A stretch of DNA of 64,000 nt from Leptolyngbya sp. BC1307 (GTDB lineage Bacteria > Cyanobacteriota > Cyanobacteriia > Phormidesmidales > Phormidesmidaceae). Both the position numbers and the translations under genes were made by a program. The stretch covers positions 1-64,000 of the forward strand of contig NZ_NRTA01000023.1 in NCBI RefSeq assembly GCF_002286735.1, given 5' to 3'. Below, in pieces: positions 1 to 64,000 of this stretch. The notes beneath the pieces were generated by a model. The model was not told the origin of the DNA. It saw only the letters and a list, made by a program, of their open reading frames with translations, and made no database searches. The stretch's first letter is position 1. Each line of letters starts with the position of its first letter.

Positions 1-61
1 TCAACCAGTCTCGAACATTCCTTGCCCCTTGGGTATAGGGATGTTCGTTACTTTTAGCGTT

Positions 62-181
62 GGCTCCGCCTCTCCTATGGAGAATCGCATTTCGCACTTC
101 AAGAAAAACTTCGCACTGTCCAGTCATGAACAGAATCTCTTCAACTCCCTTCTCCAACGCGCATTCAAAGGCGACCTCTAA
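62..181 (+). pseudogene. C-terminal remnant of a type I restriction specificity subunit (HsdS)
   Basis: In the frame that ends with TAA at 179-181, the last residues read FNSLLQRAFKGDL. This is the characteristic closing helix of type I restriction-modification specificity subunits, which give the enzyme its DNA target. The frame is open back to base 2, but what precedes about base 62 does not look like HsdS and falls in a palindromic stretch of the kind dispersed in cyanobacterial genomes. It is therefore a truncated tail, or an hsdS broken by such a repeat. The MntA-HepT pair and an HsdR-like start follow on the same strand, which matches the common order hsdS, toxin-antitoxin, hsdR. The motif match is by eye. 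Confidence 0.45.
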
Positions 182-208
182 CCCATGCCAGCCCGAGACT
201 TCTACCAC

Positions 209-222
209 GCGATCGCGATCGC
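209..222. repeat. Two overlapping HIP1 octamers
   Basis: GCGATCGCGATCGC contains two GCGATCGC palindromes sharing two bases. HIP1 is the highly iterated palindrome of many cyanobacterial genomes and occurs dozens of times in this window, mostly singly and inside genes. Confidence 0.9.
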
Positions 223-284
223 AAAATTCGTCATCTCTAGACCCAACTGTTTGAAAATCACTAAAGCCCCTAAAATTTCCATAT

Positions 285-629
285 ATGCTTTCAATGTTGA
301 TTATGACAAAGCCATCTCAAGAAGTGCATAAAGCCGCACCGCAGCGCAGCCAAGTCTTAGAAGTGCTGCGCAAAATGAAGCCAGTGCTGAAAGAAAAATA
401 CGGCGTGACTCATCTAGGAATTTTCGGTTCAGTCGCACGAGACGAGGCCACAGCCCAAAGCGATGTAGATGTCGTTTTCGAGATAGAGCAGCCTAATCTA
501 TTCATCTCTGTAAATATCAAAGAAGACCTAGAAGCCGAGCTTAAGATCTCCGTTGACTTAGTGCGCTACCGAGAGCGAATGAATACTTATTTGAAAGCCA
601 GAATCGAAAAGGAAGCGGTGTATGTCTGA
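285..629 (+). CDS. mntA: MntA-like minimal nucleotidyltransferase antitoxin
   Basis: A 114-residue protein with the hallmark GSX10DXD of MNT-domain antitoxins: G48-S49, then ten residues, then D60-V61-D62. In this family MntA neutralises the partner HepT by adding AMP to a tyrosine of the toxin. Three in-frame ATGs (285, 294, 303) are possible starts and none has a clear ribosome site. The stop overlaps the next gene by 8 nt, so the pair is translationally coupled. All catalytic residues I can identify are present. The flanking type I restriction remnants suggest the pair arrived as part of an hsd operon. Confidence 0.85.
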   Translation: MLSMLIMTKPSQEVHKAAPQRSQVLEVLRKMKPVLKEKYGVTHLGIFGSVARDEATAQSDVDVVFEIEQPNLFISVNIKEDLEAELKISVDLVRYRERMNTYLKARIEKEAVYV

Positions 630-999
630 TCCATCCCTCATTCACGAAAAGCTGATTCAAATAGAAGAAGCGCTACAGCGCGTTAACCGACGCTTTTCTT
701 CCATAAAATCTCCGAGCGATTTCTTAGATAACGAAAGCGGAACAGATATGCTAGACGCCATTGGCATGATGCTGATTGCCATTGGCGAAAACCTGAAGAA
801 AATTGACTATGAAACGGATGGAGAACTGCTAAAACGCTACCCATCCGTCAATTGGCGCGGCGCAAAAGGAATGAGAGACATCCTTTCTCACCATTACTTT
901 GACCTTGACGCGAACGAAGTCTTTAATATTTGCCAAACAAATATTCCTGAGCTTGCAACCGTTATACGAACAATGATTGACGATATAGACGAAGGATAA
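622..999 (+). CDS. hepT: HepT-like ribonuclease toxin
   Basis: A 125-residue, mostly helical HEPN-family protein. The signature RX4HXY is present as RDILSHHY near residue 86; Arg and His form the RNase site and the Tyr is the AMPylation target of the cognate antitoxin. The length is normal for HepT and the frame is intact. Its start codon lies inside the mntA stop region, the standard antitoxin-first order. The pair probably acts in the cytoplasm as a type VII toxin-antitoxin module. Nothing suggests decay, unlike the restriction genes on either side. Confidence 0.87.
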   Translation: MSDPSLIHEKLIQIEEALQRVNRRFSSIKSPSDFLDNESGTDMLDAIGMMLIAIGENLKKIDYETDGELLKRYPSVNWRGAKGMRDILSHHYFDLDANEVFNICQTNIPELATVIRTMIDDIDEG

Positions 1000-1032
1000 A
1001 CCCACCACCGTCGAATATATATTCTTACTCCT

Positions 1033-1133
1033 ATGACAAACTTCACCTTCCTCCGCGATTCCCCCCCACCCTCTACTCTCACGCCACCAAAGCCGAAAGC
1101 CTCATCCACACTGCCCCGCGCGCCAGCGGCTTC
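1033..1133 (+). pseudogene. N-terminal remnant of a type I restriction subunit R (HsdR), frameshifted
   Basis: The start MTNFTFLRDSP resembles the first residues of HsdR proteins that begin with a DUF4145-type domain. After a run of seven C (1061-1067) the similarity continues in another frame as TLYSHATKAESLIHTAPRAS and meets TGA at 1134-1136. Loss of one C would explain the shift. The conserved continuation that should follow is absent. The original frame stays open to 1359 and encodes about 70 residues I do not recognise, running into the 3' end of the opposite-strand gene. I read this as a dead hsdR head beside an HsdS tail; no HsdM or motor domain is in the window. Confidence 0.45.
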
Positions 1134-1311
1134 TGAAGTGGACCCCAGCCTGCTCGAGTCGCCTCACACCGACACCCACACAGCAGGGCTAGACGGCGTA
1201 TTCAATAACGACGAAGCCAAGACAATCATCAACATCGTCCACTCATTCAATGCGTCGGTAGATACCAAATTTCCTTCAAGCGAGGCCGCCGTTAAAGCCC
1301 GCCTAGAGAGA

Positions 1312-2052
1312 TTATGTAAGGGTTTGCGCCAGCCAGCTGGTCAGTGGCCCGAGTGCTAAGGCAGGTAAAAAGGAAGCGACGTGGATTTTGCCCACGTCTA
1401 GCAGATTGATGCCCAAGCCCAAAATCATAATGCCGCCGATGCCAGTCACTAGCAAGATGCTCGGTGCGGTAGTTGGGTCGGGAATAGCTTGAGCCAATCC
1501 GCTCGCTAGAAGAGAAAGCCCGCCCTGATAGAGCAGTACCGGCAGCACTGAAAAGCCAACGCCAATGCCGTAGGTGCCCGTCAGCGCCACAGAAACCAGG
1601 CCATCCATCGTGCTCTTGACAACTAAAATGGTGCCATCTCCCAGTAGCCCATTGTTCAAGCTGCCCAAAATCGCCATCGGGCCAATACAAAATAGCAGGC
1701 TAGCGGCCACAAAGCCCTCGGTAAAGCGACTGCCGCCTCGAAATTTAGTCTTCAACCAATTCCCCAAATCAACCAGCCGCGCTTCTATTTGCCACCATTC
1801 GCCCAGCAGTCCACCAAAGACCAGGGAGAGCAAAGCCAAAATTACTCCCTCTACGCCACCAGCGCTTGCCTCTGAGAGGGCTTGAGCCATTGAGATACCG
1901 ATAAATATAGTCGTCAGCCCGACGGCCTGGGTAATCATGGTCTGCATTCTTGGCGATAGGCGATCGCGCAGCAAAAGTCCGCAGCCAGTACCCAGCAGCA
2001 CCAGCGCAATATTCACCCAGGTGCCGCTCGTCTTTGCCCAAAAAGTTAACAT
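1312..2052 (-). CDS. DUF554 family membrane protein (YdfK/YqgA-like)
   Basis: A 246-residue polytopic membrane protein with about six to seven hydrophobic segments and the Gly-rich pattern of the DUF554 family, including GLTTIFIGISMAQAL and LFCIGPMAILGSLNNGLLGD. The function of the family is not established; it is usually called a putative transporter. The ATG start lies 57 nt from the start of the divergent DUF362 gene, so the two may share a short promoter region. Full length, no defects. The 3' end abuts the restriction remnant. Confidence 0.8.
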   Translation of the reverse strand: MLTFWAKTSGTWVNIALVLLGTGCGLLLRDRLSPRMQTMITQAVGLTTIFIGISMAQALSEASAGGVEGVILALLSLVFGGLLGEWWQIEARLVDLGNWLKTKFRGGSRFTEGFVAASLLFCIGPMAILGSLNNGLLGDGTILVVKSTMDGLVSVALTGTYGIGVGFSVLPVLLYQGGLSLLASGLAQAIPDPTTAPSILLVTGIGGIMILGLGINLLDVGKIHVASFLPALALGPLTSWLAQTLT

Positions 2053-2109
2053 TGAGAGGTTCTTCGCATCGGGGTAATCTGCAAATTGAAAGCCATATCA
2101 GGAAATGCT

Positions 2110-3069
2110 ATGCCATCAGTCAGTTTGATTCGCGCAGAAACCTACGAGATTGAGGCGTTGCATCAGCATTTGGTCGCGCTGCTAGCACCGATGGGCGGCA
2201 TCGAGCATTTTGTAAAGCCAGGCGATCGCGTCCTGCTCAAACCCAACCTGCTCACCGGCGCTCGCCCCACCAAAGAATGCACAACCCGCTCTGAGATAGT
2301 GTACTGCGTTGCCAAGCTCGTGCAGGCCGCTGGCGGTAACCCTTTTTTAGGCGATAGTCCTGCTTTTGGCAGTGCTCGCGGCGTGGCCGAAGCCAACGGC
2401 CTGCTGGAATGGGCCAACAAAGCCGATCTGCCAATTGAAGAGATGCACGGCCAGCGCTACCCGATTGAAAGCGCAGAGTTTGACAACCTTTTGCTCTCTA
2501 GAGAGGCGATGGCCGCCGATGTGGTGATCAATTTGCCCAAGGTAAAATCTCACGTTCAGCTGACGGTGACGCTGGGGGTGAAAAATCTGTTTGGCTGCGT
2601 GCCCGGCAAGATGAAAGCCTGGTGGCATATGGAAGCCGGTAAAGACAGCGATCGCTTTGGCACCATGCTGGTAGAGACAGCGCGGGCGATCGCTCCCGAA
2701 CTAACCATCCTTGACGGCATTATCGGCCATGAAGGCAATGGGCCTAGCGGCGGCGAACCCAGAGCCTTAGGCGTATTAGCCGCCGCTGATAATGTATTTG
2801 CGCTAGACCGGGCGATGGTAGAAATTTTGGGCGTAGCCCCTGAGCGCATTCCAACGCTGGTGGCGTCGCAGCGGCTGGGCCTTTGTCCGCAGCTCTCAGC
2901 CATCGAATTTCCGCTGATGCAGCCTGCAGACCTGAAGATTGCAGACTGGCAGCTACCTGAGAAGATGATGCCGATAGACTTCGGTGCGCCGAGAGTGCTG
3001 CGTTCTACCTTTAAGCATTTGTACATCCGCTTTATCAAAGAGCCTATGGCCGCTTATGCCACTCGTTAG
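2110..3069 (+). CDS. DUF362 domain-containing protein
   Basis: A 319-residue soluble protein of the DUF362 family. Visible marks are GDRVLLKPNLL near residue 40, FLGDSPAFGS near 90, and the stretch VVINLPKVKSHVQLTVTLGV near 145-165 followed by KNLFGCVPG. The family is widespread, often sits in iron-sulfur proteins, and has no firmly assigned reaction; this copy lacks the 4Fe-4S cysteine clusters seen in ferredoxin-fused members. I chose ATG 2110 because AGGA at 2100-2103 is well placed; a TTG at 2086 would extend it by eight residues. Divergent from the DUF554 gene. Confidence 0.75.
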   Translation: MPSVSLIRAETYEIEALHQHLVALLAPMGGIEHFVKPGDRVLLKPNLLTGARPTKECTTRSEIVYCVAKLVQAAGGNPFLGDSPAFGSARGVAEANGLLEWANKADLPIEEMHGQRYPIESAEFDNLLLSREAMAADVVINLPKVKSHVQLTVTLGVKNLFGCVPGKMKAWWHMEAGKDSDRFGTMLVETARAIAPELTILDGIIGHEGNGPSGGEPRALGVLAAADNVFALDRAMVEILGVAPERIPTLVASQRLGLCPQLSAIEFPLMQPADLKIADWQLPEKMMPIDFGAPRVLRSTFKHLYIRFIKEPMAAYATR

Positions 3070-3096
3070 GGCGGTGATGAGAGCGATCTAACGAGT
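3061..3096 (+). other. Hairpin overlapping the DUF362 stop codon
   Basis: ACTCGTTAG at 3061-3069 pairs perfectly with CTAACGAGT at 3088-3096. The left arm contains the last codons and the TAG stop. There is no U-run, so it is more likely an mRNA-end stabiliser than a terminator. Confidence 0.5.
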
Positions 3097-3115
3097 GGCC
3101 GCTGCGTATTGGTGC

Positions 3116-3163
3116 AAAAAAGCATCGGCAAAGAGCGTACGGGGTCTCCTAGCCGATGCTTTT
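3116..3163. terminator. Bidirectional intrinsic terminator
   Basis: A 12-bp perfect inverted repeat, AAAAGCATCGGC (3118-3129) and GCCGATGCTTTT (3152-3163), gives a GC stem with a U-run on either strand. It lies between the convergent DUF362 gene and the Ala/Lys-rich gene and can serve both. Confidence 0.75.
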
Positions 3164-3214
3164 GACTTGTTACCGCTGGGCACATGGCTTAGCAGATGGC
3201 TGCTGAGCTGAGCG

Positions 3215-3775
3215 TTAGCCTCTTAAACGGGGGTTAACTTCTTTAGCCATGCCTTTAAAGGATGCGAAGCTTGGCCCCGGTCGGCGACGGCTGCCGTTAG
3301 CAGCCGGCATGAGGTAGTCAGTCGCGAAGTTGGTAGGGCTGTCGTCTACCGCATTGCCTTCGCTGTCGGTCTTTTTGCTAGCAGCGGCGATCGCACTCAC
3401 AATAATCTCTTCTGCCGAGCGCGGCTGAGATTGAGCCGATGGCTCTGGAGAATCCGATGCCGCGCCATTCTCAGACGACGCTGGCTGAGCTGACCTTTGA
3501 TCGGCCTCTTTATTGGCTGCCTTCTTCGCCTTGTTTTTGCCCTTATCGGCAGCGGCTCGGGCTTTGTCTGCTGTCTCGTCAGTGGCTGACTGCACCTTAC
3601 TGACAACCTCAGCAGAGACATCTTTGGCAGTCTCCACGGTCGCTTTTGCCGCTTTAGAGGCGGTTGATTTCAAATTTTTCACGCCTTTTTCAGCAGCGTC
3701 ATCAAGTTCTAGAAAATACTTTTCTTTACCGAGTCCTATCGTCTTACCAATCGTCTCGAATATCCCACCAATCAT
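3215..3775 (-). CDS. Ala/Lys-rich cyanobacterial protein of unknown function
   Basis: A 186-residue protein. The first 25 residues (MIGGIFETIGKTIGLGKEKY) could form an amphipathic membrane-contacting helix. Residues about 30-95 are Ala/Lys/Glu/Asp-rich and heptad-like, resembling late-embryogenesis or apolipoprotein-like helices (for example TVETAKDVSAEVVSKVQSAT). Then follows a Ser/Pro/Gln-rich linker and a basic C-terminal tail with FATDYLMPAANGSRRRPGPS. I believe this tail is conserved among cyanobacteria, but I cannot assign a function. It stands alone, convergent with DUF362. Confidence 0.6.
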   Translation of the reverse strand: MIGGIFETIGKTIGLGKEKYFLELDDAAEKGVKNLKSTASKAAKATVETAKDVSAEVVSKVQSATDETADKARAAADKGKNKAKKAANKEADQRSAQPASSENGAASDSPEPSAQSQPRSAEEIIVSAIAAASKKTDSEGNAVDDSPTNFATDYLMPAANGSRRRPGPSFASFKGMAKEVNPRLRG

Positions 3776-3940
3776 GGTAACTTTCCAGCTATGTTCTTTA
3801 AAACTATGGCAGGTTGCTGAGCAATACTTACCCTTAGGTAGTCCGCAACCTCTATGTCAATTATTGATTTTCGTTGCTTGGCAGCACAAGGAAGCGTTAC
3901 GTCTATTTACAAAAATTCTCGCTAGCGGGCGGTTAGCCAC

Positions 3941-3959
3941 TATAGCGTTGGTCACTTTG
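3941..3959. repeat. Copy 1 of a 19-bp dispersed repeat
   Basis: TATAGCGTTGGTCACTTTG is identical to 24433-24451. It lies between the Ala/Lys-rich gene and the clpC terminator, with no coding potential around it. Confidence 0.7.
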
Positions 3960-3965
3960 CCCACT

Positions 3966-4008
3966 AAAAAGGTGCCCTGAGATGTATAGATCTCAAGGGC
4001 ACCCGGTT
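3966..4008 (-). terminator. Intrinsic terminator of clpC
   Basis: GGTGCCCT-GAGAT at 3971-3983 pairs with ATCTCAAGGGCACC at 3990-4003, with a one-base bulge. Read on the minus strand, the hairpin is followed by a U-run, about 60 nt after the clpC stop. Confidence 0.75.
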
Positions 4009-4064
4009 TTGACTGGTTTTGACTGTGCTTTACAGGCTGACCACATGGCCAGCCAATCGGCCAG

Positions 4065-6542
4065 TTAGTCAGCCGCTGAAATCAGCTCTCGCTTCTCTGA
4101 AATGGATGAAGTCACGACAATCTTGCCATCTTCACCGACATCGACGACGGCTGTACTGCCGTCTTTAATGCGACCCGAGAGGATCTCTTCAGCCAGGCTG
4201 TCTTCCAGCAGTCGCATGATTGCGCGGCGTAGCGGTCTAGCGCCGTAACTGGGGTTATAGCCCTCTTCGACCAGTCGATCTTTGAACTTCTCAGTCACCT
4301 CCAGCCTAATGCCCTGCTCTTCTAAGCGGACGAAGACCTCTTTGAGCAAGATGACAGAGATTTCTTTGACTTCGTCCTTGGTGAGCTGACGGAAGACGAT
4401 AATCTCGTCGAGCCGGTTTAAGAACTCTGGGCGGAAGTATTGCTTGAGTTCTTCGTTGACCAGGGAGCGAATCCGGTTGTACTGCGACTCTGCCTGGTCG
4501 GCCTCTAGCTCAAAGCCCAGACCGCCGCCACCTTTTTCGATGACTTTGGAGCCAATGTTAGAGGTGAGAATCAGCAGCGTGTTTTTAAAGTCTACTGTGC
4601 GGCCCTTAGCGTCGGTCAGACGACCGTCTTCTAAGATTTGCAGCAGCATGTTAAACACGTCGGGGTGAGCCTTCTCAATCTCGTCGAAGAGAACGACAGT
4701 GTATGGACGACGACGCACTGCTTCAGTGAGCTGACCACCCTCGTTATAGCCAACGTAGCCCGGCGGCGAACCAATCAGCTTAGAGACCGTGTGGCGCTCC
4801 ATAAATTCGGACATGTCGAGGCGAATCATCGCTTCTTCTGCGCCGAAGAAGTAAGCCGCCAGCGACTTGGCTAGCTCAGTTTTACCGACACCCGTGGGGC
4901 CAGAGAAGACAAAGCTGGCAATCGGTCGGTTGGGGTTTTTAAGACCCACACGCGCTCGGCGAATAGCCTTAGAGATGGCTCTGACGGCTTCGTCTTGACC
5001 AATCAGGCGCTGGTGGAGCACATCTTCCATGTGCAGCAGCTTTTCAGTCTCGCTCTCAGTGAGCTTCTGTACTGGTACGCCCGTCCAAGAGGCGACAATG
5101 TGGGCGATGTCCTCTTCAGTTACCTCAGGCGAGGTTTCTTTAGGATTTTCTTCGTCTTCGGTCTTTTTGTTTTGAGCGATCGCCCGGATCTCAGACTTGA
5201 TTTCCATTTCGCGATCACGCAGCTCTCCGGCCTGGTCAAAGTCCTGAGAGCGCACGGCGTTGTCTTTGTCTTTGAGCACTTGGCGCAGCTCTTTGTCTAG
5301 CTCTTTAGCCGCCGGGGGCAGCTGAGAGTTGAGCAGGCGCACCCGCGAACCGGCTTCGTCGATCAGGTCAATTGCCTTATCGGGTAAGAATCGGTCAGCG
5401 ATATAGCGATCAGAAAGCTTGGCAGCGGCCTCTAAAGACTCGTCTAAAATCTTTAGCTTGTGGTGCTGCTCGTAGCGATCGCGCAATCCGTGAAGAATCT
5501 CAATCGTCTCATCAACGCTGGGTTCACCTACCATCACTGGCTGGAAGCGGCGCTCTAGAGCAGCATCTCGCTCAATGTGCTTGCGGTACTCATCGAGCGT
5601 GGTTGCGCCGATGCACTGCAACTCACCGCGAGCGAGGGCAGGCTTGAGAATGTTGGCCGCGTCGATTGCGCCTTCAGCCGCACCTGCACCAATCAGCGTA
5701 TGCACTTCGTCAATCACCAGGATTACATTCCCAGCGGAACGAATCTCATCCATGATTTTCTTCAGGCGCTCTTCAAATTCGCCGCGATATTTGGTACCGG
5801 CTACTAATAGACCGATATCAAGCGTAACGACGCGCTTATCTTCAAGAATATCGGGAATGTCGCCATTGCCGATGCGCTGAGCTAGCCCTTCAGCTAAAGC
5901 GGTTTTACCCACGCCGGGTTCACCGATCAACACGGGGTTATTTTTAGTACGCCTGCCCAAAATTTGGATGACGCGCTCAATTTCTTTCTGACGGCCTACG
6001 ACCGGGTCGAGCTTGCCGTCAATGGCCATCTGAGTCAGGTTGGAGCCAAACTCGTCTAGCGTTGGCGTCTTAGTGCGGCCCTGTCCGCTGCTGCTAGAAA
6101 CTTCGGCAGTTTCTCCCAACATGCGAATGACCTGAGTGCGTACCTTAGAAAGATCGACGCCTAGATTTTCGAGGACGCGGGCAGCAACGCCTTCGCCTTC
6201 GCGGATGAGACCTAGCAGTAAGTGCTCTGTGCCAATGTAGTTGTGCCCAAGCTGACGGGCTTCCTCAAGCGATAGCTCAAGAACGCGCTTAGCCCGGGGG
6301 GTAAATGGGATCTCAACGGCGACAAAGCCAGAGCCACGGCCAATGATTTTTTCGACTTCAATCCGAGCGTCTTTTAAGTTGACCCCCATGGATTTCAGTA
6401 CTTTGGCGGCGACTCCGGTCCCTTCTCCGATCAATCCTAGAAGAATTTGCTCTGTACCCACAAAGTTGTGACCGAGGCGGCGGGCCTCTTCTTGGGCGAG
6501 CATAATGACCTTAATGGCCTTTTCTGTAAAGCGTTCAAACAT
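4065..6542 (-). CDS. clpC: ATP-dependent Clp protease ATP-binding subunit ClpC
   Basis: An 825-residue class I Clp/Hsp100 unfoldase that feeds substrates to ClpP/ClpR in the cytoplasm; in cyanobacteria and plastids it is the main essential Clp chaperone. Domains: double N-repeat (about 1-145, with two LGHNxxGTExxLLGL motifs), first AAA+ with GEPGVGKT near 208, a UVR-type coiled middle region near 425-455 (the ClpC mark that separates it from ClpB), second AAA+ with GPTGVGKT near 555, and a ClpP-docking C-terminal domain. Full length. Monocistronic, with its own terminator and 278 nt of upstream non-coding DNA that must hold its promoter. Confidence 0.97.
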
Positions 6543-6820
6543 GGCGGTATTCCATCACCTGCTGCTGGCTGGTTAGGCTGATTCTAGCACAGCAAAATTT
6601 CAGAGGACGGTGGCGGTATTCACTACCCTCAGAGGAAACTGCCTTTTTAGCAGATAAAAAATCTATTTTGAGCCGACGTTAGGAAGCGGCTGATTGGAGA
6701 TGCACAAAGTGCTATTTCAGGCGGTAACGGTTTGAACAAGTTTTTCTTAAATTCAGTGTCGGTCAGACCTGGAGATCGAAGATTTTTGAAAATACTTAAA
6801 GCTTTTACGGTGGAAAGTTT

Positions 6821-7453
6821 CTATGTCAGGAAGCCTGATGTTAGGAAGACGTGCTGGTTTGCGCTGAGGTGAGCGATCGCCTCTTGCTGGTACCGCCTGA
6901 TTTGGGCCAGACAGTCCTCACTTTGCAGTCCGCTGCACCATAGAATCTGAGCATTTTCGCCATCGGCGTAATAGCGCTTGCGCTCTCCGGCTATTTGAAA
7001 GCCAAATTTTTGATAGAGGCTGAGGGCGCTCTGATTGGAGGCCCGCACTTCTAAGGTGGCGCGGGTTAGCCCCCGGTGATAGCCGCACAGCAGCAGATCA
7101 CACAGCAGCAGCTGGCCCAGCTTTTGGCCCTGGTTGGCCGGTTCTATCACCAGCGTCGTAATATGCGCCTCCTCTAAAATGGCCCACAGACAGCCAACGC
7201 CAATGAGGGCAAGCGACGATGATGTTTTGATGTCTTGACTGGCTAGCTCATGGGCGGCCAGATCAGCGGGTCTCGGGCGAGTCAAATCAGCAGCATTGGC
7301 CGAACTGACCAGCACCTGCAGATCGCTGTGAGGACTGTCGAGTTCTCGCTGATAGCCTGAGCGCGTCCACAATCCGCCCAGGCAGCGCTGATCGAGCGCC
7401 AGGACGGCGGGCAGATCGGCTTCTATCAGCGGTAGGCAGGTAAAAAAAGGCAA
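6821..7453 (-). CDS. rimI: RimI-like ribosomal protein S18 alanine N-acetyltransferase
   Basis: A GNAT-fold protein, 210 residues, with the acetyl-CoA loop NQGQKLGQLLL near 130 and the C-terminal NQSALSLYQKFGFQIAGERK (beta6/beta7 of RimI). An insertion rich in Ala/Ser/Arg (about 50-85) separates beta2 from beta3 and makes it longer than the roughly 150-residue E. coli enzyme. The start appears to be TTG at 7453; no ATG is available in the open frame. Divergent from lysA, 97 nt apart. RimI or a related N-acetyltransferase is the most likely role; the substrate is inferred. Confidence 0.75.
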   Translation of the reverse strand: MPFFTCLPLIEADLPAVLALDQRCLGGLWTRSGYQRELDSPHSDLQVLVSSANAADLTRPRPADLAAHELASQDIKTSSSLALIGVGCLWAILEEAHITTLVIEPANQGQKLGQLLLCDLLLCGYHRGLTRATLEVRASNQSALSLYQKFGFQIAGERKRYYADGENAQILWCSGLQSEDCLAQIRRYQQEAIAHLSANQHVFLTSGFLT

Positions 7454-7550
7454 TAGACTGGCTCCCAGAGTATGGCCCAGAAGCTGACGCGCACAGGTCG
7501 GCCAAAATTGTACACTGATTAACTAAAGTCTATTTACCTTTCGCCCCGCT

Positions 7551-8978
7551 ATGGTCTCCACTATCTCAGCTACGCCTGAAAGCTCTCGTCACCCGGCGTC
7601 AGGTCGGCAGGAGTCTAGCCGACAATACCTGGCTGACCCGACCACTGCTTCTCCCAACCAGCGTCTGCTGCCGCTGAGCGCAGATGTGAACGACGACGAT
7701 CATCTGACGGTGGGCGGCTGCGATGTGGTGGCGCTGGTCGAAACCTTTGGTTCGCCGCTCTATATTTTAGATGAGCACACGCTGAGGACGGCCTGCCGTC
7801 AATATAAGGAATCGTTTGCGCGGCACTATCCAGACGAATCGCTGATTGTTTACGCATCTAAGGCTTGGAGCTGTTTGGCCGTGTGTGCGATCGCCACCCA
7901 AGAAGGCATTGCCATTGACGTGGTCTCAGGCGGTGAATTGCAAACCGCGATAGAGGCTGGAGCCCAACCCGAAAATCTCTACTTTCACGGCAATAATAAG
8001 TCTCTAGACGAACTCACTCTGGGTTTAGCGGCAGGTGCGCACATCGTTGTCGATAACTGGCATGAGCTAAAGTCGCTCGACCAGCTCGCACAGCAAACGG
8101 GCAAAGCAGCCACCCTTTTACTGCGGCTCACTCCTGGCATTGAGTGCCACACGCACGAATACATTCGCACCGGCCACATTGACAGCAAGTTTGGCTTTGA
8201 TCCCGACCAGCTAGAGGAAGTGTTTGCCTTTATCGCTGAGCGGAAAGCAAGCCTGCGCTGCGTTGGTCTGCACGCTCACATTGGCTCACAGATTTTTGAG
8301 CTGCAGCCTCATCACGACCTGGCTGACGTGATGGCAGGCTGGTTCCAAACGGCTAACCGCTATGGCCTGCCGATTGAGCAGCTAGACATTGGCGGCGGCT
8401 TGGGCATTCGCTATACCGAGTCGGACGATCCGCCCAGTATTGACCAGTGGGCTAAGACCGTTTGCGAAAGCGTGGTGACGGCTTGTCAGGCGCGCGACTT
8501 GCCGCTGCCAAAGCTGCTGTGTGAGCCAGGGCGATCGCTGATCGGTTCTGCCTGCGTTACGGCCTACACCGTGGGCGGACAAAAAACGGTGCCGGGCATC
8601 CGTAACTACGTTGCTGTCGATGGCGGCATGTCCGACAATCCGCGCCCGATCACCTATCAGTCGGTGTATCGCATTTTGGCCGCTAGCCAGATGTCTGCGC
8701 CCCTGAGCGAAACAGTTACCGTCGCCGGTAAGCATTGCGAATCGGGCGATGTGGTGATTGAGTCGGCCAGTCTGCCGCCGCTAACGGCTGGAGAAGTGCT
8801 GGTGGTGCCTGCGACCGGCGCATATAACTACAGCATGGCCTCTAACTACAACCGGGTGCCCCGGCCTGCTGCCGTTTTGGTCAATCAGGGTGAGGCCGCG
8901 CTGATTTTACGCCGGGAGACCTATGCCGACCTAGTGCGGCAAGACTGCTTGCCCGAGTCGCTGCAGCCTGCGCGATAA
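7551..8978 (+). CDS. lysA: Diaminopimelate decarboxylase
   Basis: A PLP enzyme converting meso-diaminopimelate to L-lysine, the last step of lysine synthesis; 475 residues. Marks: YASKAWSC with the PLP lysine near 103, HAHIGSQ near 242, the phosphate loop GGGLG near 285, EPGRSLIG near 325, VDGGMSDNPRP near 355 and GKHCESGDV near 395. The first 55 residues are a Ser/Pro-rich extension with no clear role. First gene of a likely lysA-cdaA-uppS run; meso-DAP is also the cross-linking residue of peptidoglycan, so the neighbours fit a wall theme. Confidence 0.95.
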   Translation: MVSTISATPESSRHPASGRQESSRQYLADPTTASPNQRLLPLSADVNDDDHLTVGGCDVVALVETFGSPLYILDEHTLRTACRQYKESFARHYPDESLIVYASKAWSCLAVCAIATQEGIAIDVVSGGELQTAIEAGAQPENLYFHGNNKSLDELTLGLAAGAHIVVDNWHELKSLDQLAQQTGKAATLLLRLTPGIECHTHEYIRTGHIDSKFGFDPDQLEEVFAFIAERKASLRCVGLHAHIGSQIFELQPHHDLADVMAGWFQTANRYGLPIEQLDIGGGLGIRYTESDDPPSIDQWAKTVCESVVTACQARDLPLPKLLCEPGRSLIGSACVTAYTVGGQKTVPGIRNYVAVDGGMSDNPRPITYQSVYRILAASQMSAPLSETVTVAGKHCESGDVVIESASLPPLTAGEVLVVPATGAYNYSMASNYNRVPRPAAVLVNQGEAALILRRETYADLVRQDCLPESLQPAR

Positions 8979-9104
8979 GGAATTTTGCCAGCGGGGCAGC
9001 CGCCGCCCTGTGGGAAGATGCTTGAAACAGTTGAGGCAGTCAACGGCAGTTGACGGCGCTGGCGCGGTGCTTAAATGGCGATAACGGTGAAACAGGTCTG
9101 ACTC

Positions 9105-9983
9105 TTGCGCACCATCATTGATATTGGTTTAGTAGTTGCGCTGGTCTACATGGTGCTGCTGGTGATTCGCGATCGCCGCACGACGTGGATGGTGCAGGGG
9201 CTGATTATGCTCATGGCAGCCACACTTTTGAGCAGAGTGCTCGGGCTACAGCTGCTGCATTTTGTCATGGAAAAGCTGCTGCTAGGGGCATCGGTCGCCC
9301 TGGCGATGATGCTGGTCCCCGAATTTAGACGGCTGCTAGAGCAGCTCGGACGCGGTGAAGTTGCCCAGCTCTTTGCCGCTCAAGAAAGCCACCTGTCCAC
9401 GGCCAATAACGTGATTGACGAGCTAGTAGAAGCCGTTAAGGGGCTCTCGCAAAATCGCACCGGGGCGCTGATGATTTTAGAAACTGACGAACCGATTGAG
9501 GAGATTGATTTTTCGGTGCCGGGCGTCAGGCTCAATGCCGACCTGTCACGCGAGCTATTGCAAACCATTTTTCAGACTACGACGCTGCTGCACGACGGGG
9601 CTGTGCTGATTCGGGGCTCACGAATATTAGCAGCAGGGGTGATTTTACCCATCTCTGAAAAAGACGCCTCCCGGCAACTCGGCACCCGGCACCGGGCAGC
9701 AATGGGCATTACCGAACGGGTAGAGCACTGCCTTTGTGTCGTTGTTTCTGAAGAAACCGGCTCAATTTCGGTTGCCGAGCAGGGCGTCTTAAACCGACCG
9801 CTGACCAGCAGCAAACTGAGAGAATTGCTACTTGATAAATTTTCGCCCTCAGTAGATGGTGATACCGTTGCTCCACAGCTACGCAGTTTGGGCCGACGGC
9901 TGAGCCTGAAGGGTCTTAACTATCTCAGCTTTGTCAAGCGCAAGCTGCCCCGCCCCACTCCCAGGAAGAGAAATGACAGCTAA
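9105..9983 (+). CDS. cdaA: Membrane diadenylate cyclase CdaA
   Basis: Makes cyclic di-AMP from two ATP. Three N-terminal membrane helices (about 3-20, 27-47, 50-70) precede the DAC domain, which shows [11 protein letters not shown] (DGA motif) near 165 and GTRHRAAMG (RHR motif) near 200. The frame is closed upstream by TGA at 9099, so the start is TTG 9105 unless the first helix is lost; AGGT lies 8 nt before it. The 3' end overlaps uppS by 11 nt. In cyanobacteria c-di-AMP affects osmotic and night survival; that part is family knowledge. Confidence 0.93.
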
Positions 9984-10749
9984 TTCTAGTGTCTCTACTG
10001 CTTCGACCGCGCTGCCCCAAGACTTGGAGCAAGGCCGGATGCCTGCGCATGTCGCGGTCATTATGGATGGCAATGGGCGCTGGGCGAAACGACGGGGTCT
10101 GCCGCGCATCATGGGCCATCGCAAGGGCGTCGATACGCTCAAAAAGCTGCTGCGCTGCTGCCGGGACTGGGGCGTGGGGGCGCTGACGGCCTATGCGTTT
10201 TCGACTGAGAATTGGGGCCGGCCAACGCACGAGGTCGATTTTTTGATGACGCTGTTTGAGCGAGTGCTGCGTCAAGAAATTAAAGAAATGATGGCGGAGG
10301 ATGTGCGCATTCAGTTTGTCGGCAACTTAGCGGCGCTGCCGGATACGCTACAGCGAGAAATCGACCGGGCGGTGACGATGACGCAGGCGAATCAGGGCAT
10401 TCGCTTTTCGGTCGCGACGAACTACGGCGGCAGGCAAGAGATTTTGCAGGCTTGTCGGGCGATCGCCACCCAAGTCCAGCAGGGCCACCTCCAGCCCGAA
10501 GATATTGACGAATCGCTCTTTAGCCGCCACCTGTATACCGCCAACATCAGCGACCCCGACTTATTAATCCGCACCAGCGGCGAAATGCGCATCAGCAATT
10601 TTCTACTGTGGCAGCTCGCCTATTCGGAGTTTTACATTACCGATACGCTGTGGCCTGATTTTGATACGGACGAGTTTCACCAGGCAATGAAGGCATTTCA
10701 GAAGCGCGATCGCCGCTTCGGCAAAGTCAACGACAGCGAAGAAACCTAG
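9973..10749 (+). CDS. uppS: Isoprenyl transferase (undecaprenyl-diphosphate synthase)
   Basis: A cis-prenyltransferase that elongates farnesyl diphosphate to the C55 carrier lipid for peptidoglycan and surface glycans. 258 residues from ATG 9973, chosen because AGGAAGAG lies directly upstream; the open frame could start at 9931. Marks: [16 protein letters not shown] with the catalytic Asp, GHRKGVD, AFSTENW, and [20 protein letters not shown] with the substrate-binding Arg/Ser residues. It starts inside the cdaA stop region, so the two are translationally coupled. Confidence 0.96.
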
Positions 10750-10919
10750 CCATACCGCAAGATAGATGTCGGACTGGTAGAGCGCTTGGAGGGCGTCACT
10801 ATCTGAACGAACTGAAACGGACGTTGGTTAAGGTACAAGCCGTGACAGGAAGTGAAAGAGCTACCAGACTATTTCTAAGCTCAAGCCCATAGCGGCTCAA
10901 TATCTGGCAGTAGCGTGAT

Positions 10920-11118
10920 CGCTAGAAATCGAGGTTGAGAACGGCAGCAGCTACCGCTACCCAGTAGAGCGATTCGACTTTAGCCACTGGAACGGCATAC
11001 CTACGTACCCACAGAACCCAACCCAACCGATCCAGATTTAGAAACCAGCGTGCTGCGGCCCATTCATGGGCGTCAACTTGAGATCGGAAAAGTTAATACT
11101 TTCGCTTTTTCTGGTTAG
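10920..11118 (+). pseudogene. Possible decayed coding remnant
   Basis: Two short frames look protein-like but are broken. One reads SLEIEVENGSSYRYPVERFD and ends at TAG 11039-11041. Another, shifted by one base from about 10990, reads DPDLETSVLRPIHGRQLEIG and ends at TAG near 11116. Joined by a single-base shift they would give a plausible C-terminus of some 70 residues. I do not recognise the family. The rest of the 10750-11121 gap shows nothing. Low confidence. Confidence 0.3.
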
Positions 11119-11121
11119 GCC

Positions 11122-11487
11122 TCAGGGTAAATCCGTTTTTCGGTCTCTATATTTAGGAATCCCAAACTTTATGAAGTAGCCTGTCGCTACACCAGAAGCA
11201 ATCGGAGCAATATACTTATAAGCTGTCCAAACAAAGCTGTTCGCATTGTCAGAGCTTGGGCAATAACCCCTTGAATCGTTAAAATCTCTGCAAAAGAGGG
11301 GGCCAAGAGCCAGCATATTGATGAACACCCATGCTATGGCTATCAGAGTCATCGAAAACAGCCATATCCGAGCCGCTGCTGCAACCTTGTTTTTCCCTTT
11401 CAGGGATTTATGTACAAAAGCTGTATATAGGACAGAGCTTGGTAGGAGGACAGCACTAGCGATTATGACAACAATTAAAAAAGACAT
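11122..11487 (-). CDS. Small membrane protein of unknown function
   Basis: 121 residues with three hydrophobic segments: about 4-24, 42-65 and 92-112. Two cysteines (FCRDF, GYCPSS) sit in the loop between the second and third helices and could form a disulfide outside the cytoplasm. The tail is basic (YRDRKTDLP). I chose ATG 11487 because AGGGAAGG sits about 8 nt upstream; a GTG at 11496 is nine bases further out. No HIP1 site, and base use looks more AT-rich than its neighbours, which hints at an acquired gene. No family recognised. Confidence 0.5.
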   Translation of the reverse strand: MSFLIVVIIASAVLLPSSVLYTAFVHKSLKGKNKVAAAARIWLFSMTLIAIAWVFINMLALGPLFCRDFNDSRGYCPSSDNANSFVWTAYKYIAPIASGVATGYFIKFGIPKYRDRKTDLP

Positions 11488-11902
11488 GAAAGGCACCTTC
11501 CCTACTTTTCACTGGCATAGCTCAGCGTAGATTAAGATTGCCCAGCACCAACTTAAGATGAGACTAAGAAGACAGAAAACAGCTCTATTCTTATAACGAG
11601 ACCTAACAAAACGTATTTTGGGCTAATCAGGAAAACATCCGTGATTCTCTGAAGATTAGAAGATTAGATTTTGTATTTACTTATGCTAGTGGCGGAGTCC
11701 GTAATAAGCAAAGTGAGGCAATATTCCGAATTCTTTCGGTTCTAATCTTGTACCCTCGTCACCCAGCAAAAAGCATGGGTTTAATCAGTAATATTACTGG
11801 TCTCGCAGAGTTGATTAGAAAATTGACTATTGAGACAAGTTTTATGTGGATAGGCGTTCGGTCAGATGTCAGTGGGATTGGGACGCATCTCTACAGTCAA
11901 GC
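11488..11902. other. Gene-poor stretch
   Basis: About 415 nt, AT-richer than the surroundings and free of HIP1. A short open frame at 11748-11930 has no coding character and overlaps the antiporter gene end. I see no RNA gene or strong hairpin. Confidence 0.5.
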
Positions 11903-13048
11903 TCAGCCAATGCCCTCAATTACTGGATGAAAGTAAAAAGATAGGCTGATGACGGCGTAAGTGGCGAGTAGCAGCGTGCCTTCTAGCCAGTTGGATTTGC
12001 CATCGGCGCTGATGGAGTTGGCGACCAGTACGGCAACGACCACCGAGAGCAGTTCAAAATTATTAAAGTCTAAGTCCATCGGCTGGCCCATGAGTGCGCC
12101 GATGATGACGAGTAGCGGGCCGACAAAGAGGGCAATTTGTAGGCTGGAGCCGACCGCGACGTTTACGGAGAGATCCATTTTGTTTTTGAGGGCGACGGTG
12201 ACGGCGGTGGCGTGCTCGGCGGCGTTGCCAATTACCGGCAGAATGATGACGCCGGTAAATAGTTCAGAAAGCCCTAGCTGCTTAGAGGCGACTTCTAAAG
12301 TGCCGACCAAAAATTCGGATTCTATCGCTACGGCCAAAGTCGCGGCCAAAAGCACGCCGACCCAAAGCTTTAGGTTGGGCTTTTCGCCATGCTCCTCATG
12401 TCCGTTTTCATGGGCTTTCTCCGCGTGAGAATTTGACTCAGGATCTGTACCTTCGACTGGGGCTTCCGCCATACCAACGTCGTACAAGTAGGCGTGGGTT
12501 TTCATCGAAAATAGCAGGGTGAGGCCGTATACCAGCATGAGCACGACGGCCACTGCGATAGAAAGGCGCTGCAAAATCGGTTGTTCGATTCCGGTCGAGG
12601 TGAAGTCGACGGCGGTGGGCAGCAAAATTGCAATGACTGCTAAGTTCATCGAAGAGGCGTTGAGGCGGGCGATGGTGGGCTGAAAGGTTTGCTCTTTGAA
12701 TTTGAGGCCGCCCAGCAGCATGGAAAGGCCCATCACCAGCAGCAGGTTGCTGATGATGGAGCCAGTGATGCTGGATTTGACGACATTTACCAGGCCCGCT
12801 CGGAGAGCGAAAATGGCGATGATTAGCTCGGTGGCGTTGCCAAAGGTGGCGTTCATTAACCCGCCTAGCGAGGGGCCGACGACGATGGCGATTTCTTCGG
12901 TGGCAGCGCCCATCCACCCGGCGAGTGGGATAATGGCTAAAGCTGCGGTGACAAATACAATCAAGTCGCCCCAGCCTAAAAAGTGAGCCGCCAGGGAAAC
13001 CGGGATAAATCCTAGAAAACCGAAGAAAATTACATTTTTGATGGACAT
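11903..13048 (-). CDS. cax: Calcium/proton exchanger (CaCA family, Cax)
   Basis: A 381-residue antiporter expected to export Ca2+ in exchange for protons. Two inverted halves of about five helices each carry the alpha-repeat motifs: FGNATELIIAIFAL near 70 and GNAAEHATAVTVALK near 275, with the ion-coordinating glutamates. The halves are joined by an acidic, His-rich cytoplasmic loop (about 195-225, SHAEKAHENGHEEHGEKP), as usual for Cax proteins. Complete and alone on this strand. Confidence 0.93.
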   Translation of the reverse strand: MSIKNVIFFGFLGFIPVSLAAHFLGWGDLIVFVTAALAIIPLAGWMGAATEEIAIVVGPSLGGLMNATFGNATELIIAIFALRAGLVNVVKSSITGSIISNLLLVMGLSMLLGGLKFKEQTFQPTIARLNASSMNLAVIAILLPTAVDFTSTGIEQPILQRLSIAVAVVLMLVYGLTLLFSMKTHAYLYDVGMAEAPVEGTDPESNSHAEKAHENGHEEHGEKPNLKLWVGVLLAATLAVAIESEFLVGTLEVASKQLGLSELFTGVIILPVIGNAAEHATAVTVALKNKMDLSVNVAVGSSLQIALFVGPLLVIIGALMGQPMDLDFNNFELLSVVVAVLVANSISADGKSNWLEGTLLLATYAVISLSFYFHPVIEGIG

Positions 13049-13184
13049 CTAGCAGCTCCGAAAGAAGTAGGCAAAGCGGCGATGCTCCACAGGAGCGGCT
13101 TCGCCATCGCACCCACAGATTACCCAGCGGGAATCATCCTACCAAAATACGTTGTTTTAGACAGAGTACCGGGCGGATAAGGCG

Positions 13185-14210
13185 ATGAAAATGCTATTGA
13201 AAGGGCTAGGTTTGCTGGTGGGATTGCCGACAGCGGCGATCGCGCTTTTTTACTTTTGGGGCACCTCCGGCAGCGGCAACAAGCAAAACTATGCGGCTAC
13301 TGTCAACTACTCCGCTGGTGGTCTGAACGAGGGCGAGGTGGTAATGCTAGATGAGGTTAGTCATACCATTGTGAGCTATAACCTGGGCTATCTCTCAGGG
13401 CTGGCAAATAATACGACGGCTAAAACCGACAGAGATTTTTTTGAGGCAAATCAGCGACAGGTAATCGCGGCTCTCAAGCAGGTTAAGCCAGATATTGTGG
13501 CCTTTCAGGAGATTGATTTTGACTCGAAGCGTTCTTACGGCGTGAATCAAGCGAAGGCGATCGCTCAAGGATTAGACCTGATTAATGGCGCGATCGCCAT
13601 CAGTTGGGACAAAAACTACGTGCCGTTTCCCTTCTGGCCGCTGTCGGCGCACTTTGGCAAAATTCTCTCTGGTCAGGCCATTCTCAGCCGCTGGCCCTTT
13701 CCTATTCAAAAAAACAGTCGGGTGGTGCTAGAAAAAGTTGCCAGCAATCCTTTTTACTACAACGCTTTTTATTTAGACCGGCTAGCTCAGGTAGCAGAAA
13801 TTTCCCTCTACGACAAAACTCTCATTGTGATTAGCGTTCACTTAGAAGCGTTTGATGAGCCGACTCGGGTTAGTCAGACCCGGTTTGTGCGATCGCTGGC
13901 TGAGGACTACGCCAAAACCTACCCGGTGATTGTGCTAGGCGACTTCAATAGCTCACCTAATCGAGCGGAAGAAACCGAATTCTCTATTAAGGAGATGGCA
14001 GCATCTGAGCAGTTTGTCTCAGCCGTGCCTGAAGCAGACTGGGGTAAAGCCGCCGCCACGTTTCCCTCTGACCAGCCTGAGTACAAGCTAGATTACATTT
14101 GGTACACGCCCAGCACCATCGAAGTGCTCAAGACTGAAGTCGTTAGCGCAGCGGGCGAAGCCTCTGACCACTTGCCGCTGATGATGAACTTTCGGCTGAA
14201 GCAGTACTAG
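13185..14210 (+). CDS. Endonuclease/exonuclease/phosphatase-family protein, exported
   Basis: 341 residues. An N-terminal hydrophobic segment (about 5-26) is a signal anchor or signal peptide, so it acts outside the cytoplasm. The EEP fold shows SYNLGYLSG, DIVAFQEID with the metal Glu near 107, VISVHLEAFDEPTR, LGDFNSSP (Asp-Asn pair) near 252, DYIWYT and the closing SDHLPLM. The superfamily includes DNases, sphingomyelinases and inositol phosphatases; I cannot tell which substrate this one takes. Divergent from cax, 136 nt apart. Confidence 0.8.
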   Translation: MKMLLKGLGLLVGLPTAAIALFYFWGTSGSGNKQNYAATVNYSAGGLNEGEVVMLDEVSHTIVSYNLGYLSGLANNTTAKTDRDFFEANQRQVIAALKQVKPDIVAFQEIDFDSKRSYGVNQAKAIAQGLDLINGAIAISWDKNYVPFPFWPLSAHFGKILSGQAILSRWPFPIQKNSRVVLEKVASNPFYYNAFYLDRLAQVAEISLYDKTLIVISVHLEAFDEPTRVSQTRFVRSLAEDYAKTYPVIVLGDFNSSPNRAEETEFSIKEMAASEQFVSAVPEADWGKAAATFPSDQPEYKLDYIWYTPSTIEVLKTEVVSAAGEASDHLPLMMNFRLKQY

Positions 14211-14262
14211 CAACGTGGCATGATTCAAAGGCATTAGCACGTTCCTTTACTTTAGTTTTTTC

Positions 14263-14904
14263 ATGCTTGGCCTTGCCATTCACACCACCAGCCCTCAGCT
14301 TGGATTGGCGATCGCCGCTATCGATTCACAAGAGCCGATAGCGCGTCATCAGGTATGGGACTTGGGCCGGGATGTTTCTAGCCATTTGCACGTCAAGCTC
14401 ATAGAATTTATCGCACCCTACACATGGCAAGACTTGAGCTTTATCGCGGTGGCAAAGGGGCCAGGCGGCTTCACCGGCACTCGAATTGGCGTGGTGGCAG
14501 CGCGGACATTGGCGCAGCAGCTAGAAATTCCTTTGTTTGGAGTGTCTGCTTTGGCGGCGATCGCCGCTCAATCACTCGCGCAAACCACCTTCGACTGCTC
14601 TGGAGACGTTGCCGTCTCTATGCCCGCCAAACGAGAAGCTGTTTATGGCGCTATCTACCGGCCCGATGAAGCAGGCGACTTGACGCCATTAGTCGCTGAG
14701 GCTGTCGTTCCGCAAGGTGAGTGGGCAAACATCGTGGCGACGTGGAAACAGCCGCTGAGAGAAGTCACTATGGAGGCAGGTGTGGGGACGGCGAATTCGG
14801 TTAGCGGGGTGATGGCTTTGGCTAAGTGGCGCTGGGAACGCGGCGATCGCCCCGAATGGGCATCAGTGCTTCCCTTTTACGGACAACACCCGGTTCACCG
14901 CTAA
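14263..14904 (+). CDS. tsaB: tRNA threonylcarbamoyladenosine biosynthesis protein TsaB
   Basis: A 213-residue member of the ASKHA fold that helps TsaD and TsaE place t6A at position 37 of ANN-decoding tRNAs. Marks: GLAIHTTSPQLGLAI at the start, and the conserved AVAKGPGGFTGTRIGVVAAR near 60-80 followed by LFGVSALAAIA. Slightly short at the C-terminus, which is normal for cyanobacterial TsaB. Convergent with the DUF3598 gene, only 14 nt apart, with no visible terminator. Confidence 0.93.
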   Translation: MLGLAIHTTSPQLGLAIAAIDSQEPIARHQVWDLGRDVSSHLHVKLIEFIAPYTWQDLSFIAVAKGPGGFTGTRIGVVAARTLAQQLEIPLFGVSALAAIAAQSLAQTTFDCSGDVAVSMPAKREAVYGAIYRPDEAGDLTPLVAEAVVPQGEWANIVATWKQPLREVTMEAGVGTANSVSGVMALAKWRWERGDRPEWASVLPFYGQHPVHR

Positions 14905-14918
14905 TCTAGATTTGCCAA

Positions 14919-15749
14919 TCATTTTTTTCGCTCTGTGACTAGCGTCAGGCTGCTCCAAGCCCCAGCCGCATCGTAGCTGCGAATCATCCGCTGGCGAGTA
15001 TTGGCATCTAGCAGCCAGCCCACTTCTAAAAATAGCGGTTGGCGCGGGGTGATGCGCAGCGGACAGGTGGCAGAGGCACCATCGGGCAGCAGCAGTATCT
15101 GTACTGGCTGAGATCTGCCTGTGAATAAGATTTTTTGGCCCTCGACCGTACCCGTAGAGCGAATCGGCGGCGAATCACCAAAAGTAATTGTCTGGCGAAC
15201 CTGCTTGTCGCCTGTCATTTCGACCGTGAGCTGAGTGTGCTGCTGCTGCTCAGGTCGCAGATCGGCATACTGAGTCACCGATTCCCCTTGCCAGGTGCCA
15301 ACCAAGTCTGATAGCGCTAGCGGTTCCCTTTCGGGAGTTTCAGAGCCCTGCAAGCGCTCTCGAATTAGCGTGAGTTGCTTCAGGTCGGATTGCTCGAATA
15401 GCTGCACCAGGCGCAGACGGCGATCGCCCGCAATCAATCCTAGCTCTGCGCCAAATTCGGAAAAAGGGCCCCACTGGATCGTGCCCTGCGAAAATGCGCC
15501 GTCTTCAAAAAACAGCGTAGACCGGCTGAGCGAGCGATATTCTAAGACGGTGGTTTGGGTGGGTTCGCTTGGCGGATAGCGACGAATCTCTTGGCGCATG
15601 GCCCGATCATTATCTTGAGGAATCAGCGCCACCTCAGTCGGCAGATCAGCCAAAACTTTCCCCTCAGGAGAAATCTGCGTGAATGACCCTTGCCAGGTAC
15701 CGACATTTTTTAGCAGGCGCTGCCATTGAGAAAGGTAGGGTTCGCTCAT
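14919..15749 (-). CDS. DUF3598 family protein
   Basis: A 276-residue cyanobacterial protein with the two-part lipocalin-like layout of DUF3598. The N-terminal half begins WQRLLKNVGTWQGSFTQISP and the second half restarts with DLVGTWQGESVTQYADLRP near 150, so the two halves look like an internal duplication. It ends in WSSLTLVTERKK. No signal peptide. Function unknown; structure-based proposals favour small-ligand binding. Full length. Confidence 0.8.
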   Translation of the reverse strand: MSEPYLSQWQRLLKNVGTWQGSFTQISPEGKVLADLPTEVALIPQDNDRAMRQEIRRYPPSEPTQTTVLEYRSLSRSTLFFEDGAFSQGTIQWGPFSEFGAELGLIAGDRRLRLVQLFEQSDLKQLTLIRERLQGSETPEREPLALSDLVGTWQGESVTQYADLRPEQQQHTQLTVEMTGDKQVRQTITFGDSPPIRSTGTVEGQKILFTGRSQPVQILLLPDGASATCPLRITPRQPLFLEVGWLLDANTRQRMIRSYDAAGAWSSLTLVTERKK

Positions 15750-15933
15750 AAGCCGGGTAGCGTGTCGATAGGGAATGGGCCATAAGACTCAATAACAGAG
15801 TATTTTCTTACAATGTGAGTCACCGGCTGAACAGTCGAATTGTGTAATTACTGATATCTTCGCTGATATCTTCTAAGGGGCCTCTGCCTTCTAAACTGTA
15901 GAGCGGCGATCGCCAAATTCACCTGGGACTCTC

Positions 15934-18207
15934 ATGACTTCAGATTCATCTAACGCCGCTACTTTGCCTGCGAAGGACGAAGCAACCGGGCTTGGTACCT
16001 TTGGCGGGGTGTTTACGCCCTCTATTTTGACCATTTTAGGCGTGATCATGTATCTGCGCTTTGGCTGGGTAGTCGGCCAGGTGGGGCTGTGGCCGACGCT
16101 GCTGATTGTGACGATCGCCACCTCAATCACCTTTTTAACGGCGCTGTCGATCAGTGCGATCGCCACTGACAAAGTCATCCGAGCCGGCGGCGCGTACTTC
16201 ATGATCAGCCGCTCGCTAGGGATCGAAACCGGGGGGGCAGTCGGGATTCCGCTGTATTTTGCCCAGGCCCTTTCGGTGGCGCTGTACACCATTGGTTTTG
16301 CTGAGAGCGTCAATACGATTTTTCCAAACCTGACAATTGTGCCAGTAGCGCTGATTACGACGGTGCTGGTGACCGCGCTAGCGTTGATCTCAGCCGAGGC
16401 CGCGATTAAGGCGCAGTATGTGATTATGGCGGCGATCGCCATCTCGCTAGTCGCCCTGTTTTTCGGTCACGATGTGACGATTGATCCCTCCGATGCAATC
16501 AACGCGGCAAAGGTGCCTAAGGTAGGCTTTTGGGCGGTATTTGCCGTCTTTTTCCCGGCGGTAACCGGAATTATGGCTGGCGTCAATATGTCAGGCGACC
16601 TCAAAGACCCGATTCGTTCAATCCCTCGGGGCACGCTGGCCGCTGTCGCCGTGGGCTACGTCATTTATATGGCCATTCCCTACATTTTGGTCAGCCGTAC
16701 CCCGACCGCCTACAACGCCCTGCTCAACCCGGATATGCTGGTGATGAAGCGGATTGCCATTGGCGGTCAGTATTTAATCGACTCCATTGTGCTGGGCGTG
16801 TGGGGGGCGACGCTTTCGAGTGCGATCGGCAGCATTTTAGGCGCACCGCGAATTTTGCAGGCGCTGGCTCGTGACAACATTTTGCCCAGGCCATTACGCT
16901 GGCTCGGTAAGGGCAATGGTCCGACGGACGATCCTCGATATGGCACGCTCTTTACGCTGGGAATTGTGCTGGCAGTGGTGAGCTTGGGGAGCTTGGATGC
17001 GATCGCCCCAGTTCTCTCTATGTTCTTTCTCACCACCTACACGGTGCTCAACATCGCGGCGGGCATCGAAGGTTTCTTACAGAGCCCCTCTTTTCGCCCG
17101 ACTTTTAAGGTGCCTTGGTCGCTATCTTTATTAGGCGCGATTGGCTGTATCGCCGTGATGTTTTTGATCAACCCGGTGGCGACCATTGTGGCGCTAATTA
17201 TCGTCGGGCTGATTTACTTCTGGCTGGAGCGTCGGCAGATAGAAAGCACTTGGGGTGACGTGCGCCAGGGTGTGTGGATGACCATTGTACGAACGGCCCT
17301 GCTCAACATCGACGACAACGCCGATCCGAAAAACTGGCGGCCTCACCTGCTGGTCCTCTCAGGCACGCCGACCAAACGGTGGTACCTGATCGAAATTGCC
17401 CGCGCCTTTACCCACAACCGGGGGCTGATAACGGTCGCCAGCGTGCTGCCTAGCGGCTCTCGCAGCATTGCTCAGCAGGAAAAAGCCGAAGTCACCCTGC
17501 GCGACTTTTTAGATCGTAAAGGCGTCCAGGCTTTCGCCAAGATCATTACCGCCGACGATCCGTTTACCGGCGCGCAAAAGCTGATCGAAGCCTACGGCAT
17601 GGGGCCGCTGGTGCCGAATACTGTGCTTTTAGGCGATACCGAGAATCCGGAGATCGAAAGCATCGAGCGCTATTGCAACACTATTCGGATCTGCCACGAG
17701 GCCCAGCGCAACGTAATTATTTTTCGGGGCGAAAAAAATGAAGCCGACGATACTGAATCCTTTTTACCGCCGATGTTTGTCCGTGATGAAAAGCGCCAGA
17801 TAGACGTGTGGTGGGGCGGACTGCAGTCCAACGGCGGGCTAATGCTAATTTTGGCTTATCTCTTGCGAACCAGTTGGCTGTGGCGCGCTGCGGAAATTCG
17901 CTTGAAGCTGGTAGTGCCCAACCAAGCCGCCGCTGAAGCTGCGCAGACTAACATGGAGAGTCTGACCAGCAGCCTGCGCATTGGTGCGACTTCTGAAATC
18001 ATTCTGGCTGAAGATCGGCCCTTCGATGCCATTCTGCAAAAGTCCTCTGCTGCCGCAGATTTAGTGTTTCTGGGAATAGCCGTTCCCTCGGAAGATTTTC
18101 CGCAGTATTACCAAACTCTGAGAGATCGGACTGAGGGCCTGCCGCCGACGATTCTGGTGCTGGCTTCAGAAAACCTGGATTTCTCTGAAATGCTGAGTAA
18201 GGAGTAG
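15934..18207 (+). CDS. Cation-chloride cotransporter-like APC permease
   Basis: 757 residues. The first 460 form a 12-helix APC-fold permease starting LGTFGGVFTPSILTILGVIM, the hallmark first helix of Na-K-Cl/K-Cl cotransporters (SLC12), with GRNA-like GVNMSGDLKDPIRSIPRGT near 215. The last 290 residues are a cytoplasmic domain with two alternating alpha/beta parts (LLVLSGTPTKRWYLIEIARA near 470; DLVFLGIAVPSEDFPQYYQT near 710), as in SLC12 proteins. Likely imports or exports K+/Na+ with Cl-; the ion set is inferred. Standalone. Confidence 0.85.
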   Translation: MTSDSSNAATLPAKDEATGLGTFGGVFTPSILTILGVIMYLRFGWVVGQVGLWPTLLIVTIATSITFLTALSISAIATDKVIRAGGAYFMISRSLGIETGGAVGIPLYFAQALSVALYTIGFAESVNTIFPNLTIVPVALITTVLVTALALISAEAAIKAQYVIMAAIAISLVALFFGHDVTIDPSDAINAAKVPKVGFWAVFAVFFPAVTGIMAGVNMSGDLKDPIRSIPRGTLAAVAVGYVIYMAIPYILVSRTPTAYNALLNPDMLVMKRIAIGGQYLIDSIVLGVWGATLSSAIGSILGAPRILQALARDNILPRPLRWLGKGNGPTDDPRYGTLFTLGIVLAVVSLGSLDAIAPVLSMFFLTTYTVLNIAAGIEGFLQSPSFRPTFKVPWSLSLLGAIGCIAVMFLINPVATIVALIIVGLIYFWLERRQIESTWGDVRQGVWMTIVRTALLNIDDNADPKNWRPHLLVLSGTPTKRWYLIEIARAFTHNRGLITVASVLPSGSRSIAQQEKAEVTLRDFLDRKGVQAFAKIITADDPFTGAQKLIEAYGMGPLVPNTVLLGDTENPEIESIERYCNTIRICHEAQRNVIIFRGEKNEADDTESFLPPMFVRDEKRQIDVWWGGLQSNGGLMLILAYLLRTSWLWRAAEIRLKLVVPNQAAAEAAQTNMESLTSSLRIGATSEIILAEDRPFDAILQKSSAAADLVFLGIAVPSEDFPQYYQTLRDRTEGLPPTILVLASENLDFSEMLSKE

Positions 18208-18226
18208 ATGGGCACTGTCGCGATCG

Positions 18227-18859
18227 CTAAGATGGCTTGGTGAGCAGCGCGTCTACTGACAGATGGAGCAAGGGGAAGGCTGCGGAGATGATTTCGTCTC
18301 CCCCCTGGTAGATCGCTTCCTGATAAGTCTTGTTGGCGAGCGTCAGCACCATGATTTGGCCTCGATGCGGATCAATAATCCAGTATTCCGGAATTTGCCA
18401 CCACTCGTACTGCTGCCGCTTCCAAACATAGTCTCGCTGGTAGCTAATGCTAGATTTGCTGCCCGGACTCACTACTTCAGCGACAAAGGCGGGGGCGGGC
18501 ATATCAAAGAAGATGGCTTTTCGGGTAATTTCCAGGTGCTCTGGCTGCATTACCATCAGGTCAGGCTTGCGGTTGACCCATCTGTCGCCTACGGGTTGAA
18601 CCTGAAGTTCTTTATCGCCCCGGCGAATACGCCTGATAAATGAAACGCCATACGCCTTTAAGAAGGCTTCGATAAGGGTATAGGCAATGATGCGATTTAA
18701 TTCATCTTCTGAGGCCACTTCTATCACTTCTCCTGTACTGAGCAGGCGATAGTCTTTTTCACCGTAGAGCTGCTCATCGTCTAAGTAGTCCTGGTAGCTT
18801 CGGTAGCGAGGAAGTGTGTAGGTCATTGACGTTGCCTGTTGTGCGCTAGGGTTGGGCAT
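18227..18859 (-). CDS. Uma2 family (DUF820) endonuclease-like protein
   Basis: A 210-residue PD-(D/E)XK-fold protein of the Uma2 family, which is massively expanded in cyanobacteria. The catalytic core is visible: RKPDLMVM (the Asp) near 117, then PAPAFVAEVVSPGSKSS with the E-V-x-SP motif near 145, followed by YEWWQIPEYWIIDPHRGQI. Its cellular role is unknown; it is often linked to mobile elements. An internal ATG at 18826 (MTYTLPRYRS) is an alternative start. No neighbour suggests a partner. Confidence 0.85.
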   Translation of the reverse strand: MPNPSAQQATSMTYTLPRYRSYQDYLDDEQLYGEKDYRLLSTGEVIEVASEDELNRIIAYTLIEAFLKAYGVSFIRRIRRGDKELQVQPVGDRWVNRKPDLMVMQPEHLEITRKAIFFDMPAPAFVAEVVSPGSKSSISYQRDYVWKRQQYEWWQIPEYWIIDPHRGQIMVLTLANKTYQEAIYQGGDEIISAAFPLLHLSVDALLTKPS

Positions 18860-19026
18860 GGCAATTTAGCCAGGTGACGAAAGCGGCATGTTTCTTGGTT
18901 GCGAGTCCTGCTGGTGTGGGCGCTACCTGGGAGTCATTTTCCTATTGTATTAAATCTCGATGAAATCCCTTAACCCGATATGATCAGAGCATTCGCAAAT
19001 CTATTTAGAGCGAGGTTCGGGCATTG

Positions 19027-19536
19027 ATGAGTTTATTGCGTACGCTAGGGGCCAGAGCGCTGCTGGTTTCGGTGATGATATTACTGCTGGTCACTGGCAT
19101 GAGTGACCCTGCCTGGGCGCAGGACAACCGGGTGGACTATACCCTCACCAATCAGTCTGGCGCTGATTTTTCGGGCAAAGATCTCTCGGGCACCTCCTTT
19201 GCAGCGGCGGAAGTGCGCGATGCCAACTTTGCTGGGGCCGATATGAGCGGCACTATTTTAACCAAGGCGACGTTTATGCGTACCGATCTATCGAACGTCG
19301 ATTTTACAAAGACCTTTGCTGATCGGGTGATTTTTGATGGCTCTGATCTGACGAATGCGATCTTTATTGAGGCGATCGCTACCAGCAGTTCTTTCGCCAA
19401 TACTATAATTACCGGCGCAGACTTTTCTGATTCAATTTTGGATCGCTATCAGGTAAAGCAGATGTGCGATCGCGCGGCGGGTGTCAACCCAGTGACCGGC
19501 GTGGCTACTCGCGATAGCCTGGGCTGCCGGGACTAA
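19027..19536 (+). CDS. Pentapeptide-repeat protein, likely thylakoid lumen
   Basis: 169 residues. A signal peptide (about 1-32, hydrophobic core [16 protein letters not shown], cleavage after AWA) exports it. Then come about 14 A(D/N)LXX-type pentapeptides such as [13 protein letters not shown] and [13 protein letters not shown], forming a right-handed beta-helix. The end [20 protein letters not shown] with two cysteines matches lumenal pentapeptide proteins of the TL15/TL17 type. Function unknown. ATG 19027 is preferred over the TTG three bases before it. Confidence 0.8.
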
Positions 19537-19554
19537 TACATGAGCAAAGGAGGG

Positions 19555-19977
19555 CTACAGCTTACGCTCTATTGTCTCAGTCAGCTGCTGCATCGTCAGA
19601 TCTAGCTTTTCAGTCGGTGTGGGCTCAGCCACGACTTCTTCTTTGCGCTTAAAGCGCTCAAACAGGCGCACGAGTAAGAACAGCACAAAGCCAATCACCA
19701 CAAAGTTAATCACTGCCGCTAGAAAAGTTCCGTATTTGATGCCCCCAGCTGACAGCTCAGCAATGTTCTCCGCACCAGCTGCCTTCAAGGCTGGATTTAG
19801 AAGAATAGGGGTGATGATATCTTCGATGAAAGAAGTGACGACTGCCCCAAAAGCAGCCCCAATCACAACGGCAACTGCCAGGTCTACAACGTTGCCGCGC
19901 ATCAAAAATGCTTTAAAGCCGTAGGCGAAACTGCTGACGGAGCTGATCGCTCTAGCTCTGGTCTGTCGGTTGGCCAT
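19555..19977 (-). CDS. mscL: Large-conductance mechanosensitive channel MscL
   Basis: 140 residues. The first helix carries FLMRGNVVDLAVAVVIGAAF, with the pore-lining small residues, then SFIEDIITPIL, a periplasmic loop and the second helix FLAAVINFVVIGFVLFLLVR, ending in a charged cytoplasmic helix. It opens under membrane tension to release solutes in hypo-osmotic shock. The N-terminus is about 20 residues longer than in E. coli. Convergent with the pentapeptide gene and divergent from rdgB. Confidence 0.96.
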   Translation of the reverse strand: MANRQTRARAISSVSSFAYGFKAFLMRGNVVDLAVAVVIGAAFGAVVTSFIEDIITPILLNPALKAAGAENIAELSAGGIKYGTFLAAVINFVVIGFVLFLLVRLFERFKRKEEVVAEPTPTEKLDLTMQQLTETIERKL

Positions 19978-20054
19978 TTTGGAACGCCTAATTTATAGAA
20001 CTGGACTGAATGCCGTCAGAATATCAGTATTCTCTGGGCGTTCCAAGCGTTTTT

Positions 20055-20102
20055 GTTGCTCAGACCAGTCGATACTCTGCGACCATGACTGGTCTGAGCA
20101 AC
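20055..20102. other. 16-bp perfect inverted repeat between mscL and rdgB
   Basis: GTTGCTCAGACCAGTC (20055-20070) is repeated inverted at 20087-20102 around a 16-nt spacer. It lies in the shared 5' region of two divergent genes, so it is not a terminator for either. It could be an operator, a structured leader or a short mobile palindrome. Confidence 0.7.
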
Positions 20103-20170
20103 TGCCGTCTGTATTCTCAAGCGGCTACCTGAGACCTTTACAATTAAAAAGTGATTTAACGACCTAGTTT

Positions 20171-20752
20171 ATGGCCACTGTTGTCGTCGCGACGGGCAAT
20201 CCGGGCAAGCTGACCGAACTCAAAGACTATCTGCAGACGCTGGACTGGACACTAGCGCTCAAGCCGCAGGATTTGGAAGTAGAAGAAACGGGTAAAACGT
20301 TTATCGAGAACGCCCGGATGAAAGCTTCGGAAGTGGCGATCGCAACTCAAAACTGGGCGATCGCCGATGACTCTGGCCTCTCAGTCATGGCGCTAGGCGG
20401 TGCACCGGGCGTATACTCAGCCCGCTACGGTCACAGCGACGCCGACCGCATTAATCGGGTGCTCAGAGAGCTAGGCGATGAGCCCGACCGCCGAGCAGAA
20501 TTTGTCTGTGCCATTGCCCTCGCCCGCCCAGACGGCACCATCGCCCTTGAAACAGAGGGCCGCTGCCCCGGCGCAATTCTCACCGCCGGACAGGGTGTGG
20601 GTGGCTTTGGCTACGACCCCATTTTCTATGTGCGCTCTCAGGGTAAAACCTTTGCCGAAATGACCCCGACCGAAAAAGAAAAATACAGTCACCGGGGCAT
20701 TGCCTTTGAGCAGCTCCTGCCCGCTCTCAAGCAGTTAGAGATGGACATCTAG
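20171..20752 (+). CDS. rdgB: RdgB/HAM1 family XTP/dITP diphosphatase
   Basis: A 193-residue house-cleaning pyrophosphatase that hydrolyses dITP, XTP and similar deaminated purine nucleotides. Marks: VVATGNPGKLTEL at the N-terminus (substrate loop), ETGKTFIENARMKA, ADDSGLSVMALGGAPGVYSA with the catalytic Asp near 70, GFGYDPIF near 150 and SHRGIAFEQL at the end. Complete. Confidence 0.95.
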   Translation: MATVVVATGNPGKLTELKDYLQTLDWTLALKPQDLEVEETGKTFIENARMKASEVAIATQNWAIADDSGLSVMALGGAPGVYSARYGHSDADRINRVLRELGDEPDRRAEFVCAIALARPDGTIALETEGRCPGAILTAGQGVGGFGYDPIFYVRSQGKTFAEMTPTEKEKYSHRGIAFEQLLPALKQLEMDI

Positions 20753-20794
20753 AGATACGCCAGTCATGACATACCCGGCAGTCAGCTCTACTAC

Positions 20795-20824
20795 AAAAGG
20801 CCACCTCATAAATGAAGTGACCTT
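20795..20824 (-). terminator. Intrinsic terminator of psbY
   Basis: On the minus strand AAGGTCAC and GTGGCCTT pair (one G-U) and are followed by a U-run. It lies about 75 nt after the psbY stop and also closes the rdgB side. Confidence 0.6.
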
Positions 20825-20897
20825 GTGAGATGATCCCTATGACTAGCCCTGATCGTGCCAGTCGTCAGACCGCTTTCAGACCGCTTAAATAGACAGG

Positions 20898-21029
20898 CTA
20901 GACGGCGTTGTTTTTGTTTAACAGATCTTGAACCTGACCTAGAGCGGCTCTGAAGATATTAAACCCTGCCCAGCTCGCAGCGATTAGCACTGGCGATAAC
21001 ACAGCCACAACACGAAAATCCAAGTCCAT
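20898..21029 (-). CDS. psbY: Photosystem II protein PsbY
   Basis: A 43-residue single-span protein, below the usual gene-finder limit: [20 protein letters not shown], then [20 protein letters not shown]. This is the pattern of cyanobacterial PsbY: a short acidic start, DxRVxxVLxPVLIAAxWAxFNI, and a stromal RAALGQ tail. PsbY sits at the edge of photosystem II next to cytochrome b559. AGAGAGGG lies about 8 nt before the ATG. It has its own terminator, so it is monocistronic, and it is divergent from the SDR gene. Confidence 0.88.
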
Positions 21030-21185
21030 TTTTAGCCCTCTCTGTAAAAGTCTGCTTAAAAGGTTGTAACAATCCTCTCATATAATCTACACCATTCCTC
21101 ATAAAACAGGCCAAGCTCGAAATTTTTAAACACTGTATTCAAAATAACCGCTGCTCATATCCTTACCCCTCGTGACCCTAAGCTG

Positions 21186-21935
21186 ATGACAGACACCCCC
21201 TCTAGACCTGTGGCAATCGTGACTGGAGCCTCTAGCGGCATTGGACTAGCGATCGCCCGACGCTTGGCGGCTGCCGGGTACGATTTGGCCATTTGTGCCC
21301 GCCGTCAGGATCGCCTCTCAGAAGCCGCTGAGACCTTGCGCCGTCAGGATATTGACGTGCTCGCTCAGACCGTAGACCTGCGGGATGAGGCTCAGATCTT
21401 GAGCTTTTTTGCCGCTGTAAAGGGCCGCTGGGGCCGCTTAGATGCGCTGATTAACAATGCTGGGCTCGGCTATAAAGAGCCGCTAATGACCGGCAGCACC
21501 GCCGCCTGGCGGGAAATACTCGATGTGAATGTGCTGGCTCTGTGCATTTGCACGCGCGAAGCGGTCACCCTGATGCAGCCTGCGGGCACGGGTCATATTT
21601 TGCATGTCAGTTCGATGTCGGGGCACCGGGTACCGGCGATCGCGGGCATTTATTCAGCCACTAAGTTTGCCGTGCGATCGCTTACAGAAACGCTGCGCCG
21701 AGAGCTACGCGCCGCCGATAGCCGCATTCGCATCTCGTCTATTAGCCCCGGCATTGTCGAAACCGAATTTGCGCAGAAATATCATCAGAGCGCTGAAAAA
21801 GCTCAAGCAACCTACAGCCAGTTTCCAGTGCTGCAGGCGGTTGATGTTGCTAATGCTGTGGCCTACGTGCTCAGTCAGCCCGACTATGTAGAAATCAACG
21901 ACATCCTCATCCGCCCCACTCAGCAGACCAGCTAA
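21186..21935 (+). CDS. Short-chain dehydrogenase/reductase
   Basis: A 249-residue classical SDR. The NADP(H) loop TGASSGIG is near 14-21, with ARRQDR after beta2 suggesting NADPH preference; NNAG is near 95; the catalytic Ser (VSSMSGH) and YSATKFAV (Tyr-Lys) follow near 145-165; then SPGIVETEF. The pattern is that of YdfG-like 3-hydroxy acid/serine dehydrogenases, but substrate cannot be read from sequence. Alone, upstream of convergent ftrV. Confidence 0.85.
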   Translation: MTDTPSRPVAIVTGASSGIGLAIARRLAAAGYDLAICARRQDRLSEAAETLRRQDIDVLAQTVDLRDEAQILSFFAAVKGRWGRLDALINNAGLGYKEPLMTGSTAAWREILDVNVLALCICTREAVTLMQPAGTGHILHVSSMSGHRVPAIAGIYSATKFAVRSLTETLRRELRAADSRIRISSISPGIVETEFAQKYHQSAEKAQATYSQFPVLQAVDVANAVAYVLSQPDYVEINDILIRPTQQTS

Positions 21936-21972
21936 TCCTGCTCGTGCTCAACGCCTAGCCCACCACTTATGC

Positions 21973-22212
21973 CTAGCCCACCAGTTCTAGCTCATCTTCG
22001 TGCAGGTGCGCCTTAAACGGACGCTTGGCCCCTTCCACTTCAAATGCGGTCACAATTTTGTAGTTAGGGCTGATCGGTCTACCTTTCCAATCGGAAAGAA
22101 TGGCGGCAACGGTACCTTCCATGCCTTCGACATTGTGAGGCTGGTTACGGTGTTTGGGATGATTAAACAGCGTCAGGGGAGATTTGATGCGAACGCGATC
22201 GCCAACTTTCAT
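21973..22212 (-). CDS. ftrV: Ferredoxin-thioredoxin reductase, variable chain
   Basis: 79 residues from ATG 22212 (MKVGDRVRIKSPL); a TTG 12 bases upstream is less likely. The small SH3-like barrel shows the family sequence VYHHP-like LFNHPKHRNQPHNVEGMEGT, then DWKGRPISPNYKIVTAFEVE and FKAHLHEDELELV. It forms the heterodimer with the catalytic 4Fe-4S subunit FtrC, which passes electrons from photosynthetic ferredoxin to thioredoxins. ftrC is not in this window, as is usual in cyanobacteria. Confidence 0.92.
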   Translation of the reverse strand: MKVGDRVRIKSPLTLFNHPKHRNQPHNVEGMEGTVAAILSDWKGRPISPNYKIVTAFEVEGAKRPFKAHLHEDELELVG

Positions 22213-22379
22213 GAGAGATATCAACAGAAGCTACAGGTCAAAAGCGCTTGAGAACTTAGGGCATTGTCCAAATTTAAGAGGGCAGCGCCCTCTACAAGCC
22301 TGCTTTATCGGGTGAAATCTATTCTCTCACAGCAGCGGACGTTCTCCGGTTGAGCCCAGATGATGAGTTCAGCGAACGG

Positions 22380-24329
22380 CTATGTAGACCCTTCGCTCTC
22401 AGAGGCATCGGGCTCAGGCGCATCGGGTAGCGCTGGCTGATCTTCAGGCAGCGGTGGCTCTGACTTTAAGGGTTCAAAAGTACGCCACAGCAGCCAGCCA
22501 ATCGCGCCAATCGCGCCCAGCACAGCCACCGCCAAAAGCGCTGTGATCAGCTTTCGACCCACTGAGCGCTTGCCTGCTGGCGGCGTCTCAACAGCGGCCA
22601 TTTCTTCTGCGGTCAGAGGCGTATCGTCATCTTCAGTTTCGCCATAGAGCAGCGCCCTAGAAGCGGCGGTCATTTCTGCAAACGGCTGGGGCGGGACGCC
22701 CCCGGCGGGCCGTCCGCCCTCTAGCTGCGGCATGGCCTCCCTTCCCAGTCTGGTGCTGCTCTCGTCGCCGGTCGCCGCGCCGGGTTCAGCCATTTCTTTG
22801 GGCAGGTAAACATTTACCAGCACCACGGCCACGTTGTCATGGCCGTTTTTTTGGTTGGCCAGCTCTATCCAGGCATCTACGGCAGCTTCAAGCGGCACAA
22901 TCTGCTGCACAATCAGCCCAATATAGTTGGCCCAAGATGCCTCTACCTGATGATTATCACTGAGGCCATCTGAGCACAGCAGTAAGACGCCATCAGAGTC
23001 AAACAAAAAGCGCTGAGTGTGTGGGCGCAGCTGGTCGAATTCGCGCAGGCCCAGGGCTTGGGTGAGCGCGCTGGCATCGGACCGCTGCAAAGCTTGGGCG
23101 TAAAAGCTGTGACCGGCGCTGACTTCTCGGCCCGCGATGTCATCATCGACGGTGAGTAGCTGGCAGTGTTTGGGCGTAATCCAGTAGGCCCGGCTATCGC
23201 CGATGTGAGTGAGGTAAAGCTCATTGACTTCTGCAGGGCCAGCGGGGGTGTCAATCCGCTGCGGCAAAATCAGCGCCATCACCAGTGTTGTTCCCATGCG
23301 CTGGCGGTCGGCGCGGCCTTGCTGATCGTTTTGCTGCGCGACTAGATTATTAGCCACTCGGATGGCCGCTTCAATCTGATCGATGACGACTCGCGGAGGA
23401 ATGGCTTGCTCTTGTTCCATCGCTTCGGTGAGCAGACTGCGGAGCTGGAGCTGGAGCGATCGCACCACCATTTGACTGGCCACTTCACCACCCGCATGGC
23501 CGCCTACCCCATCGCAGACAATCGCCAGCCGAGGCAGCAGCGGTAGATCAGCAGCGCTCGTGCGCTTTAGCTCTATGCGGCTGGGGTAGCAGGCATCTTC
23601 GTTGCGAGGTTTTTTAGGTCCAGTGCTAGTTGCGCCCGCAATCTGAAACTCAATGGCCGCGCCTGCGGCTGCTTGCAGTAGCTGCTCATTGATCTGCGCT
23701 TTAATCGCTGTCAGGTCAGGCTCATCCGCCTGTAACATTTCGCAGACAGACACTAGCAGCTCGGCCACAGCGGGTTTGGCACCGGGTAGATAGTAGCGCT
23801 GCCACGTCAAGCCCAGCTCGCTCAAAGGCGGATCACCCGGGTTGACCGATAGCCCGATCAGGCGCACTCGCCACGCCTCAACCCGGATATTGCTTTTTTT
23901 CAGCAGGCTGGCGGCAGCTCCAAAACTTTTCAGGGGCTCCCATAGGCCAACCATTTGCCAGAGCCAATAGAGCTGACGAAAGGCGGAGGCTTCCGGCCAG
24001 ACTTTGCCAATGACGGGCATTAGCTGGCCCTGGTGGTTAACCGGCACATTGCTAAGCAGCAGCACTGCTTCCCCTGATGCCTGGTGACAGATGCCATAGA
24101 CACCCGGCAAATTGAGCTGGTAAGCATAGGCTTTGAGGTAGGGCAACGCAAAGTTAGGCACCGGATCGGGCGCTTTGGGCGGCTGCTCGGGCTGGGTGTC
24201 GAGCCAGATAGAGGGGCCTACCACCTGATAGCGACCGTCAACGCGATCGCCAATCGGAATTTTGTTGGTGCCATGACCCAAGGCCCAAACGTACTGTCTG
24301 AAGGGATATTTGCTCTCTTCGCCGTTCAT
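22380..24329 (-). CDS. Membrane-anchored PP2C-type Ser/Thr protein phosphatase
   Basis: 649 residues. The N-terminal 230 have no domain I know, with several Trp/Tyr-rich stretches. The PPM catalytic core follows: STGPKKPRNEDA near 240, IVCDGVGGHAGGEVAS near 272 with metal-binding Asp-Gly, THIGDSRAYWI near 380, LLCSDGLSDNHQ near 445 and GHDNVAVVLV near 500. After an acidic, Pro-rich linker comes one membrane helix (about 590-612, LLAVAVLGAIGAIGWLLW) and a short acidic tail outside. So the phosphatase faces the cytoplasm. Its partner kinase may be elsewhere, for example the SH3 kinase further on. Confidence 0.88.
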   Translation of the reverse strand: MNGEESKYPFRQYVWALGHGTNKIPIGDRVDGRYQVVGPSIWLDTQPEQPPKAPDPVPNFALPYLKAYAYQLNLPGVYGICHQASGEAVLLLSNVPVNHQGQLMPVIGKVWPEASAFRQLYWLWQMVGLWEPLKSFGAAASLLKKSNIRVEAWRVRLIGLSVNPGDPPLSELGLTWQRYYLPGAKPAVAELLVSVCEMLQADEPDLTAIKAQINEQLLQAAAGAAIEFQIAGATSTGPKKPRNEDACYPSRIELKRTSAADLPLLPRLAIVCDGVGGHAGGEVASQMVVRSLQLQLRSLLTEAMEQEQAIPPRVVIDQIEAAIRVANNLVAQQNDQQGRADRQRMGTTLVMALILPQRIDTPAGPAEVNELYLTHIGDSRAYWITPKHCQLLTVDDDIAGREVSAGHSFYAQALQRSDASALTQALGLREFDQLRPHTQRFLFDSDGVLLLCSDGLSDNHQVEASWANYIGLIVQQIVPLEAAVDAWIELANQKNGHDNVAVVLVNVYLPKEMAEPGAATGDESSTRLGREAMPQLEGGRPAGGVPPQPFAEMTAASRALLYGETEDDDTPLTAEEMAAVETPPAGKRSVGRKLITALLAVAVLGAIGAIGWLLWRTFEPLKSEPPLPEDQPALPDAPEPDASESEGST

Positions 24330-24730
24330 AGAGGAGGACTGCCCGGGGGCGAGTGCCGTTAATTTAGGTCAATGGTAAGGGAAAAGGGATTGAGCGCAAA
24401 TAAATTTGGTGCGATTGAGACAAGGTGGCCGCTATAGCGTTGGTCACTTTGTTGAGGTCCATCACACCGGCTGAAAGCCTTATGTTGCAACGAGCAAAGT
24501 GACTCGCGGTTCCCGAATGCACCCGGAAACCGCTATGTTTTCCTGCAAATCACCTTCGTTAGAGGCCTACTCGCCTCGCCGCTGCCAAAAATTAGTAGCC
24601 GATCATCTGATCGCCTCTCTCGGGAGTAAAGTTCCATTTCTGGTACGTCAACACTGATCAGTCTGCTGGATTAGGCTATGGATAGAATGACTTATAACGA
24701 CCTCTGGGCGACAAGCCCACGCACCCCCCT
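24330..24730. other. Intergenic region with repeat and hairpin
   Basis: No gene seen. It contains copy 2 of a 19-bp repeat (TATAGCGTTGGTCACTTTG, 24433-24451). An oppositely oriented related end, CAAAGTGAC at 24495-24503, follows, and then a 10-bp imperfect hairpin GCGGTTCCCG/CGGAAACCGC (24506-24533). The arrangement looks like a small palindromic, possibly non-autonomous, element. Confidence 0.55.
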
Positions 24731-25153
24731 ATGAACGCCGCCTTGCTATGGGTAATCATTGGCGCAGTGCTCTGCGCAATGGAAATACTGCTGCCGACTG
24801 CCTTTATTGAGTCAGCCCTGGGAGTGAGCGCGTTTATAGTGGCGCTGCTAACGACGGTAGTACCCAGCCTAAACTACCAGATTGCGCTGTGGATGCTGCT
24901 TTCGGTTGTAATTTTTTGGGCGCTCAAGCGGTTTATTCCCAACCGCACCGCTCCCGCCCTGCGAGACGCGACCGAAGCGAGAACCACCACCGCCATTCCG
25001 CCAGGGCAGTCAGGCAGAGTCATCTACGAAGGCAACTCATGGCAGGCACGCTGTAGCGATGACCAGGTCTCCATCGATCCTGATCAGGAGGTCTTTGTCG
25101 TCGAGCGACAGGGCAACACGCTAATTGTGATTCCTTTGGCTACCCTGCGGTGA
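24731..25153 (+). CDS. NfeD-like membrane protein
   Basis: 140 residues: three membrane helices (about 4-22, 27-44, 50-70) then a small OB-fold domain (PPGQSGRVIYEGNSWQARCS, then VDP-like SIDPDQEVFVVERQGNTLIV). This is the short NfeD/YbbK form that partners with SPFH proteins, and an SPFH gene follows 91 nt downstream on the same strand. The pair is thought to organise membrane microdomains; no protease domain is present. Confidence 0.88.
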   Translation: MNAALLWVIIGAVLCAMEILLPTAFIESALGVSAFIVALLTTVVPSLNYQIALWMLLSVVIFWALKRFIPNRTAPALRDATEARTTTAIPPGQSGRVIYEGNSWQARCSDDQVSIDPDQEVFVVERQGNTLIVIPLATLR

Positions 25154-25244
25154 ATCTGATCGCCCCTTGCCCACGTTACAGCAGACCACCACACGCTAGA
25201 CCACCACACGCTAAAACACCACTTATACAGGAACTAATATCTCA

Positions 25245-26213
25245 ATGAACCCCTTTGCACTGCTAATTATGTTGGCACTCGGCGGTGGCGTTGCCGCTAA
25301 TTCCATTCGCATTATCAACCAGGGCGACGAAGCGCTGGTTGAAACCCTGGGGCGCTATAACGGCAAAAAGCTCAAGCCCGGCCTTAACTTCACCGTCCCC
25401 TTTGTAGATCGCATGGTTTACAAGCAAACCATCCGCGAAAAAGTGCTCGATGTGCCTCCTCAGCAGTGCATTACTCGTGATAATGTCTCCATCAGCGTCG
25501 ATGCCGTTGTTTACTGGCGCATTGTCGATCTAGAAAAAGCCTATTACAAGGTAGAGAGTCTGCAGGCGGCGATGGTCAATCTGATACTTACCCAAATTCG
25601 CTCTGAAATGGGCCAGCTCGAACTCGACGAGACCTTCACGGCCCGCGCCGAAATCAATGAACTGCTGCTACGTGAGCTAGATATTTCTACCGATCCGTGG
25701 GGGGTAAAAGTCACCCGCGTCGAGCTACGCGACATTGCCCCTTCTAAAGCTGTGCAAGACTCAATGGAGCTGCAGATGACCGCCGAGCGGAAAAAGCGAG
25801 CCAGCGTCCTCACCTCTGAGGGTGAACGCGATTCGGCCATCAATTCAGCTCGGGGCCGGGCCGAATCTGCCGTGCTCGACGCCGAAGCGCGACAAAAATC
25901 CGTGATTTTAGACGCCGAAGCTGAGCAAAAAACCATCGTGCTGCGCGCTCAGGCCCACCGGCAAGAGCATGTTTTGCGCGCTCAAGCCACAGCAGAAGCG
26001 GTAGAGGTGCTAGCTCAAAAGATCAAGACTGACCCTAACGCTCGTGAAGCCTTGCAGTTCATATTGGCCCAAGAATATTTAGCGATGGGCCGTCAGATTG
26101 GCGAGAGCGAGAGTAGCAAAGTTATGTTCCTCGATCCGCGTAGCATTCCGGGTGCCCTGGAGAGTATGAAATCCATCGTAGGCGAGGAGGCCGACAACCA
26201 ACGCCTGGGCTAG
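25245..26213 (+). CDS. SPFH (stomatin/prohibitin) domain protein
   Basis: 322 residues. An N-terminal hairpin or single hydrophobic segment (about 2-20) anchors it; the SPFH domain starts [20 protein letters not shown] and includes [20 protein letters not shown] and [13 protein letters not shown]. The following helix has four similar Ala/Glu/Gln-rich units ([20 protein letters not shown] and on), a coiled coil used for oligomerisation. Close to the QmcA/stomatin type that pairs with NfeD, as here. The stop overlaps the convergent cupin gene by 4 nt. Confidence 0.9.
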
Positions 26214-26572
26214 ACCCACACATCGTTCGCTGCCGTGAATTCGCTATCGGTCTCGCCTGTATTCACCACGCCACGAGGCTCGATTAACATAGCTTGACAC
26301 TCACTCTCCGCGTGAGGACGGTGCTCCACACCTTTCGTAATAACAACCATCTCACCTTTCGTAAGGGTAACGGTACGGTCGCGAAACTCAATTTTCATTT
26401 CGCCTGCTATCACCAAAAATACCTCGTCTGTATCAGCATGATCGTGCCAGACAAAATTCCCTTGAAGTTTCACCAGTTTGAACTGGTAGTCATTCATCTC
26501 GGCCACCACTTTCGGTGACCAGTGATCAGAAAACTTAGCAAACTTTTGTGCGAGATTAATTGCGTCAGCCAT
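26210..26572 (-). CDS. Cupin domain protein
   Basis: A 120-residue single-domain cupin. Motif 1 is [20 protein letters not shown] with metal-binding His/Glu, and motif 2 is [10 protein letters not shown] near 85. I preferred ATG 26572 ([11 protein letters not shown]) because homologues of this type start there; an ATG at 26602 would add ten residues. Substrate unknown; related small cupins are often annotated as mannose-6-phosphate isomerase-like but that is not demonstrated. Confidence 0.82.
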
Positions 26573-26684
26573 TCTTTGAGTTCTACCAAAAGCACCATCC
26601 ATAGCTTACTTTTCAGCTTCGCGAAGTGGTGCCGAAGAACTGAGCGGCAGAGGTGCTTGGGTGATTGCACGGCAGATCTGTTAG

Positions 26685-27494
26685 CTACCTGAGAGTATGC
26701 AGCCGACTATCGCGAATCTGCACGATGGGGTAGCTGAGCTGGCGCACCATGACTTCGTCGTGGGTGGTGATGACGACCGAAATGCCGATGCTGTTTAGCT
26801 TGCGCAAAATATTGATCACTTGGCGGGCGTTGTCGCTGTCGAGGTTGCCGGTGGGTTCGTCGGCTAAGAGTAAGGGCGGGGTACCGACGACGGCGCGGGC
26901 AATGCTGGCCCTCTGCTGCTCGCCGCCCGAGAGCTGAGCGGGAAATCGGTCGGCTTTGTCTTGCAGGCCAACCATTTTTAGGGCAACGGGCAGACGGCGG
27001 TTGATTTCTTTGCGGCTGTAGCCCTGCGCGTGCAGCACAAAGGCCACATTCTCGGCGACGGTGCGGCGCGGGATTAGCTTGTAGTCTTGAAAGACGACAC
27101 CGATGCGACGGCGCAGCATGGCTAAGCGATCGCCCCGTAGCTGAGTAATATCCTGACCATTGATACAGATGCTGCCTGCAGTCGGGTTTTCCTCGCCGTA
27201 GAGCATCTTGAGCAGCGTCGATTTGCCTGCACCTGACGGGCCGGTGACAAAGAGAAAGCTGCCCCGTTTTACGGTAAGAGTGATATCAAGTAAAGCCGGG
27301 GTGCCATTGGCGTAAGTTTTGCTGACGCGATTGAGCGCAATGATCGGTACGGCTGCGTTTGGCTGTGGCGATCGCCCTTCGGTGAGCGCAGTCTCAGCGG
27401 TGATCACAGCAGGCGCTGCTACCTGGAAAGCACCGACTGGACCGACGGCTGGAGACGGCTGAACTTTAGGCTTACGCGAGAGAATAGAAACCAT
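26685..27494 (-). CDS. ftsE: Cell division ATP-binding protein FtsE
   Basis: An ABC ATPase with Walker A TGPSGAGKSTLL near 85, Q-loop VVFQDYKLIPRRTV near 135, signature LSGGEQQR near 190, Walker B LLLADEPTGNLD near 207 and H-loop TTHDE. The HIDDEN-like FtsE marks PRRTVAENVAFVL and DEPTGNLDSD separate it from other exporters. With FtsX it controls peptidoglycan hydrolases at the septum. A 50-residue Ala/Pro-rich N-terminal extension precedes the domain, which is unusual. No ftsX lies next to it. Confidence 0.9.
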   Translation of the reverse strand: MVSILSRKPKVQPSPAVGPVGAFQVAAPAVITAETALTEGRSPQPNAAVPIIALNRVSKTYANGTPALLDITLTVKRGSFLFVTGPSGAGKSTLLKMLYGEENPTAGSICINGQDITQLRGDRLAMLRRRIGVVFQDYKLIPRRTVAENVAFVLHAQGYSRKEINRRLPVALKMVGLQDKADRFPAQLSGGEQQRASIARAVVGTPPLLLADEPTGNLDSDNARQVINILRKLNSIGISVVITTHDEVMVRQLSYPIVQIRDSRLHTLR

Positions 27495-27596
27495 AGCGGG
27501 AATGACTCGGGGAATAAAGTCCGAAGGGGGATCGCACTAAATTCAAGGTTCCCTAAATCAGCCACCGTTGATAGTTCGGCTAAGAATTGCTGATGC

Positions 27597-28358
27597 CTAA
27601 CGCGACGGGTACCAGAGCGCAGACCAGGCAAACTGAGGGAGTGCCAGCATTCGCCGCCAGCGCCAGGGCTCTTGATAGAGCCGGTAAAGCCATTCCAAGT
27701 GAGCGCTGCGCATCCACTGCGGTGCCCGGGCTTTCATGCCTGACCAAATGTCATAGCTGCCGCCTACGCCGATCCACACCGCCTGAGGGCACAGATGCCG
27801 GTGCTCAGCAATCCAAAACTCTTGGCGGGGCACACCCAGACCCACAAAGATCAGATCTGGCTGTACCTGCTTTAAATCGGTGAGGAACTGATCTAAAGCA
27901 GGGCCTTTGGCGTAGCCGTGCTGAACGATGGCTAAATTGAGTTGGGGCGATCGCGCTCTCCAGCGCTCAGCCGCCGCTGTTACCACCTCCGGCTTGCCCC
28001 CATAAAAAGCTACTTTCTGATTAGGATCAAGACTCTCCAGTAAATCAGCCGCTAGCTCTATGCCCGGGTAGCGCCTGATCGACGGCACTGCCGCTGCGAT
28101 CGCAGATCGCCCTTGCAGCCGAAAGTACAGCTCAATTCCCGAGCCATCAGGTGCGACTAAATCAGCCTTCTCAATGAACTGGCGTAGCTGCGGGTCTTGC
28201 TGAGCCTGCATACACATTTCAGCATTAAGCGTTACCACGTGCGTGCCCTGCCGCTGCTCCACCCGGCGGCGCAGCCAGCCCACATAGTCTTCAGACTGAT
28301 GAACGGGCAGGCCCATCACCGACAGCGTTTTTAATTTTTCGGATTCCGCCACAGCCAT
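27597..28358 (-). CDS. WecG/TagA/CpsF family glycosyltransferase
   Basis: 253 residues from ATG 28358; an ATG at 28412 would add 18. The fold starts LSVMGLPVHQSEDYVGWLRR; then HVVTLNAEMCMQAQQDPQLR, LVAPDGSGIELYFRLQG (catalytic Asp/Gly loop), VAFYGGKPEVV, and LIFVGLGVPRQEFWIAEHRH with VWIGVGGSYDIWSG. The family moves N-acetylmannosamine(uronate) onto a lipid-linked acceptor in envelope glycan synthesis. The next steps of such a pathway are not in the window. Confidence 0.88.
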   Translation of the reverse strand: MAVAESEKLKTLSVMGLPVHQSEDYVGWLRRRVEQRQGTHVVTLNAEMCMQAQQDPQLRQFIEKADLVAPDGSGIELYFRLQGRSAIAAAVPSIRRYPGIELAADLLESLDPNQKVAFYGGKPEVVTAAAERWRARSPQLNLAIVQHGYAKGPALDQFLTDLKQVQPDLIFVGLGVPRQEFWIAEHRHLCPQAVWIGVGGSYDIWSGMKARAPQWMRSAHLEWLYRLYQEPWRWRRMLALPQFAWSALWYPSR

Positions 28359-28475
28359 TTGCTGGTCTTGCCTGCCTGATTGAGGAATGTAGTATAAAGC
28401 CGCCCTAATCATACCGTGAGGCTAGTCACACATCTGCCAGCCTGACTGCGATTTTACTGAAGTATTACCGCTGTG

Positions 28476-29375
28476 TTAATAGTCAGTTTCCTCTTCATAT
28501 TCCATGACTTTTTTCTTCGGAATATTCAGCGGCTTAGCTTCGATCAGCTCTTCTTCTCTCACTGGCTCATCCCAAATATCGCCGACCACATCCACATCTT
28601 CTACAGGCAGATCAACTACGTCTTGACGAGGGGCTCTCTGGGGCGGTCTCTGCTCTCTTCTTTGCTCCATCCGCTGAGGAGGCGATTCCTCACGCCGCCG
28701 CTCTTCTACTGCGGGGCGGCTACGAGCGCTCTGCGGCTGGCCCTCATTGCGCATACCAGAAGGCAGTTGATTAGAAGAAGATACTCGCATCATCGCACCG
28801 TCGCTGAGGCCGCGTTCCCAAGGCGCATTCCCTAGCCCCAAGCGCTCTAGCAAACCAACGCTGAGCTGCACCAGTTTTTCTTCACTGCCTTCAAAGACGA
28901 TGATGCGGTCAGGCCCGGTGCTGACAATTTCTTCTACCGGCAGCTCATAGGTGCTCACGACCTGATCGGGAATCTGCGGCAGCCCTAAAGAGGCCACTAC
29001 CAAAGTCTCTAACTTGCCGGTAATCACATTAAACTTAAAGCCCCGCACCCGGCCCAGTACTTCGCCAGATTCGGTAATGACTTCGTTGTTAACAATGCTG
29101 CTAAACGGGGCCGTATTAACATCGCCATCAAGTGCGGTGTCGTCATCGACGAGCAGCACATCCCCCATTTGCCGAATGTCGCTGAGCAGCATGACTCGCT
29201 CATTGCTGGCGATCACCTTAGAAAGAATATTTTCTTGCAGGCCCAGAGCCACGACTTCTAGACGGTCTAAATCCACCCACATCTGACTGACCACCCCCAA
29301 GCGGCGACCATTGCTGCGGGTGATGACCTGGGTGCCTACAATGTCAGAGCGGAGTCGGCTTTGTTCAAAAGTCAT
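28476..29375 (-). CDS. PRC-barrel domain protein
   Basis: 299 residues with two PRC-barrels in tandem: about 10-75 (GTQVITRSNGRRLGVVSQMW) and 95-170 (NNEVITESGEVLGRVRGFKF). The C-terminal 110 residues are Arg/Glu/Gln/Pro-rich and disordered (PPQRMEQRREQRPPQRAPRQ). Proteins of this layout are common in cyanobacteria next to smc, and smc is the next gene upstream on this strand; a link to chromosome or RNA metabolism is a guess. Confidence 0.85.
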   Translation of the reverse strand: MTFEQSRLRSDIVGTQVITRSNGRRLGVVSQMWVDLDRLEVVALGLQENILSKVIASNERVMLLSDIRQMGDVLLVDDDTALDGDVNTAPFSSIVNNEVITESGEVLGRVRGFKFNVITGKLETLVVASLGLPQIPDQVVSTYELPVEEIVSTGPDRIIVFEGSEEKLVQLSVGLLERLGLGNAPWERGLSDGAMMRVSSSNQLPSGMRNEGQPQSARSRPAVEERRREESPPQRMEQRREQRPPQRAPRQDVVDLPVEDVDVVGDIWDEPVREEELIEAKPLNIPKKKVMEYEEETDY

Positions 29376-29514
29376 GACTGTTCAAAAATTGCCTCGAAAC
29401 GGCATCACGCAGCTTGAGGGACTATACCTTATTAACTGACTATTGTATCGAATTGCCTACGCTTTGCCCGCTGGGGAATGCCGAACTCCTCAGGCCGACC
29501 CTGCCCACTATCCT

Positions 29515-32500
29515 CTAGCTGCTCGCTTTTGCTAAGTTAATGCCCAGCACCTGGGTGTAAGCGCCTCTGGCCTGCGTGACGCCAATGGTGCGCTCTGCTG
29601 ATTCGATCATCGGGCGGCGCAGACTGACGACGATGAACTGCGCTTGTTGGGCCTGCTGCTGAATCATTTTCGAGAGCCGCTCGACGTTGGCCCCATCTAA
29701 GAACATGTCAACTTCGTCAAAGGCGTAGAAGGGAGACGGACGATAGCGCTGCAAGGCAAAGATAAAGCTCAGGGCCGTTAGCGATTTTTCGCCCCCTGAC
29801 ATCGAGGCCAGGCGGCGAACGGGTTTGCCCTTGGGGTGAGCGACCAGGGTGAGGCCACCGTTAAAGGGAGCGTTCGCATCGTCAAGCTGCAAGTGGCCGT
29901 CGCCATCGGAGAGTTCGGCAAAGATCGTCTGAAAGTTTTCGTTGACTGCGTCAAACGCCTCGCGGAAGGCTTCTGTGCGCAGCGTGGTGAAGTTTTCAAT
30001 CCGCAGCAGCAGCTCCGTGCGCTCTTCTTCTAAGGTGGTGAGCTTTTCGGTGAGTTCTTCCAGGCGCTCTAGGGTGCGCCCGTATTCTTCGAGGGCCAGC
30101 ATGTTCACCGGCTCCAGGGCTTCTAAGCGGCGCTGCAAAGACTTGAGCGATTTGCCCAGCTCTTCTAGCGTCAGGTCTGGGGGAATTTCGGGCAGGGGAT
30201 CAGGCAGTTCTAAAGACTGTCTTTGAATGGATGCTTGCAGGTCGTGCAGCTGCTGCTGACGCAGGCTCTGGGTTTCCTGTAGCTTTTGAAGCTGCCACTG
30301 CTGCTGCTGCTGCTGGTTTTGCTCGTCTTTATACTGGCGCTCGACGCTGTCTCGGGCGTTTTTCTCTTGCTTCAGCCGGTCGTCAAGGATGGTTAAAGCC
30401 TGCTGACTTTGGGCAATGGTTTCGGTGAGGCTTTGCTGCTGCTGATTGACGGCTGATTGCTGATTGATCTGCTGCTGCTGCTGCTGGCGCAAGGTTTGAA
30501 TTTGCTCACCGCCGAGCTGAATTTTTTCCTGCAGTCGCTGCTGCTGCAAGGCCAGTTCTTGCTGCTGCCTTTCGGCGGCTTGTAGGCGCTGCTGCTGCTC
30601 AGTGAGCCGGGTTTCAAACGCCCGCACTTGCCCCTGGGCCTGCTGCCATTCGCTGTGAGTTTGAGAATTTTCGAGATCTGCTAGCGCCTGACGCCGCTGG
30701 GCTAGCACTTGCTCTTGCTCAGGTAGGGTCTGCTCAATTTCAGCCAGCCGCGCCTTCGCCTGAGCCTGCTCCCGGTCGGCCTGGTCGAGCTGTTCTTTGG
30801 CCTGAGCGAGCCTTTGGCTCAGCGCCTGACGCTGAGTGGTGGCCTGGCTGGCTTTAAGCTCTGCTTCCCGGTAGGTTTGCCGAATTTCGATCATGGCCTG
30901 AGATTTGGTTTTAGCAGCCAGGGTGAGCTGGGCCACTTTTTGTTCGCAGCGGCTGAGAATGCTGGCGATTTCGGTGAGGCGATCGCGCAACCCCCGAGCC
31001 TCTTCAGACTCTCCCGGTGCAACCGTGCCAAAGTGCATTCGCCCCCGGCTGCGCAAGCTGCCACCCGTCATCGCCCCGCTCGATTCTAGAATTTCGCCCT
31101 CTAGCGTTACCATTCGGTACTGGCCCAGGTTGCGCCGCGCCGCTGCCAGATTTTCAAAGACCACTGTGCTGCCAAAGACGAAGGCAAACACATCGGCATA
31201 TTGGCGATCGCACTCAATCAGATTCACGGCGTAGTCAATAAATCCCTCGGGCCGATTCCACTTGTCAGCCGCTCTAAACTGCGGCACCCGAATTTTATTC
31301 AGCGGCAAAAAGGTCGCCCGTCCGGCCCGGTTTTGCTTCAGCAGGTCGATGCCTTTCGCGGCTACCCGGTCGTCTTCTACCACCATAAAGCCCAAGCGCC
31401 CGCCCGCCGCAATCTCTAGCGCCAGCTGAAACTTCGGATCGACCCGGCCTAGCTCCGCTACCAACCCGCACAGCCCGCCGAGCCCGCTTCGCTTCAGCGC
31501 TTCTGTTGCCTGCGTTCCTTGAGACTCCTTAATCGCCTGCTCTTGCGCCTCTAGCCGGTCTAGCTCTCGCTGTTTTTCCCGCTGCTCTTGCAGCAGTCGG
31601 TTCAAGGTCTGCGTCTGCGTCTGCATCTCCGACTCTACCGCTGCGATCGCCTGCGCCGCCGCCTGAATCGCTGCCTGCCCAGCCGCTTCATCTCCCTGGC
31701 TTCCCGGCTCCCCAGCGCCCAGCGCCCCCATCTCTGTCTCCAGCGCCGACAGTGCCCGCCGCTGCGCAATCCCCTGCGCCTCTAGCTGACTAATGCGCTC
31801 TTGCAGTCGCACCCGCTCAGTCCGCTGCGGCTCTAGCTCGCTCAGCAGCGTCTCTACCTGACGGCGCAGATTGGTCTGCTGCTGTACCCAGGCTTGCGAT
31901 TGGGAGGCGATCGCCGTCGTCTCCTCACGCTTTGCTTCTAATTGAGCGATCGCCCGGTCGCGGTCAGCTCTAATGTCAGCCAGTTCCTTTTGCGTCAGCG
32001 TGGTCAGCCGCTGAGAGAGCACGCCGAGTTCGCCCTCCTGCGTTTGCATATTCGCCTGAATCTCGGCTAGCTGACTAGCCAGATCTCGCGTAGACGTGCT
32101 CAAGTTCTCGGCCTGACGAACCAGCTGCCGCAGCTCTGCCTCCTGTGTGGCAATCTTTGCCTGCAGCGCCAAATACTCTTCTTCGCCCAGTGCCTTCACC
32201 TGAGCATTTAGCGCTGTCAGCTCGGCAGCGGTTTTCTCCATCTGCTCGGTCAGTGCCGCTATCTTTTGCTCAGTCGCTTCGCCTTCCTGGTGACCCTGAG
32301 CAATCTGGCTCTGAAGCTGCTGAGCCTGCTGCTGCTGCTGCCGCCACTGCAAGACGCCTTCCCACTGCTGCTTTTCTTGCAGGGTGGCCTTGATCTGCTG
32401 ATATTTTTCCGCCTTTTTGCGGTCTTGATCGAGGCGCTCTAGCTGGTCTGTCAGCTCGGTTTCGACGATGCGAAAGCGCTCTTCGCGGTCTTTGACCACG

Positions 32501-33270
32501 TCTAGCTTGACCTTGGCCTGATCGATTTTGCGATCAAATGAGGCGACCCCGGCTAGCTCGTCAATAATTTCTCGCCGCTCTCGGGCGTTCATTGAGATGA
32601 TGCTGGTTACGTCGCCCTGCAGCACCACGTTGTAGCCTTCGGGATAGATGCGAAAGCGCTGTAGCTGGTCGTGTAGCTGGTTGAGCGTACAGGGCGCGCC
32701 GTTGATGTAGTAGTTAGAGGTGTAGGTGCCCTGAACAGTGACGCGCAGCCGCCGGGTGACCTGCCACTCTTGCGGTGGCGGACTGCCGTTGGCATGGCTA
32801 CCGCTATTACTACTGCCATTACTGTTGACGCTACCGTTTGAGCTAGCGCCGTTGGCTGCGCTCCCATCCAGGCCATTGCTGACAGGGTCAGTGCCCGCAC
32901 TGCCCAGCTCATCGCTCAGATCGTTTCCCAGATCGGGCTGTAGCTTGTTTAAATCTTCAGCAGTGGGCTCATCTTCACTAGCTTCACCAATTAGCCTGTC
33001 TGCGACATCGCTAATGTCAAAAGTTGCTGTTACAACGGTCTCTACAGTAGAGCGGCGTTTGGCCTGATTTTGGTTGACCAAGTCGGGCAGGCGCTCGGCC
33101 CGCATGCCGCGAGAGCTGGCTAACCCCAGGCAAAACAGCAGCGAATCTAGAATATTTGATTTGCCAGAACCATTTGGGCCAGAGATTACCGTAAACCCTG
33201 GCAGCAGTGGGACATCTGTCGCCCCACCAAACGATTTGAAATTTGAAAGTTCGACTCGTTTGACGTGCAC
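29515..33270 (-). CDS. smc: Chromosome segregation protein SMC
   Basis: 1251 residues from a GTG start. The head shows FKSFGG, Walker A GPNGSGKSNILD near 31-42, and the C-terminal LSGGEKSLTALSF and AFDEVDMFLDGAN. Two long coiled coils, very rich in Gln, flank the hinge (about 560-700, with ALKRSGLGGLCGLVAELG and TGGSLRSRG). SMC with ScpA/ScpB condenses and segregates chromosomes; scpA/scpB are not here. Residues about 95-167 form a Ser/Asn/Gly-rich insert inside the head domain, between FDISDVADRL and EWQVTRRLRV, where most homologues have a short loop. Confidence 0.97.
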   Translation of the reverse strand: MHVKRVELSNFKSFGGATDVPLLPGFTVISGPNGSGKSNILDSLLFCLGLASSRGMRAERLPDLVNQNQAKRRSTVETVVTATFDISDVADRLIGEASEDEPTAEDLNKLQPDLGNDLSDELGSAGTDPVSNGLDGSAANGASSNGSVNSNGSSNSGSHANGSPPPQEWQVTRRLRVTVQGTYTSNYYINGAPCTLNQLHDQLQRFRIYPEGYNVVLQGDVTSIISMNARERREIIDELAGVASFDRKIDQAKVKLDVVKDREERFRIVETELTDQLERLDQDRKKAEKYQQIKATLQEKQQWEGVLQWRQQQQQAQQLQSQIAQGHQEGEATEQKIAALTEQMEKTAAELTALNAQVKALGEEEYLALQAKIATQEAELRQLVRQAENLSTSTRDLASQLAEIQANMQTQEGELGVLSQRLTTLTQKELADIRADRDRAIAQLEAKREETTAIASQSQAWVQQQTNLRRQVETLLSELEPQRTERVRLQERISQLEAQGIAQRRALSALETEMGALGAGEPGSQGDEAAGQAAIQAAAQAIAAVESEMQTQTQTLNRLLQEQREKQRELDRLEAQEQAIKESQGTQATEALKRSGLGGLCGLVAELGRVDPKFQLALEIAAGGRLGFMVVEDDRVAAKGIDLLKQNRAGRATFLPLNKIRVPQFRAADKWNRPEGFIDYAVNLIECDRQYADVFAFVFGSTVVFENLAAARRNLGQYRMVTLEGEILESSGAMTGGSLRSRGRMHFGTVAPGESEEARGLRDRLTEIASILSRCEQKVAQLTLAAKTKSQAMIEIRQTYREAELKASQATTQRQALSQRLAQAKEQLDQADREQAQAKARLAEIEQTLPEQEQVLAQRRQALADLENSQTHSEWQQAQGQVRAFETRLTEQQQRLQAAERQQQELALQQQRLQEKIQLGGEQIQTLRQQQQQQINQQSAVNQQQQSLTETIAQSQQALTILDDRLKQEKNARDSVERQYKDEQNQQQQQQWQLQKLQETQSLRQQQLHDLQASIQRQSLELPDPLPEIPPDLTLEELGKSLKSLQRRLEALEPVNMLALEEYGRTLERLEELTEKLTTLEEERTELLLRIENFTTLRTEAFREAFDAVNENFQTIFAELSDGDGHLQLDDANAPFNGGLTLVAHPKGKPVRRLASMSGGEKSLTALSFIFALQRYRPSPFYAFDEVDMFLDGANVERLSKMIQQQAQQAQFIVVSLRRPMIESAERTIGVTQARGAYTQVLGINLAKASS

Positions 33271-33559
33271 TCAGGCGTCGCACTGTGCAGTGCGTACGTA
33301 TGTACTCAATAAAATAGCATTGGTTAAGTCGTATTCTTAACAGAGAATGGTGCAAAGATCACGCTTTTCTCCAAAAAGTCTGAGCTTGTAAGGGCGACTG
33401 ACTGGCAAAATATAGCGGCGCGCGGATGCATTCGTAAGTCGCGAGTTACTTGGCCCGTTGTCGGATAAGGGTTTCGCCTGTAATGCTGTATTTCAGCTAA
33501 GTAACCAAAGCTATAGAGCCGACTGAACCATCCCTAATTGCCCTTTTTGAGCTTATCGA

Positions 33560-34018
33560 GTGTCTTCTACGCCTGACCTACCTCAGCTTGCTTCTCAGTC
33601 GTCACCTGGCCCTGCTCTGATCGGCATTGACCCGGGCCGTGCTAAGTGCGGTCTGGCGGTGGTGGGGCTAGATCGGGCGCTGCTCTATCACCAGGTGGTG
33701 CCGGTCGATCAGGTCACTGAGACGATTCAGACCCTGCGCGAGAGCTACCCGATTTCTAATATTGTGATGGGCGACCAAACGGGATCTAAGCAGTGGCAGC
33801 AGCGGCTGGCAGAACTGCCCAATGCGCCGCGAATTATCTTAGTAGATGAGCGCTATAGCTCTTTGGAAGCGCGCGATCGCTACTGGCAAATGTACCCCCC
33901 CAAAGGGTTGGGCAAGCTGGTGCCGCAGAGCCTGCGCAGCATTTCCAGGCCAATTGACGATATCGTCGCAATCTTGCTGATAGAGCGCTATCTGAAGCGG
34001 CTCTCGGGTGAAGACTAG
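33560..34018 (+). CDS. YqgF/RuvX-like RNase H-fold nuclease
   Basis: 152 residues from GTG 33560; no other start fits. The RNase H-like core shows LIGIDPGRAKCGLAVVGLDR with the first catalytic Asp near 24, SNIVMGDQTGSK near 66, and ILVDERYSSLEARDRYW (Glu) near 95, then RPIDDIVAILLIERYL with the last Asp. The classic YqgF processes the 5' end of pre-16S rRNA; this shorter, diverged cyanobacterial form is annotated as that family, but its real substrate is uncertain. Divergent from smc, 289 nt apart. Confidence 0.8.
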   Translation: MSSTPDLPQLASQSSPGPALIGIDPGRAKCGLAVVGLDRALLYHQVVPVDQVTETIQTLRESYPISNIVMGDQTGSKQWQQRLAELPNAPRIILVDERYSSLEARDRYWQMYPPKGLGKLVPQSLRSISRPIDDIVAILLIERYLKRLSGED

Positions 34019-34055
34019 CGCCGCGAAGCTCAAATACTGCACAGGCTGAACCCTG

Positions 34056-34322
34056 CTAGAGCTGAGCGCGAATGGTAAACGAATAGTCGCCCCCGGGTTC
34101 TAGCTGATAGTCAGACTGCTCTAAAAATCGGCCTAGCGGCTCCTGAATTAAAGCTCTGCCCAGCGAAGGCTCTACCGTGAGCTGCCCCTTGCGAAACCGC
34201 CAGCGAAACTGCCACTGAAAATCATTCGCACTGACTTCGCCTTCAATCTTGCCGTTTTGCCAGGACTGATGGGTGATGCGGACATGGGCTGTGGTGGCGG
34301 GCAGGTGTTTGCTAGAACTCAC
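34056..34322 (-). CDS. DUF3146 family protein
   Basis: 88 residues from a GTG at 34322; an ATG at 34391 would add a Pro/Ser-rich 23-residue leader that is not family-like. The body is the well-conserved cyanobacterial DUF3146 sequence: TTAHVRITHQSWQNGKIEGE, FQWQFRWRFRKGQLTVEPSL, GRALIQEPLGRFLEQSDYQL and GGDYSFTIRAQL. Function unknown. Convergent with the YqgF-like gene. Confidence 0.8.
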   Translation of the reverse strand: MSSSKHLPATTAHVRITHQSWQNGKIEGEVSANDFQWQFRWRFRKGQLTVEPSLGRALIQEPLGRFLEQSDYQLEPGGDYSFTIRAQL

Positions 34323-34574
34323 GCGGGCGGGGCGCTCCTGGGAGGGTGGGCTGAGGGGGAAGGGGGAAGGGGAAACTTCTCTTTTAAACAAGATAGCGGG
34401 CGGTCTCTTCTGTAACTACCCCTATAAACCTGAAAGTTTTGTTAAGAAATATTTTTCGTAACGACTTGTTATAAATCAACATAACTGGCCGTTGTCTTTG
34501 TGCCCTCTATTCAAGGTATTGCTAAAGACGGTAGCCTATGAGGTATTCACCTCCTCGCCTTTAAAGAACATACC

Positions 34575-35492
34575 GTGCCCAAGGTTGGCATTATTTATAA
34601 CGACATTAAGCCTATCGCTAATGAAGCGGCTCACAGTCTTTGTGATCGGCTTAAGGCAATGAACCATGAGGTTTGTCTGGCGACCGGTGTAGCCGGAATT
34701 TTGGGCTATTCGCAGGCGGGTAAGCCGGTGTGTCATACACCGATAGATAGCCTGGTGCCGCCTGGTTTTGACCAGGCGATGGATTTTGCAGTGGTGTTTG
34801 GGGGCGATGGTACGGTGCTGTCGGCTTTTCGTCAGGTTGCGCCCAAGGGCATTCCGCTGCTGGCGGTGAATACGGGGCATATGGGCTTTTTGACGGAGAT
34901 CTATCTCAATCAGCTCAACCAGGCGGTTGATCAGGTGATTGCGGGTAAGTATGAGATAGAAGATCGGGTGATGGTGCGGGTGCAGCTCTATAGCCACGAT
35001 CGCCTGGCCTGGGAAGCACTCTGTATGAATGAGATGGTGCTGCACCGGCAGCCGCTGACCAGCATGTGTCATTTTGAAGTGCGCGTGGGCAACCATGCGC
35101 CGGTCGATATTGCTGCCGATGGCATCATTATTTCGACGCCGACGGGCTCTACGGCCTATTCGCTCTCTGCCGGGGGGCCGGTGATTGCGCCGGGGGTGCC
35201 AGTGCTACAGCTGATCCCGATTTGCCCGCATTCGCTGGCTTCTCGGGGGCTGGTGTTTCCCGATTCGGACCCGGTGACGGTTACTTCTGCTAACCCCGAA
35301 TCTTTGGTGATGGTGGTCGATGGCAATGCGGGCTGCTATGTAGTGCCTTCAGATCGGGTGAGGTTGGCGCGATCGCCCTACTCAGCCAAATTTATCCGCC
35401 TCAAATCGCCCGAATTTTTTAGAGTGCTGCGTGAAAAGCTCGGCTGGGGGTTACCCCATATTGCCAAGCCGACTTCGGTAGAGCTACCCTGA
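34575..35492 (+). CDS. nadK: NAD(+) kinase
   Basis: Phosphorylates NAD to NADP. 305 residues from GTG 34575. Marks: [16 protein letters not shown] (GGDGT) near 78, [12 protein letters not shown] near 103, MNEMVLHR (NE) near 155, and the Gly-rich [20 protein letters not shown] near 185. Length normal for the cyanobacterial type. Followed 36 nt later by nblR, a likely operon. Confidence 0.95.
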
Positions 35493-35528
35493 GCGGCATA
35501 AGCCAGAAGATAACTTAGAGAAACTGCC

Positions 35529-36242
35529 ATGAGTAGTGTGCCGTCTGCCTCAGCCGCTGTCACCGGGGGTCTGCCCCAAGTGCTGATTGTAGAAAGTGAT
35601 GAGAGCCTAGCCAGCGAAATTGGCGTCGATCTGCACGAAGCGGGCTACGCGCCACTCAAAGCCTACAGCCTGGCAGCGGGGATGACGGCTGTCCGCACGG
35701 CTCTGCCTGCCCTGGTCGTGGTCGCTCGCCGCCTGGCGGAAGACTCGGGTTTGGCGCTATGCCGCCAGCTCCGCGCCGAGCAAAACCGCGTACCCATCTT
35801 ACTGATGATGGCTCACGATGCTATAGACGACCGGGTTGCCTGCTTAGAATCGGGCGCAGACGACTATTTTTTGGCTCCCTATCGCAGCGACGAATTTATC
35901 AAGCTGGTCAATGCCTACTTGCAGCCCAGCGCCACCAGCGGCGAGCAGCTCCGCTTTGCCGATCTCGTACTCGACCTGGCCCATCGCCACGTGCTCCGCA
36001 ATGATCGGGTGGTTGAGCTGACGATGAAAGAATTTGAGCTACTAAAGTATCTAATGGAGCATCCGCGCGAAGTCCTGACCCGCAAACAAATCTTAGAAAG
36101 CGTATGGGGCTACGACTTCATCGGTGAATCGAACGTAATTGAAGTGTACATTCGCTATCTACGCCTCAAAATCGACGGCGAAAACGAAAAGCGCCTGATC
36201 CAAACCGTCCGCAGCGTCGGCTACGTCATGCGAGAAAGCTAA
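35529..36242 (+). CDS. nblR: OmpR-type response regulator NblR
   Basis: 237 residues: receiver domain (about 17-130) and winged-helix DNA-binding domain (about 140-235, with MKEFELLKYLMEHPREVLTR and SNVIEVYIRYLRLKI). It matches NblR, the regulator of phycobilisome degradation and survival in nutrient stress. The receiver is degenerate: where the phospho-acceptor Asp should stand the sequence is VVVARRLAEDSG (Ala66), and the conserved Lys of the K-P motif is Ala116 (YFLAPYR). NblR has been described as working without phosphorylation; here it could not be phosphorylated at the usual site. Confidence 0.83.
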   Translation: MSSVPSASAAVTGGLPQVLIVESDESLASEIGVDLHEAGYAPLKAYSLAAGMTAVRTALPALVVVARRLAEDSGLALCRQLRAEQNRVPILLMMAHDAIDDRVACLESGADDYFLAPYRSDEFIKLVNAYLQPSATSGEQLRFADLVLDLAHRHVLRNDRVVELTMKEFELLKYLMEHPREVLTRKQILESVWGYDFIGESNVIEVYIRYLRLKIDGENEKRLIQTVRSVGYVMRES

Positions 36243-36288
36243 CCCCGCCTCCTGCTTACTGCTTAACTGTCTCCTCCCACCCCACACC

Positions 36289-36843
36289 ATGCCCATCTCC
36301 CCCTGGTCCCGCTACGCCGCCCTCCCATTCCTCCTCAGCGCTCTCATCACCAGCTGCTCTGTGCCCGATGGCCCCAACTCTGAGGCCGCGAGCCCGATGC
36401 CAGCGCCCGAAGCGAGAGCCGCCGACCCAATTACCTTAAATGGGCCGGGTCAACTGCTACCTGTGACCGCCACTGCTGAAATCAAGGGTGAAATGTTTGA
36501 TTTGGAAGTAGCGGAAACGCAGCCGCAGCAGGCTTTGGGCCTGATGTTTCGCTCTGCTCTGCCCGATGATCGGGGGATGCTGTTTCCGTTTGATCCGCCC
36601 CGGCGCACCAGCTTTTGGATGAAGGATGTGCCAGTGCCTTTGGATATGGTGTTTATTCGGGGGGGTGAGGTAGTGGCGATCGCTCCCGAGGCCCCCCCAT
36701 GCCCTGCTTTGCCCTGTCCTTCTTATGGCCCCAACGACCAAATTATTGACCAGGTGTTGGAATTACGCAGTGGTCGGGCGGCTGAAATCGGCTTGCAGGT
36801 GGGCGATACCGTAATGATTCGGAGTTTGCCTGCGGGGGAGTAG
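36289..36843 (+). CDS. DUF192 family lipoprotein
   Basis: 184 residues. The N-terminus FLLSALITSC ends in a lipobox-like Cys near 23, so it is probably a lipoprotein at the outer face. After a Pro/Ala-rich linker comes the DUF192 barrel: AETQPQQALGLMFRSALPDD, GMLFPFDPPRRTSFWMKDVP, LDMVFIRGGEVVAIAPEAPP with two Cys that follow (PPCPALPCPS), and LELRSGRAAEIGLQVGDTV. Function unknown. Same strand as nblR, 46 nt downstream. Confidence 0.85.
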   Translation: MPISPWSRYAALPFLLSALITSCSVPDGPNSEAASPMPAPEARAADPITLNGPGQLLPVTATAEIKGEMFDLEVAETQPQQALGLMFRSALPDDRGMLFPFDPPRRTSFWMKDVPVPLDMVFIRGGEVVAIAPEAPPCPALPCPSYGPNDQIIDQVLELRSGRAAEIGLQVGDTVMIRSLPAGE

Positions 36844-37377
36844 GCGGACAATGCTTAAGCAAATCGATAAAAAAGATCGCAGATTTGCATATCTACCGTA
36901 GAATTACGGAATTAAATAAACCCTGCTGCTTCTTTAGCTCCAGAAGATGAAAATTGGGTTCACTAAATCTCAAATTTGGCGAGTTTGTTTAAGCCTGAGT
37001 TAAACAATCTGCGATAAGCCTGACTTGATGTAGGTGATCTGCTAATTTGGCTTTGCGCCGTTGAGTCTTCTGGTTTTTCTGAGCATGTCATCTCTATAGA
37101 TATATATAGCTGTGTGTTCAGGGCGGTATCCATTAAAAAGGTTTGGCTTTAAAGTCACAAAAGCGTTACTGTGTGCTCGCGAGAATTTATAACTGAGTTT
37201 TCAGATTCTCTACTGGCACGGTTTTGCTCTAGATAAAGAGGCCAACTTTTTAGAAACTCTGGCTTTAGACGGAGTTCTGTTTTGTAGCTATACGCAAAAT
37301 TATTAGTATAAATCGCTGCAGCAAGACTCTTCCTTTTACCCATCTACAACCCAACTCCATCTACCTTTAATAAGACA
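36844..37377. other. Long intergenic region
   Basis: 534 nt, clearly AT-richer than the genes around it and without HIP1. A 62-codon frame on the minus strand (37155-37343) lacks a ribosome site and family resemblance. I see no RNA gene. It precedes the DUF2949/NACHT accessory region and may be its left boundary. Confidence 0.5.
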
Positions 37378-37569
37378 ATGATTTCGAGCGATTACACCAA
37401 ACTCATTCGTTTTTTGCAAGACGAACTGGCGATTCCTCCCACGTCTATTAAGCTGGCGCTGCAGCAGTGCAGAGAAGACCTTGGCCCTCTGCCGATGGTG
37501 CTCTGGCAGCAGGGCGTGTTGACGGTGCAGCAGCTTGAAAGAATTTTTGACTGGATGGAAGTAGCTTAG
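37378..37569 (+). CDS. DUF2949 family small protein
   Basis: 63 residues, all-helical, cyanobacterial DUF2949 family: YTKLIRFLQDELAIPPTSIK, LALQQCREDLGPLPMVLWQQ, then LTVQQLERIFDWME. The short helical pattern resembles the GspE N-terminal or 'type II secretion'-like fold that bears the phrase LPMVLWQ-GVL. No known function. It lies 132 nt before the NACHT-GUN4 gene on the same strand and might be co-transcribed. Confidence 0.75.
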   Translation: MISSDYTKLIRFLQDELAIPPTSIKLALQQCREDLGPLPMVLWQQGVLTVQQLERIFDWMEVA

Positions 37570-37701
37570 TGGGCAGTGCGGCCTCGCTTCAAGCGGCTGC
37601 GCTGCTCTACTGACATATCAATTTTGTAAAAAATAGCGGGATTTACAGCAGTTTGCTGTGATGGATGCAATATTCGTAGAGTTGCTCTGCCGTTGCAATC
37701 T

Positions 37702-40050
37702 ATGACGACTGATAGCCCGCCGCCTAGCCCTGAGTCGCGTTTCGTCACTAAAGTTGCCAATGCCATTATCCAGTGGACGCCAGTGGGTGGGAGTGGCTGG
37801 CTGCTGATTCATTTTTTGCTGCGGCAAGACTGGCTGTTTTCGCTGCTGATGTTTCCAGTGATGCTGGTGACGGCAGTGTGGGCGAAATATACCGAAAACT
37901 TTATTGAAACTTTTAGCCAAAGTGCGGGAGAGCGAGGCAAAAGTGATGCCAGGTCTCTTTCGCGGTGGCTAGGGCAGATGAGTCAATCGCTGCAGTGGCG
38001 CTTTGCCAATGCAGATGATCAGTATCGACGGGCACAGGCGGACGCTTGCCGGGACTATCGAATTGAGGGCGTAGGCGAGGCCCGGTGGAATGCTGTGCCG
38101 ATGATGGAAGAGGTGTACGTGCCTTTGGGTCTGAGAAGCAGCTTTGCAAGAGGGGGCTTTGTCGGGGCGATGCGCTCGGGTGAAATGGGCGCTGAAGGAT
38201 TGAAGGCTGAAGGATTGAAGGCTGAAGAAGAGAAGCCTCAATATATTTGGGATTTGCTGCGGCAGTCAAAGCAGCGGCCTGGTTACCGGCGGATTGCGGT
38301 GATTGCGCGGGGTGGATTTGGCAAGACGACACTGCTGCGCCACATTACCTATCGCTATGGGCTTAATCCTCATCGCATTTGCCGTGACAAGCAGGTGCCA
38401 AAGCTGATTCCGGTGCTGCTGTATTTGCGAGTTTGGCGAGATGTGATTGCGCGGGCAGATGCACCAGACTTGCCGACGCTGATTGCCGATTATCATGTGC
38501 CTCAGCTACCGGGGAAGTTGCCGGGTTTAGATGCTGACTGGGCGATAAGTTTGCTCAGTAGCGGTAAGGCGCTGGTGATGATCGATGGTTTTGATGAAGT
38601 GGCAGCAGATCAGTGCGAAATAGTGAGCCGTTGGATCGATGCGGCCATTCGGGAATATGGAAGAACGGCCACCTTTATTTTGACTTCGCGCCCGGCGGGG
38701 TATGAGCGCTACACCGGGGAAGCGTCTTGGACGCCAGTGGAGGTAAAAGAGTTTGATGCGGAGCAGCGCAACGACTTTTTGCAGCGGTGGTATTACTGCC
38801 AGGCGCGTCATGCTCGCGGTGGGCGTGAGACAGCAGATGTGAAAGATACGGCTGTGAAAGCGGCGAATAATTTGATTGAACAGATAGAGCGGCGGAAAGA
38901 ACTAGCGAAAATGGCGGACAATCCGCTGCTGCTTTGCATGATTGCGACCTACCATCGGTTTCACCCGACGCGCAGGTTACCCATCGCACGGCCCCGGCTA
39001 TATCAGGGCTTTTGCCAGATGCTGCTAGAAGATCGGCCTGCCTCTAAAGGAATTGAGATGGTGCTGTCGGCTGAAAAGAGTCAGGCGGTGCTGCAAGGGG
39101 TAGCACTGGAGATGGTGCAACAAGATCAGATTGCGCTACCGATGGCTGAGATGGCGCAGTTGGTAGAGCGAGAGTTGGGTAACTGCGCAGCAACGATGAA
39201 TCGCTCAGCAAACACCGACAAGTTTATTGAACAAATTGAAGAAGTGAGCGAGCTGTTTGTGCGCAAACAGTCTTCAGATGAGTATGAGTTTGCTCATCGC
39301 AGTTTTCAGGAGTATCTGGCAGCGGTAGAGATCAAGCGAAGACAGGAAGATAGTTTGTTGCTAGGGCTGAGTAAAGAGTGGCGTGATACGGCAGTGCTGT
39401 ATGCGGCGCTGGCAGAGCCGACGAATTTGATAGAGCAGCTATGCGAGCGGGGAGACCGCGAAGCGTTGGATTTGGCTTATGATTGCTGGCTGGAGAAGCA
39501 GAACCTAGTGCCGACAGCAACCCGCGAAAGGTTACAAGAAAAATGCTATGCGCAGCTAGAGCAATATATGGTTGCGGGCGACTGGAGAGCAGCCGATCAG
39601 TACAACTATCGGCTGATGATTCAGGTGCTAGGGAAGCGGTACGGAGATTACTTCTCAGCGGCGGAACTGATGACCTTTCCCTGCGCCGATTTGCTGCGGA
39701 TAGACGGGCTATGGACAAGACACAGCAACGGGCGATTTGGCTTCAGCGTTCAAAAAGACATTTATGTTAGATGTGGCGGCGTGCTGGATGGCAAATACTA
39801 CGAGAAGCCTTTTGTAAAATTTATTCAGGCTGTAGGCTGGTGCAAAGCAGACGCAAAGCAGTACGATAGCCTTAACGAGCTGATCGGAGATAGTGCGTTG
39901 CGAGACTACGATCAATTTATTTTTTCGTCAGAGAAAGGTGTTGAGGGGACATTTCCCTATTTTGTCGGTGGGGTGGTTGGGGTTGGTTTTTATTGGGGTG
40001 TTGGGGGAGTGGGGGATCTCTTTTCTCGCATCCAGACTTGTGAACTGTAG
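37702..40050 (+). CDS. NACHT NTPase fused to a C-terminal GUN4 domain, membrane anchored
   Basis: 782 residues from ATG 37702 (a TTG nine bases earlier is less likely). Residues about 33-62 are hydrophobic and probably form one or two membrane helices. A short tandem repeat AEGLK occurs near 164-173. The NACHT domain follows: Walker A ARGGFGKTTLL near 202-212, Walker B LVMIDGFDEV near 291-300 with the NACHT-type DGxDE, sensor ILTSRPAGY near 326, and FAHRSFQEYLAAVEI closing the winged-helix part. From about 617 comes a GUN4 domain: YMVAGDWRAADQYNYRLM, FPCADLLRIDGLWTRHSNGR, FGFSVQKDIY. GUN4 binds protoporphyrin and Mg-protoporphyrin. The last 25 residues are Gly/Val-rich and unlike a normal GUN4 end. 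STAND-family switch; role unknown. Confidence 0.88.
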   Translation: MTTDSPPPSPESRFVTKVANAIIQWTPVGGSGWLLIHFLLRQDWLFSLLMFPVMLVTAVWAKYTENFIETFSQSAGERGKSDARSLSRWLGQMSQSLQWRFANADDQYRRAQADACRDYRIEGVGEARWNAVPMMEEVYVPLGLRSSFARGGFVGAMRSGEMGAEGLKAEGLKAEEEKPQYIWDLLRQSKQRPGYRRIAVIARGGFGKTTLLRHITYRYGLNPHRICRDKQVPKLIPVLLYLRVWRDVIARADAPDLPTLIADYHVPQLPGKLPGLDADWAISLLSSGKALVMIDGFDEVAADQCEIVSRWIDAAIREYGRTATFILTSRPAGYERYTGEASWTPVEVKEFDAEQRNDFLQRWYYCQARHARGGRETADVKDTAVKAANNLIEQIERRKELAKMADNPLLLCMIATYHRFHPTRRLPIARPRLYQGFCQMLLEDRPASKGIEMVLSAEKSQAVLQGVALEMVQQDQIALPMAEMAQLVERELGNCAATMNRSANTDKFIEQIEEVSELFVRKQSSDEYEFAHRSFQEYLAAVEIKRRQEDSLLLGLSKEWRDTAVLYAALAEPTNLIEQLCERGDREALDLAYDCWLEKQNLVPTATRERLQEKCYAQLEQYMVAGDWRAADQYNYRLMIQVLGKRYGDYFSAAELMTFPCADLLRIDGLWTRHSNGRFGFSVQKDIYVRCGGVLDGKYYEKPFVKFIQAVGWCKADAKQYDSLNELIGDSALRDYDQFIFSSEKGVEGTFPYFVGGVVGVGFYWGVGGVGDLFSRIQTCEL
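39970..40015 (+). other. G-rich tract with G-quadruplex potential
   Basis: Five runs of four or five G (39970-39973, 39979-39982, 39995-39998, 40003-40007, 40011-40015) lie inside the last codons of the NACHT-GUN4 gene. The spacers are short. They encode the odd Gly/Val tail. The G is on the coding strand, so a fold could form in mRNA. Confidence 0.6.
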
Positions 40051-40120
40051 CACAAGGTAGCTTCAGCCCATTTTTAAATTTCGTAAACGCTAGCTATTCA
40101 TACCAATCCTGGTCGTTTCA

Positions 40121-40891
40121 TCAATTCAGTACCTGGCACCGTGCGATCTCTGGGTTGAGCGCATTTGCCTGTAAAAAACGGTCAGTTACAGCCTGAATTT
40201 CTTCTAGCGGAATGTCCCAGTTTTCCCACAGAGACTTTTGACCAGGGCTTTGCTTCTTTTTTGGCCTGCGGCTAAGCTTTATGCCCGCTAGTAGCTGAGT
40301 GCCCCAGTGATTTTTGCGCTCTGGCTTGGGTTTGGGTTTATATCGCTTGCAAAAGCGCCGGTAAGCTTCAGCGCATAGTTCCAACGTAGCCCCCAACGCC
40401 AAAAAGGCCGGGTGCCACTGCGTAATGCCATCCTGCGTGAGTCGGTCGTAAGTGCCGTAGTTGCTAAAGTCGTAAAAAAAGCCCTGCTGCATATTTGCCG
40501 CCTTTGGGTTGGCATGAATGTAGCGAATGGTATTGAGCGCTCTGCGATAGTCGCTCATCGGGAAGCCGCTGCTGTGATAGCGCTTCTCCCAAAAGTGACC
40601 TGTGCGGTTGAGCAGCCGATTGAAGCACATGGCGCTATACCAATTCAGCCAGTGCATGATTTTAGGCAAGTCTGCTGGCTGCTGCGGCCCGATCAGATAG
40701 TGAATATGGTTGCTCATAATGCACAGCGCATAGAGCCTGAATTCATATTTCGCCTGACATTTTTGAATGGCATAGAGCAACACCTCACGACACTCAAACC
40801 GGGTCAGGCGAAACTCCCGGTTGTTGCAGCGCACCGTGACGTGATAGCAAAAGTCAGGCTGTAGTTGACGCGGTAATCGGGCCATTGCCAT
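40121..40891 (-). CDS. REP-associated tyrosine transposase (RAYT, HUH Y1 family)
   Basis: 256 residues. The HUH site is MSNHIHYLI near 59-67, and the catalytic Tyr lies in RALNTIRYIHANPKAANMQQ near 125. An early YHVTVRCNNREF and the 'GHFWEKRYHSS' block fit RAYT proteins, which are single domesticated genes tied to REP palindromes rather than to a mobile IS. The C-terminal 90 residues are basic (RRPKKKQSPGQK). Intact frame. Convergent with the NACHT-GUN4 gene, 70 nt apart. I see no IS200-type ends. Confidence 0.88.
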   Translation of the reverse strand: MAMARLPRQLQPDFCYHVTVRCNNREFRLTRFECREVLLYAIQKCQAKYEFRLYALCIMSNHIHYLIGPQQPADLPKIMHWLNWYSAMCFNRLLNRTGHFWEKRYHSSGFPMSDYRRALNTIRYIHANPKAANMQQGFFYDFSNYGTYDRLTQDGITQWHPAFLALGATLELCAEAYRRFCKRYKPKPKPERKNHWGTQLLAGIKLSRRPKKKQSPGQKSLWENWDIPLEEIQAVTDRFLQANALNPEIARCQVLN

Positions 40892-41047
40892 ATCATTCCT
40901 CAGTAACTGCCAAGATTAACTGCCAAAATTTCCTGTCAAAAATAGTTGCGCCGTAAAAATAAGACTGCTACGCTAAAACGCATAGCTGTTGCCTGGTAGA
41001 AGAAAGGCTCTTGGCAATAGCTTGACCAACCGCTCGAAAATTTAGTC

Positions 41048-41084
41048 GCTGCCGATGATTGCTTGAGACCCAATCACCGACAGC
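41048..41084 (-). repeat. REP-like hairpin 1 upstream of the RAYT gene
   Basis: GCTGCCGATGATTG (41048-41061) and CAATCACCGACAGC (41071-41084) pair over 14 bp with a 9-nt loop. The two mismatches are G-U wobbles if the minus strand is transcribed, so the structure suits an RNA leading into the RAYT gene. Confidence 0.55.
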
Positions 41085-41135
41085 TAGCCCACTGAACTGA
41101 CGAAACCAGTCCAGGTGGCTACGGCCATGATGCCA

Positions 41136-41170
41136 TAGCCGCCCTGACTTTTGACAAGTTTGGGCGGCTA
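41136..41170. repeat. REP-like hairpin 2
   Basis: TAGCCGCCC (41136-41144) is perfectly inverted at 41162-41170. Inside the loop ACTT/AAGT add four more pairs. It sits 40 nt before the next gene, between RAYT and that gene. Confidence 0.6.
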
Positions 41171-41210
41171 AATTTTCGTGCTTTTCTTCCTAAAACAAAT
41201 AGAAGAGAAC

Positions 41211-41501
41211 ATGAAAACAATGGCCTATTTCGCTAGCGATCTGCTCGGCCCCCGTCAGAGCAGCCTACAGACCGATCCCTTTTTACTCCGCACCGATCCG
41301 CGCCCCGACGCGCCGCCAAGAGAAGACCTGCGCCACATTTTGCTAGGCAGCCCAGCGGTCATTCAGCAAACGATTCACCTGCTGCATCGGCTAAATTACG
41401 CTGAGCCAGGGCTATGGAGCCCGACAATAGCAGTGGAGGGGCAGCTGGTGATTACGCCAGCGCAGGGAGAGGCGATGAGTTTGTTGCGGCGGTTTGTGTA
41501 G
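41211..41501 (+). CDS. Conserved-looking small protein of unknown function
   Basis: 96 residues from ATG 41211, preceded by GAAGAG; a GTG at 41178 would add 11. It has a Pro/Asp-rich first half (RTDPRPDAPPRE) then LRHILLGSPAVIQQTIHLLH and ending EAMSLLRRFV. The second half looks like a small conserved cyanobacterial domain, but I do not recall its name. No signal peptide or membrane helix. Upstream are REP-like hairpins. Confidence 0.6.
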   Translation: MKTMAYFASDLLGPRQSSLQTDPFLLRTDPRPDAPPREDLRHILLGSPAVIQQTIHLLHRLNYAEPGLWSPTIAVEGQLVITPAQGEAMSLLRRFV

Positions 41502-41519
41502 GAGGTAGGAGAAGGAGAC

Positions 41520-41543
41520 AGGGCTTTGACTACGCTCAGCCCT
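41520..41543. repeat. Short palindromic repeat of the GGGCTTTGACTACGCTCAGCCC type
   Basis: AGGGCT (41520-41525) and AGCCCT (41538-41543) pair around a TTGACTACGCTC centre. This is a very common dispersed palindrome in bacteria. It lies between the small gene and the kinase gene and may end transcripts from either side. Confidence 0.55.
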
Positions 41544-41564
41544 CGGTTGTTGCCTAATGCTTTT

Positions 41565-43475
41565 CTAAGGCATCCTTACCGCATCTGCGCTGACCCAGCC
41601 GCGCGCGCCTGATGCAAACTGCACCTGTGCCCACATGCGGCCATCGTCGCCTTTGGCGGTGTTGAGCACGGTGACGCGATCGCCCACCAATCCATAATGC
41701 GGCGAGTTAGAAGAAGAAGACGGCGCTGAGTGTACGTCTACCTGGTCGCCGGGTGAGCCGCCCTCTAGCTGAGGAGTCTGCGTGGGGGTTGGTGTGGGTT
41801 CGGGTGGCTGCGTCGGCGCGGGAGCGGGGGCAGGTTGTTGCGTGGGTGCTGCTGGTTCGGGTGCAGGCTCAGGTGCGGGCGGGGCGGCGCTGCCCGAAGA
41901 CGCATAGGCCGAAGAGACCCAGCCTTCGGCACCCGAGTCGTAGCGCACGTAATACCAGGTCGCGCCATCGTCGCCCTGAGACTGTCGCAAAATGGTGGCG
42001 CGATCGCCGCTCACCCCCGACCCAGAAGACGAAGCGGCAAATGAAGGACTGTCGTACAGCGCAATCTGGTTGCTAGACGAACTGCTCAGCGTGATTTGTT
42101 CACCGCTCCGCGCGTCTGATGTTGCAGACGAATTCTCTTCAGGAATCTCCTCGCTATCTGTTGCGTCATCTGATGAGTTTTCTTCTTCGCGCTCCTGACT
42201 ATCTGCCGCTTCCTCTTGATCTTCTCTATCTGACGGTCTCGCAGGTCGGTCGGCTGACTGTATGCGAGCCGAGTCAGTCGTCTCTTCTCCTGTCCGAGTC
42301 AAGAAAAATCCGCCCGCGATCGCACCCAAACTCACAACCGCAACGAGTAGCCCTAACAGAATCGGTGAAAGCCCTTTGCGGCCTGACTGACTTTGAGAGT
42401 TGTTATCTGCTTCGCCAACCTGCGTCGGCTCCATTGCCTGTTGATAGGTTGAAGGGTCTCTATTAGTAGGGCCTCTATTCGTAGGGCCTGTTTGAGTAGG
42501 GGTTGTCTGAGAGTAGGGTGACTGGGCAGGGGCCGCTTGAGCTGGGGAGACCACCACTGTTTTTAGCGTGCTGGCCTGGTCTCTAGCAGGCGGCTTGGCC
42601 GGGGCGCTGATCGGATTAACCGGAATGATCGGCAGTTGGCTAGGCGGGGCAACGGCTCCCGGTAGCGCAGAGAGGGCGGCTAACATTTGGCTGGCGCTGC
42701 TGTAGCGATCGCGTGGGTGCGATCGCACCGCCCGATCAATCACATCTACTAGCCCCGAACTCACATGCCCGGCCACTGGTCGCCAGATCAGCTCTCCCGT
42801 CTGCGGATCAGAGTCTAAAGACTGCGGTAGCTGGCGCGTCAGCAAGAAAATCGCCGTCAGCCCCAAACTGTACAAATCGCTAGAGGGAATCGGTCGCCCC
42901 GCCGCCTGCTCAGACGGCATGAAGCCCGGTGTGCCAATCACAATTGAGCTGCGCGGGCTGTTGTAGCTGCTCACAACGGTGCCCATCGTCTCGCGCACCG
43001 CCCCAAAGTCGATCAGCACTGGCTGCTGCGTATCGGCCCTGAGCATAATATTGTCTGGTTTCAGATCGCGGTGAATAATCCCTTGAGTGTGGATAAAATC
43101 GAGCACGGGCAGCAGCGCCACCAAAATTGACCTCACCGCCGCTTCTGAGAGCGCCCCTTGCTGGGCGACTAACGCCTCTAGCGTCGTCCCTTCGATCCAC
43201 TCCTGCACCAGGTAAAAGCGCTGATTTTCGCTGAAGTAGGCATACAGCCGGGGGATTTGCTTATGATCTTCGCCCAGCCGTTCTAAAATAGCGGCCTCAC
43301 GCTGAAACCGGGCCTGCACCACCTGATAAATTTCTGGTTTGGTGGTCAATGGCTTGAGCTGCTTGATGACGCATCGCCGCCGCGAGGGCATCTGCACATC
43401 GTCAGCCAGGTAAGCATGGCCAAATCCGCCTTCTCCCAACGTGCGGACTACCTGGTATCGGTTGTTGATGAGCAT
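41565..43475 (-). CDS. Membrane Ser/Thr protein kinase with two extracytoplasmic SH3 domains
   Basis: 636 residues from ATG 43475 (MLINNRYQVVRTLGEGGFGH); an upstream ATG would add 18. The Hanks-type kinase (about 8-275) has GEGGFGHAYLA, VIKQL (Lys), HRDLKPDNIML and DFGAVRE. A Pro/Gln/Thr linker leads to one membrane helix (about 368-392). Outside lie an acidic Ser-rich stretch, an SH3b domain (about 460-525, GDDGATWYYVRYDSGAEGWV), a Pro/Ala-rich spacer and a second SH3b (about 575-635, ARGWVSADAVRM). Probably senses wall peptides or ligands outside and signals inside. Divergent from mutS. Confidence 0.9.
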   Translation of the reverse strand: MLINNRYQVVRTLGEGGFGHAYLADDVQMPSRRRCVIKQLKPLTTKPEIYQVVQARFQREAAILERLGEDHKQIPRLYAYFSENQRFYLVQEWIEGTTLEALVAQQGALSEAAVRSILVALLPVLDFIHTQGIIHRDLKPDNIMLRADTQQPVLIDFGAVRETMGTVVSSYNSPRSSIVIGTPGFMPSEQAAGRPIPSSDLYSLGLTAIFLLTRQLPQSLDSDPQTGELIWRPVAGHVSSGLVDVIDRAVRSHPRDRYSSASQMLAALSALPGAVAPPSQLPIIPVNPISAPAKPPARDQASTLKTVVVSPAQAAPAQSPYSQTTPTQTGPTNRGPTNRDPSTYQQAMEPTQVGEADNNSQSQSGRKGLSPILLGLLVAVVSLGAIAGGFFLTRTGEETTDSARIQSADRPARPSDREDQEEAADSQEREEENSSDDATDSEEIPEENSSATSDARSGEQITLSSSSSNQIALYDSPSFAASSSGSGVSGDRATILRQSQGDDGATWYYVRYDSGAEGWVSSAYASSGSAAPPAPEPAPEPAAPTQQPAPAPAPTQPPEPTPTPTQTPQLEGGSPGDQVDVHSAPSSSSNSPHYGLVGDRVTVLNTAKGDDGRMWAQVQFASGARGWVSADAVRMP

Positions 43476-43718
43476 CAGTAGCGATCGCCTCAAAGCGCGG
43501 CAACAGCGACATAGAAAGCGGGCAGCCAAAGACTGACTGCGCTAATTCTATGAGCTGATCTAGCATAGTCTAAGCCTGCGGGTTCGCGGCGCATCACGCC
43601 AGCGGATGATGATTTGGTAAAACTAAGCGCCATCAGCATCAAGCTAAGTGTCATTAATCAGCGCCTGCCTCCGTAGAATAAGCTCCTAAAATATAGAAAA
43701 GCCTATCCCCCCGCCTCT

Positions 43719-46391
43719 ATGACTGCTTCTAAAGCTGCGGAGCCGACCAACCCATCCGCATCACTTCAAAATCATGGCGTTCCCGAACGGCTCGCCAAGC
43801 ATACAGTTCGCTACGCCGACTACCGCGAAGTCAGCCGCGAAGCGATGACGCCGATGATGCGCCACTACGCTGAGGTCAAAGATCAGCACCCCTACGCCCT
43901 GCTGATGTACCGGGTTGGCGACTTTTTTGAAACCTTTTTTCAAGACGCGATCACCATTGCCCGCGAATTAGAGCTGGTGCTCACCAGCAAAGACGCCGGT
44001 AAAACGATTGGCCGGGTGCCGCTTTCGGGCATTCCTCACCACGCACTAGAGCGCTACTGTACGCAGCTAGTCGAAAAAGGCTACGCGGTGGCCATTTGCG
44101 ATCAGGTCGAAGACCCGGCTCAGGCGCAGGGGCCGCTGGTAAAGCGCGAGGTCACCCGGATCATCACCCCCGGCACAGTACTAGAAGAAGGCATGCTCGC
44201 CGCCCGGCGCAACAACTTTTTGGCGGCGGTGGTGATCGCCGGAGAGTACTGGGGACTGGCCCATGCCGATGTCTCTACCGGAGAATTTCTCACCACGCAG
44301 TCTACCGACTTAGAGGCGCTGGCTCAAGAATTAATGCGGCTACAGCCCGCCGAAATTTTGGTGCCGACGAACGCGCCAGATTTGGGGGCACTGCTGCGAC
44401 CAGGCGAAAAGTCTGACCGACTGCCCGACTGCTTGCCCGCTCAGTTTTGCTACACCTTTCGCTCGCAGACGCCCTTTACCAAGACAGAGGCCCGGCAAAG
44501 ACTGCTGGAGAGCTTTCGCCTGCGATCGCTCGAAGGCACTGGCTGCGATCACCTCCCCCTGGCTACCCGCGCGGCTGGTGGCCTGCTCGAATATCTAGAA
44601 GACACCCAAAAATCCACGCTGGCCCCGCTGCAAACCCTCTCAACCTATGCCATCACCGAATATTTGGTGATCGACCATCAAACCCGGCGCAATTTAGAAA
44701 TCACTCAAACCTGCCGTGACGGTATGTATCACGGCTCCTTGCTGTGGGCGCTTGATAAAACCGTGACCGCAATGGGCGGACGGGCGCTGCGTCGCTGGTT
44801 ATTACAGCCGCTGCTGAGCTTAGAAGGCATTAGCGCCCGGCAAGATACGGTTGAAGAGTTGGTCACTAACGGCAGTCTGCGTCAGTACTTGCAGCAGTTG
44901 CTCAAGCAAATCTATGACCTGGAGCGGCTGGCGGGTCGGGCCGGGTCAGGCACAGCTAACGGGCGAGACTTAGTGGCAATGGCGGATTCGTTTGCCCGCC
45001 TGCCCGATCTGGCAGCGCTGATGAACCATGCCGACTCGCCCTATCTGGTGAGGCTACAGTTTGTGCCGCCTGAGCTAGAGCAGTTGGGGAACGTGCTGCG
45101 ATCGCACTTAGTCGAAAACCCACCGCTCTACCTGACTGAAGGCAACCTGATTCGCGATGGCATCAATCCGCAGCTCGACAAACTGCGATCGCAGGTCACC
45201 GCCGATCAGCAGTGGATCGCCAACTTAGAAACGACTGAGCGCACTCGCAGCGGTATTTCTACCCTCAAAGTCGGCTACACCAAAGCCTTTGGCTACTACA
45301 TCAGCATCTCTCGCAGCAAATCGGCGCAAGCCCCCGACGACTACATTCGTAAACAAACCCTCACCAACGAAGAGCGCTACATCACCCCCGAGCTAAAAGA
45401 GTGTGAAAGCCGCTTGCTACATCTCAAAGAAGAGATTCATGAGCTGGAATATAATCTGTTCATTCATCTGCGCGAACAGGTCAGCGAGCAGGTCGCGCTC
45501 ATTCGCAAGGTAGCCGCTGCCGTCGCCGCTGCCGATGTGCTGGCCGCGCTCGCCGAGGTTGCCATTTACCAGGGCTACTGCCGTCCGGAGATGGTGTCTG
45601 GTCGCCCTGTCTTTGTTGAAAACGGTCGCCATCCGGTCGTAGAACAATCGCTCCCGGCTGGCTTTTTTGTTCCGAACGATACCGGGCTAGGCAGTGTGGT
45701 CTCCAGCGCCGATCAGCTCACGCCGGATCTGATTATTCTCACCGGACCAAATGCTAGCGGTAAAAGCTGTTATTTACGGCAGGTCGGGTTAATTCAGCTA
45801 ATGGCGCAGGTCGGGAGCTTTGTGCCTGCAAAGTCGGCGATGTTGGGCGTGTGCGATCGCATTTTTACCCGCGTCGGCGCTGTTGATGATCTAGCTACCG
45901 GCCAATCTACCTTCATGGTAGAGATGAACGAAACTGCCAACATTCTCAACCATGCTACCCCGCAGTCTCTAGTACTGCTCGACGAAATTGGCCGAGGCAC
46001 CGCCACCTTCGACGGTCTCTCGATTGCCTGGGCCGTCGCCGAACATCTCGCCACCGAGATCGGGTCGCGCACTATCTTTGCGACGCACTATCACGAACTC
46101 AATGAGCTAGCCTCCATTCTCTCTAACGTAGCCAACTATCAGGTCACCGTTAAAGAGATGCCCGATCAGATTATCTTTTTGCATCAGGTGCGTCCGGGCG
46201 GCGCTGACAAATCTTACGGCATCGAAGCCGGTCGCTTAGCCGGACTGCCCGCCTCGGTGATTAGCCGGGCCAAGCAGGTGATGGGCCAGATAGAGCAGCA
46301 CAGCAAAATCGCCGTTGGTCTCAGGCAGCCACAAGGTGAGGATTTTACAGAAGAAAAGCCTGAAGAACAGCTAGACATATTTGGATCTTAA
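43719..46391 (+). CDS. mutS: DNA mismatch repair protein MutS
   Basis: 890 residues. The mismatch-recognition domain shows [15 protein letters not shown] (Phe-x-Glu) near 62-76. The core and clamp follow, then the ABC ATPase with [17 protein letters not shown] near 680, [40 protein letters not shown] and [10 protein letters not shown]. The end has a DNA-damage-type helix and [13 protein letters not shown]. The N-terminal 40 residues are an extra disordered tail. It recognises mismatches in the cytoplasm and recruits MutL, which is not in the window. Convergent with rsmI. Confidence 0.97.
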
Positions 46392-46397
46392 GAGCGC

Positions 46398-47297
46398 CTA
46401 GTCAAGGGGGAAATCATCAGCACTTTTATCTTGCAAAACGCTGTAGATATCTATTTCTAGAGAAAGCTGGTAGATTTCTCGCTTGGAAAGCGCAGTGCTT
46501 TGAGCGAGCTGACGACTTGCCTCAGAACGGGAAAGCCCCTGAGCAATGAGGTTTTGCAATTCAACAACAATTTCTGTCTCTGAGAGGGCAGGTGATGTTT
46601 GAGGCGTAGGGGCGATCACGACCGTAAATTCTCCTTTGGGCACAACCGTTTCATAATGTACCAGCGCTTCGCCTATCGTACCTCGCCAAAATTCTTCATA
46701 TCGCTTGGTCAGTTCTCTCGCCAGCGTAATTTTCCGCTCTGTAGAGAGCACTTCTCCTAAATCTGTCAGCGTTTTGACCAGTCGATGCGGACTTTCATAC
46801 AGAACAACGGTGCGCGGTTCTCGCTTGAGCGCGTCGAGACGTTCTTGACGAGATTTACCTTTGACCGGGAGAAAGCCTTCAAAGACGAAGCGATCGCTCG
46901 GCAACCCAGCCGCCGCGATCGCTGTCACCACCGCCGACGGGCCAGGAATGGGAACAACCGTCAGCTCATGCGTGACGCAGGCGCAGACCAGTTCATAGCC
47001 AGGGTCAGAAATGCCGGGCATACCGGCGTCGGTGACCAGGGCGATCGCCTCTCCCTGCTGCAAGCGGGCCACTAGCTGCGGAATCCGCTGCTGAGCGTTG
47101 TGATCGTGATAGCTAATCTGCGGCGTGGTGATCTGAAAATGGTGCAGCAGTTTACCCGTGTGGCGCGTGTCCTCAGCGGCGATCACATCCGCGCTTTTGA
47201 GCACGCGCAGGGCGCGCAGGGTGATATCTTCCAAATTGCCAATCGGGGTGCCCACTAAATACAGCGTGCCGGGTTGGAGCGGGGCAGAATCGGTCAC
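46398..47297 (-). CDS. rsmI: 16S rRNA 2'-O-methyltransferase RsmI
   Basis: Methylates the 2'-O of C1402 in 16S rRNA with SAM. 299 residues from GTG 47297. Marks: LYLVGTPIGNLEDITLRALR at the start, VIAAEDTRHTGKLL, ISYHDHNAQQRIPQL, ALVTDAGMPGISDPGYELV near 85, and GPSAVVTAIAAAGLPSDRFV near 120. The C-terminal 70 residues include an extra helical part typical for RsmI. The 3' end is 7 nt from mutS. Confidence 0.95.
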   Translation of the reverse strand: MTDSAPLQPGTLYLVGTPIGNLEDITLRALRVLKSADVIAAEDTRHTGKLLHHFQITTPQISYHDHNAQQRIPQLVARLQQGEAIALVTDAGMPGISDPGYELVCACVTHELTVVPIPGPSAVVTAIAAAGLPSDRFVFEGFLPVKGKSRQERLDALKREPRTVVLYESPHRLVKTLTDLGEVLSTERKITLARELTKRYEEFWRGTIGEALVHYETVVPKGEFTVVIAPTPQTSPALSETEIVVELQNLIAQGLSRSEASRQLAQSTALSKREIYQLSLEIDIYSVLQDKSADDFPLD

Positions 47298-47363
47298 AGA
47301 AGCAGGGCCAAAATACGCTTTATAGTGAAGATCCTACCGCACCAAGCCCCGCCGATTAGCGCT

Positions 47364-48278
47364 ATGAACGGACTCTTTATTGGCCTGACCACGCTCGACT
47401 GTCTCTATCAGGCCGATCATCCGCCTGCGGCTAATGAAAAAGTAGTGGCTGCTAAAAGCCTGCTGGTGGCGGGCGGCCCGGCGACTAATGCGGCTGTGGC
47501 GTTTGCGCATTTGGGCAGAGCCAGCGGTCACAAAGCAATGCTGGCTTCGGTTTTAGGCGAGCATTCCCTCACTAGCCTGCTGCGAGAAGATCTGCGCGGT
47601 CAGGGCGTGACGCTGCTAGATCTAGACCCGGCAAAACTATCGCCGCCGCCGGTTTCATCCATTGTGGTGACGGCTGCTACCGGCGATCGCTCGGTAATTT
47701 CTCACAATGCGGCGGGAATGCAGGTTAAGGCCGAGCAGATATCGCCCGATATTTTAACTGATGTAGACATTGTGCTGATTGACGGTCATCAGATGGCGGT
47801 GGGGGCGCAGGTGGCACAGTGGGCCAAGGCTAGCGACATTCCGGTGGTGGTCGATGCGGGTAGCTGGAAGCCCGGTTTTGAAACGGTGCTGGCCTGGGCG
47901 GATGTGGCGATCGCCTCGGCCAACTTTTTGCCGCCGCACTGTCTCACTACTGCCGATGTGCAGGCTTATCTCAAGGCGCTAAACGTACCCAAAATCGCCA
48001 TCACCCGAGGCGCTCAGCCCATTGACTACGCCGATGCCGAGAGCAGCGGTGAAATTGAAATCCCCTCAGTGCGAGCGGTCGATACGCTGGGCGCAGGCGA
48101 TATTTTTCACGGCGCGTTTTGTCACTTTTACCTGGCGCACACCTTTACAGAATCTTTGCTAAAGGCCAGCCGCAGCGCTTCTTTTGCCTGCCAGTATTGG
48201 GGCACCCGCGACTGGACTAAGATTTACCAGATGGTTGATGTAAAAGATGAAGGTAAAGATGAAGCGTCTGAGAAATAA
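47364..48278 (+). CDS. PfkB family sugar kinase
   Basis: 304 residues from ATG 47364. The open frame could start at a TTG at 47274, but that would overlap rsmI and lacks homology. The ribokinase fold begins LFIGLTTLDCLYQADHPPAA, then VAGGPATNAAVAFAHLG near 40, and the signature VDTLGAGDIFHGAFCHFYLA near 245 with the catalytic Asp. The substrate could be a pentose, fructose or nucleoside; not readable. Divergent from rsmI. Confidence 0.87.
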   Translation: MNGLFIGLTTLDCLYQADHPPAANEKVVAAKSLLVAGGPATNAAVAFAHLGRASGHKAMLASVLGEHSLTSLLREDLRGQGVTLLDLDPAKLSPPPVSSIVVTAATGDRSVISHNAAGMQVKAEQISPDILTDVDIVLIDGHQMAVGAQVAQWAKASDIPVVVDAGSWKPGFETVLAWADVAIASANFLPPHCLTTADVQAYLKALNVPKIAITRGAQPIDYADAESSGEIEIPSVRAVDTLGAGDIFHGAFCHFYLAHTFTESLLKASRSASFACQYWGTRDWTKIYQMVDVKDEGKDEASEK

Positions 48279-48410
48279 CGCCGTCCTGATGGGCGAGAGC
48301 CAGCGCGTATCACTAGGCTAGCTAGTATACTGGCGATGCCGCTGGGCCTGCCGCCATATAAGGCGGTCACAGAGCACAATCGCTGCCTGCCGTTATTTGG
48401 ATGCCGCTTT

Positions 48411-49367
48411 ATGCCGTTTGAGAAAGAAAAAGCAGTCGCGATCGCTGCTGCTACTGCCGCTGCCAAAGTTTGTGAACAGGTGCGCCAAACGATGGTGCCC
48501 GAAGCCATTGAAAAAAAAGACCGCAGCCCAGTGACGGTTGCTGACTTCGGCGCTCAGGCAGTCGTTTGCAAAGCCCTGCTCGAAGCCTTTCCAAACGATC
48601 CGGTCGTGGGCGAAGAAGACGCGGGTGAGCTGAAAACCCCAGAGATGGCCGAGCGCTTGCAGCAGGTGACCAGCTACGTTCAGCAGGTTGCGCCCGAAGC
48701 CACGCCTGAAGCGGTTACCCAGTGGATTGACCACGGCAATGGCGATGTTGCCGCTCGCTACTGGACGCTAGACCCGATTGACGGCACCAAAGGCTTTTTG
48801 CGCAAAGACCAGTATGCGGTGGCGCTGGCCCTGGTAGAAAATGGTGAGATAAAAGTCGGTGTGCTGGCTTGCCCGGCTTTGACCATTGGTGACAAAACGG
48901 GCATTCTACTTGTCGCGGTGCGCGGCGAAGGGGCGACCATGCAGGCGATCGCAGGCGGCAATCCCGAACCTATTCAGGTGACCAGCTCTAGCGATGCAGA
49001 ACATTTCCGCTTTGTGGAAAGTGTGGAATCGGGGCATGGCGATCAGAGTTTGCAGAGTGCGATCGCTCAAGCTGCTGGCATTACTGCCGAATCCATGCGC
49101 ATGGATTCTCAGGCCAAATACGCCGCCGTCGCCTCAGGCCAGGCCGTTCTCTATCTGCGCCTGCCCTCACCCAAATCGCCCGACTACCGTGAGAAAATTT
49201 GGGATCATGCCGCTGGTGTGATCGTCGTCGAAGAAGCGGGCGGACGGGTTACCGATATGACTGGCAAGCCCTTAGACTTTTCTAAAGCTGCCAAACTGGT
49301 AGATAATCGCGGCGTAATTGTCAGCAACGGTGAAATTCACGACCGCGTTTTATCAGCGCTTAAATAG
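48411..49367 (+). CDS. 3'(2'),5'-bisphosphate nucleotidase (CysQ/HAL2 type)
   Basis: 318 residues from ATG 48411; an upstream ATG at 48336 would add 25. Metal-binding motifs: VVGEEDAGEL near 70, YWTLDPIDGTKGFLRKDQYA near 117-136 and WDHAAGVIVVEEAGG near 265. The pattern is that of the PAP phosphatase subfamily, hydrolysing 3'-phosphoadenosine-5'-phosphate, the by-product of sulfate assimilation, and inhibited by Li+/Na+ in known members. Next gene starts 13 nt later. Confidence 0.88.
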   Translation: MPFEKEKAVAIAAATAAAKVCEQVRQTMVPEAIEKKDRSPVTVADFGAQAVVCKALLEAFPNDPVVGEEDAGELKTPEMAERLQQVTSYVQQVAPEATPEAVTQWIDHGNGDVAARYWTLDPIDGTKGFLRKDQYAVALALVENGEIKVGVLACPALTIGDKTGILLVAVRGEGATMQAIAGGNPEPIQVTSSSDAEHFRFVESVESGHGDQSLQSAIAQAAGITAESMRMDSQAKYAAVASGQAVLYLRLPSPKSPDYREKIWDHAAGVIVVEEAGGRVTDMTGKPLDFSKAAKLVDNRGVIVSNGEIHDRVLSALK

Positions 49368-49379
49368 GCCGCTGGGTAA

Positions 49380-50009
49380 ATGAAATACTTTGCTGTGCAG
49401 TCCCGTTGGAAACGAAGTTTCGCTGTCGCTCTTAGCCTTTTCTTTCTACATACCCTGCCGACGAGTGCCGGAGATCTCCTTTCCCAACTGACAAGTCCTG
49501 TCTACCAGGATTCTGTTGCTATTGGTGAAATTTTATCTCGAAGCAAAAAACAGTTGGTCTTCGAGCATAGTCGTGTTTTGCTAGGTAATCGACTCCCTCG
49601 GACAGTCACGCTCACAGGTTTCACGCCGTCTCAAATCGACGACTTGAGCCCTGGAGATTTTGCTGTATTGTTCTTATCAAAGGGCAATAGTCGAGGGCTT
49701 TATACTCTGGGTCAGAATGTCTTTAAAGTGACTAGCCTAGAGCCTAGCGAAGCGAAAATTCTCACGGGGCCGCTAGGAGGAGCGGATCGCTTAGCATATA
49801 ACTGGTTTATTAATAGCTGCGGCAAAGATAGAGAGTTTGCTTTTGACTACAGTGGTGAAAAGGCCGTAGTTTACACTCGGCAAGCAAACAGTCTGCATCC
49901 CATTGGGATTTTGCGCGATAATCAGTGGAAAACGCTCGCCGACCCTCCTGTTTGTGAGCCGGTAAGGTTTGGTTGGTGGTCTTCACTATTGCAAAAGCTG
50001 GGTCTCTGA
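49380..50009 (+). CDS. Exported protein of unknown function
   Basis: 209 residues with a signal peptide (about 1-30, AVALSLFFLHTLPTSAG). The mature part has a beta-rich first half (TVTLTGFTPSQIDDLSPGDF and AVLFLSKGNSRGLYTLGQNV) and a second half with two Cys (NSCGKDREF, PPVCEPVR) that may be paired. Less HIP1-rich and AT-richer than its neighbours. I do not recognise the family. It follows the CysQ-like gene by 13 nt, so it may be co-transcribed. Confidence 0.6.
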   Translation: MKYFAVQSRWKRSFAVALSLFFLHTLPTSAGDLLSQLTSPVYQDSVAIGEILSRSKKQLVFEHSRVLLGNRLPRTVTLTGFTPSQIDDLSPGDFAVLFLSKGNSRGLYTLGQNVFKVTSLEPSEAKILTGPLGGADRLAYNWFINSCGKDREFAFDYSGEKAVVYTRQANSLHPIGILRDNQWKTLADPPVCEPVRFGWWSSLLQKLGL

Positions 50010-50086
50010 CGCCGCAATCTTAGAGCGACCCAAAGCAACCTTCAACCGTTGCCTTAGTTGTAGTCTCTTACAGAGCAGCTACCCAT

Positions 50087-51076
50087 TTAAGTCTTCAAAG
50101 CTTTCTGCTTACTTTTCTGAGGCTCAGATTCTTCTAGCGTGTTGGAATTTGCCTTGCCCAGTCCTGGCAGCAGCCGCCTCGCCATTGCTGGGCTTTCTTC
50201 TAGTAAAAACTGTAAAAAGGTTTCAGCAACGACCGAAAGCTGTTTGCCCGCTAAGTTAGCGACATACCAGTGGCGCTCAATCGGGAAGCCTTCTACGTCT
50301 AAAATGGCAAATTCGCCCGTGGTGCCTTCGGAGATGATGGTGTGCTGCGAGAGGACAGAAATGCCGAGGCCGCCTGCGATCGCCTGCTTAATCGCCTCGT
50401 TACTCCCTAACTCCAAACTCACCTTCACATTGATATCTTTTTCTTCAAACAGTTTTTGCACCGCCATACGGGTGCCCGAACCGGGTTCTCGCATAATGAA
50501 AGGCTCATTGTTAAGCGCTTCAATCGGAATATTTTTTTTGCGAGCGAGCGGATGCCCCGTCGGAGCCAGCACAATCAGCGGATTTTCTAAAAACGGATGG
50601 ATATTTAAGTCGGGCTGAGTAGGCGTTTGGCTAATGATGTAAAGGTCGTCTTCATTGGCTGCCATACTCTCTTGCAGCCGCTGGTGATTGGTCACCTTAA
50701 GCGAAATATCAATGCCCGGATAGCGCTTGCAAAACGGTCCTAACAGCCGAGGAACAAAATATTTAGCCGTTGTAATCACCGCTAGCTTGAGCTGCCCTTG
50801 CTTCATGCCCTTAATGTCAGCAATCGACATTTCAAACTGCTCTAGCCCCTGAAAAATATCTTGACAGGTAGACAGCAGCTTTTGCCCAGCTTGGGTCAAA
50901 AACAAACGCTTGCCAATCTGCTCAAATAGCGGCAAACCGACCGCTTTAGTCAGCTGCTTTACCTGAATAGAGACCGTTGGCTGAGTAAGATATAGCTCTT
51001 CAGCTGCGCGGGTAAAACTGCCGTGGCGGGCGGTCGCTTCAAAGACTTTGAGCTGATGGAGCGTTGCATGGATCAC
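50087..51076 (-). CDS. rbcR: LysR-type regulator RbcR
   Basis: 329 residues from GTG 51076 with GAGG 10 nt upstream; an ATG at 51139 would add 21 residues that are not family-like. The HTH is nearly that of the cyanobacterial RbcR/CcmR group: HATLHQLKVFEATARHGSFT, then RAAEELYLTQPTVSIQVKQL. The effector domain begins GQLKLAVITTAKYFVPRLLG. RbcR regulates RuBisCO genes; related NdhR/CmpR proteins control inorganic carbon uptake. I favour RbcR from the HTH; the target genes are not next to it. Confidence 0.85.
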   Translation of the reverse strand: MIHATLHQLKVFEATARHGSFTRAAEELYLTQPTVSIQVKQLTKAVGLPLFEQIGKRLFLTQAGQKLLSTCQDIFQGLEQFEMSIADIKGMKQGQLKLAVITTAKYFVPRLLGPFCKRYPGIDISLKVTNHQRLQESMAANEDDLYIISQTPTQPDLNIHPFLENPLIVLAPTGHPLARKKNIPIEALNNEPFIMREPGSGTRMAVQKLFEEKDINVKVSLELGSNEAIKQAIAGGLGISVLSQHTIISEGTTGEFAILDVEGFPIERHWYVANLAGKQLSVVAETFLQFLLEESPAMARRLLPGLGKANSNTLEESEPQKSKQKALKT

Positions 51077-51224
51077 GGCGACAGTACCTCTAATTTCATC
51101 ATCGGCTGCTGAGCTAGCTGGCGGCAAAGTCCCTTTCACATCTGCCTGAAACAGAGTGATGTACGGGCTTGTATAGAAACAAGTCTATCAAACAATGAAA
51201 AAACTGCCGAGAAATTCTATGCAG

Positions 51225-51256
51225 CAAAAAGCGCCTGCCAAAAATTGACAGGCGCT
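51225..51256 (-). terminator. Intrinsic terminator of the psb35-like gene
   Basis: AGCGCCTG (51230-51237) and CAGGCGCT (51249-51256) form a stem with an 11-nt loop. On the minus strand it is followed by a U-run, about 60 nt after the gene's stop. Confidence 0.75.
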
Positions 51257-51313
51257 AAGCTTACAGATCGCGGATAGAGCCGTTGCGTCTAATCCGGCCC
51301 GACGGGCTGAAGG

Positions 51314-51550
51314 TTATGAGCTAGGCAGGTTGCGGCTGCTGTAGGCGTCACCGCTGTATATCGGTACGCGAACGGCATAGTCAGTTGGCTGGCCGGTTAC
51401 GGTTCTAGCGAGCTGCTCAAACGACTCAGAGCGCCAGTTTCGCTCATGAATGGGTTTGGTCTGCTCGCCTAAGAAGTAGGCTTGGGTACCAATGACGGCT
51501 ACGGCAACCCAGCCGATGGCAAAGAGTGATATTAAAATCGCACTCATCAT
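51314..51550 (-). CDS. psb35: Psb35-like small membrane protein (photosystem II assembly)
   Basis: 78 residues. One membrane helix (about 4-24, LISLFAIGWVAVAVIGTQAYF), then LGEQTKPIHERNWRSESFEQ and a soluble tail with DYAVRVPIYSGDAYSSRNLP. It matches the cyanobacterial family of Synechocystis Ssl2148, named Psb35, which stabilises the CP47 assembly module; I assign this from memory. Two adjacent ATGs are possible starts; AGGA is 8 nt upstream of the first. Has its own terminator. Confidence 0.7.
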   Translation of the reverse strand: MMSAILISLFAIGWVAVAVIGTQAYFLGEQTKPIHERNWRSESFEQLARTVTGQPTDYAVRVPIYSGDAYSSRNLPSS

Positions 51551-51667
51551 ATGAGAGTCCTTTGATAACTTATGTAAACAATCTTAACATAAATGTTACA
51601 AGTTATGTAACTTACTTGATTTTGTCCGGTCAGGTGACATCGTTTGAAACGTAAAGCTGAGAAGACA

Positions 51668-52657
51668 ATGCCGATTTATTTCTTTTGGGGTGCCGACGAA
51701 TTTCGGCTGAGAAAGGCGGTGACTGTGCTGCGCGATCGCACCCTCGATCCGGCCTGGGCTAGCTTTAACTATGACCGCATCTCACCCGAACTGGCCGACG
51801 CCCCGATGCAGGCGCTCAACCAGGTGATGACCCCGCCCTTTGGCAGTGGCCAGCGATTGGTCTGGCTGGCGGATACGACGCTGGGGCAGCGCTGCCCGGA
51901 GCAGGTCATGACCGAGCTAGAGCGCACCCTGCCCCGAGTGCCAGAGACCGCCGTGCTGCTGTTGACCAGTGCTAATAAGCCAGATGGCCGGTTGAAATCG
52001 ACCAAGCTGCTGAAGCAGTATGCAGAGGTGCGTGAATTTGCGGCGATCGCCCCCTGGCAAACCGATCAGCTCATTGACCAGGTAAAGCGAGTCGCGCAAG
52101 AGATGAACCTGCGGCTCAAACCCCAGTCGGCAGCGCTCCTGGCTGAGGCGGTCGGCGCTGATACCCGCAGGCTCTATAACGAGATAGAAAAGCTCAGTCT
52201 GTACTGGAGTGAGCAGGGCCAGATTAAAACAGAGCCACTGCCGCCGGAAGTGATCACGCAGCTAGTGGCCGTCAGCACCCAGACCAGTTTTCAGCTGGCT
52301 GAAGCGCTGATTGCCGGGAAGACTGCCCAGGCCCTCAGTTTGGCAACCGATTTGCTGGCTAACAACGAGCCCGCGCTGAAGGTGGTCGCCACGCTGGTTG
52401 GGCAGTTTCGCACCTGGCTGTGGGTGAGCCTGCTGGCAGCAGAGGGCGAGCGAGATGTGCGGGCGATCGCCAAAGCCGCCGAAATCAACAATCCCAAGCG
52501 GGTGTTCATTCTGCAAAAGCAGGTGCGCGGCTGCTCTCCCACTCAGCTACAGACGGCACTTTCACTGCTGCTCGACCTAGAATTTGCGCTAAAGCGGGGG
52601 GCCTCTGACGAAATTACGCTGCAAACTAAAGTGATTGAGATAGCGAGCTGTTTTTAG
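51668..52657 (+). CDS. holA: DNA polymerase III subunit delta
   Basis: 329 residues from ATG 51668 (MPIYFFWGADEFRLRKAVTV); a TTG eight codons upstream is less likely. Clamp-loader delta: N-terminal AAA-like fold without Walker motifs, VLLLTSANKPDGRLKSTKLL near 105, then SFQLAEALIAGKTAQALSLA and the C-terminal collar helices ending ALSLLLDLEFALKRGASDEI. It opens the beta clamp during loading. Complete, alone on this strand. Confidence 0.93.
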   Translation: MPIYFFWGADEFRLRKAVTVLRDRTLDPAWASFNYDRISPELADAPMQALNQVMTPPFGSGQRLVWLADTTLGQRCPEQVMTELERTLPRVPETAVLLLTSANKPDGRLKSTKLLKQYAEVREFAAIAPWQTDQLIDQVKRVAQEMNLRLKPQSAALLAEAVGADTRRLYNEIEKLSLYWSEQGQIKTEPLPPEVITQLVAVSTQTSFQLAEALIAGKTAQALSLATDLLANNEPALKVVATLVGQFRTWLWVSLLAAEGERDVRAIAKAAEINNPKRVFILQKQVRGCSPTQLQTALSLLLDLEFALKRGASDEITLQTKVIEIASCF

Positions 52658-52826
52658 CCGGGAAGCAGCGGTTTGCAATCAGCAGGATATGTAATGGGTC
52701 AGCCTCCTCTAAAATGACAAGATACCCATGACTACAACCGCATTTAGACGCCAAGCTCTATGCCTGACCAGCTTTTCTAGCTTTTTCTAGCTACTGTCAG
52801 GATCGCCTATCAGCTAAGTAACGCTC

Positions 52827-53327
52827 ATGACTTTGTTCTCTTCCCGTCACAACTTCGCCCGCCTGCCCGTTCGCCTGAAGTCTGTAAGTGCGATCGCTCG
52901 TCAGTTTGCGATTGGCGCATTGATCCTTACGCCCTTAGTCTTGCTCGCTCAGCGGCCTTCAGCTCAGGCCCAGGCGCTGATTACCGATGAAGACGTAGCC
53001 GACTATGCCCGCGCCGTTGCTGCCATCGAACCGCTGAGGCAGGAAGCCTTCGCCACCGCCAGCGATATTTTGATCAGTGCCGACAGCAATCTCAGCCTGC
53101 TGGACTACCCGCTGAACTGCACAGAAGCTCAGCTAGACGCGATGCCCGACATTTCCAGAGCCGACCGGGTATCGCTGCGTACGGTGCTGGTAGAGTTTTG
53201 CAATGAGGCTAGCCAGCTAGCCGAAGAGAACAACCTGACGCCCCTCCGCTTTAATACAATTACCACCGCTCACCAAGAAGACCCTGACCTGACGGCTCGC
53301 ATCCAGGCTGAAATCGGCACGCTCTAG
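52827..53327 (+). CDS. DUF4168 domain protein, exported
   Basis: 166 residues. A long signal peptide (about 1-48, IGALILTPLVLLAQ, cleavage after AQA) precedes a helical DUF4168 domain: ITDEDVADYARAVAAIEPLR, and near the end TPLRFNTITTAHQEDPDLTA. DUF4168 proteins are periplasmic or lumenal and of unknown function. One Cys pair (LNCTEAQ, EFCNEAS) could be bridged. Confidence 0.8.
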   Translation: MTLFSSRHNFARLPVRLKSVSAIARQFAIGALILTPLVLLAQRPSAQAQALITDEDVADYARAVAAIEPLRQEAFATASDILISADSNLSLLDYPLNCTEAQLDAMPDISRADRVSLRTVLVEFCNEASQLAEENNLTPLRFNTITTAHQEDPDLTARIQAEIGTL

Positions 53328-53434
53328 ACCGTTTCATACAATTATCATCTGTCACCATACTCAGGCGCTACAATGGTTTACTGCCCCTGAGCTGACTGCT
53401 GGGGGATGCCCTATCCTCTCTGCCCCCCATTCTT

Positions 53435-54532
53435 ATGCAGTTCATCGACCAGGCCGAAATTGAAGTAGAAGGCGGCACAGGTGGCGACGGCCTGACTGCC
53501 TTTCGCCGGGAGAAGTATGTGCCTGCTGGAGGGCCTTCTGGCGGCACTGGCGGCAAAGGGGGCTCAGTTACACTGGTCGCCGATAGCAATCTGCAAACTC
53601 TGTTAGATTTTCGCTATGCTCACCGGTTTCGCGCTGAAAACGGCGAGCGCGGCGGGCCAAAGAATAGAACGGGGGCCAATGGGGAAGATCTGATCATTGA
53701 GGTGCCTTGTGGCACATTGGTCTACGATCTCAACGCTGACCAGCTAATGGGCGACCTCACCGAGTCGGGACAGGAGTTGGTGATTGCCCCTGGGGGAAAA
53801 GGGGGGCTGGGCAACCGCCACTTTTTAAGCAATCGCAACCGCGCGCCCGAACAGTCTCAGCCCGGTGCCCCTGGCGCTATTCGGCGGGTAAAACTGGAGC
53901 TAAAGCTGCTGGCCGAAGTAGGCATTATTGGCCTGCCGAATGCAGGCAAATCCACGCTGATTTCGACGCTGTCATCAGCCAAGCCCAAAATTGCCGATTA
54001 TCCGTTTACGACGCTCATTCCTAACTTAGGCGTCGTGCGTAAGCCAACGGGCGACGGTACTTTATTTGCCGATATTCCAGGGCTGATTGAGGGGGCTCAT
54101 GCCGGGCAGGGGCTAGGCCACGACTTTTTACGACATATCGAACGCACAAAGCTTTTGCTGCATTTAGTCGATGGTATTGCACCCGACCCGGTGGCTGACT
54201 ATCACACCATTCAGCAAGAGCTGATGGCCTATGGGCAGGGGTTGCCTAGTCGCCCGCAGCTGCTGGCAATTAATAAGGTAGACGCGCTGCTAGAGGAGGA
54301 AGTAGACGCGCTGGCTACAGAGCTGTCGCAGGTCACTGGGGAGAAAGTTTTTCGGATCTCAGCGGTGAGCCGTCAGGGTACAGACGAGCTGTTGCAGGCA
54401 GTCTGGCAGTTGTTAGATGAGACTAATGCAGCGATCGCTGCCGAAGCCGCCCGCACCGCCGCCGCTCTGATCGAATTCAACACGCCGTCTTTGCGCTCAA
54501 CCGAACTGTCTGAACTAACGAGTGATGCCTGA
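53435..54532 (+). CDS. obg: GTPase Obg/CgtA
   Basis: 365 residues. The Obg fold (1-158) is Gly-rich with six left-handed PII helices ([20 protein letters not shown], and on). The G domain shows [10 protein letters not shown] (G1) near 167, [10 protein letters not shown] (G2), [10 protein letters not shown] (G3), NKVD (G4) and SAVSRQG (G5). Ribosome-associated, essential, linked to 50S assembly and the stringent response. The C-terminal extension is short and Ala/Thr-rich. Confidence 0.96.
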
Positions 54533-54560
54533 TGAGAGAGGTGGCGGAGCTACGAAGCGT

Positions 54561-56333
54561 TTAATCGGTATCGCCTAGCTGCAGTGCATAGAGTTTGGCA
54601 TAGACCTTGTCCTGTTCGATGAGCTGTTGGTGGGTGCCGCTTTCGACGATGCGGCCCTGCTGGATAACCAGTACCTGATCGGCCTGGGTGACTGTGCTGA
54701 GGCGATGGGCGATGACAAAGCTGGTGCGGTTTTTGAGGAGAGTGGCGATCGCATCTTGCACCAACGCTTCTGTCTGCGTATCGATGCTGCTGGTAGCCTC
54801 ATCTAAGATCAAAATCTGCGGGTCGATCAGCACCGCGCGGGCAATACTCATGAGCTGCCGTTGTCCCTGGCTGAGCGAGGAACCCTTTCCGCCTAGCACG
54901 GTCGCATAGCCCTGGGGCAGCGTCGTAATAAATTCATGCACGTTGGCCACCTGAGCCGCCGCTTCGATCTCGGACTGCGAAGCGGTGGGATGGCCAAAGG
55001 CGATGTTTTCGGCAACCGTACCGCTAAAGAGCACATTGTCTTGCAGTACAAAGCCAATCTGCCGGCGCAGGCTGGCCTGAGTCACCTGGCGAACGTCTGT
55101 ATCGTCGATTCGCACCGCGCCCTGGCTCACATCGTAAAAGCGCAAAATGAGGTTGATAATGGTACTCTTGCCCGCCCCCGTCGGCCCGACTAGCGCGATC
55201 ATTTGCCCTGGTTGAGCGCACAGACTAACGCTGTCTAAAATCGTCTGTCCGGGGACGTAGCCAAAGCTAACCTGATCGAACTCTACTTTGCCTTTGATTG
55301 GCGGCATTTCAACAGCGTCAGGCTTATCATTGAGCAGTTCGGGTTCGTCGAGTAGTCCGAAGATGCGTTCTAGGCCAGCGATCGCACTCTGCGCCTGCGT
55401 ATAAAACTGACTGAGAATTTGAATCGGCCTGAAAAACTGTTGCACATAGAGCAAAAAGGCAGTGACCGTGCCCACTGTGGCCGCGCCTGTAACTGCTAAG
55501 TAGCCGCCATAGGCCAACACCCCAGCGGTAGCCAGCGTATTGAGAAAATCAATCGAAGGGAGAAAGGCTGCTGTCACAGCAACTGCCTGCACGTTAGCAT
55601 CTCGATTCGCCGCATTGAGTGCTTCAAACGTGTTGATGTTATATTCCACCCGGTTAAACGCTTGGGCTTCTTTGACGCTGCTGACATCTTCTTCGATGCG
55701 AGCGGAGAGATCGCCAATGGTTTCGCGCGTGACTCTAAACCTGATTCTGGCCCAGCGAGAGAAAAGGCTAGTCGTGAGAATCATAATCGGCACGACTAAG
55801 TTGCTCAACAGCCCTAGCTGCAAATTGATCAGCAGCATGGCAATGATAATGCCGACCAGGCTAAACGTTTGGCCCAAAATTTGCGGAATGCTTTGACCAA
55901 ACGCCTGATTGATCACGCTGACATCGTTGAGCAAGCGGCTCATCAGGTCGCCCGCTTCGCTTTTGTCAAAAAAGCCAATAGAGAGACTTTGAATCTTGGT
56001 GAAAATATCTTGCCTTAGCTGGGCCAGCACCTTTTGAACAATTGCGCCGACTCGAAAGATCTGAGCGCGAATGGCAATTGTGCCAATCAGGTAAATAACG
56101 GCTAGCCCTGCAATCATCCACATCAGCCCCGAGAGATTGCCCGGACTGATGAGATTATCAATAGACCAACCAATGAGAAAAGGGCCGACTGCTTGAGTCG
56201 CGGCGCCGATGATGACCGCCCCAATCGCAATGGGTAACTCACTACGATATGGCTTGAGATAGCCTAAAAAGCGCCGAAAGGCCGAAAGTTGTTTAGTGGC
56301 TTTTTGTTCAGGAGCAACCGGGGCACTGCGCAT
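54561..56333 (-). CDS. ABC exporter half-transporter with canonical ATPase residues
   Basis: 590 residues: six membrane helices then a nucleotide-binding domain with GPTGAGKSTIIN near 380, Walker B ILILDEATSSID (catalytic Glu) near 505 and H-loop IAHRLST. The signature is LSQGQRQ rather than LSGGQ. It follows the partner half-transporter by 20 nt on the same strand. In a heterodimer its Walker site pairs with the partner's good LSGGQ signature, giving one complete ATP site. Likely multidrug or lipid export; substrate unknown. Confidence 0.93.
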   Translation of the reverse strand: MRSAPVAPEQKATKQLSAFRRFLGYLKPYRSELPIAIGAVIIGAATQAVGPFLIGWSIDNLISPGNLSGLMWMIAGLAVIYLIGTIAIRAQIFRVGAIVQKVLAQLRQDIFTKIQSLSIGFFDKSEAGDLMSRLLNDVSVINQAFGQSIPQILGQTFSLVGIIIAMLLINLQLGLLSNLVVPIMILTTSLFSRWARIRFRVTRETIGDLSARIEEDVSSVKEAQAFNRVEYNINTFEALNAANRDANVQAVAVTAAFLPSIDFLNTLATAGVLAYGGYLAVTGAATVGTVTAFLLYVQQFFRPIQILSQFYTQAQSAIAGLERIFGLLDEPELLNDKPDAVEMPPIKGKVEFDQVSFGYVPGQTILDSVSLCAQPGQMIALVGPTGAGKSTIINLILRFYDVSQGAVRIDDTDVRQVTQASLRRQIGFVLQDNVLFSGTVAENIAFGHPTASQSEIEAAAQVANVHEFITTLPQGYATVLGGKGSSLSQGQRQLMSIARAVLIDPQILILDEATSSIDTQTEALVQDAIATLLKNRTSFVIAHRLSTVTQADQVLVIQQGRIVESGTHQQLIEQDKVYAKLYALQLGDTD

Positions 56334-56353
56334 AGTTAAAGAGGCGTAAAGGG

Positions 56354-58105
56354 CTATTCGGCTAAGGCAGCAGCGGGCTGTTTCATCTGCGATTCTAAAA
56401 TGGCACCGTAAAGTGAGCTTGTTTTCATGAGCTGTTCGTGGGTGCCTTGGGCAGCAAGCTTACCTTTGTCAATCAACAAGATGCGGTCGGCGCTTTGAAT
56501 GGTGCTAATGCGCTGGGCGATGACGAAGGCGCTACAGGTGCGCTCTTGCATGAGCTTGTCTAAGTCGGTTTGAATTTGGGCGGCGGTTTCGGCATCTACC
56601 GCAGAGGTGCTGTCGTCGAGAATAAGAATGTGGTAGTGGGTGAGTAGGGTGCGAGCGATCGCAATCCGCTGCTTCTGACCGCCCGAAAGCCCCACCCCGC
56701 GCTCACCCACAATCGTATCGTAGCCCTCTGGCAAGCTCTCAATAAAGTCATGAATATGCGCTGTTTTTGCCACTTCGATCACGTCTTCTAAAGCGGCGTC
56801 TGGCCTAGCGTAGGCGATGTTGTCGCGGAGCGTTCCTGAGAACAAAGTGGTCTCTTGAAAGACGATGCCGATGCGCGATCGCAAACTCTCCAGGTCAAAA
56901 TCACGCACGTCTCGCCCATCAATTCGCACCGCGCCCTGAGTCACGTCATAAAACCGCTGCAACAGATTCACGACTGTGCTCTTGCCCGAACCAGTCATGC
57001 CCAAAATCGCAATCAGCTCATTCGGCTTGGTCTCGAAAGAAACGCCCTGTAGTGCCGGTGTCGTCGCGCCCGGATAGCGAAACCAAACATCTTCAAACGT
57101 GATGCGACCGCCGCAGCCTTCAAACGGCACCGCGTTAGGCCGGTTTTGGATCTCTACTGGCGCATCGACAATTTCATACACGCGCTCGGCAGAGGCGGCG
57201 GCTTGGGCGATGACAGGCGCAGCAAAGCCAATCAGCAGCACCGGCTGCAGAATAAACAGCAGATAAGCATTGAATGCCACCAGTTCGCCAATCGTAAAGG
57301 TGCCTTCGATCACCTGAGACCCGCCATAGCCCACCACGGCCAGCGTAATCAGGTTGCTCAGCAAAAAGATAAACGGAAAGGTGTTGCGAATGGCGCTGAG
57401 CGTTTTCAGATAAACCGCGACTAAGCTGCTGTTCATCTGCGTGTAGCGCCTCAGCTCGACGGGTTCGCGCACAAAGGCTTTGACTACGCGCACGCCCAGC
57501 AGATTTTCGCGCAGTACCTCGTTCAGGTCGCCGAGTCGCTCTTGCACCTGGCCAAATAGGGGCTGATTTTGGCTGAAAAAGCGAAATAGCAGCACCCCCG
57601 CCAGCGGCACGACGGCCAGGGTCACTAGCGCCAGCCGCCAGTTCATGATCAGCAAAATGGTGGCAATGGTCACCAGCGTCAGCAGCGAACTAATTACCTG
57701 GATTAGGCTAGTCCCAACAAACGTGCGAATTTGCTCAATGTCGCTAGTGATGCGGGTAAGGAGCTGAGAGGTCTGGGCCTGATCGTGGTAGCTAAAGCTG
57801 AGGGTTTCTATCTTGCGAAAGACCTGACCGCGCAGCTCGTAAGCCACGCTTTGGGAAATCGCTTCGGCCCAGTAGCTCTGGCCAAAGTTGAAGAGACCTC
57901 GGGCGATCGCCACTCCCACCATCAGCGCTCCGGTCACCAGCACCACCTGCAAATTCTGCGGCGTAATCCCCTGATCGATGCCACGCCGAAAGAGCTGCGG
58001 CGTAACCGCATTTGCCGCCGTTAGCAGCATCACGCTCACCGTTGCGCCTATGGCTAGCCAAACGTAAGACTGTAAAATCCCAAGTACGCGCTTGAGCGGT
58101 TCCAT
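56354..58105 (-). CDS. ABC exporter half-transporter with a degenerate ATP site
   Basis: 583 residues, same layout. Walker A LGMTGSGKSTVV is fine, but Walker B reads ILILDDSTSAVD (Asp for the catalytic Glu) and the H-loop reads FVIAQRIST (Gln for His). The signature LSGGQKQR is canonical. It resembles the non-catalytic half of heterodimers such as BmrC or TM287. First gene of the pair. Confidence 0.92.
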   Translation of the reverse strand: MEPLKRVLGILQSYVWLAIGATVSVMLLTAANAVTPQLFRRGIDQGITPQNLQVVLVTGALMVGVAIARGLFNFGQSYWAEAISQSVAYELRGQVFRKIETLSFSYHDQAQTSQLLTRITSDIEQIRTFVGTSLIQVISSLLTLVTIATILLIMNWRLALVTLAVVPLAGVLLFRFFSQNQPLFGQVQERLGDLNEVLRENLLGVRVVKAFVREPVELRRYTQMNSSLVAVYLKTLSAIRNTFPFIFLLSNLITLAVVGYGGSQVIEGTFTIGELVAFNAYLLFILQPVLLIGFAAPVIAQAAASAERVYEIVDAPVEIQNRPNAVPFEGCGGRITFEDVWFRYPGATTPALQGVSFETKPNELIAILGMTGSGKSTVVNLLQRFYDVTQGAVRIDGRDVRDFDLESLRSRIGIVFQETTLFSGTLRDNIAYARPDAALEDVIEVAKTAHIHDFIESLPEGYDTIVGERGVGLSGGQKQRIAIARTLLTHYHILILDDSTSAVDAETAAQIQTDLDKLMQERTCSAFVIAQRISTIQSADRILLIDKGKLAAQGTHEQLMKTSSLYGAILESQMKQPAAALAE

Positions 58106-58176
58106 CGGCAGCGGTTATCCTAACGGTAGATGACCAAAGGATATCAGTAGAGTGAGCGATCGCTCCACTCAAACTT

Positions 58177-58207
58177 CTGTCAGACTCCTGTCAGACTCCT
58201 GTCAGAG
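58177..58207. repeat. 11-bp tandem repeat
   Basis: CTGTCAGACTC occurs twice in tandem (58177-58187, 58188-58198) and a third partial copy follows. Just upstream of the ABC operon start region. Confidence 0.85.
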
Positions 58208-58490
58208 GGCAAAGCAACAGATTGGGTAGAATGTCTCTCATCTGAGCAACGCCAGGTTTCTTATCAAGATTTCATTGTGGGCGCAGCAAAGCGAACTAAC
58301 TGCCCGATCACTCGCCTAATCTCTTCTGGAGAGTTTCCCCAAGGGAAGATGCGACTTTGAAGCACCTCCAAAGGAGGGGATGGGCGCTGTTTTTTTCATG
58401 CCTGATGACGGTTAGTGCTTAGGTCTGAGGGTAGAGCAACTTCTTCAAAAAAGTTTCTACCATGATGGCTTCAGCTCGGTGTTCAATTTT

Positions 58491-58535
58491 ATCCGAATCA
58501 ATTCCATCCGAACCAATTCCATCCGAACCAAGAGA
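58491..58535. repeat. 15-bp tandem repeat before the DUF2231 gene
   Basis: ATCCGAATCAATTCC is followed by ATCCGAACCAATTCC and by a partial ATCCGAACCA copy (58491-58535). It lies just upstream of the preferred start and would be in frame if translation began at 58462. Confidence 0.85.
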
Positions 58536-58539
58536 CATT

Positions 58540-59100
58540 ATGGAAACCTCTCAAGCTCAGTCTGGTTCTAATCACGCGGGTACACCCTATCCCAATGTTC
58601 CGCCGCTGATTGACAGCCGTGAAACCGAGTACAGAGATAGTGGAATCACTAGCTCAGTGGCCATTTTAGGTCACCCTATTCACCCGGTTATCGTCATTTT
58701 CCCCGTTGCTTTTTTAAGTGCTGCCGCTGGAACTGACTTGGGCTACTGGTTGACAAAAGGCGAGTTTTGGGCGCAGGCTTCTGTGTGGCTATTGGGCAGT
58801 GGCTTGCTGACGGCGATCGCAGCAGCCATCATTGGCATGTTCGATTTTATTCGCATTCCCCGAGTTCGGAACCGCCGGGCAGGTTGGGCGCACATGTGGC
58901 TGAATGTAGGCGTGTTAGCCCTCACGCTAGTCAACTTTGGCCTGCGCCTGATCGGCACAAACGCTATCATTTTGCCATTCGGCATCAGTCTTTCTCTGAT
59001 CGTAGCGGCCTTACTGATGATTAGCGGCTGGTACGGCGGAGAACTCACCTTCCGCCACAAAGTCGGTATTATCGGCCCTGGCGAATCTCAAATACTCTAG
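58540..59100 (+). CDS. DUF2231 domain membrane protein
   Basis: 186 residues from ATG 58540 (METSQAQSGSNH). An ATG at 58462 would add a repeat-encoded SIPSEP peptide. The family pattern is VAILGHPIHPVIVIFPVAFL near 40 with conserved His-Pro, then AGTDLGYWLT, WLLGSGLLTAIAAAIIGMFD and a C-terminal GGELTFRHKVGI. Four to five membrane helices. DUF2231 proteins are sometimes heme-binding-like or respiratory accessory proteins; unproven here. Confidence 0.82.
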   Translation: METSQAQSGSNHAGTPYPNVPPLIDSRETEYRDSGITSSVAILGHPIHPVIVIFPVAFLSAAAGTDLGYWLTKGEFWAQASVWLLGSGLLTAIAAAIIGMFDFIRIPRVRNRRAGWAHMWLNVGVLALTLVNFGLRLIGTNAIILPFGISLSLIVAALLMISGWYGGELTFRHKVGIIGPGESQIL

Positions 59101-59193
59101 CGCCTGATAGCTTACCTGATAGCTTAACAATGGTGTCTTAGCGATCGCCGCTCTCTTCTGCTTCTAAACGCTTTTCAAACGCTCAGGAACTTC

Positions 59194-60240
59194 ATGAATC
59201 TCAAGCCAATCAGCCAGCAAGTTGTTGTAATTGCAGGGGCCTCTACCGGCATTGGGCGAGCTGCCGCCTTAGACTTTGCCAAACAGGGCGCTAAGGTAGT
59301 AGTGGCCGCTCGCAATCGACATGCCCTCGATTCGCTGGTCGAACAGATTAAGGAGCGTGGTGGAGAAGCGGTGTCTGTCGTCGCAGATGTTGCCGAGTTT
59401 GAACAGGTAGAGGCGATCGCCCAAACCGCAGTAGACACGTTTGGCCGCATCGACACCTGGGTTCAAAACGCTGCTGTCGGTATCGTTGCCTCTTTTGCCG
59501 AAACAGACATAGCAGAATTTCGCCGCGTTATTGACGTGACCCTAATGGGCCAGGTGTACGGCGCCAAAGCCGCACTGCCGCGCCTTAAACAAGCCGGGCA
59601 GGGTTCCTTTATTTCTATCTCTTCAGTAGAAGGCATTCGCGCCATGCCTTTGCAAAGTGCCTATTCAACCGCGAAGCACGGCGTAGAAGGCTTTCTCGAA
59701 TCGATCCGCGTAGAGCTACAGCACGAAGGGTTAGATATCAACATTACCAGTATCAAACCTGCCGTCATCAACACGCCCTTTTACAACCATACCCGTACCA
59801 AAGTCGGGTACAAGCCCACCGGCATACCCCCTTACTATGACCCTCAGCTCGTTGTAGCTGCCATTTTATATGCGGCAGAGCATCCCACCCGCGATTACAT
59901 TGTTGGCGACGTGGGGAGAGTCTTGGATATTGCCCAAAGGCTTTCGCCAGGATTGCTGGATCGCCTTTTGACCACGCCTCTCGGCTTTAAAGGCCAAACC
60001 ACCGACATTCCCAAAAGCGAGCAAGCGCCCGATAATCTGTTTGAGCCCATGCCAGGCTATGAGCAGGCCGATGGCGACTTTGATGCGCTAACGGTTCCTA
60101 GCGTTTCGGACTGGGCGCACCGGAATCCGGTAAAAGTTTTGGGGATAGCCGCGATCGCAACCGTCGCGCTAATGCTTTTTGCATACCCCTCAATTACTGC
60201 TATGGTCACACTTGAAAGCGAACCTGAAGCGTCAGCGTGA
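59194..60240 (+). CDS. SDR family oxidoreductase with C-terminal membrane anchor
   Basis: 348 residues. The SDR core shows IAGASTGIGRAAAL near 13, the diverged QNAAVG in place of NNAG near 91, SSVEG, and YSTAKHGVEGF with Tyr-Lys near 155. After it comes a 70-residue linker and one C-terminal membrane helix (about 312-332, LGIAAIATVALMLFAYPSIT). This is the long YdaD/'DltE'-like group often annotated as SDR with a transmembrane tail. Substrate unknown. Confidence 0.87.
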   Translation: MNLKPISQQVVVIAGASTGIGRAAALDFAKQGAKVVVAARNRHALDSLVEQIKERGGEAVSVVADVAEFEQVEAIAQTAVDTFGRIDTWVQNAAVGIVASFAETDIAEFRRVIDVTLMGQVYGAKAALPRLKQAGQGSFISISSVEGIRAMPLQSAYSTAKHGVEGFLESIRVELQHEGLDINITSIKPAVINTPFYNHTRTKVGYKPTGIPPYYDPQLVVAAILYAAEHPTRDYIVGDVGRVLDIAQRLSPGLLDRLLTTPLGFKGQTTDIPKSEQAPDNLFEPMPGYEQADGDFDALTVPSVSDWAHRNPVKVLGIAAIATVALMLFAYPSITAMVTLESEPEASA

Positions 60241-60320
60241 GCGAGACAGCCTCCGTTCTGTATAATTAACTACAACATAATCAACTACGATGAGCTGAAC
60301 AGGCTATTGAGGGTAAAGGG

Positions 60321-60974
60321 ATGAATGACCGCAAGGAAAGCAACAATCGGTTAGTCGTTTCCTATTTGATGCTGCGAAAAGCAGTGGGCTGTTTGGGCAT
60401 GGGGTTGCCTTTTATTCTGGCTTTAGGAGGCGGTCTGCTCTTTGGGTTAGAAATTCAAAATTCGATCAGCGACTACTATTACACCGAGATGAGAGATATC
60501 TTTGTCGGTGTGCTTTTTTCTATGGGCATCTTCCTGTTCTCTTACAAAGGCTATGGACAAAAAGATAATTTGCCTGCCAACATCGCGGCTATTTGCGTGA
60601 TTGGCACGGCGCTGTTTCCTACGACGCCGCCCGATCCTTCGGCGCTGGCCGCGACCATTGGCAAGCTACACCTTCTCTTTGCAACGGCGTATTTCATCAC
60701 GCTCGCCTATTTCTCTCTGGTGCTTTTTACAAAAACGGATACTACTCGGCCTGCAATGCCCCGAAAGAAACAGCGTAACGCGATCTACAGAGCCTGTGGC
60801 TACACTATTATCGCCGCAATCGTTTTAATTGTTTTGCTGTTACTCTTGCCTGCCAGTATTAGAGACCCGCTGCGATCGCTCGATCCTGTTTTTTGGTTAG
60901 AGGCGATCGCCGTCTTTGCCTTCGGCGTTTCCTGGTTTGTTAAAGGCGAAGGTATTTTAGAAGACGACAAGTGA
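60321..60974 (+). CDS. Polytopic membrane protein (DUF998-like)
   Basis: 217 residues with six to seven membrane helices. The marks are SISDYYYTEMRDIFVGVLFS near 50 and FLFSYKGYGQKDNLPANIAA, then ICVIGTALFPTTPPD. These occur in a group of DUF998-like membrane proteins of unknown function. The end LEDDK is acidic. Alone on this strand. Confidence 0.6.
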   Translation: MNDRKESNNRLVVSYLMLRKAVGCLGMGLPFILALGGGLLFGLEIQNSISDYYYTEMRDIFVGVLFSMGIFLFSYKGYGQKDNLPANIAAICVIGTALFPTTPPDPSALAATIGKLHLLFATAYFITLAYFSLVLFTKTDTTRPAMPRKKQRNAIYRACGYTIIAAIVLIVLLLLLPASIRDPLRSLDPVFWLEAIAVFAFGVSWFVKGEGILEDDK

Positions 60975-61105
60975 AGATCCGACTTTGATACGTCTGTGGG
61001 GCAGTTTTGGATTCGGAAACTTTGGAAGTGACAAAGCTATCGGCTTTAGATTGTTACTCACACCTCTGATAGAGCGATCGCTTCATTCCAAAAGCTGGGG
61101 CCAGT

Positions 61106-61966
61106 CTAATCTGCGTAACCTAACCACAACAGCGTAAACAGGGTTAGATATGAGAATAGAGCGGCAGTCCCGATCCCGCTGACCAGGCTGGCGATCGCTT
61201 TGGGCAAGCGATTGTTTCTACGCTGAAGCATCAGGATAACCAGCAGCATTGCGGCTATACCGGCTGTGAGCGCTCCGCCCTGCATGGTTAGGCTCCAGTC
61301 TTGAATCGTCTCATCGGTGTTACCAGCGATATCGTACGGCAGTCTCCCCAAAAAGTTCCAAGTTGAAAGATACATCCCAAACCCGCAGGCTAAGCTGACA
61401 AACAGATTGCTCAGCCATCCGGGCTGAAGCCAGGCAAAGCAGGCCGCGCTCACTCCGCCCAGTAGCGCTAGCCCAATGCCAATTCTCATCAGACGAGGCT
61501 CACTTAACTTCTGGAGGGTGTTCACGCCCCAGTACTTTTGCCGAACGGCTCGTAATTGCTGAGCGCTCAGCCCCAGCTCTGTCACTTCGTACCGTTCTGG
61601 CTGATTCAGGACGGAGCCTGTGCCCTGGCTGTTACAGCCGACGGCTTGGCCATCATACACGGCCTCACAGTTCTCAGGGTAGGGCGGATTGAAGAGGTCG
61701 TTTTGAGCTGCGCCTCCTTTTTGCCAGGTGAGTGTGAGGGAGCGATTTTGAATAGCTGTCTCACACTGAAACTGCTGGTCTGTCGCTATGCAATCAAAGA
61801 TCCGAGTGGGCAGATAGACATCGGGCTTAGCGGCGATCGCCACGCTCGAAAAAGGCGCGTCAGGTGCAGTAGGCGCATTGAACAGGAGCAGAAATGCACT
61901 CGCGCAGACGAGCGCTACCCATAGGCCCAGCGAAAATCTTGACAAAAATAATCCTACTCGACGCAT
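61106..61966 (-). CDS. Membrane protein of unknown function
   Basis: 286 residues. An N-terminal signal anchor (about 8-30), a soluble extracytoplasmic region about 45-155 with four Cys (IFDCIATDQQFQCE, ENCEAVYDGQAVGCN), suggesting two disulfides, then four membrane helices (about 160-180, 185-205, 230-250, 262-284). The AVRQKYWGV stretch precedes the helices. No family recognised. Confidence 0.6.
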   Translation of the reverse strand: MRRVGLFLSRFSLGLWVALVCASAFLLLFNAPTAPDAPFSSVAIAAKPDVYLPTRIFDCIATDQQFQCETAIQNRSLTLTWQKGGAAQNDLFNPPYPENCEAVYDGQAVGCNSQGTGSVLNQPERYEVTELGLSAQQLRAVRQKYWGVNTLQKLSEPRLMRIGIGLALLGGVSAACFAWLQPGWLSNLFVSLACGFGMYLSTWNFLGRLPYDIAGNTDETIQDWSLTMQGGALTAGIAAMLLVILMLQRRNNRLPKAIASLVSGIGTAALFSYLTLFTLLWLGYAD

Positions 61967-62304
61967 AGCACTGATCTCCTTCAGTATTGACTCTGGTTGA
62001 TTTACCTTTTGGATAGCTCAAAAGTAGCGGTCTACTAATGCCCTGTGTTCACTTCGTTTAATTGGCTCAAAACGCTTTCAAAGAGTAGCGATACGATGAA
62101 GAGAAAAGCGTTAAATAGCGCCTTATCAGGCCAAATCGAGGACAGCAGCTCGCTCACTCTACCTAGCAGTATCAATCTTTACAGTTAGAGCCGTTAGCGG
62201 GTCTCTTAGCTTTATAAAGGGATATGCTGATCGGGGAAAGCTATCACTATGCTCGGGCTAGAGGAGCGTTTTAACCGTGCCGTTTCGCACAGACTATCCT
62301 TGTA
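61967..62304. other. Intergenic region
   Basis: About 340 nt between a minus-strand membrane gene and the sensor gene, so it should hold both promoters. I see no gene, hairpin or repeat that stands out. Confidence 0.5.
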
Positions 62305-64000
62305 ATGAGTACTGTATGCATATTGCAACGCTGGCTAACTGTCGCTCGCTCTACGGCCACCGGCTGTCTTCCTATGAATTTTGCAGCATCAGCGCTTGGC
62401 GGTTATTTACTCATTACGCTTCCGTTCAGGGGTTATGGCGTACAGCCACAGACGGCAGTAGGCTCAATAGCGAACTCATCGCATCCGGCCTCAGAGGCTT
62501 TGCTAGAAGGCTGGGCAGTGCCAGAGACCGGGGCAAGTGCTGCCCAGATCGGACATATCTGGATGAACCTGGCCGCATATGGCGCAGTCGTCGGCTTAGC
62601 AGTCACGCTCGTTTGGAATCGGCAGTTGAAAAGGGAAGTTCGCCAGCGCCAGCGAGCTGAAGCCTGCCTGCAAGCGAGTGAAAAGCGCTACGCCATGCTA
62701 GCTAGAGCGGCCCCGGTAGGCATTTTCTATGCTGATGCAGCGGGCAGATGTCTCTATGTTAATCAGTGCTGGTGCCAGATGAGGGGGATGGCTGCCGAGA
62801 GGGCGATCGGTACTGGCTGGCAAGAGAGCGTGCATCCTGAAGACTATGATCGCGTTGTGGCTGAGTGGTCACAGGCTGTTCAAGAAAACCGCCCTAGCCA
62901 AATAGAGTATCGGGTGCAGCGGCTCGACAATGGTGAGGTGACGTGGGTATACGCTCAGTCTGTAGCAGAACGAGACGACAATGGGCAGGTCGCCGGCTAT
63001 GTGAGCTTCGTCACGGATATTGATGATCGCAAGCGCTCAGAAAAGGCGCTACAGCAAAGCGAAGCCTATCAGCGGGCGCTGGTGAATGCCTTACCCGATC
63101 TGATTATGCGAATCAACAAAGCGGGTATTTTTCTAGAATTTTTGGCTTCTCCCAATTTTTTGGTGCTGGGTGAACCGGCAGACTGGGTAGGTACCCACGT
63201 CTCTGATAAGCTACCGCCAAACATAGCTCAGGAACGGCTAGCGGCCATTGATCAGGTGCTACAGACCCAGACCATTCAAATCTATGAGCAGGAACTCTCT
63301 ATAGAGGGCAAAATTCAGGTTGAGGAGGTGCGGGTGGTGCCTCATGGGGAAGAAGAAGTGCTGTTCTTGGTGCGCGATATTAGCGATCGCAAACAAGCAG
63401 AGCTATCCCTCAAGCAAAGCGAGGCTCAGAGCCGAGCGATTTTAGAAGCCATTCCAGATTACCTGGTGCGGGTAGGTATAGACGGGCGCTATCGTGAGTG
63501 TTCTGGCCCGGAGCGAGATTTTGCAATCGTTTCGCACGCTGGTCTGGTAGGCCGGTCACTAGCAGATGTACTGCCTACAGAGCTGGCTGATCGACATCTG
63601 TACTATCTGCGCAAAGCTTTGCAGACCGGCGAGCTACAAGTTTTTGAGCAAACTATTCGAGTGGGCGATCGCATTCAAGAAGAAGAAATCAGGGCGGTTA
63701 AGAGCGGCGCTGATGAAGTGCTGCTGATCATTCGTGAGATTAGCGATCGCAAGCAGGCTGAAGCCGTCCTACAGAAAAAGCTTCAGCAAGAAAAAGCCTT
63801 CAACCGAGTAGTTCAGGCCATCCGCGACTCCCTCGACCTAACGACCGTATTTACTACCGCCAATGCCGAGATCGTCGGGCTGCTGCCTGGTCTAAACTGC
63901 GCCGTCGTTCAGTATCTGCCCGAACGCGGCGTCTGGAAAATTATTGACCGGGTTTGTTCTGACCCAGATGAGCCAACCTGGGTGGGGTTTGAAGTATCAG
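62305..64000 (+). CDS. Multi-PAS/GAF sensor protein, 3' end outside the window
   Basis: At least 565 codons, open from 62275 to the window end. ATG 62305 is the first good start; 62374 is another. The N-terminus has two hydrophobic stretches (about 26-37, and 92-103, LAAYGAVVGLAVTLVW). Three PAS domains follow: about 126-246 (VGIFYADAAGRCLYVNQCW), 253-366 (LPDLIMRINKAGIFLEFLAS) and 373-486 (IPDYLVRVGIDGRYRECSGP), each closing with an I-x-D-R-K motif. From about 493 a GAF domain begins (AFNRVVQAIRDSLDLTTVFT). It is probably a sensor histidine kinase or diguanylate cyclase; the output domain is not visible. Confidence 0.85.
   Translation, partial: MSTVCILQRWLTVARSTATGCLPMNFAASALGGYLLITLPFRGYGVQPQTAVGSIANSSHPASEALLEGWAVPETGASAAQIGHIWMNLAAYGAVVGLAVTLVWNRQLKREVRQRQRAEACLQASEKRYAMLARAAPVGIFYADAAGRCLYVNQCWCQMRGMAAERAIGTGWQESVHPEDYDRVVAEWSQAVQENRPSQIEYRVQRLDNGEVTWVYAQSVAERDDNGQVAGYVSFVTDIDDRKRSEKALQQSEAYQRALVNALPDLIMRINKAGIFLEFLASPNFLVLGEPADWVGTHVSDKLPPNIAQERLAAIDQVLQTQTIQIYEQELSIEGKIQVEEVRVVPHGEEEVLFLVRDISDRKQAELSLKQSEAQSRAILEAIPDYLVRVGIDGRYRECSGPERDFAIVSHAGLVGRSLADVLPTELADRHLYYLRKALQTGELQVFEQTIRVGDRIQEEEIRAVKSGADEVLLIIREISDRKQAEAVLQKKLQQEKAFNRVVQAIRDSLDLTTVFTTANAEIVGLLPGLNCAVVQYLPERGVWKIIDRVCSDPDEPTWVGFEVS

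What the first reader, a model, noticed from the sequence alone, without database searches (positions are those of the whole stretch)
37702..40050. NACHT NTPase fused to a GUN4 porphyrin-binding domain
One intact gene joins a membrane-anchored NACHT (Walker A ARGGFGKTTLL, Walker B DGFDE, FxHxSFQEYLAA end) to a GUN4 domain. NACHT proteins are STAND switches; bacterial members include anti-phage sensors. GUN4 binds protoporphyrin IX and Mg-protoporphyrin and stimulates Mg-chelatase. The fusion puts GUN4 where STAND proteins usually carry their sensor repeats. A reasonable idea is a switch that reads tetrapyrrole status, for example when infection or photodamage releases porphyrins. I know of no functional description. 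The role is inference.
Basis: partly seen in the sequence, partly recalled or inferred. Interest (0 to 1): 0.82.

Follow-up and report, generated by a model that had tools for sequence, protein, structure and literature searches.

The report
Immune-type switch with hypervariable GUN4 tail
A cyanobacterial immune-type switch protein does carry the claimed GUN4 domain, but the ligand-contacting end of that domain is replaced by a short hypervariable tail closed by a conserved stretch of DNA that homologues read in all three frames, which points to a diversified recognition surface rather than a simple porphyrin sensor.

Summary
The fusion is real: residues 198-363 match NACHT and 613-753 match GUN4. 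AlphaFold/Foldseek returns NLRC4/NLRP3/NOD2 for the whole protein and GUN4 crystal structures for its C-terminus. The architecture is common in cyanobacteria. GUN4 fused to kinase, caspase, trypsin or TIR is published, and so is the idea that such fusions sense tetrapyrroles.

The porphyrin reading is weakened. The LxNxLR motif, which carries the bilin-binding Asn and a main porphyrin-binding Arg, is absent here and in all 52 element-ending ORFs checked. In its place lies a 14-159 nt, G/T-rich tail (78% G+T against 50% in the gene body). Tails are as different as shuffled sequence between genes whose GUN4 cores are 80-93% identical. Each tail ends in a conserved DNA element that supplies stops in all three frames; homologues enter it in frames 18/16/17, and 46 of 47 tails stay open (shuffled: 23±3). 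51 of 54 sampled copies end a GUN4 ORF, fused to NACHT, TIR, kinase or caspase. A REP-type Y1 transposase lies convergently downstream of the window gene and of some others.

Best reading: a STAND receptor with a diversified GUN4 sensor. How the tail varies is unproven.

The parts
37702..40050 (+). NACHT-GUN4 gene, 782 aa plus stop TAG (40048-40050)
   Evidence: ORF; Pfam NACHT and GUN4; homologues in many cyanobacterial genomes
37759..37881 (+). predicted N-terminal membrane segment, about residues 20-60
   Evidence: hydropathy maximum at residues 43-61; conserved hydrophobic consensus in homologues; low model confidence
38293..38790 (+). NACHT NTPase core, residues 198-363
   Evidence: Pfam PF05729, E 1.2e-9; NLR fold by Foldseek
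38305..38337 (+). Walker A ARGGFGKTTLL
   Evidence: G205, G207, K208, T209, T210 invariant in 29 homologues
38584..38598 (+). Walker B DGFDE
   Evidence: residues 295-299 invariant in 29 homologues
39289..39324 (+). winged-helix motif FAHRSFQEYLAA with H532
   Evidence: F530, H532, S534 invariant in 29 homologues
39538..39957 (+). GUN4 domain up to the GHLP-equivalent motif (GTFP here)
   Evidence: Pfam PF05419, E 1.9e-24; structure match to GUN4 crystal structures
39958..40017 (+). hypervariable G/T-rich tail, 60 nt, encoding YFVGGVVGVGFYWGVGGVGD; replaces the LxNxLR ligand loop of canonical GUN4
   Evidence: no donor copy elsewhere in the genome
40018..40050 (+). conserved DNA end-cap element CTCTTTTCTCGCATCCAGACTTGTGAACTGTAG, read in all three frames in homologues and giving a stop in each
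   Evidence: 58 sites in 47 of 291 genomes, 0 for the reversed control; frames 18/16/17
40045..40066 (+). imperfect hairpin CTGTAGC / GCTTCAG with a T.T mismatch and a GTAG in the 5' arm, resembling a REP hairpin
   Evidence: 73.6% of cells paired against 28-45% when slid; covariation above all 500 shuffles
40121..40891 (-). Y1 (HUH) REP-associated tyrosine transposase relative, convergent, 70 bp past the stop of the NACHT-GUN4 gene
   Evidence: Pfam Y1_Tnp E 1.1e-17; NCBIfam REP_Tyr_transpos E 2.7e-19, 69.5 bits, below the cut-off of 80; linked to GUN4 genes

Best explanation
The gene encodes a membrane-tethered STAND (NACHT) switch whose C-terminal sensor is a GUN4-fold domain of the fused paralogue type. 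That domain has lost the tetrapyrrole-contacting LxNxLR segment. In the same place it carries a short hypervariable peptide (the tail), followed by a conserved DNA end-cap that stops translation in whatever frame it is entered. Shown by sequence: the architecture, the loss of the motif, the tail that varies in sequence, length and frame between close relatives, the DNA-level conservation of the end-cap, selection to keep the tail open, the same module on NACHT, TIR, kinase and caspase proteins, and a convergent REP-type Y1 transposase next to this gene and some others. Inferred: the tail forms or lids the old ligand cleft and gives each receptor its own recognition specificity, probably for invader or danger signals; binding then triggers NACHT activation at the membrane. 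More weakly inferred: the Y1 enzyme, or an ancestral one, nicks the CT-rich start of the end-cap (TnpA-REP enzymes cut at CT beside GTAG hairpins) and the upstream end is altered before rejoining.
For: Tails: 78% G+T against 50% in the gene body (p 4e-13), with C at 8% of pooled tail bases against 21%; composition is normal in the 90 bp before and the 60 bp after. Pairs with 80-93% GUN4 amino-acid identity and mostly 60-90% identity at four-fold sites have tails no more alike than shuffled ones, although the sequence downstream is still 49-97% alike. L116 and L123 share 90.5% DNA identity over 2.29 kb up to the tail and resume at the element, with tails of 142 and 62 nt. Element frames 18/16/17. 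46 of 47 tails open against 23±3 when shuffled, maximum 33 in 2000 shuffles. 51 of 54 element copies end a GUN4 ORF; partners are NACHT, TIR, TIR-NACHT, kinase and caspase. Loss of LxNxLR in 52 of 52. NLR-like fold and GUN4 fold. In 17 genomes with a transposase copy at 57% identity or more, 14 of 19 fetched loci have GUN4 in the flank, always convergent where checked.
Against: All comparisons are between species; no variation within a strain or population has been shown, so the speed and activity of the process are unknown. The transposase is complete beside only 11 of 54 element copies, partial at 6 and absent within at least 400 bp at 35; two genomes with element copies (G093, G012) had no transposase match at the threshold used. 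No anti-phage data exist; the window gene lies among housekeeping genes (SMC, NAD kinase, MutS), not in a defence island. The PADLOC match PD-T4-6 only reflects the GUN4 stretch. One end-cap frame is predicted to form a confident helix, so the cap may have a protein role as well.
Confidence: 0.55

Rival explanations
1. Tetrapyrrole-status switch: the GUN4 domain binds protoporphyrin, Mg-protoporphyrin or bilin and triggers the NACHT switch during photodamage or infection.
For: Genuine GUN4 fold; GHLP-like motif and the F196 position often kept; Chlamydomonas GUN4 N219G keeps porphyrin (PMC10156173); the same idea is proposed for fused GUN4 in PMC7159879.
Against: LxNxLR lost in 52 of 52 element-ending ORFs; the cleft side it occupied is hypervariable, which is odd for a conserved metabolite ligand.
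Confidence: 0.15
2. Homotypic adaptor: GUN4 joins receptors (NACHT) with effectors (TIR, caspase, kinase) in the same cell, and variable tails insulate parallel pathways from one another.
For: The same GUN4-tail-cap module sits on NACHT, TIR, kinase and caspase proteins; the window genome holds one NACHT-GUN4 and one TIR-GUN4; the NACHT protein has no recognised N-terminal effector domain.
Against: The two tails in the window genome do not match each other; no interaction data; no matched tails within genomes were looked for systematically.
Confidence: 0.15
3. Neutral decay: after loss of the chelatase role the C-terminus drifted freely, and the end-cap is merely a REP or transposon end that supplies stops.
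For: Loss of LxNxLR; some loci have remnants of the transposase; length varies freely.
Against: Tails stay open far beyond expectation; the composition bias has sharp edges; tails reach shuffled-level similarity while four-fold sites and downstream DNA are still alike; the cap is kept across 26 of 130 genera.
Confidence: 0.11
4. Diversity-generating retroelement (DGR) target: the tail is a variable repeat rewritten from a template repeat by a mutagenic reverse transcriptase.
For: DGRs diversify C-terminal sensors of NACHT and other STAND proteins in multicellular bacteria (PMC10907252); cyanobacterial DGR variable proteins with GUN4-like domains are reported (PMC7517822).
Against: Tails differ in length and frame, which adenine-directed mutagenesis does not do; no second copy of the tail or template in the genome; the only RVT_1 match lies on another contig; no C-type lectin/FGE domain at the C-terminus of the window protein.
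Confidence: 0.02

Closest known systems
DGR-diversified STAND/NACHT antigen sensors (Dore et al. 2024, PMC10907252)
   Same: NACHT or STAND NTPase core with a hypervariable C-terminal sensor in bacteria with complex signalling
   Different: there a C-type lectin/FGE domain, reverse transcriptase and template repeat; here a GUN4 domain, a length- and frame-changing G/T-rich tail, a three-frame DNA end-cap, and no template found
bNACHT / bacterial NLR-related antiphage proteins (PMC12169576)
   Same: tripartite layout with central NACHT module; NLR fold in the model
   Different: no known effector domain, a membrane segment instead; GUN4 rather than NCH1 or SNaCT at the C-terminus; no antiphage test
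Canonical GUN4 / Gun4 (Synechocystis sll0558, Arabidopsis GUN4)
   Same: GUN4 fold and core sequence motif (LWxxHSxGRFGFSVQ)
   Different: LxNxLR segment lost; fused to NACHT; the genome has a separate canonical Gun4 (L001)
GUN4 fusions to kinase, caspase, trypsin and TIR; GUN4 in VMAP ternary conflict systems (PMC1262709, PMC2853523, PMC7159879)
   Same: same domain family fused to signalling or death-effector domains
   Different: the NACHT fusion is not singled out in these texts, and the hypervariable tail with conserved DNA end-cap is not described in the passages read
REPtrons: TnpA-REP/RAYT with GTAG-tagged hairpins (PMC8266576, PMC6006769)
   Same: Y1 HUH transposase, low copy number, hairpin with GTAG and stem mismatch, CT dinucleotides nearby
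   Different: hairpin seen at only two places in the window genome, each at the 3' end of a GUN4 gene, rather than as a dispersed repeat; the hairpin is weak (7 positions including the T.T mismatch)

Membership tests
STAND NTPase, NACHT clade | Walker A, Walker B and NACHT profile | tested here: met
   Pfam E 1.2e-9 above cut-off; invariant motifs
STAND NTPase, NACHT clade | NBD-HD1-WHD fold as in NLRs | tested here: met
   Foldseek best hits NLRC4, NLRP3, NOD2 with E down to 1e-10; TM-score about 0.3
bNACHT antiphage proteins | demonstrated phage defence | not testable with these tools
   no experiment possible
bNACHT antiphage proteins | known N-terminal effector domain | tested here: not met
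   no Pfam hit before residue 183; only a predicted membrane segment
GUN4 family | GUN4 profile and fold | tested here: met
GUN4 tetrapyrrole binder | LxNxLR motif with bilin-binding Asn and porphyrin-binding Arg | tested here: not met
   absent in window and in 52 of 52 element-ending ORFs
GUN4 tetrapyrrole binder | measured porphyrin or bilin binding | not testable with these tools
   needs purified protein
DGR target | template repeat and nearby reverse transcriptase | tested here: not met
   no second copy; single RVT_1 on another contig
DGR target | substitution-only variation at template adenines | tested here: not met
   tails differ in length 14-159 nt and in frame
RAYT/TnpA-REP system | Y1 transposase of REP type | tested here: met
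   Y1_Tnp E 1.1e-17; best NCBIfam model REP_Tyr_transpos E 2.7e-19, though below its cut-off
RAYT/TnpA-REP system | GTAG-tagged hairpin substrate | tested here: inconclusive
   hairpin supported but GTAG in only 27 of 54 copies and inside the arm

The most novel reading that the evidence does not exclude
A reverse-transcriptase-free, DNA-level diversification system: a domesticated REP-type Y1 transposase acts at the conserved end-cap to rewrite the adjoining tail by non-templated G/T-rich insertion and deletion, with the three-frame stop tolerating any length change. It produces variable recognition tails on a shared GUN4 scaffold for NACHT, TIR, kinase and caspase immune proteins in cyanobacteria, comparable in logic to junctional diversity in antigen receptors.
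Probability: 0.33. Interest if true: 0.96.

Novelty: new variant of a known kind. Interest (0 to 1): 0.84.

Why it matters
If the tail is a diversified recognition surface, cyanobacteria have a second route, besides diversity-generating retroelements, to variable sensors on NLR-like proteins, and the many fused GUN4 proteins gain a testable function other than chlorophyll regulation. It could also give a role to a REP-associated transposase family, whose cellular role is poorly understood. The claim is directly testable by sequencing tails in cultured strains.

Tried and rejected
DGR: rejected on length, frame, lack of template and distant RT. Donor cassettes or gene conversion: no donor for the window tail in a 99.99% complete genome; none near-identical for the L116 insert, though its peptide resembles the protein's own NACHT segment. 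Two tails do show local duplication (L091, L125). Phage or plasmid origin: no element in viral contigs; plasmid hits are other NACHT proteins below 30% identity among the best 30. Structured RNA: only one Rfam match, a Dictyostelium snoRNA far below its cut-off; RNAalifold of the element gave no stable consensus, and only the explicit hairpin count did. G-quadruplex: 4xG3+ motif in 7 of 47 tails and not in the window's; 4xG2+ motif in 32 of 47 against 7% of upstream controls, so it remains a possible source of instability. PADLOC PD-T4-6 hit set aside: it covers only the GUN4 stretch. Repeats downstream in genus g32 turned out to be unrelated repeats around a different transposase-like ORF. 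Searches failed on coordinates and were redone. Literature: 10 of 10 searches used; a search combining GUN4, hypervariable, transposase and diversification found no such system beyond the DGR and conflict-system papers; preprints are not held.

Full report
Observation. The window carries an intact 782-codon gene at 37702-40050. Pfam places NACHT at residues 198-363 and GUN4 at 613-753, both above their curated cut-offs. PDB sequences of GUN4 match the C-terminus. An AlphaFold model from 29 homologues (pLDDT 80.5) resembles NLRC4, NLRP3 and NOD2, and a model of residues 601-782 (pLDDT 88.8) resembles GUN4 crystal structures, including porphyrin and bilin complexes.

Distribution and prior knowledge. 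Dozens of near-full-length NACHT-GUN4 homologues exist in a sample of 291 genomes of the class. Relatives that share the N-terminal scaffold but have other, longer C-termini also exist, which fits a modular sensor. The window genome has three GUN4 proteins: a canonical Gun4 (L001), a TIR-GUN4 (L002) and this one. GUN4 fusions to kinase, caspase, trypsin and TIR, and the proposal that they report tetrapyrrole status in conflict systems, are published (PMC7159879, PMC1262709, PMC2853523). I found no paper singling out the NACHT fusion.

The ligand site. In canonical GUN4 the segment after GHLP carries LxNxLR. Its Asn is needed for bilin binding (PMC10156173). From the chain alignments, and assuming the crystal chain numbering, I map its Arg to Arabidopsis R211, whose mutation lowers Mg-protoporphyrin affinity (PMC8967248). 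The mapping is mine. The window protein lacks the motif, as do all 52 element-ending ORFs checked. The rest of the pocket is partly kept, so porphyrin binding is weakened, not excluded.

The tail. In homologues the segment after GHLP/GEFP is unalignable and ends in one of three peptide endings (LFSRIETCEL, SLASRLVNC, LLSHPDL). At DNA level these are one sequence, about TCTCTTCTCTCGCATCnAGACTTGTGAACTGTAG, read in three frames. The pattern search found 58 sites in 47 of 291 genomes and none for the reversed pattern. Of 54 sites read (53 fetched loci and the window), 51 end an ORF with a GUN4 core. The frames are 18, 16 and 17, and the core-to-element distance is 21-235 bp. Two of the three exceptions lack a recognisable GUN4 upstream and one is cut by a contig end. 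The homologues were found by protein similarity, independently of the pattern, and most of them show the element by inspection.

Statistics of the tail. Forty-seven tails measure 14-159 nt. Their composition is 15% A, 8% C, 44% G and 33% T, against 28/21/27/24 upstream (p 4e-13 for G+T). The bias stops on both sides. Among pairs with more than 80% amino-acid identity in GUN4, tail identity equals that of shuffled tails, while four-fold sites are mostly 60-90% identical (one pair 29%) and the DNA downstream of the element is 49-97% identical. The clearest case is L116 against L123: 90.5% identity over 2.29 kb up to the tail, unrelated tails of 142 and 62 nt, then homology again at the element. 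In the used frame 46 of 47 tails lack stops; composition-preserving shuffles give 23±3, maximum 33, so the tail is kept translatable. A 20 bp duplication in L091 and a 15 bp one in L125 show one way in which tails grow.

The same module elsewhere. Twenty element-bearing proteins scanned with Pfam are GUN4 fused to caspase (9), TIR (6), kinase (3), NACHT (1) and TIR-NACHT (1); many further NACHT-GUN4 proteins carry it too. These are domains of cell-death and immune-type signalling. This is the reason for preferring an immune-type receptor family, but it is inference.

The transposase. At 40121-40891 on the minus strand lies a Y1 HUH transposase of REP type. Among 116 genomes, 17 have copies at 57% identity or more, one or two matched places per genome. 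In 14 of the 19 fetched loci a GUN4 core lies in the flank. The other five comprise three copies at or near contig ends, one 57%-identity copy and one partial copy whose neighbouring NACHT-GUN4 gene lies just beyond the fetched flank. Ten copies at 44-49% identity in G067 are not linked to GUN4. Seen from the element, however, a near-complete convergent copy lies beside only 11 of 54, remnants beside 6, none within at least 400 bp beside 35, and 2 are cut by contig ends. The link is specific but not universal, so the transposase may act in trans, may have acted in the past, or may be a passenger. A hairpin just past the end-cap (window 40045-40066) is supported by pair counts and resembles REP hairpins with GTAG and a stem mismatch (PMC8266576), but GTAG is present in only half of the copies.

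Mechanism. Shown: architecture, motif loss, hypervariable tail with DNA-conserved three-frame cap, selection for openness. Inferred: the tail occupies the former ligand side of GUN4 and sets specificity; binding opens the NACHT switch at the membrane. More weakly inferred: Y1 cleavage at the CT-rich start of the cap exposes the tail end for untemplated change. No donor for the window tail was found, and DGR hallmarks are missing.

Limits. Every comparison is between species. Nothing here shows variation within a strain, phage defence, ligand binding or transposase activity. The genome is a draft, and preprints were not searchable.

Verdict.

Noticed in passing
L002:1423-2781 (-), same genome as the window: TIR-GUN4 protein ending in its own G-rich variable tail and the same end-cap (3 mismatches), with a short remnant of the transposase C-terminus downstream.
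   Followed up: partly
window 37702-40050, PADLOC search: PADLOC model PD-T4-6 matches at E 5.7e-26, but only over the GUN4 domain, so GUN4 proteins could be miscalled as this defence system.
   Followed up: partly
L008:5585-9617 (Leptolyngbya sp. PCC 7375): The NACHT-GUN4 gene is split into two ORFs about 1.7 kb apart, and the downstream transposase is also split by about 3 kb, which suggests insertions in both.
   Followed up: no
L116:1055-3475 (+): The 142-nt tail encodes VEFEFAHSSFKEFFTAMEA, which resembles the NACHT winged-helix segment of the same protein; no near-identical donor in that genome.
   Followed up: partly
L119, L111, L124, downstream of the element: Arrays of repeats (GGGGCAGAGCATT.. 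/ GGGTAGAGCATTTGCG..) surround a different transposase-like ORF (MSYNPEIHHRRSIRLQGYDYTN..).
   Followed up: partly
window 41565-43529 (-): Ser/Thr kinase with C-terminal SH3 repeats near the locus; no GUN4.
   Followed up: no
L005:10130-10220: Here the end-cap peptide (GLFSRIENCEL) is kept although the DNA has drifted, so in some lineages the peptide itself may be under selection.
   Followed up: no
L093:738-3554 (-): A NACHT-GUN4 protein with a weak FGE-sulfatase match (E 6.7e-5) between NACHT and GUN4, the domain type diversified by DGRs.
   Followed up: no
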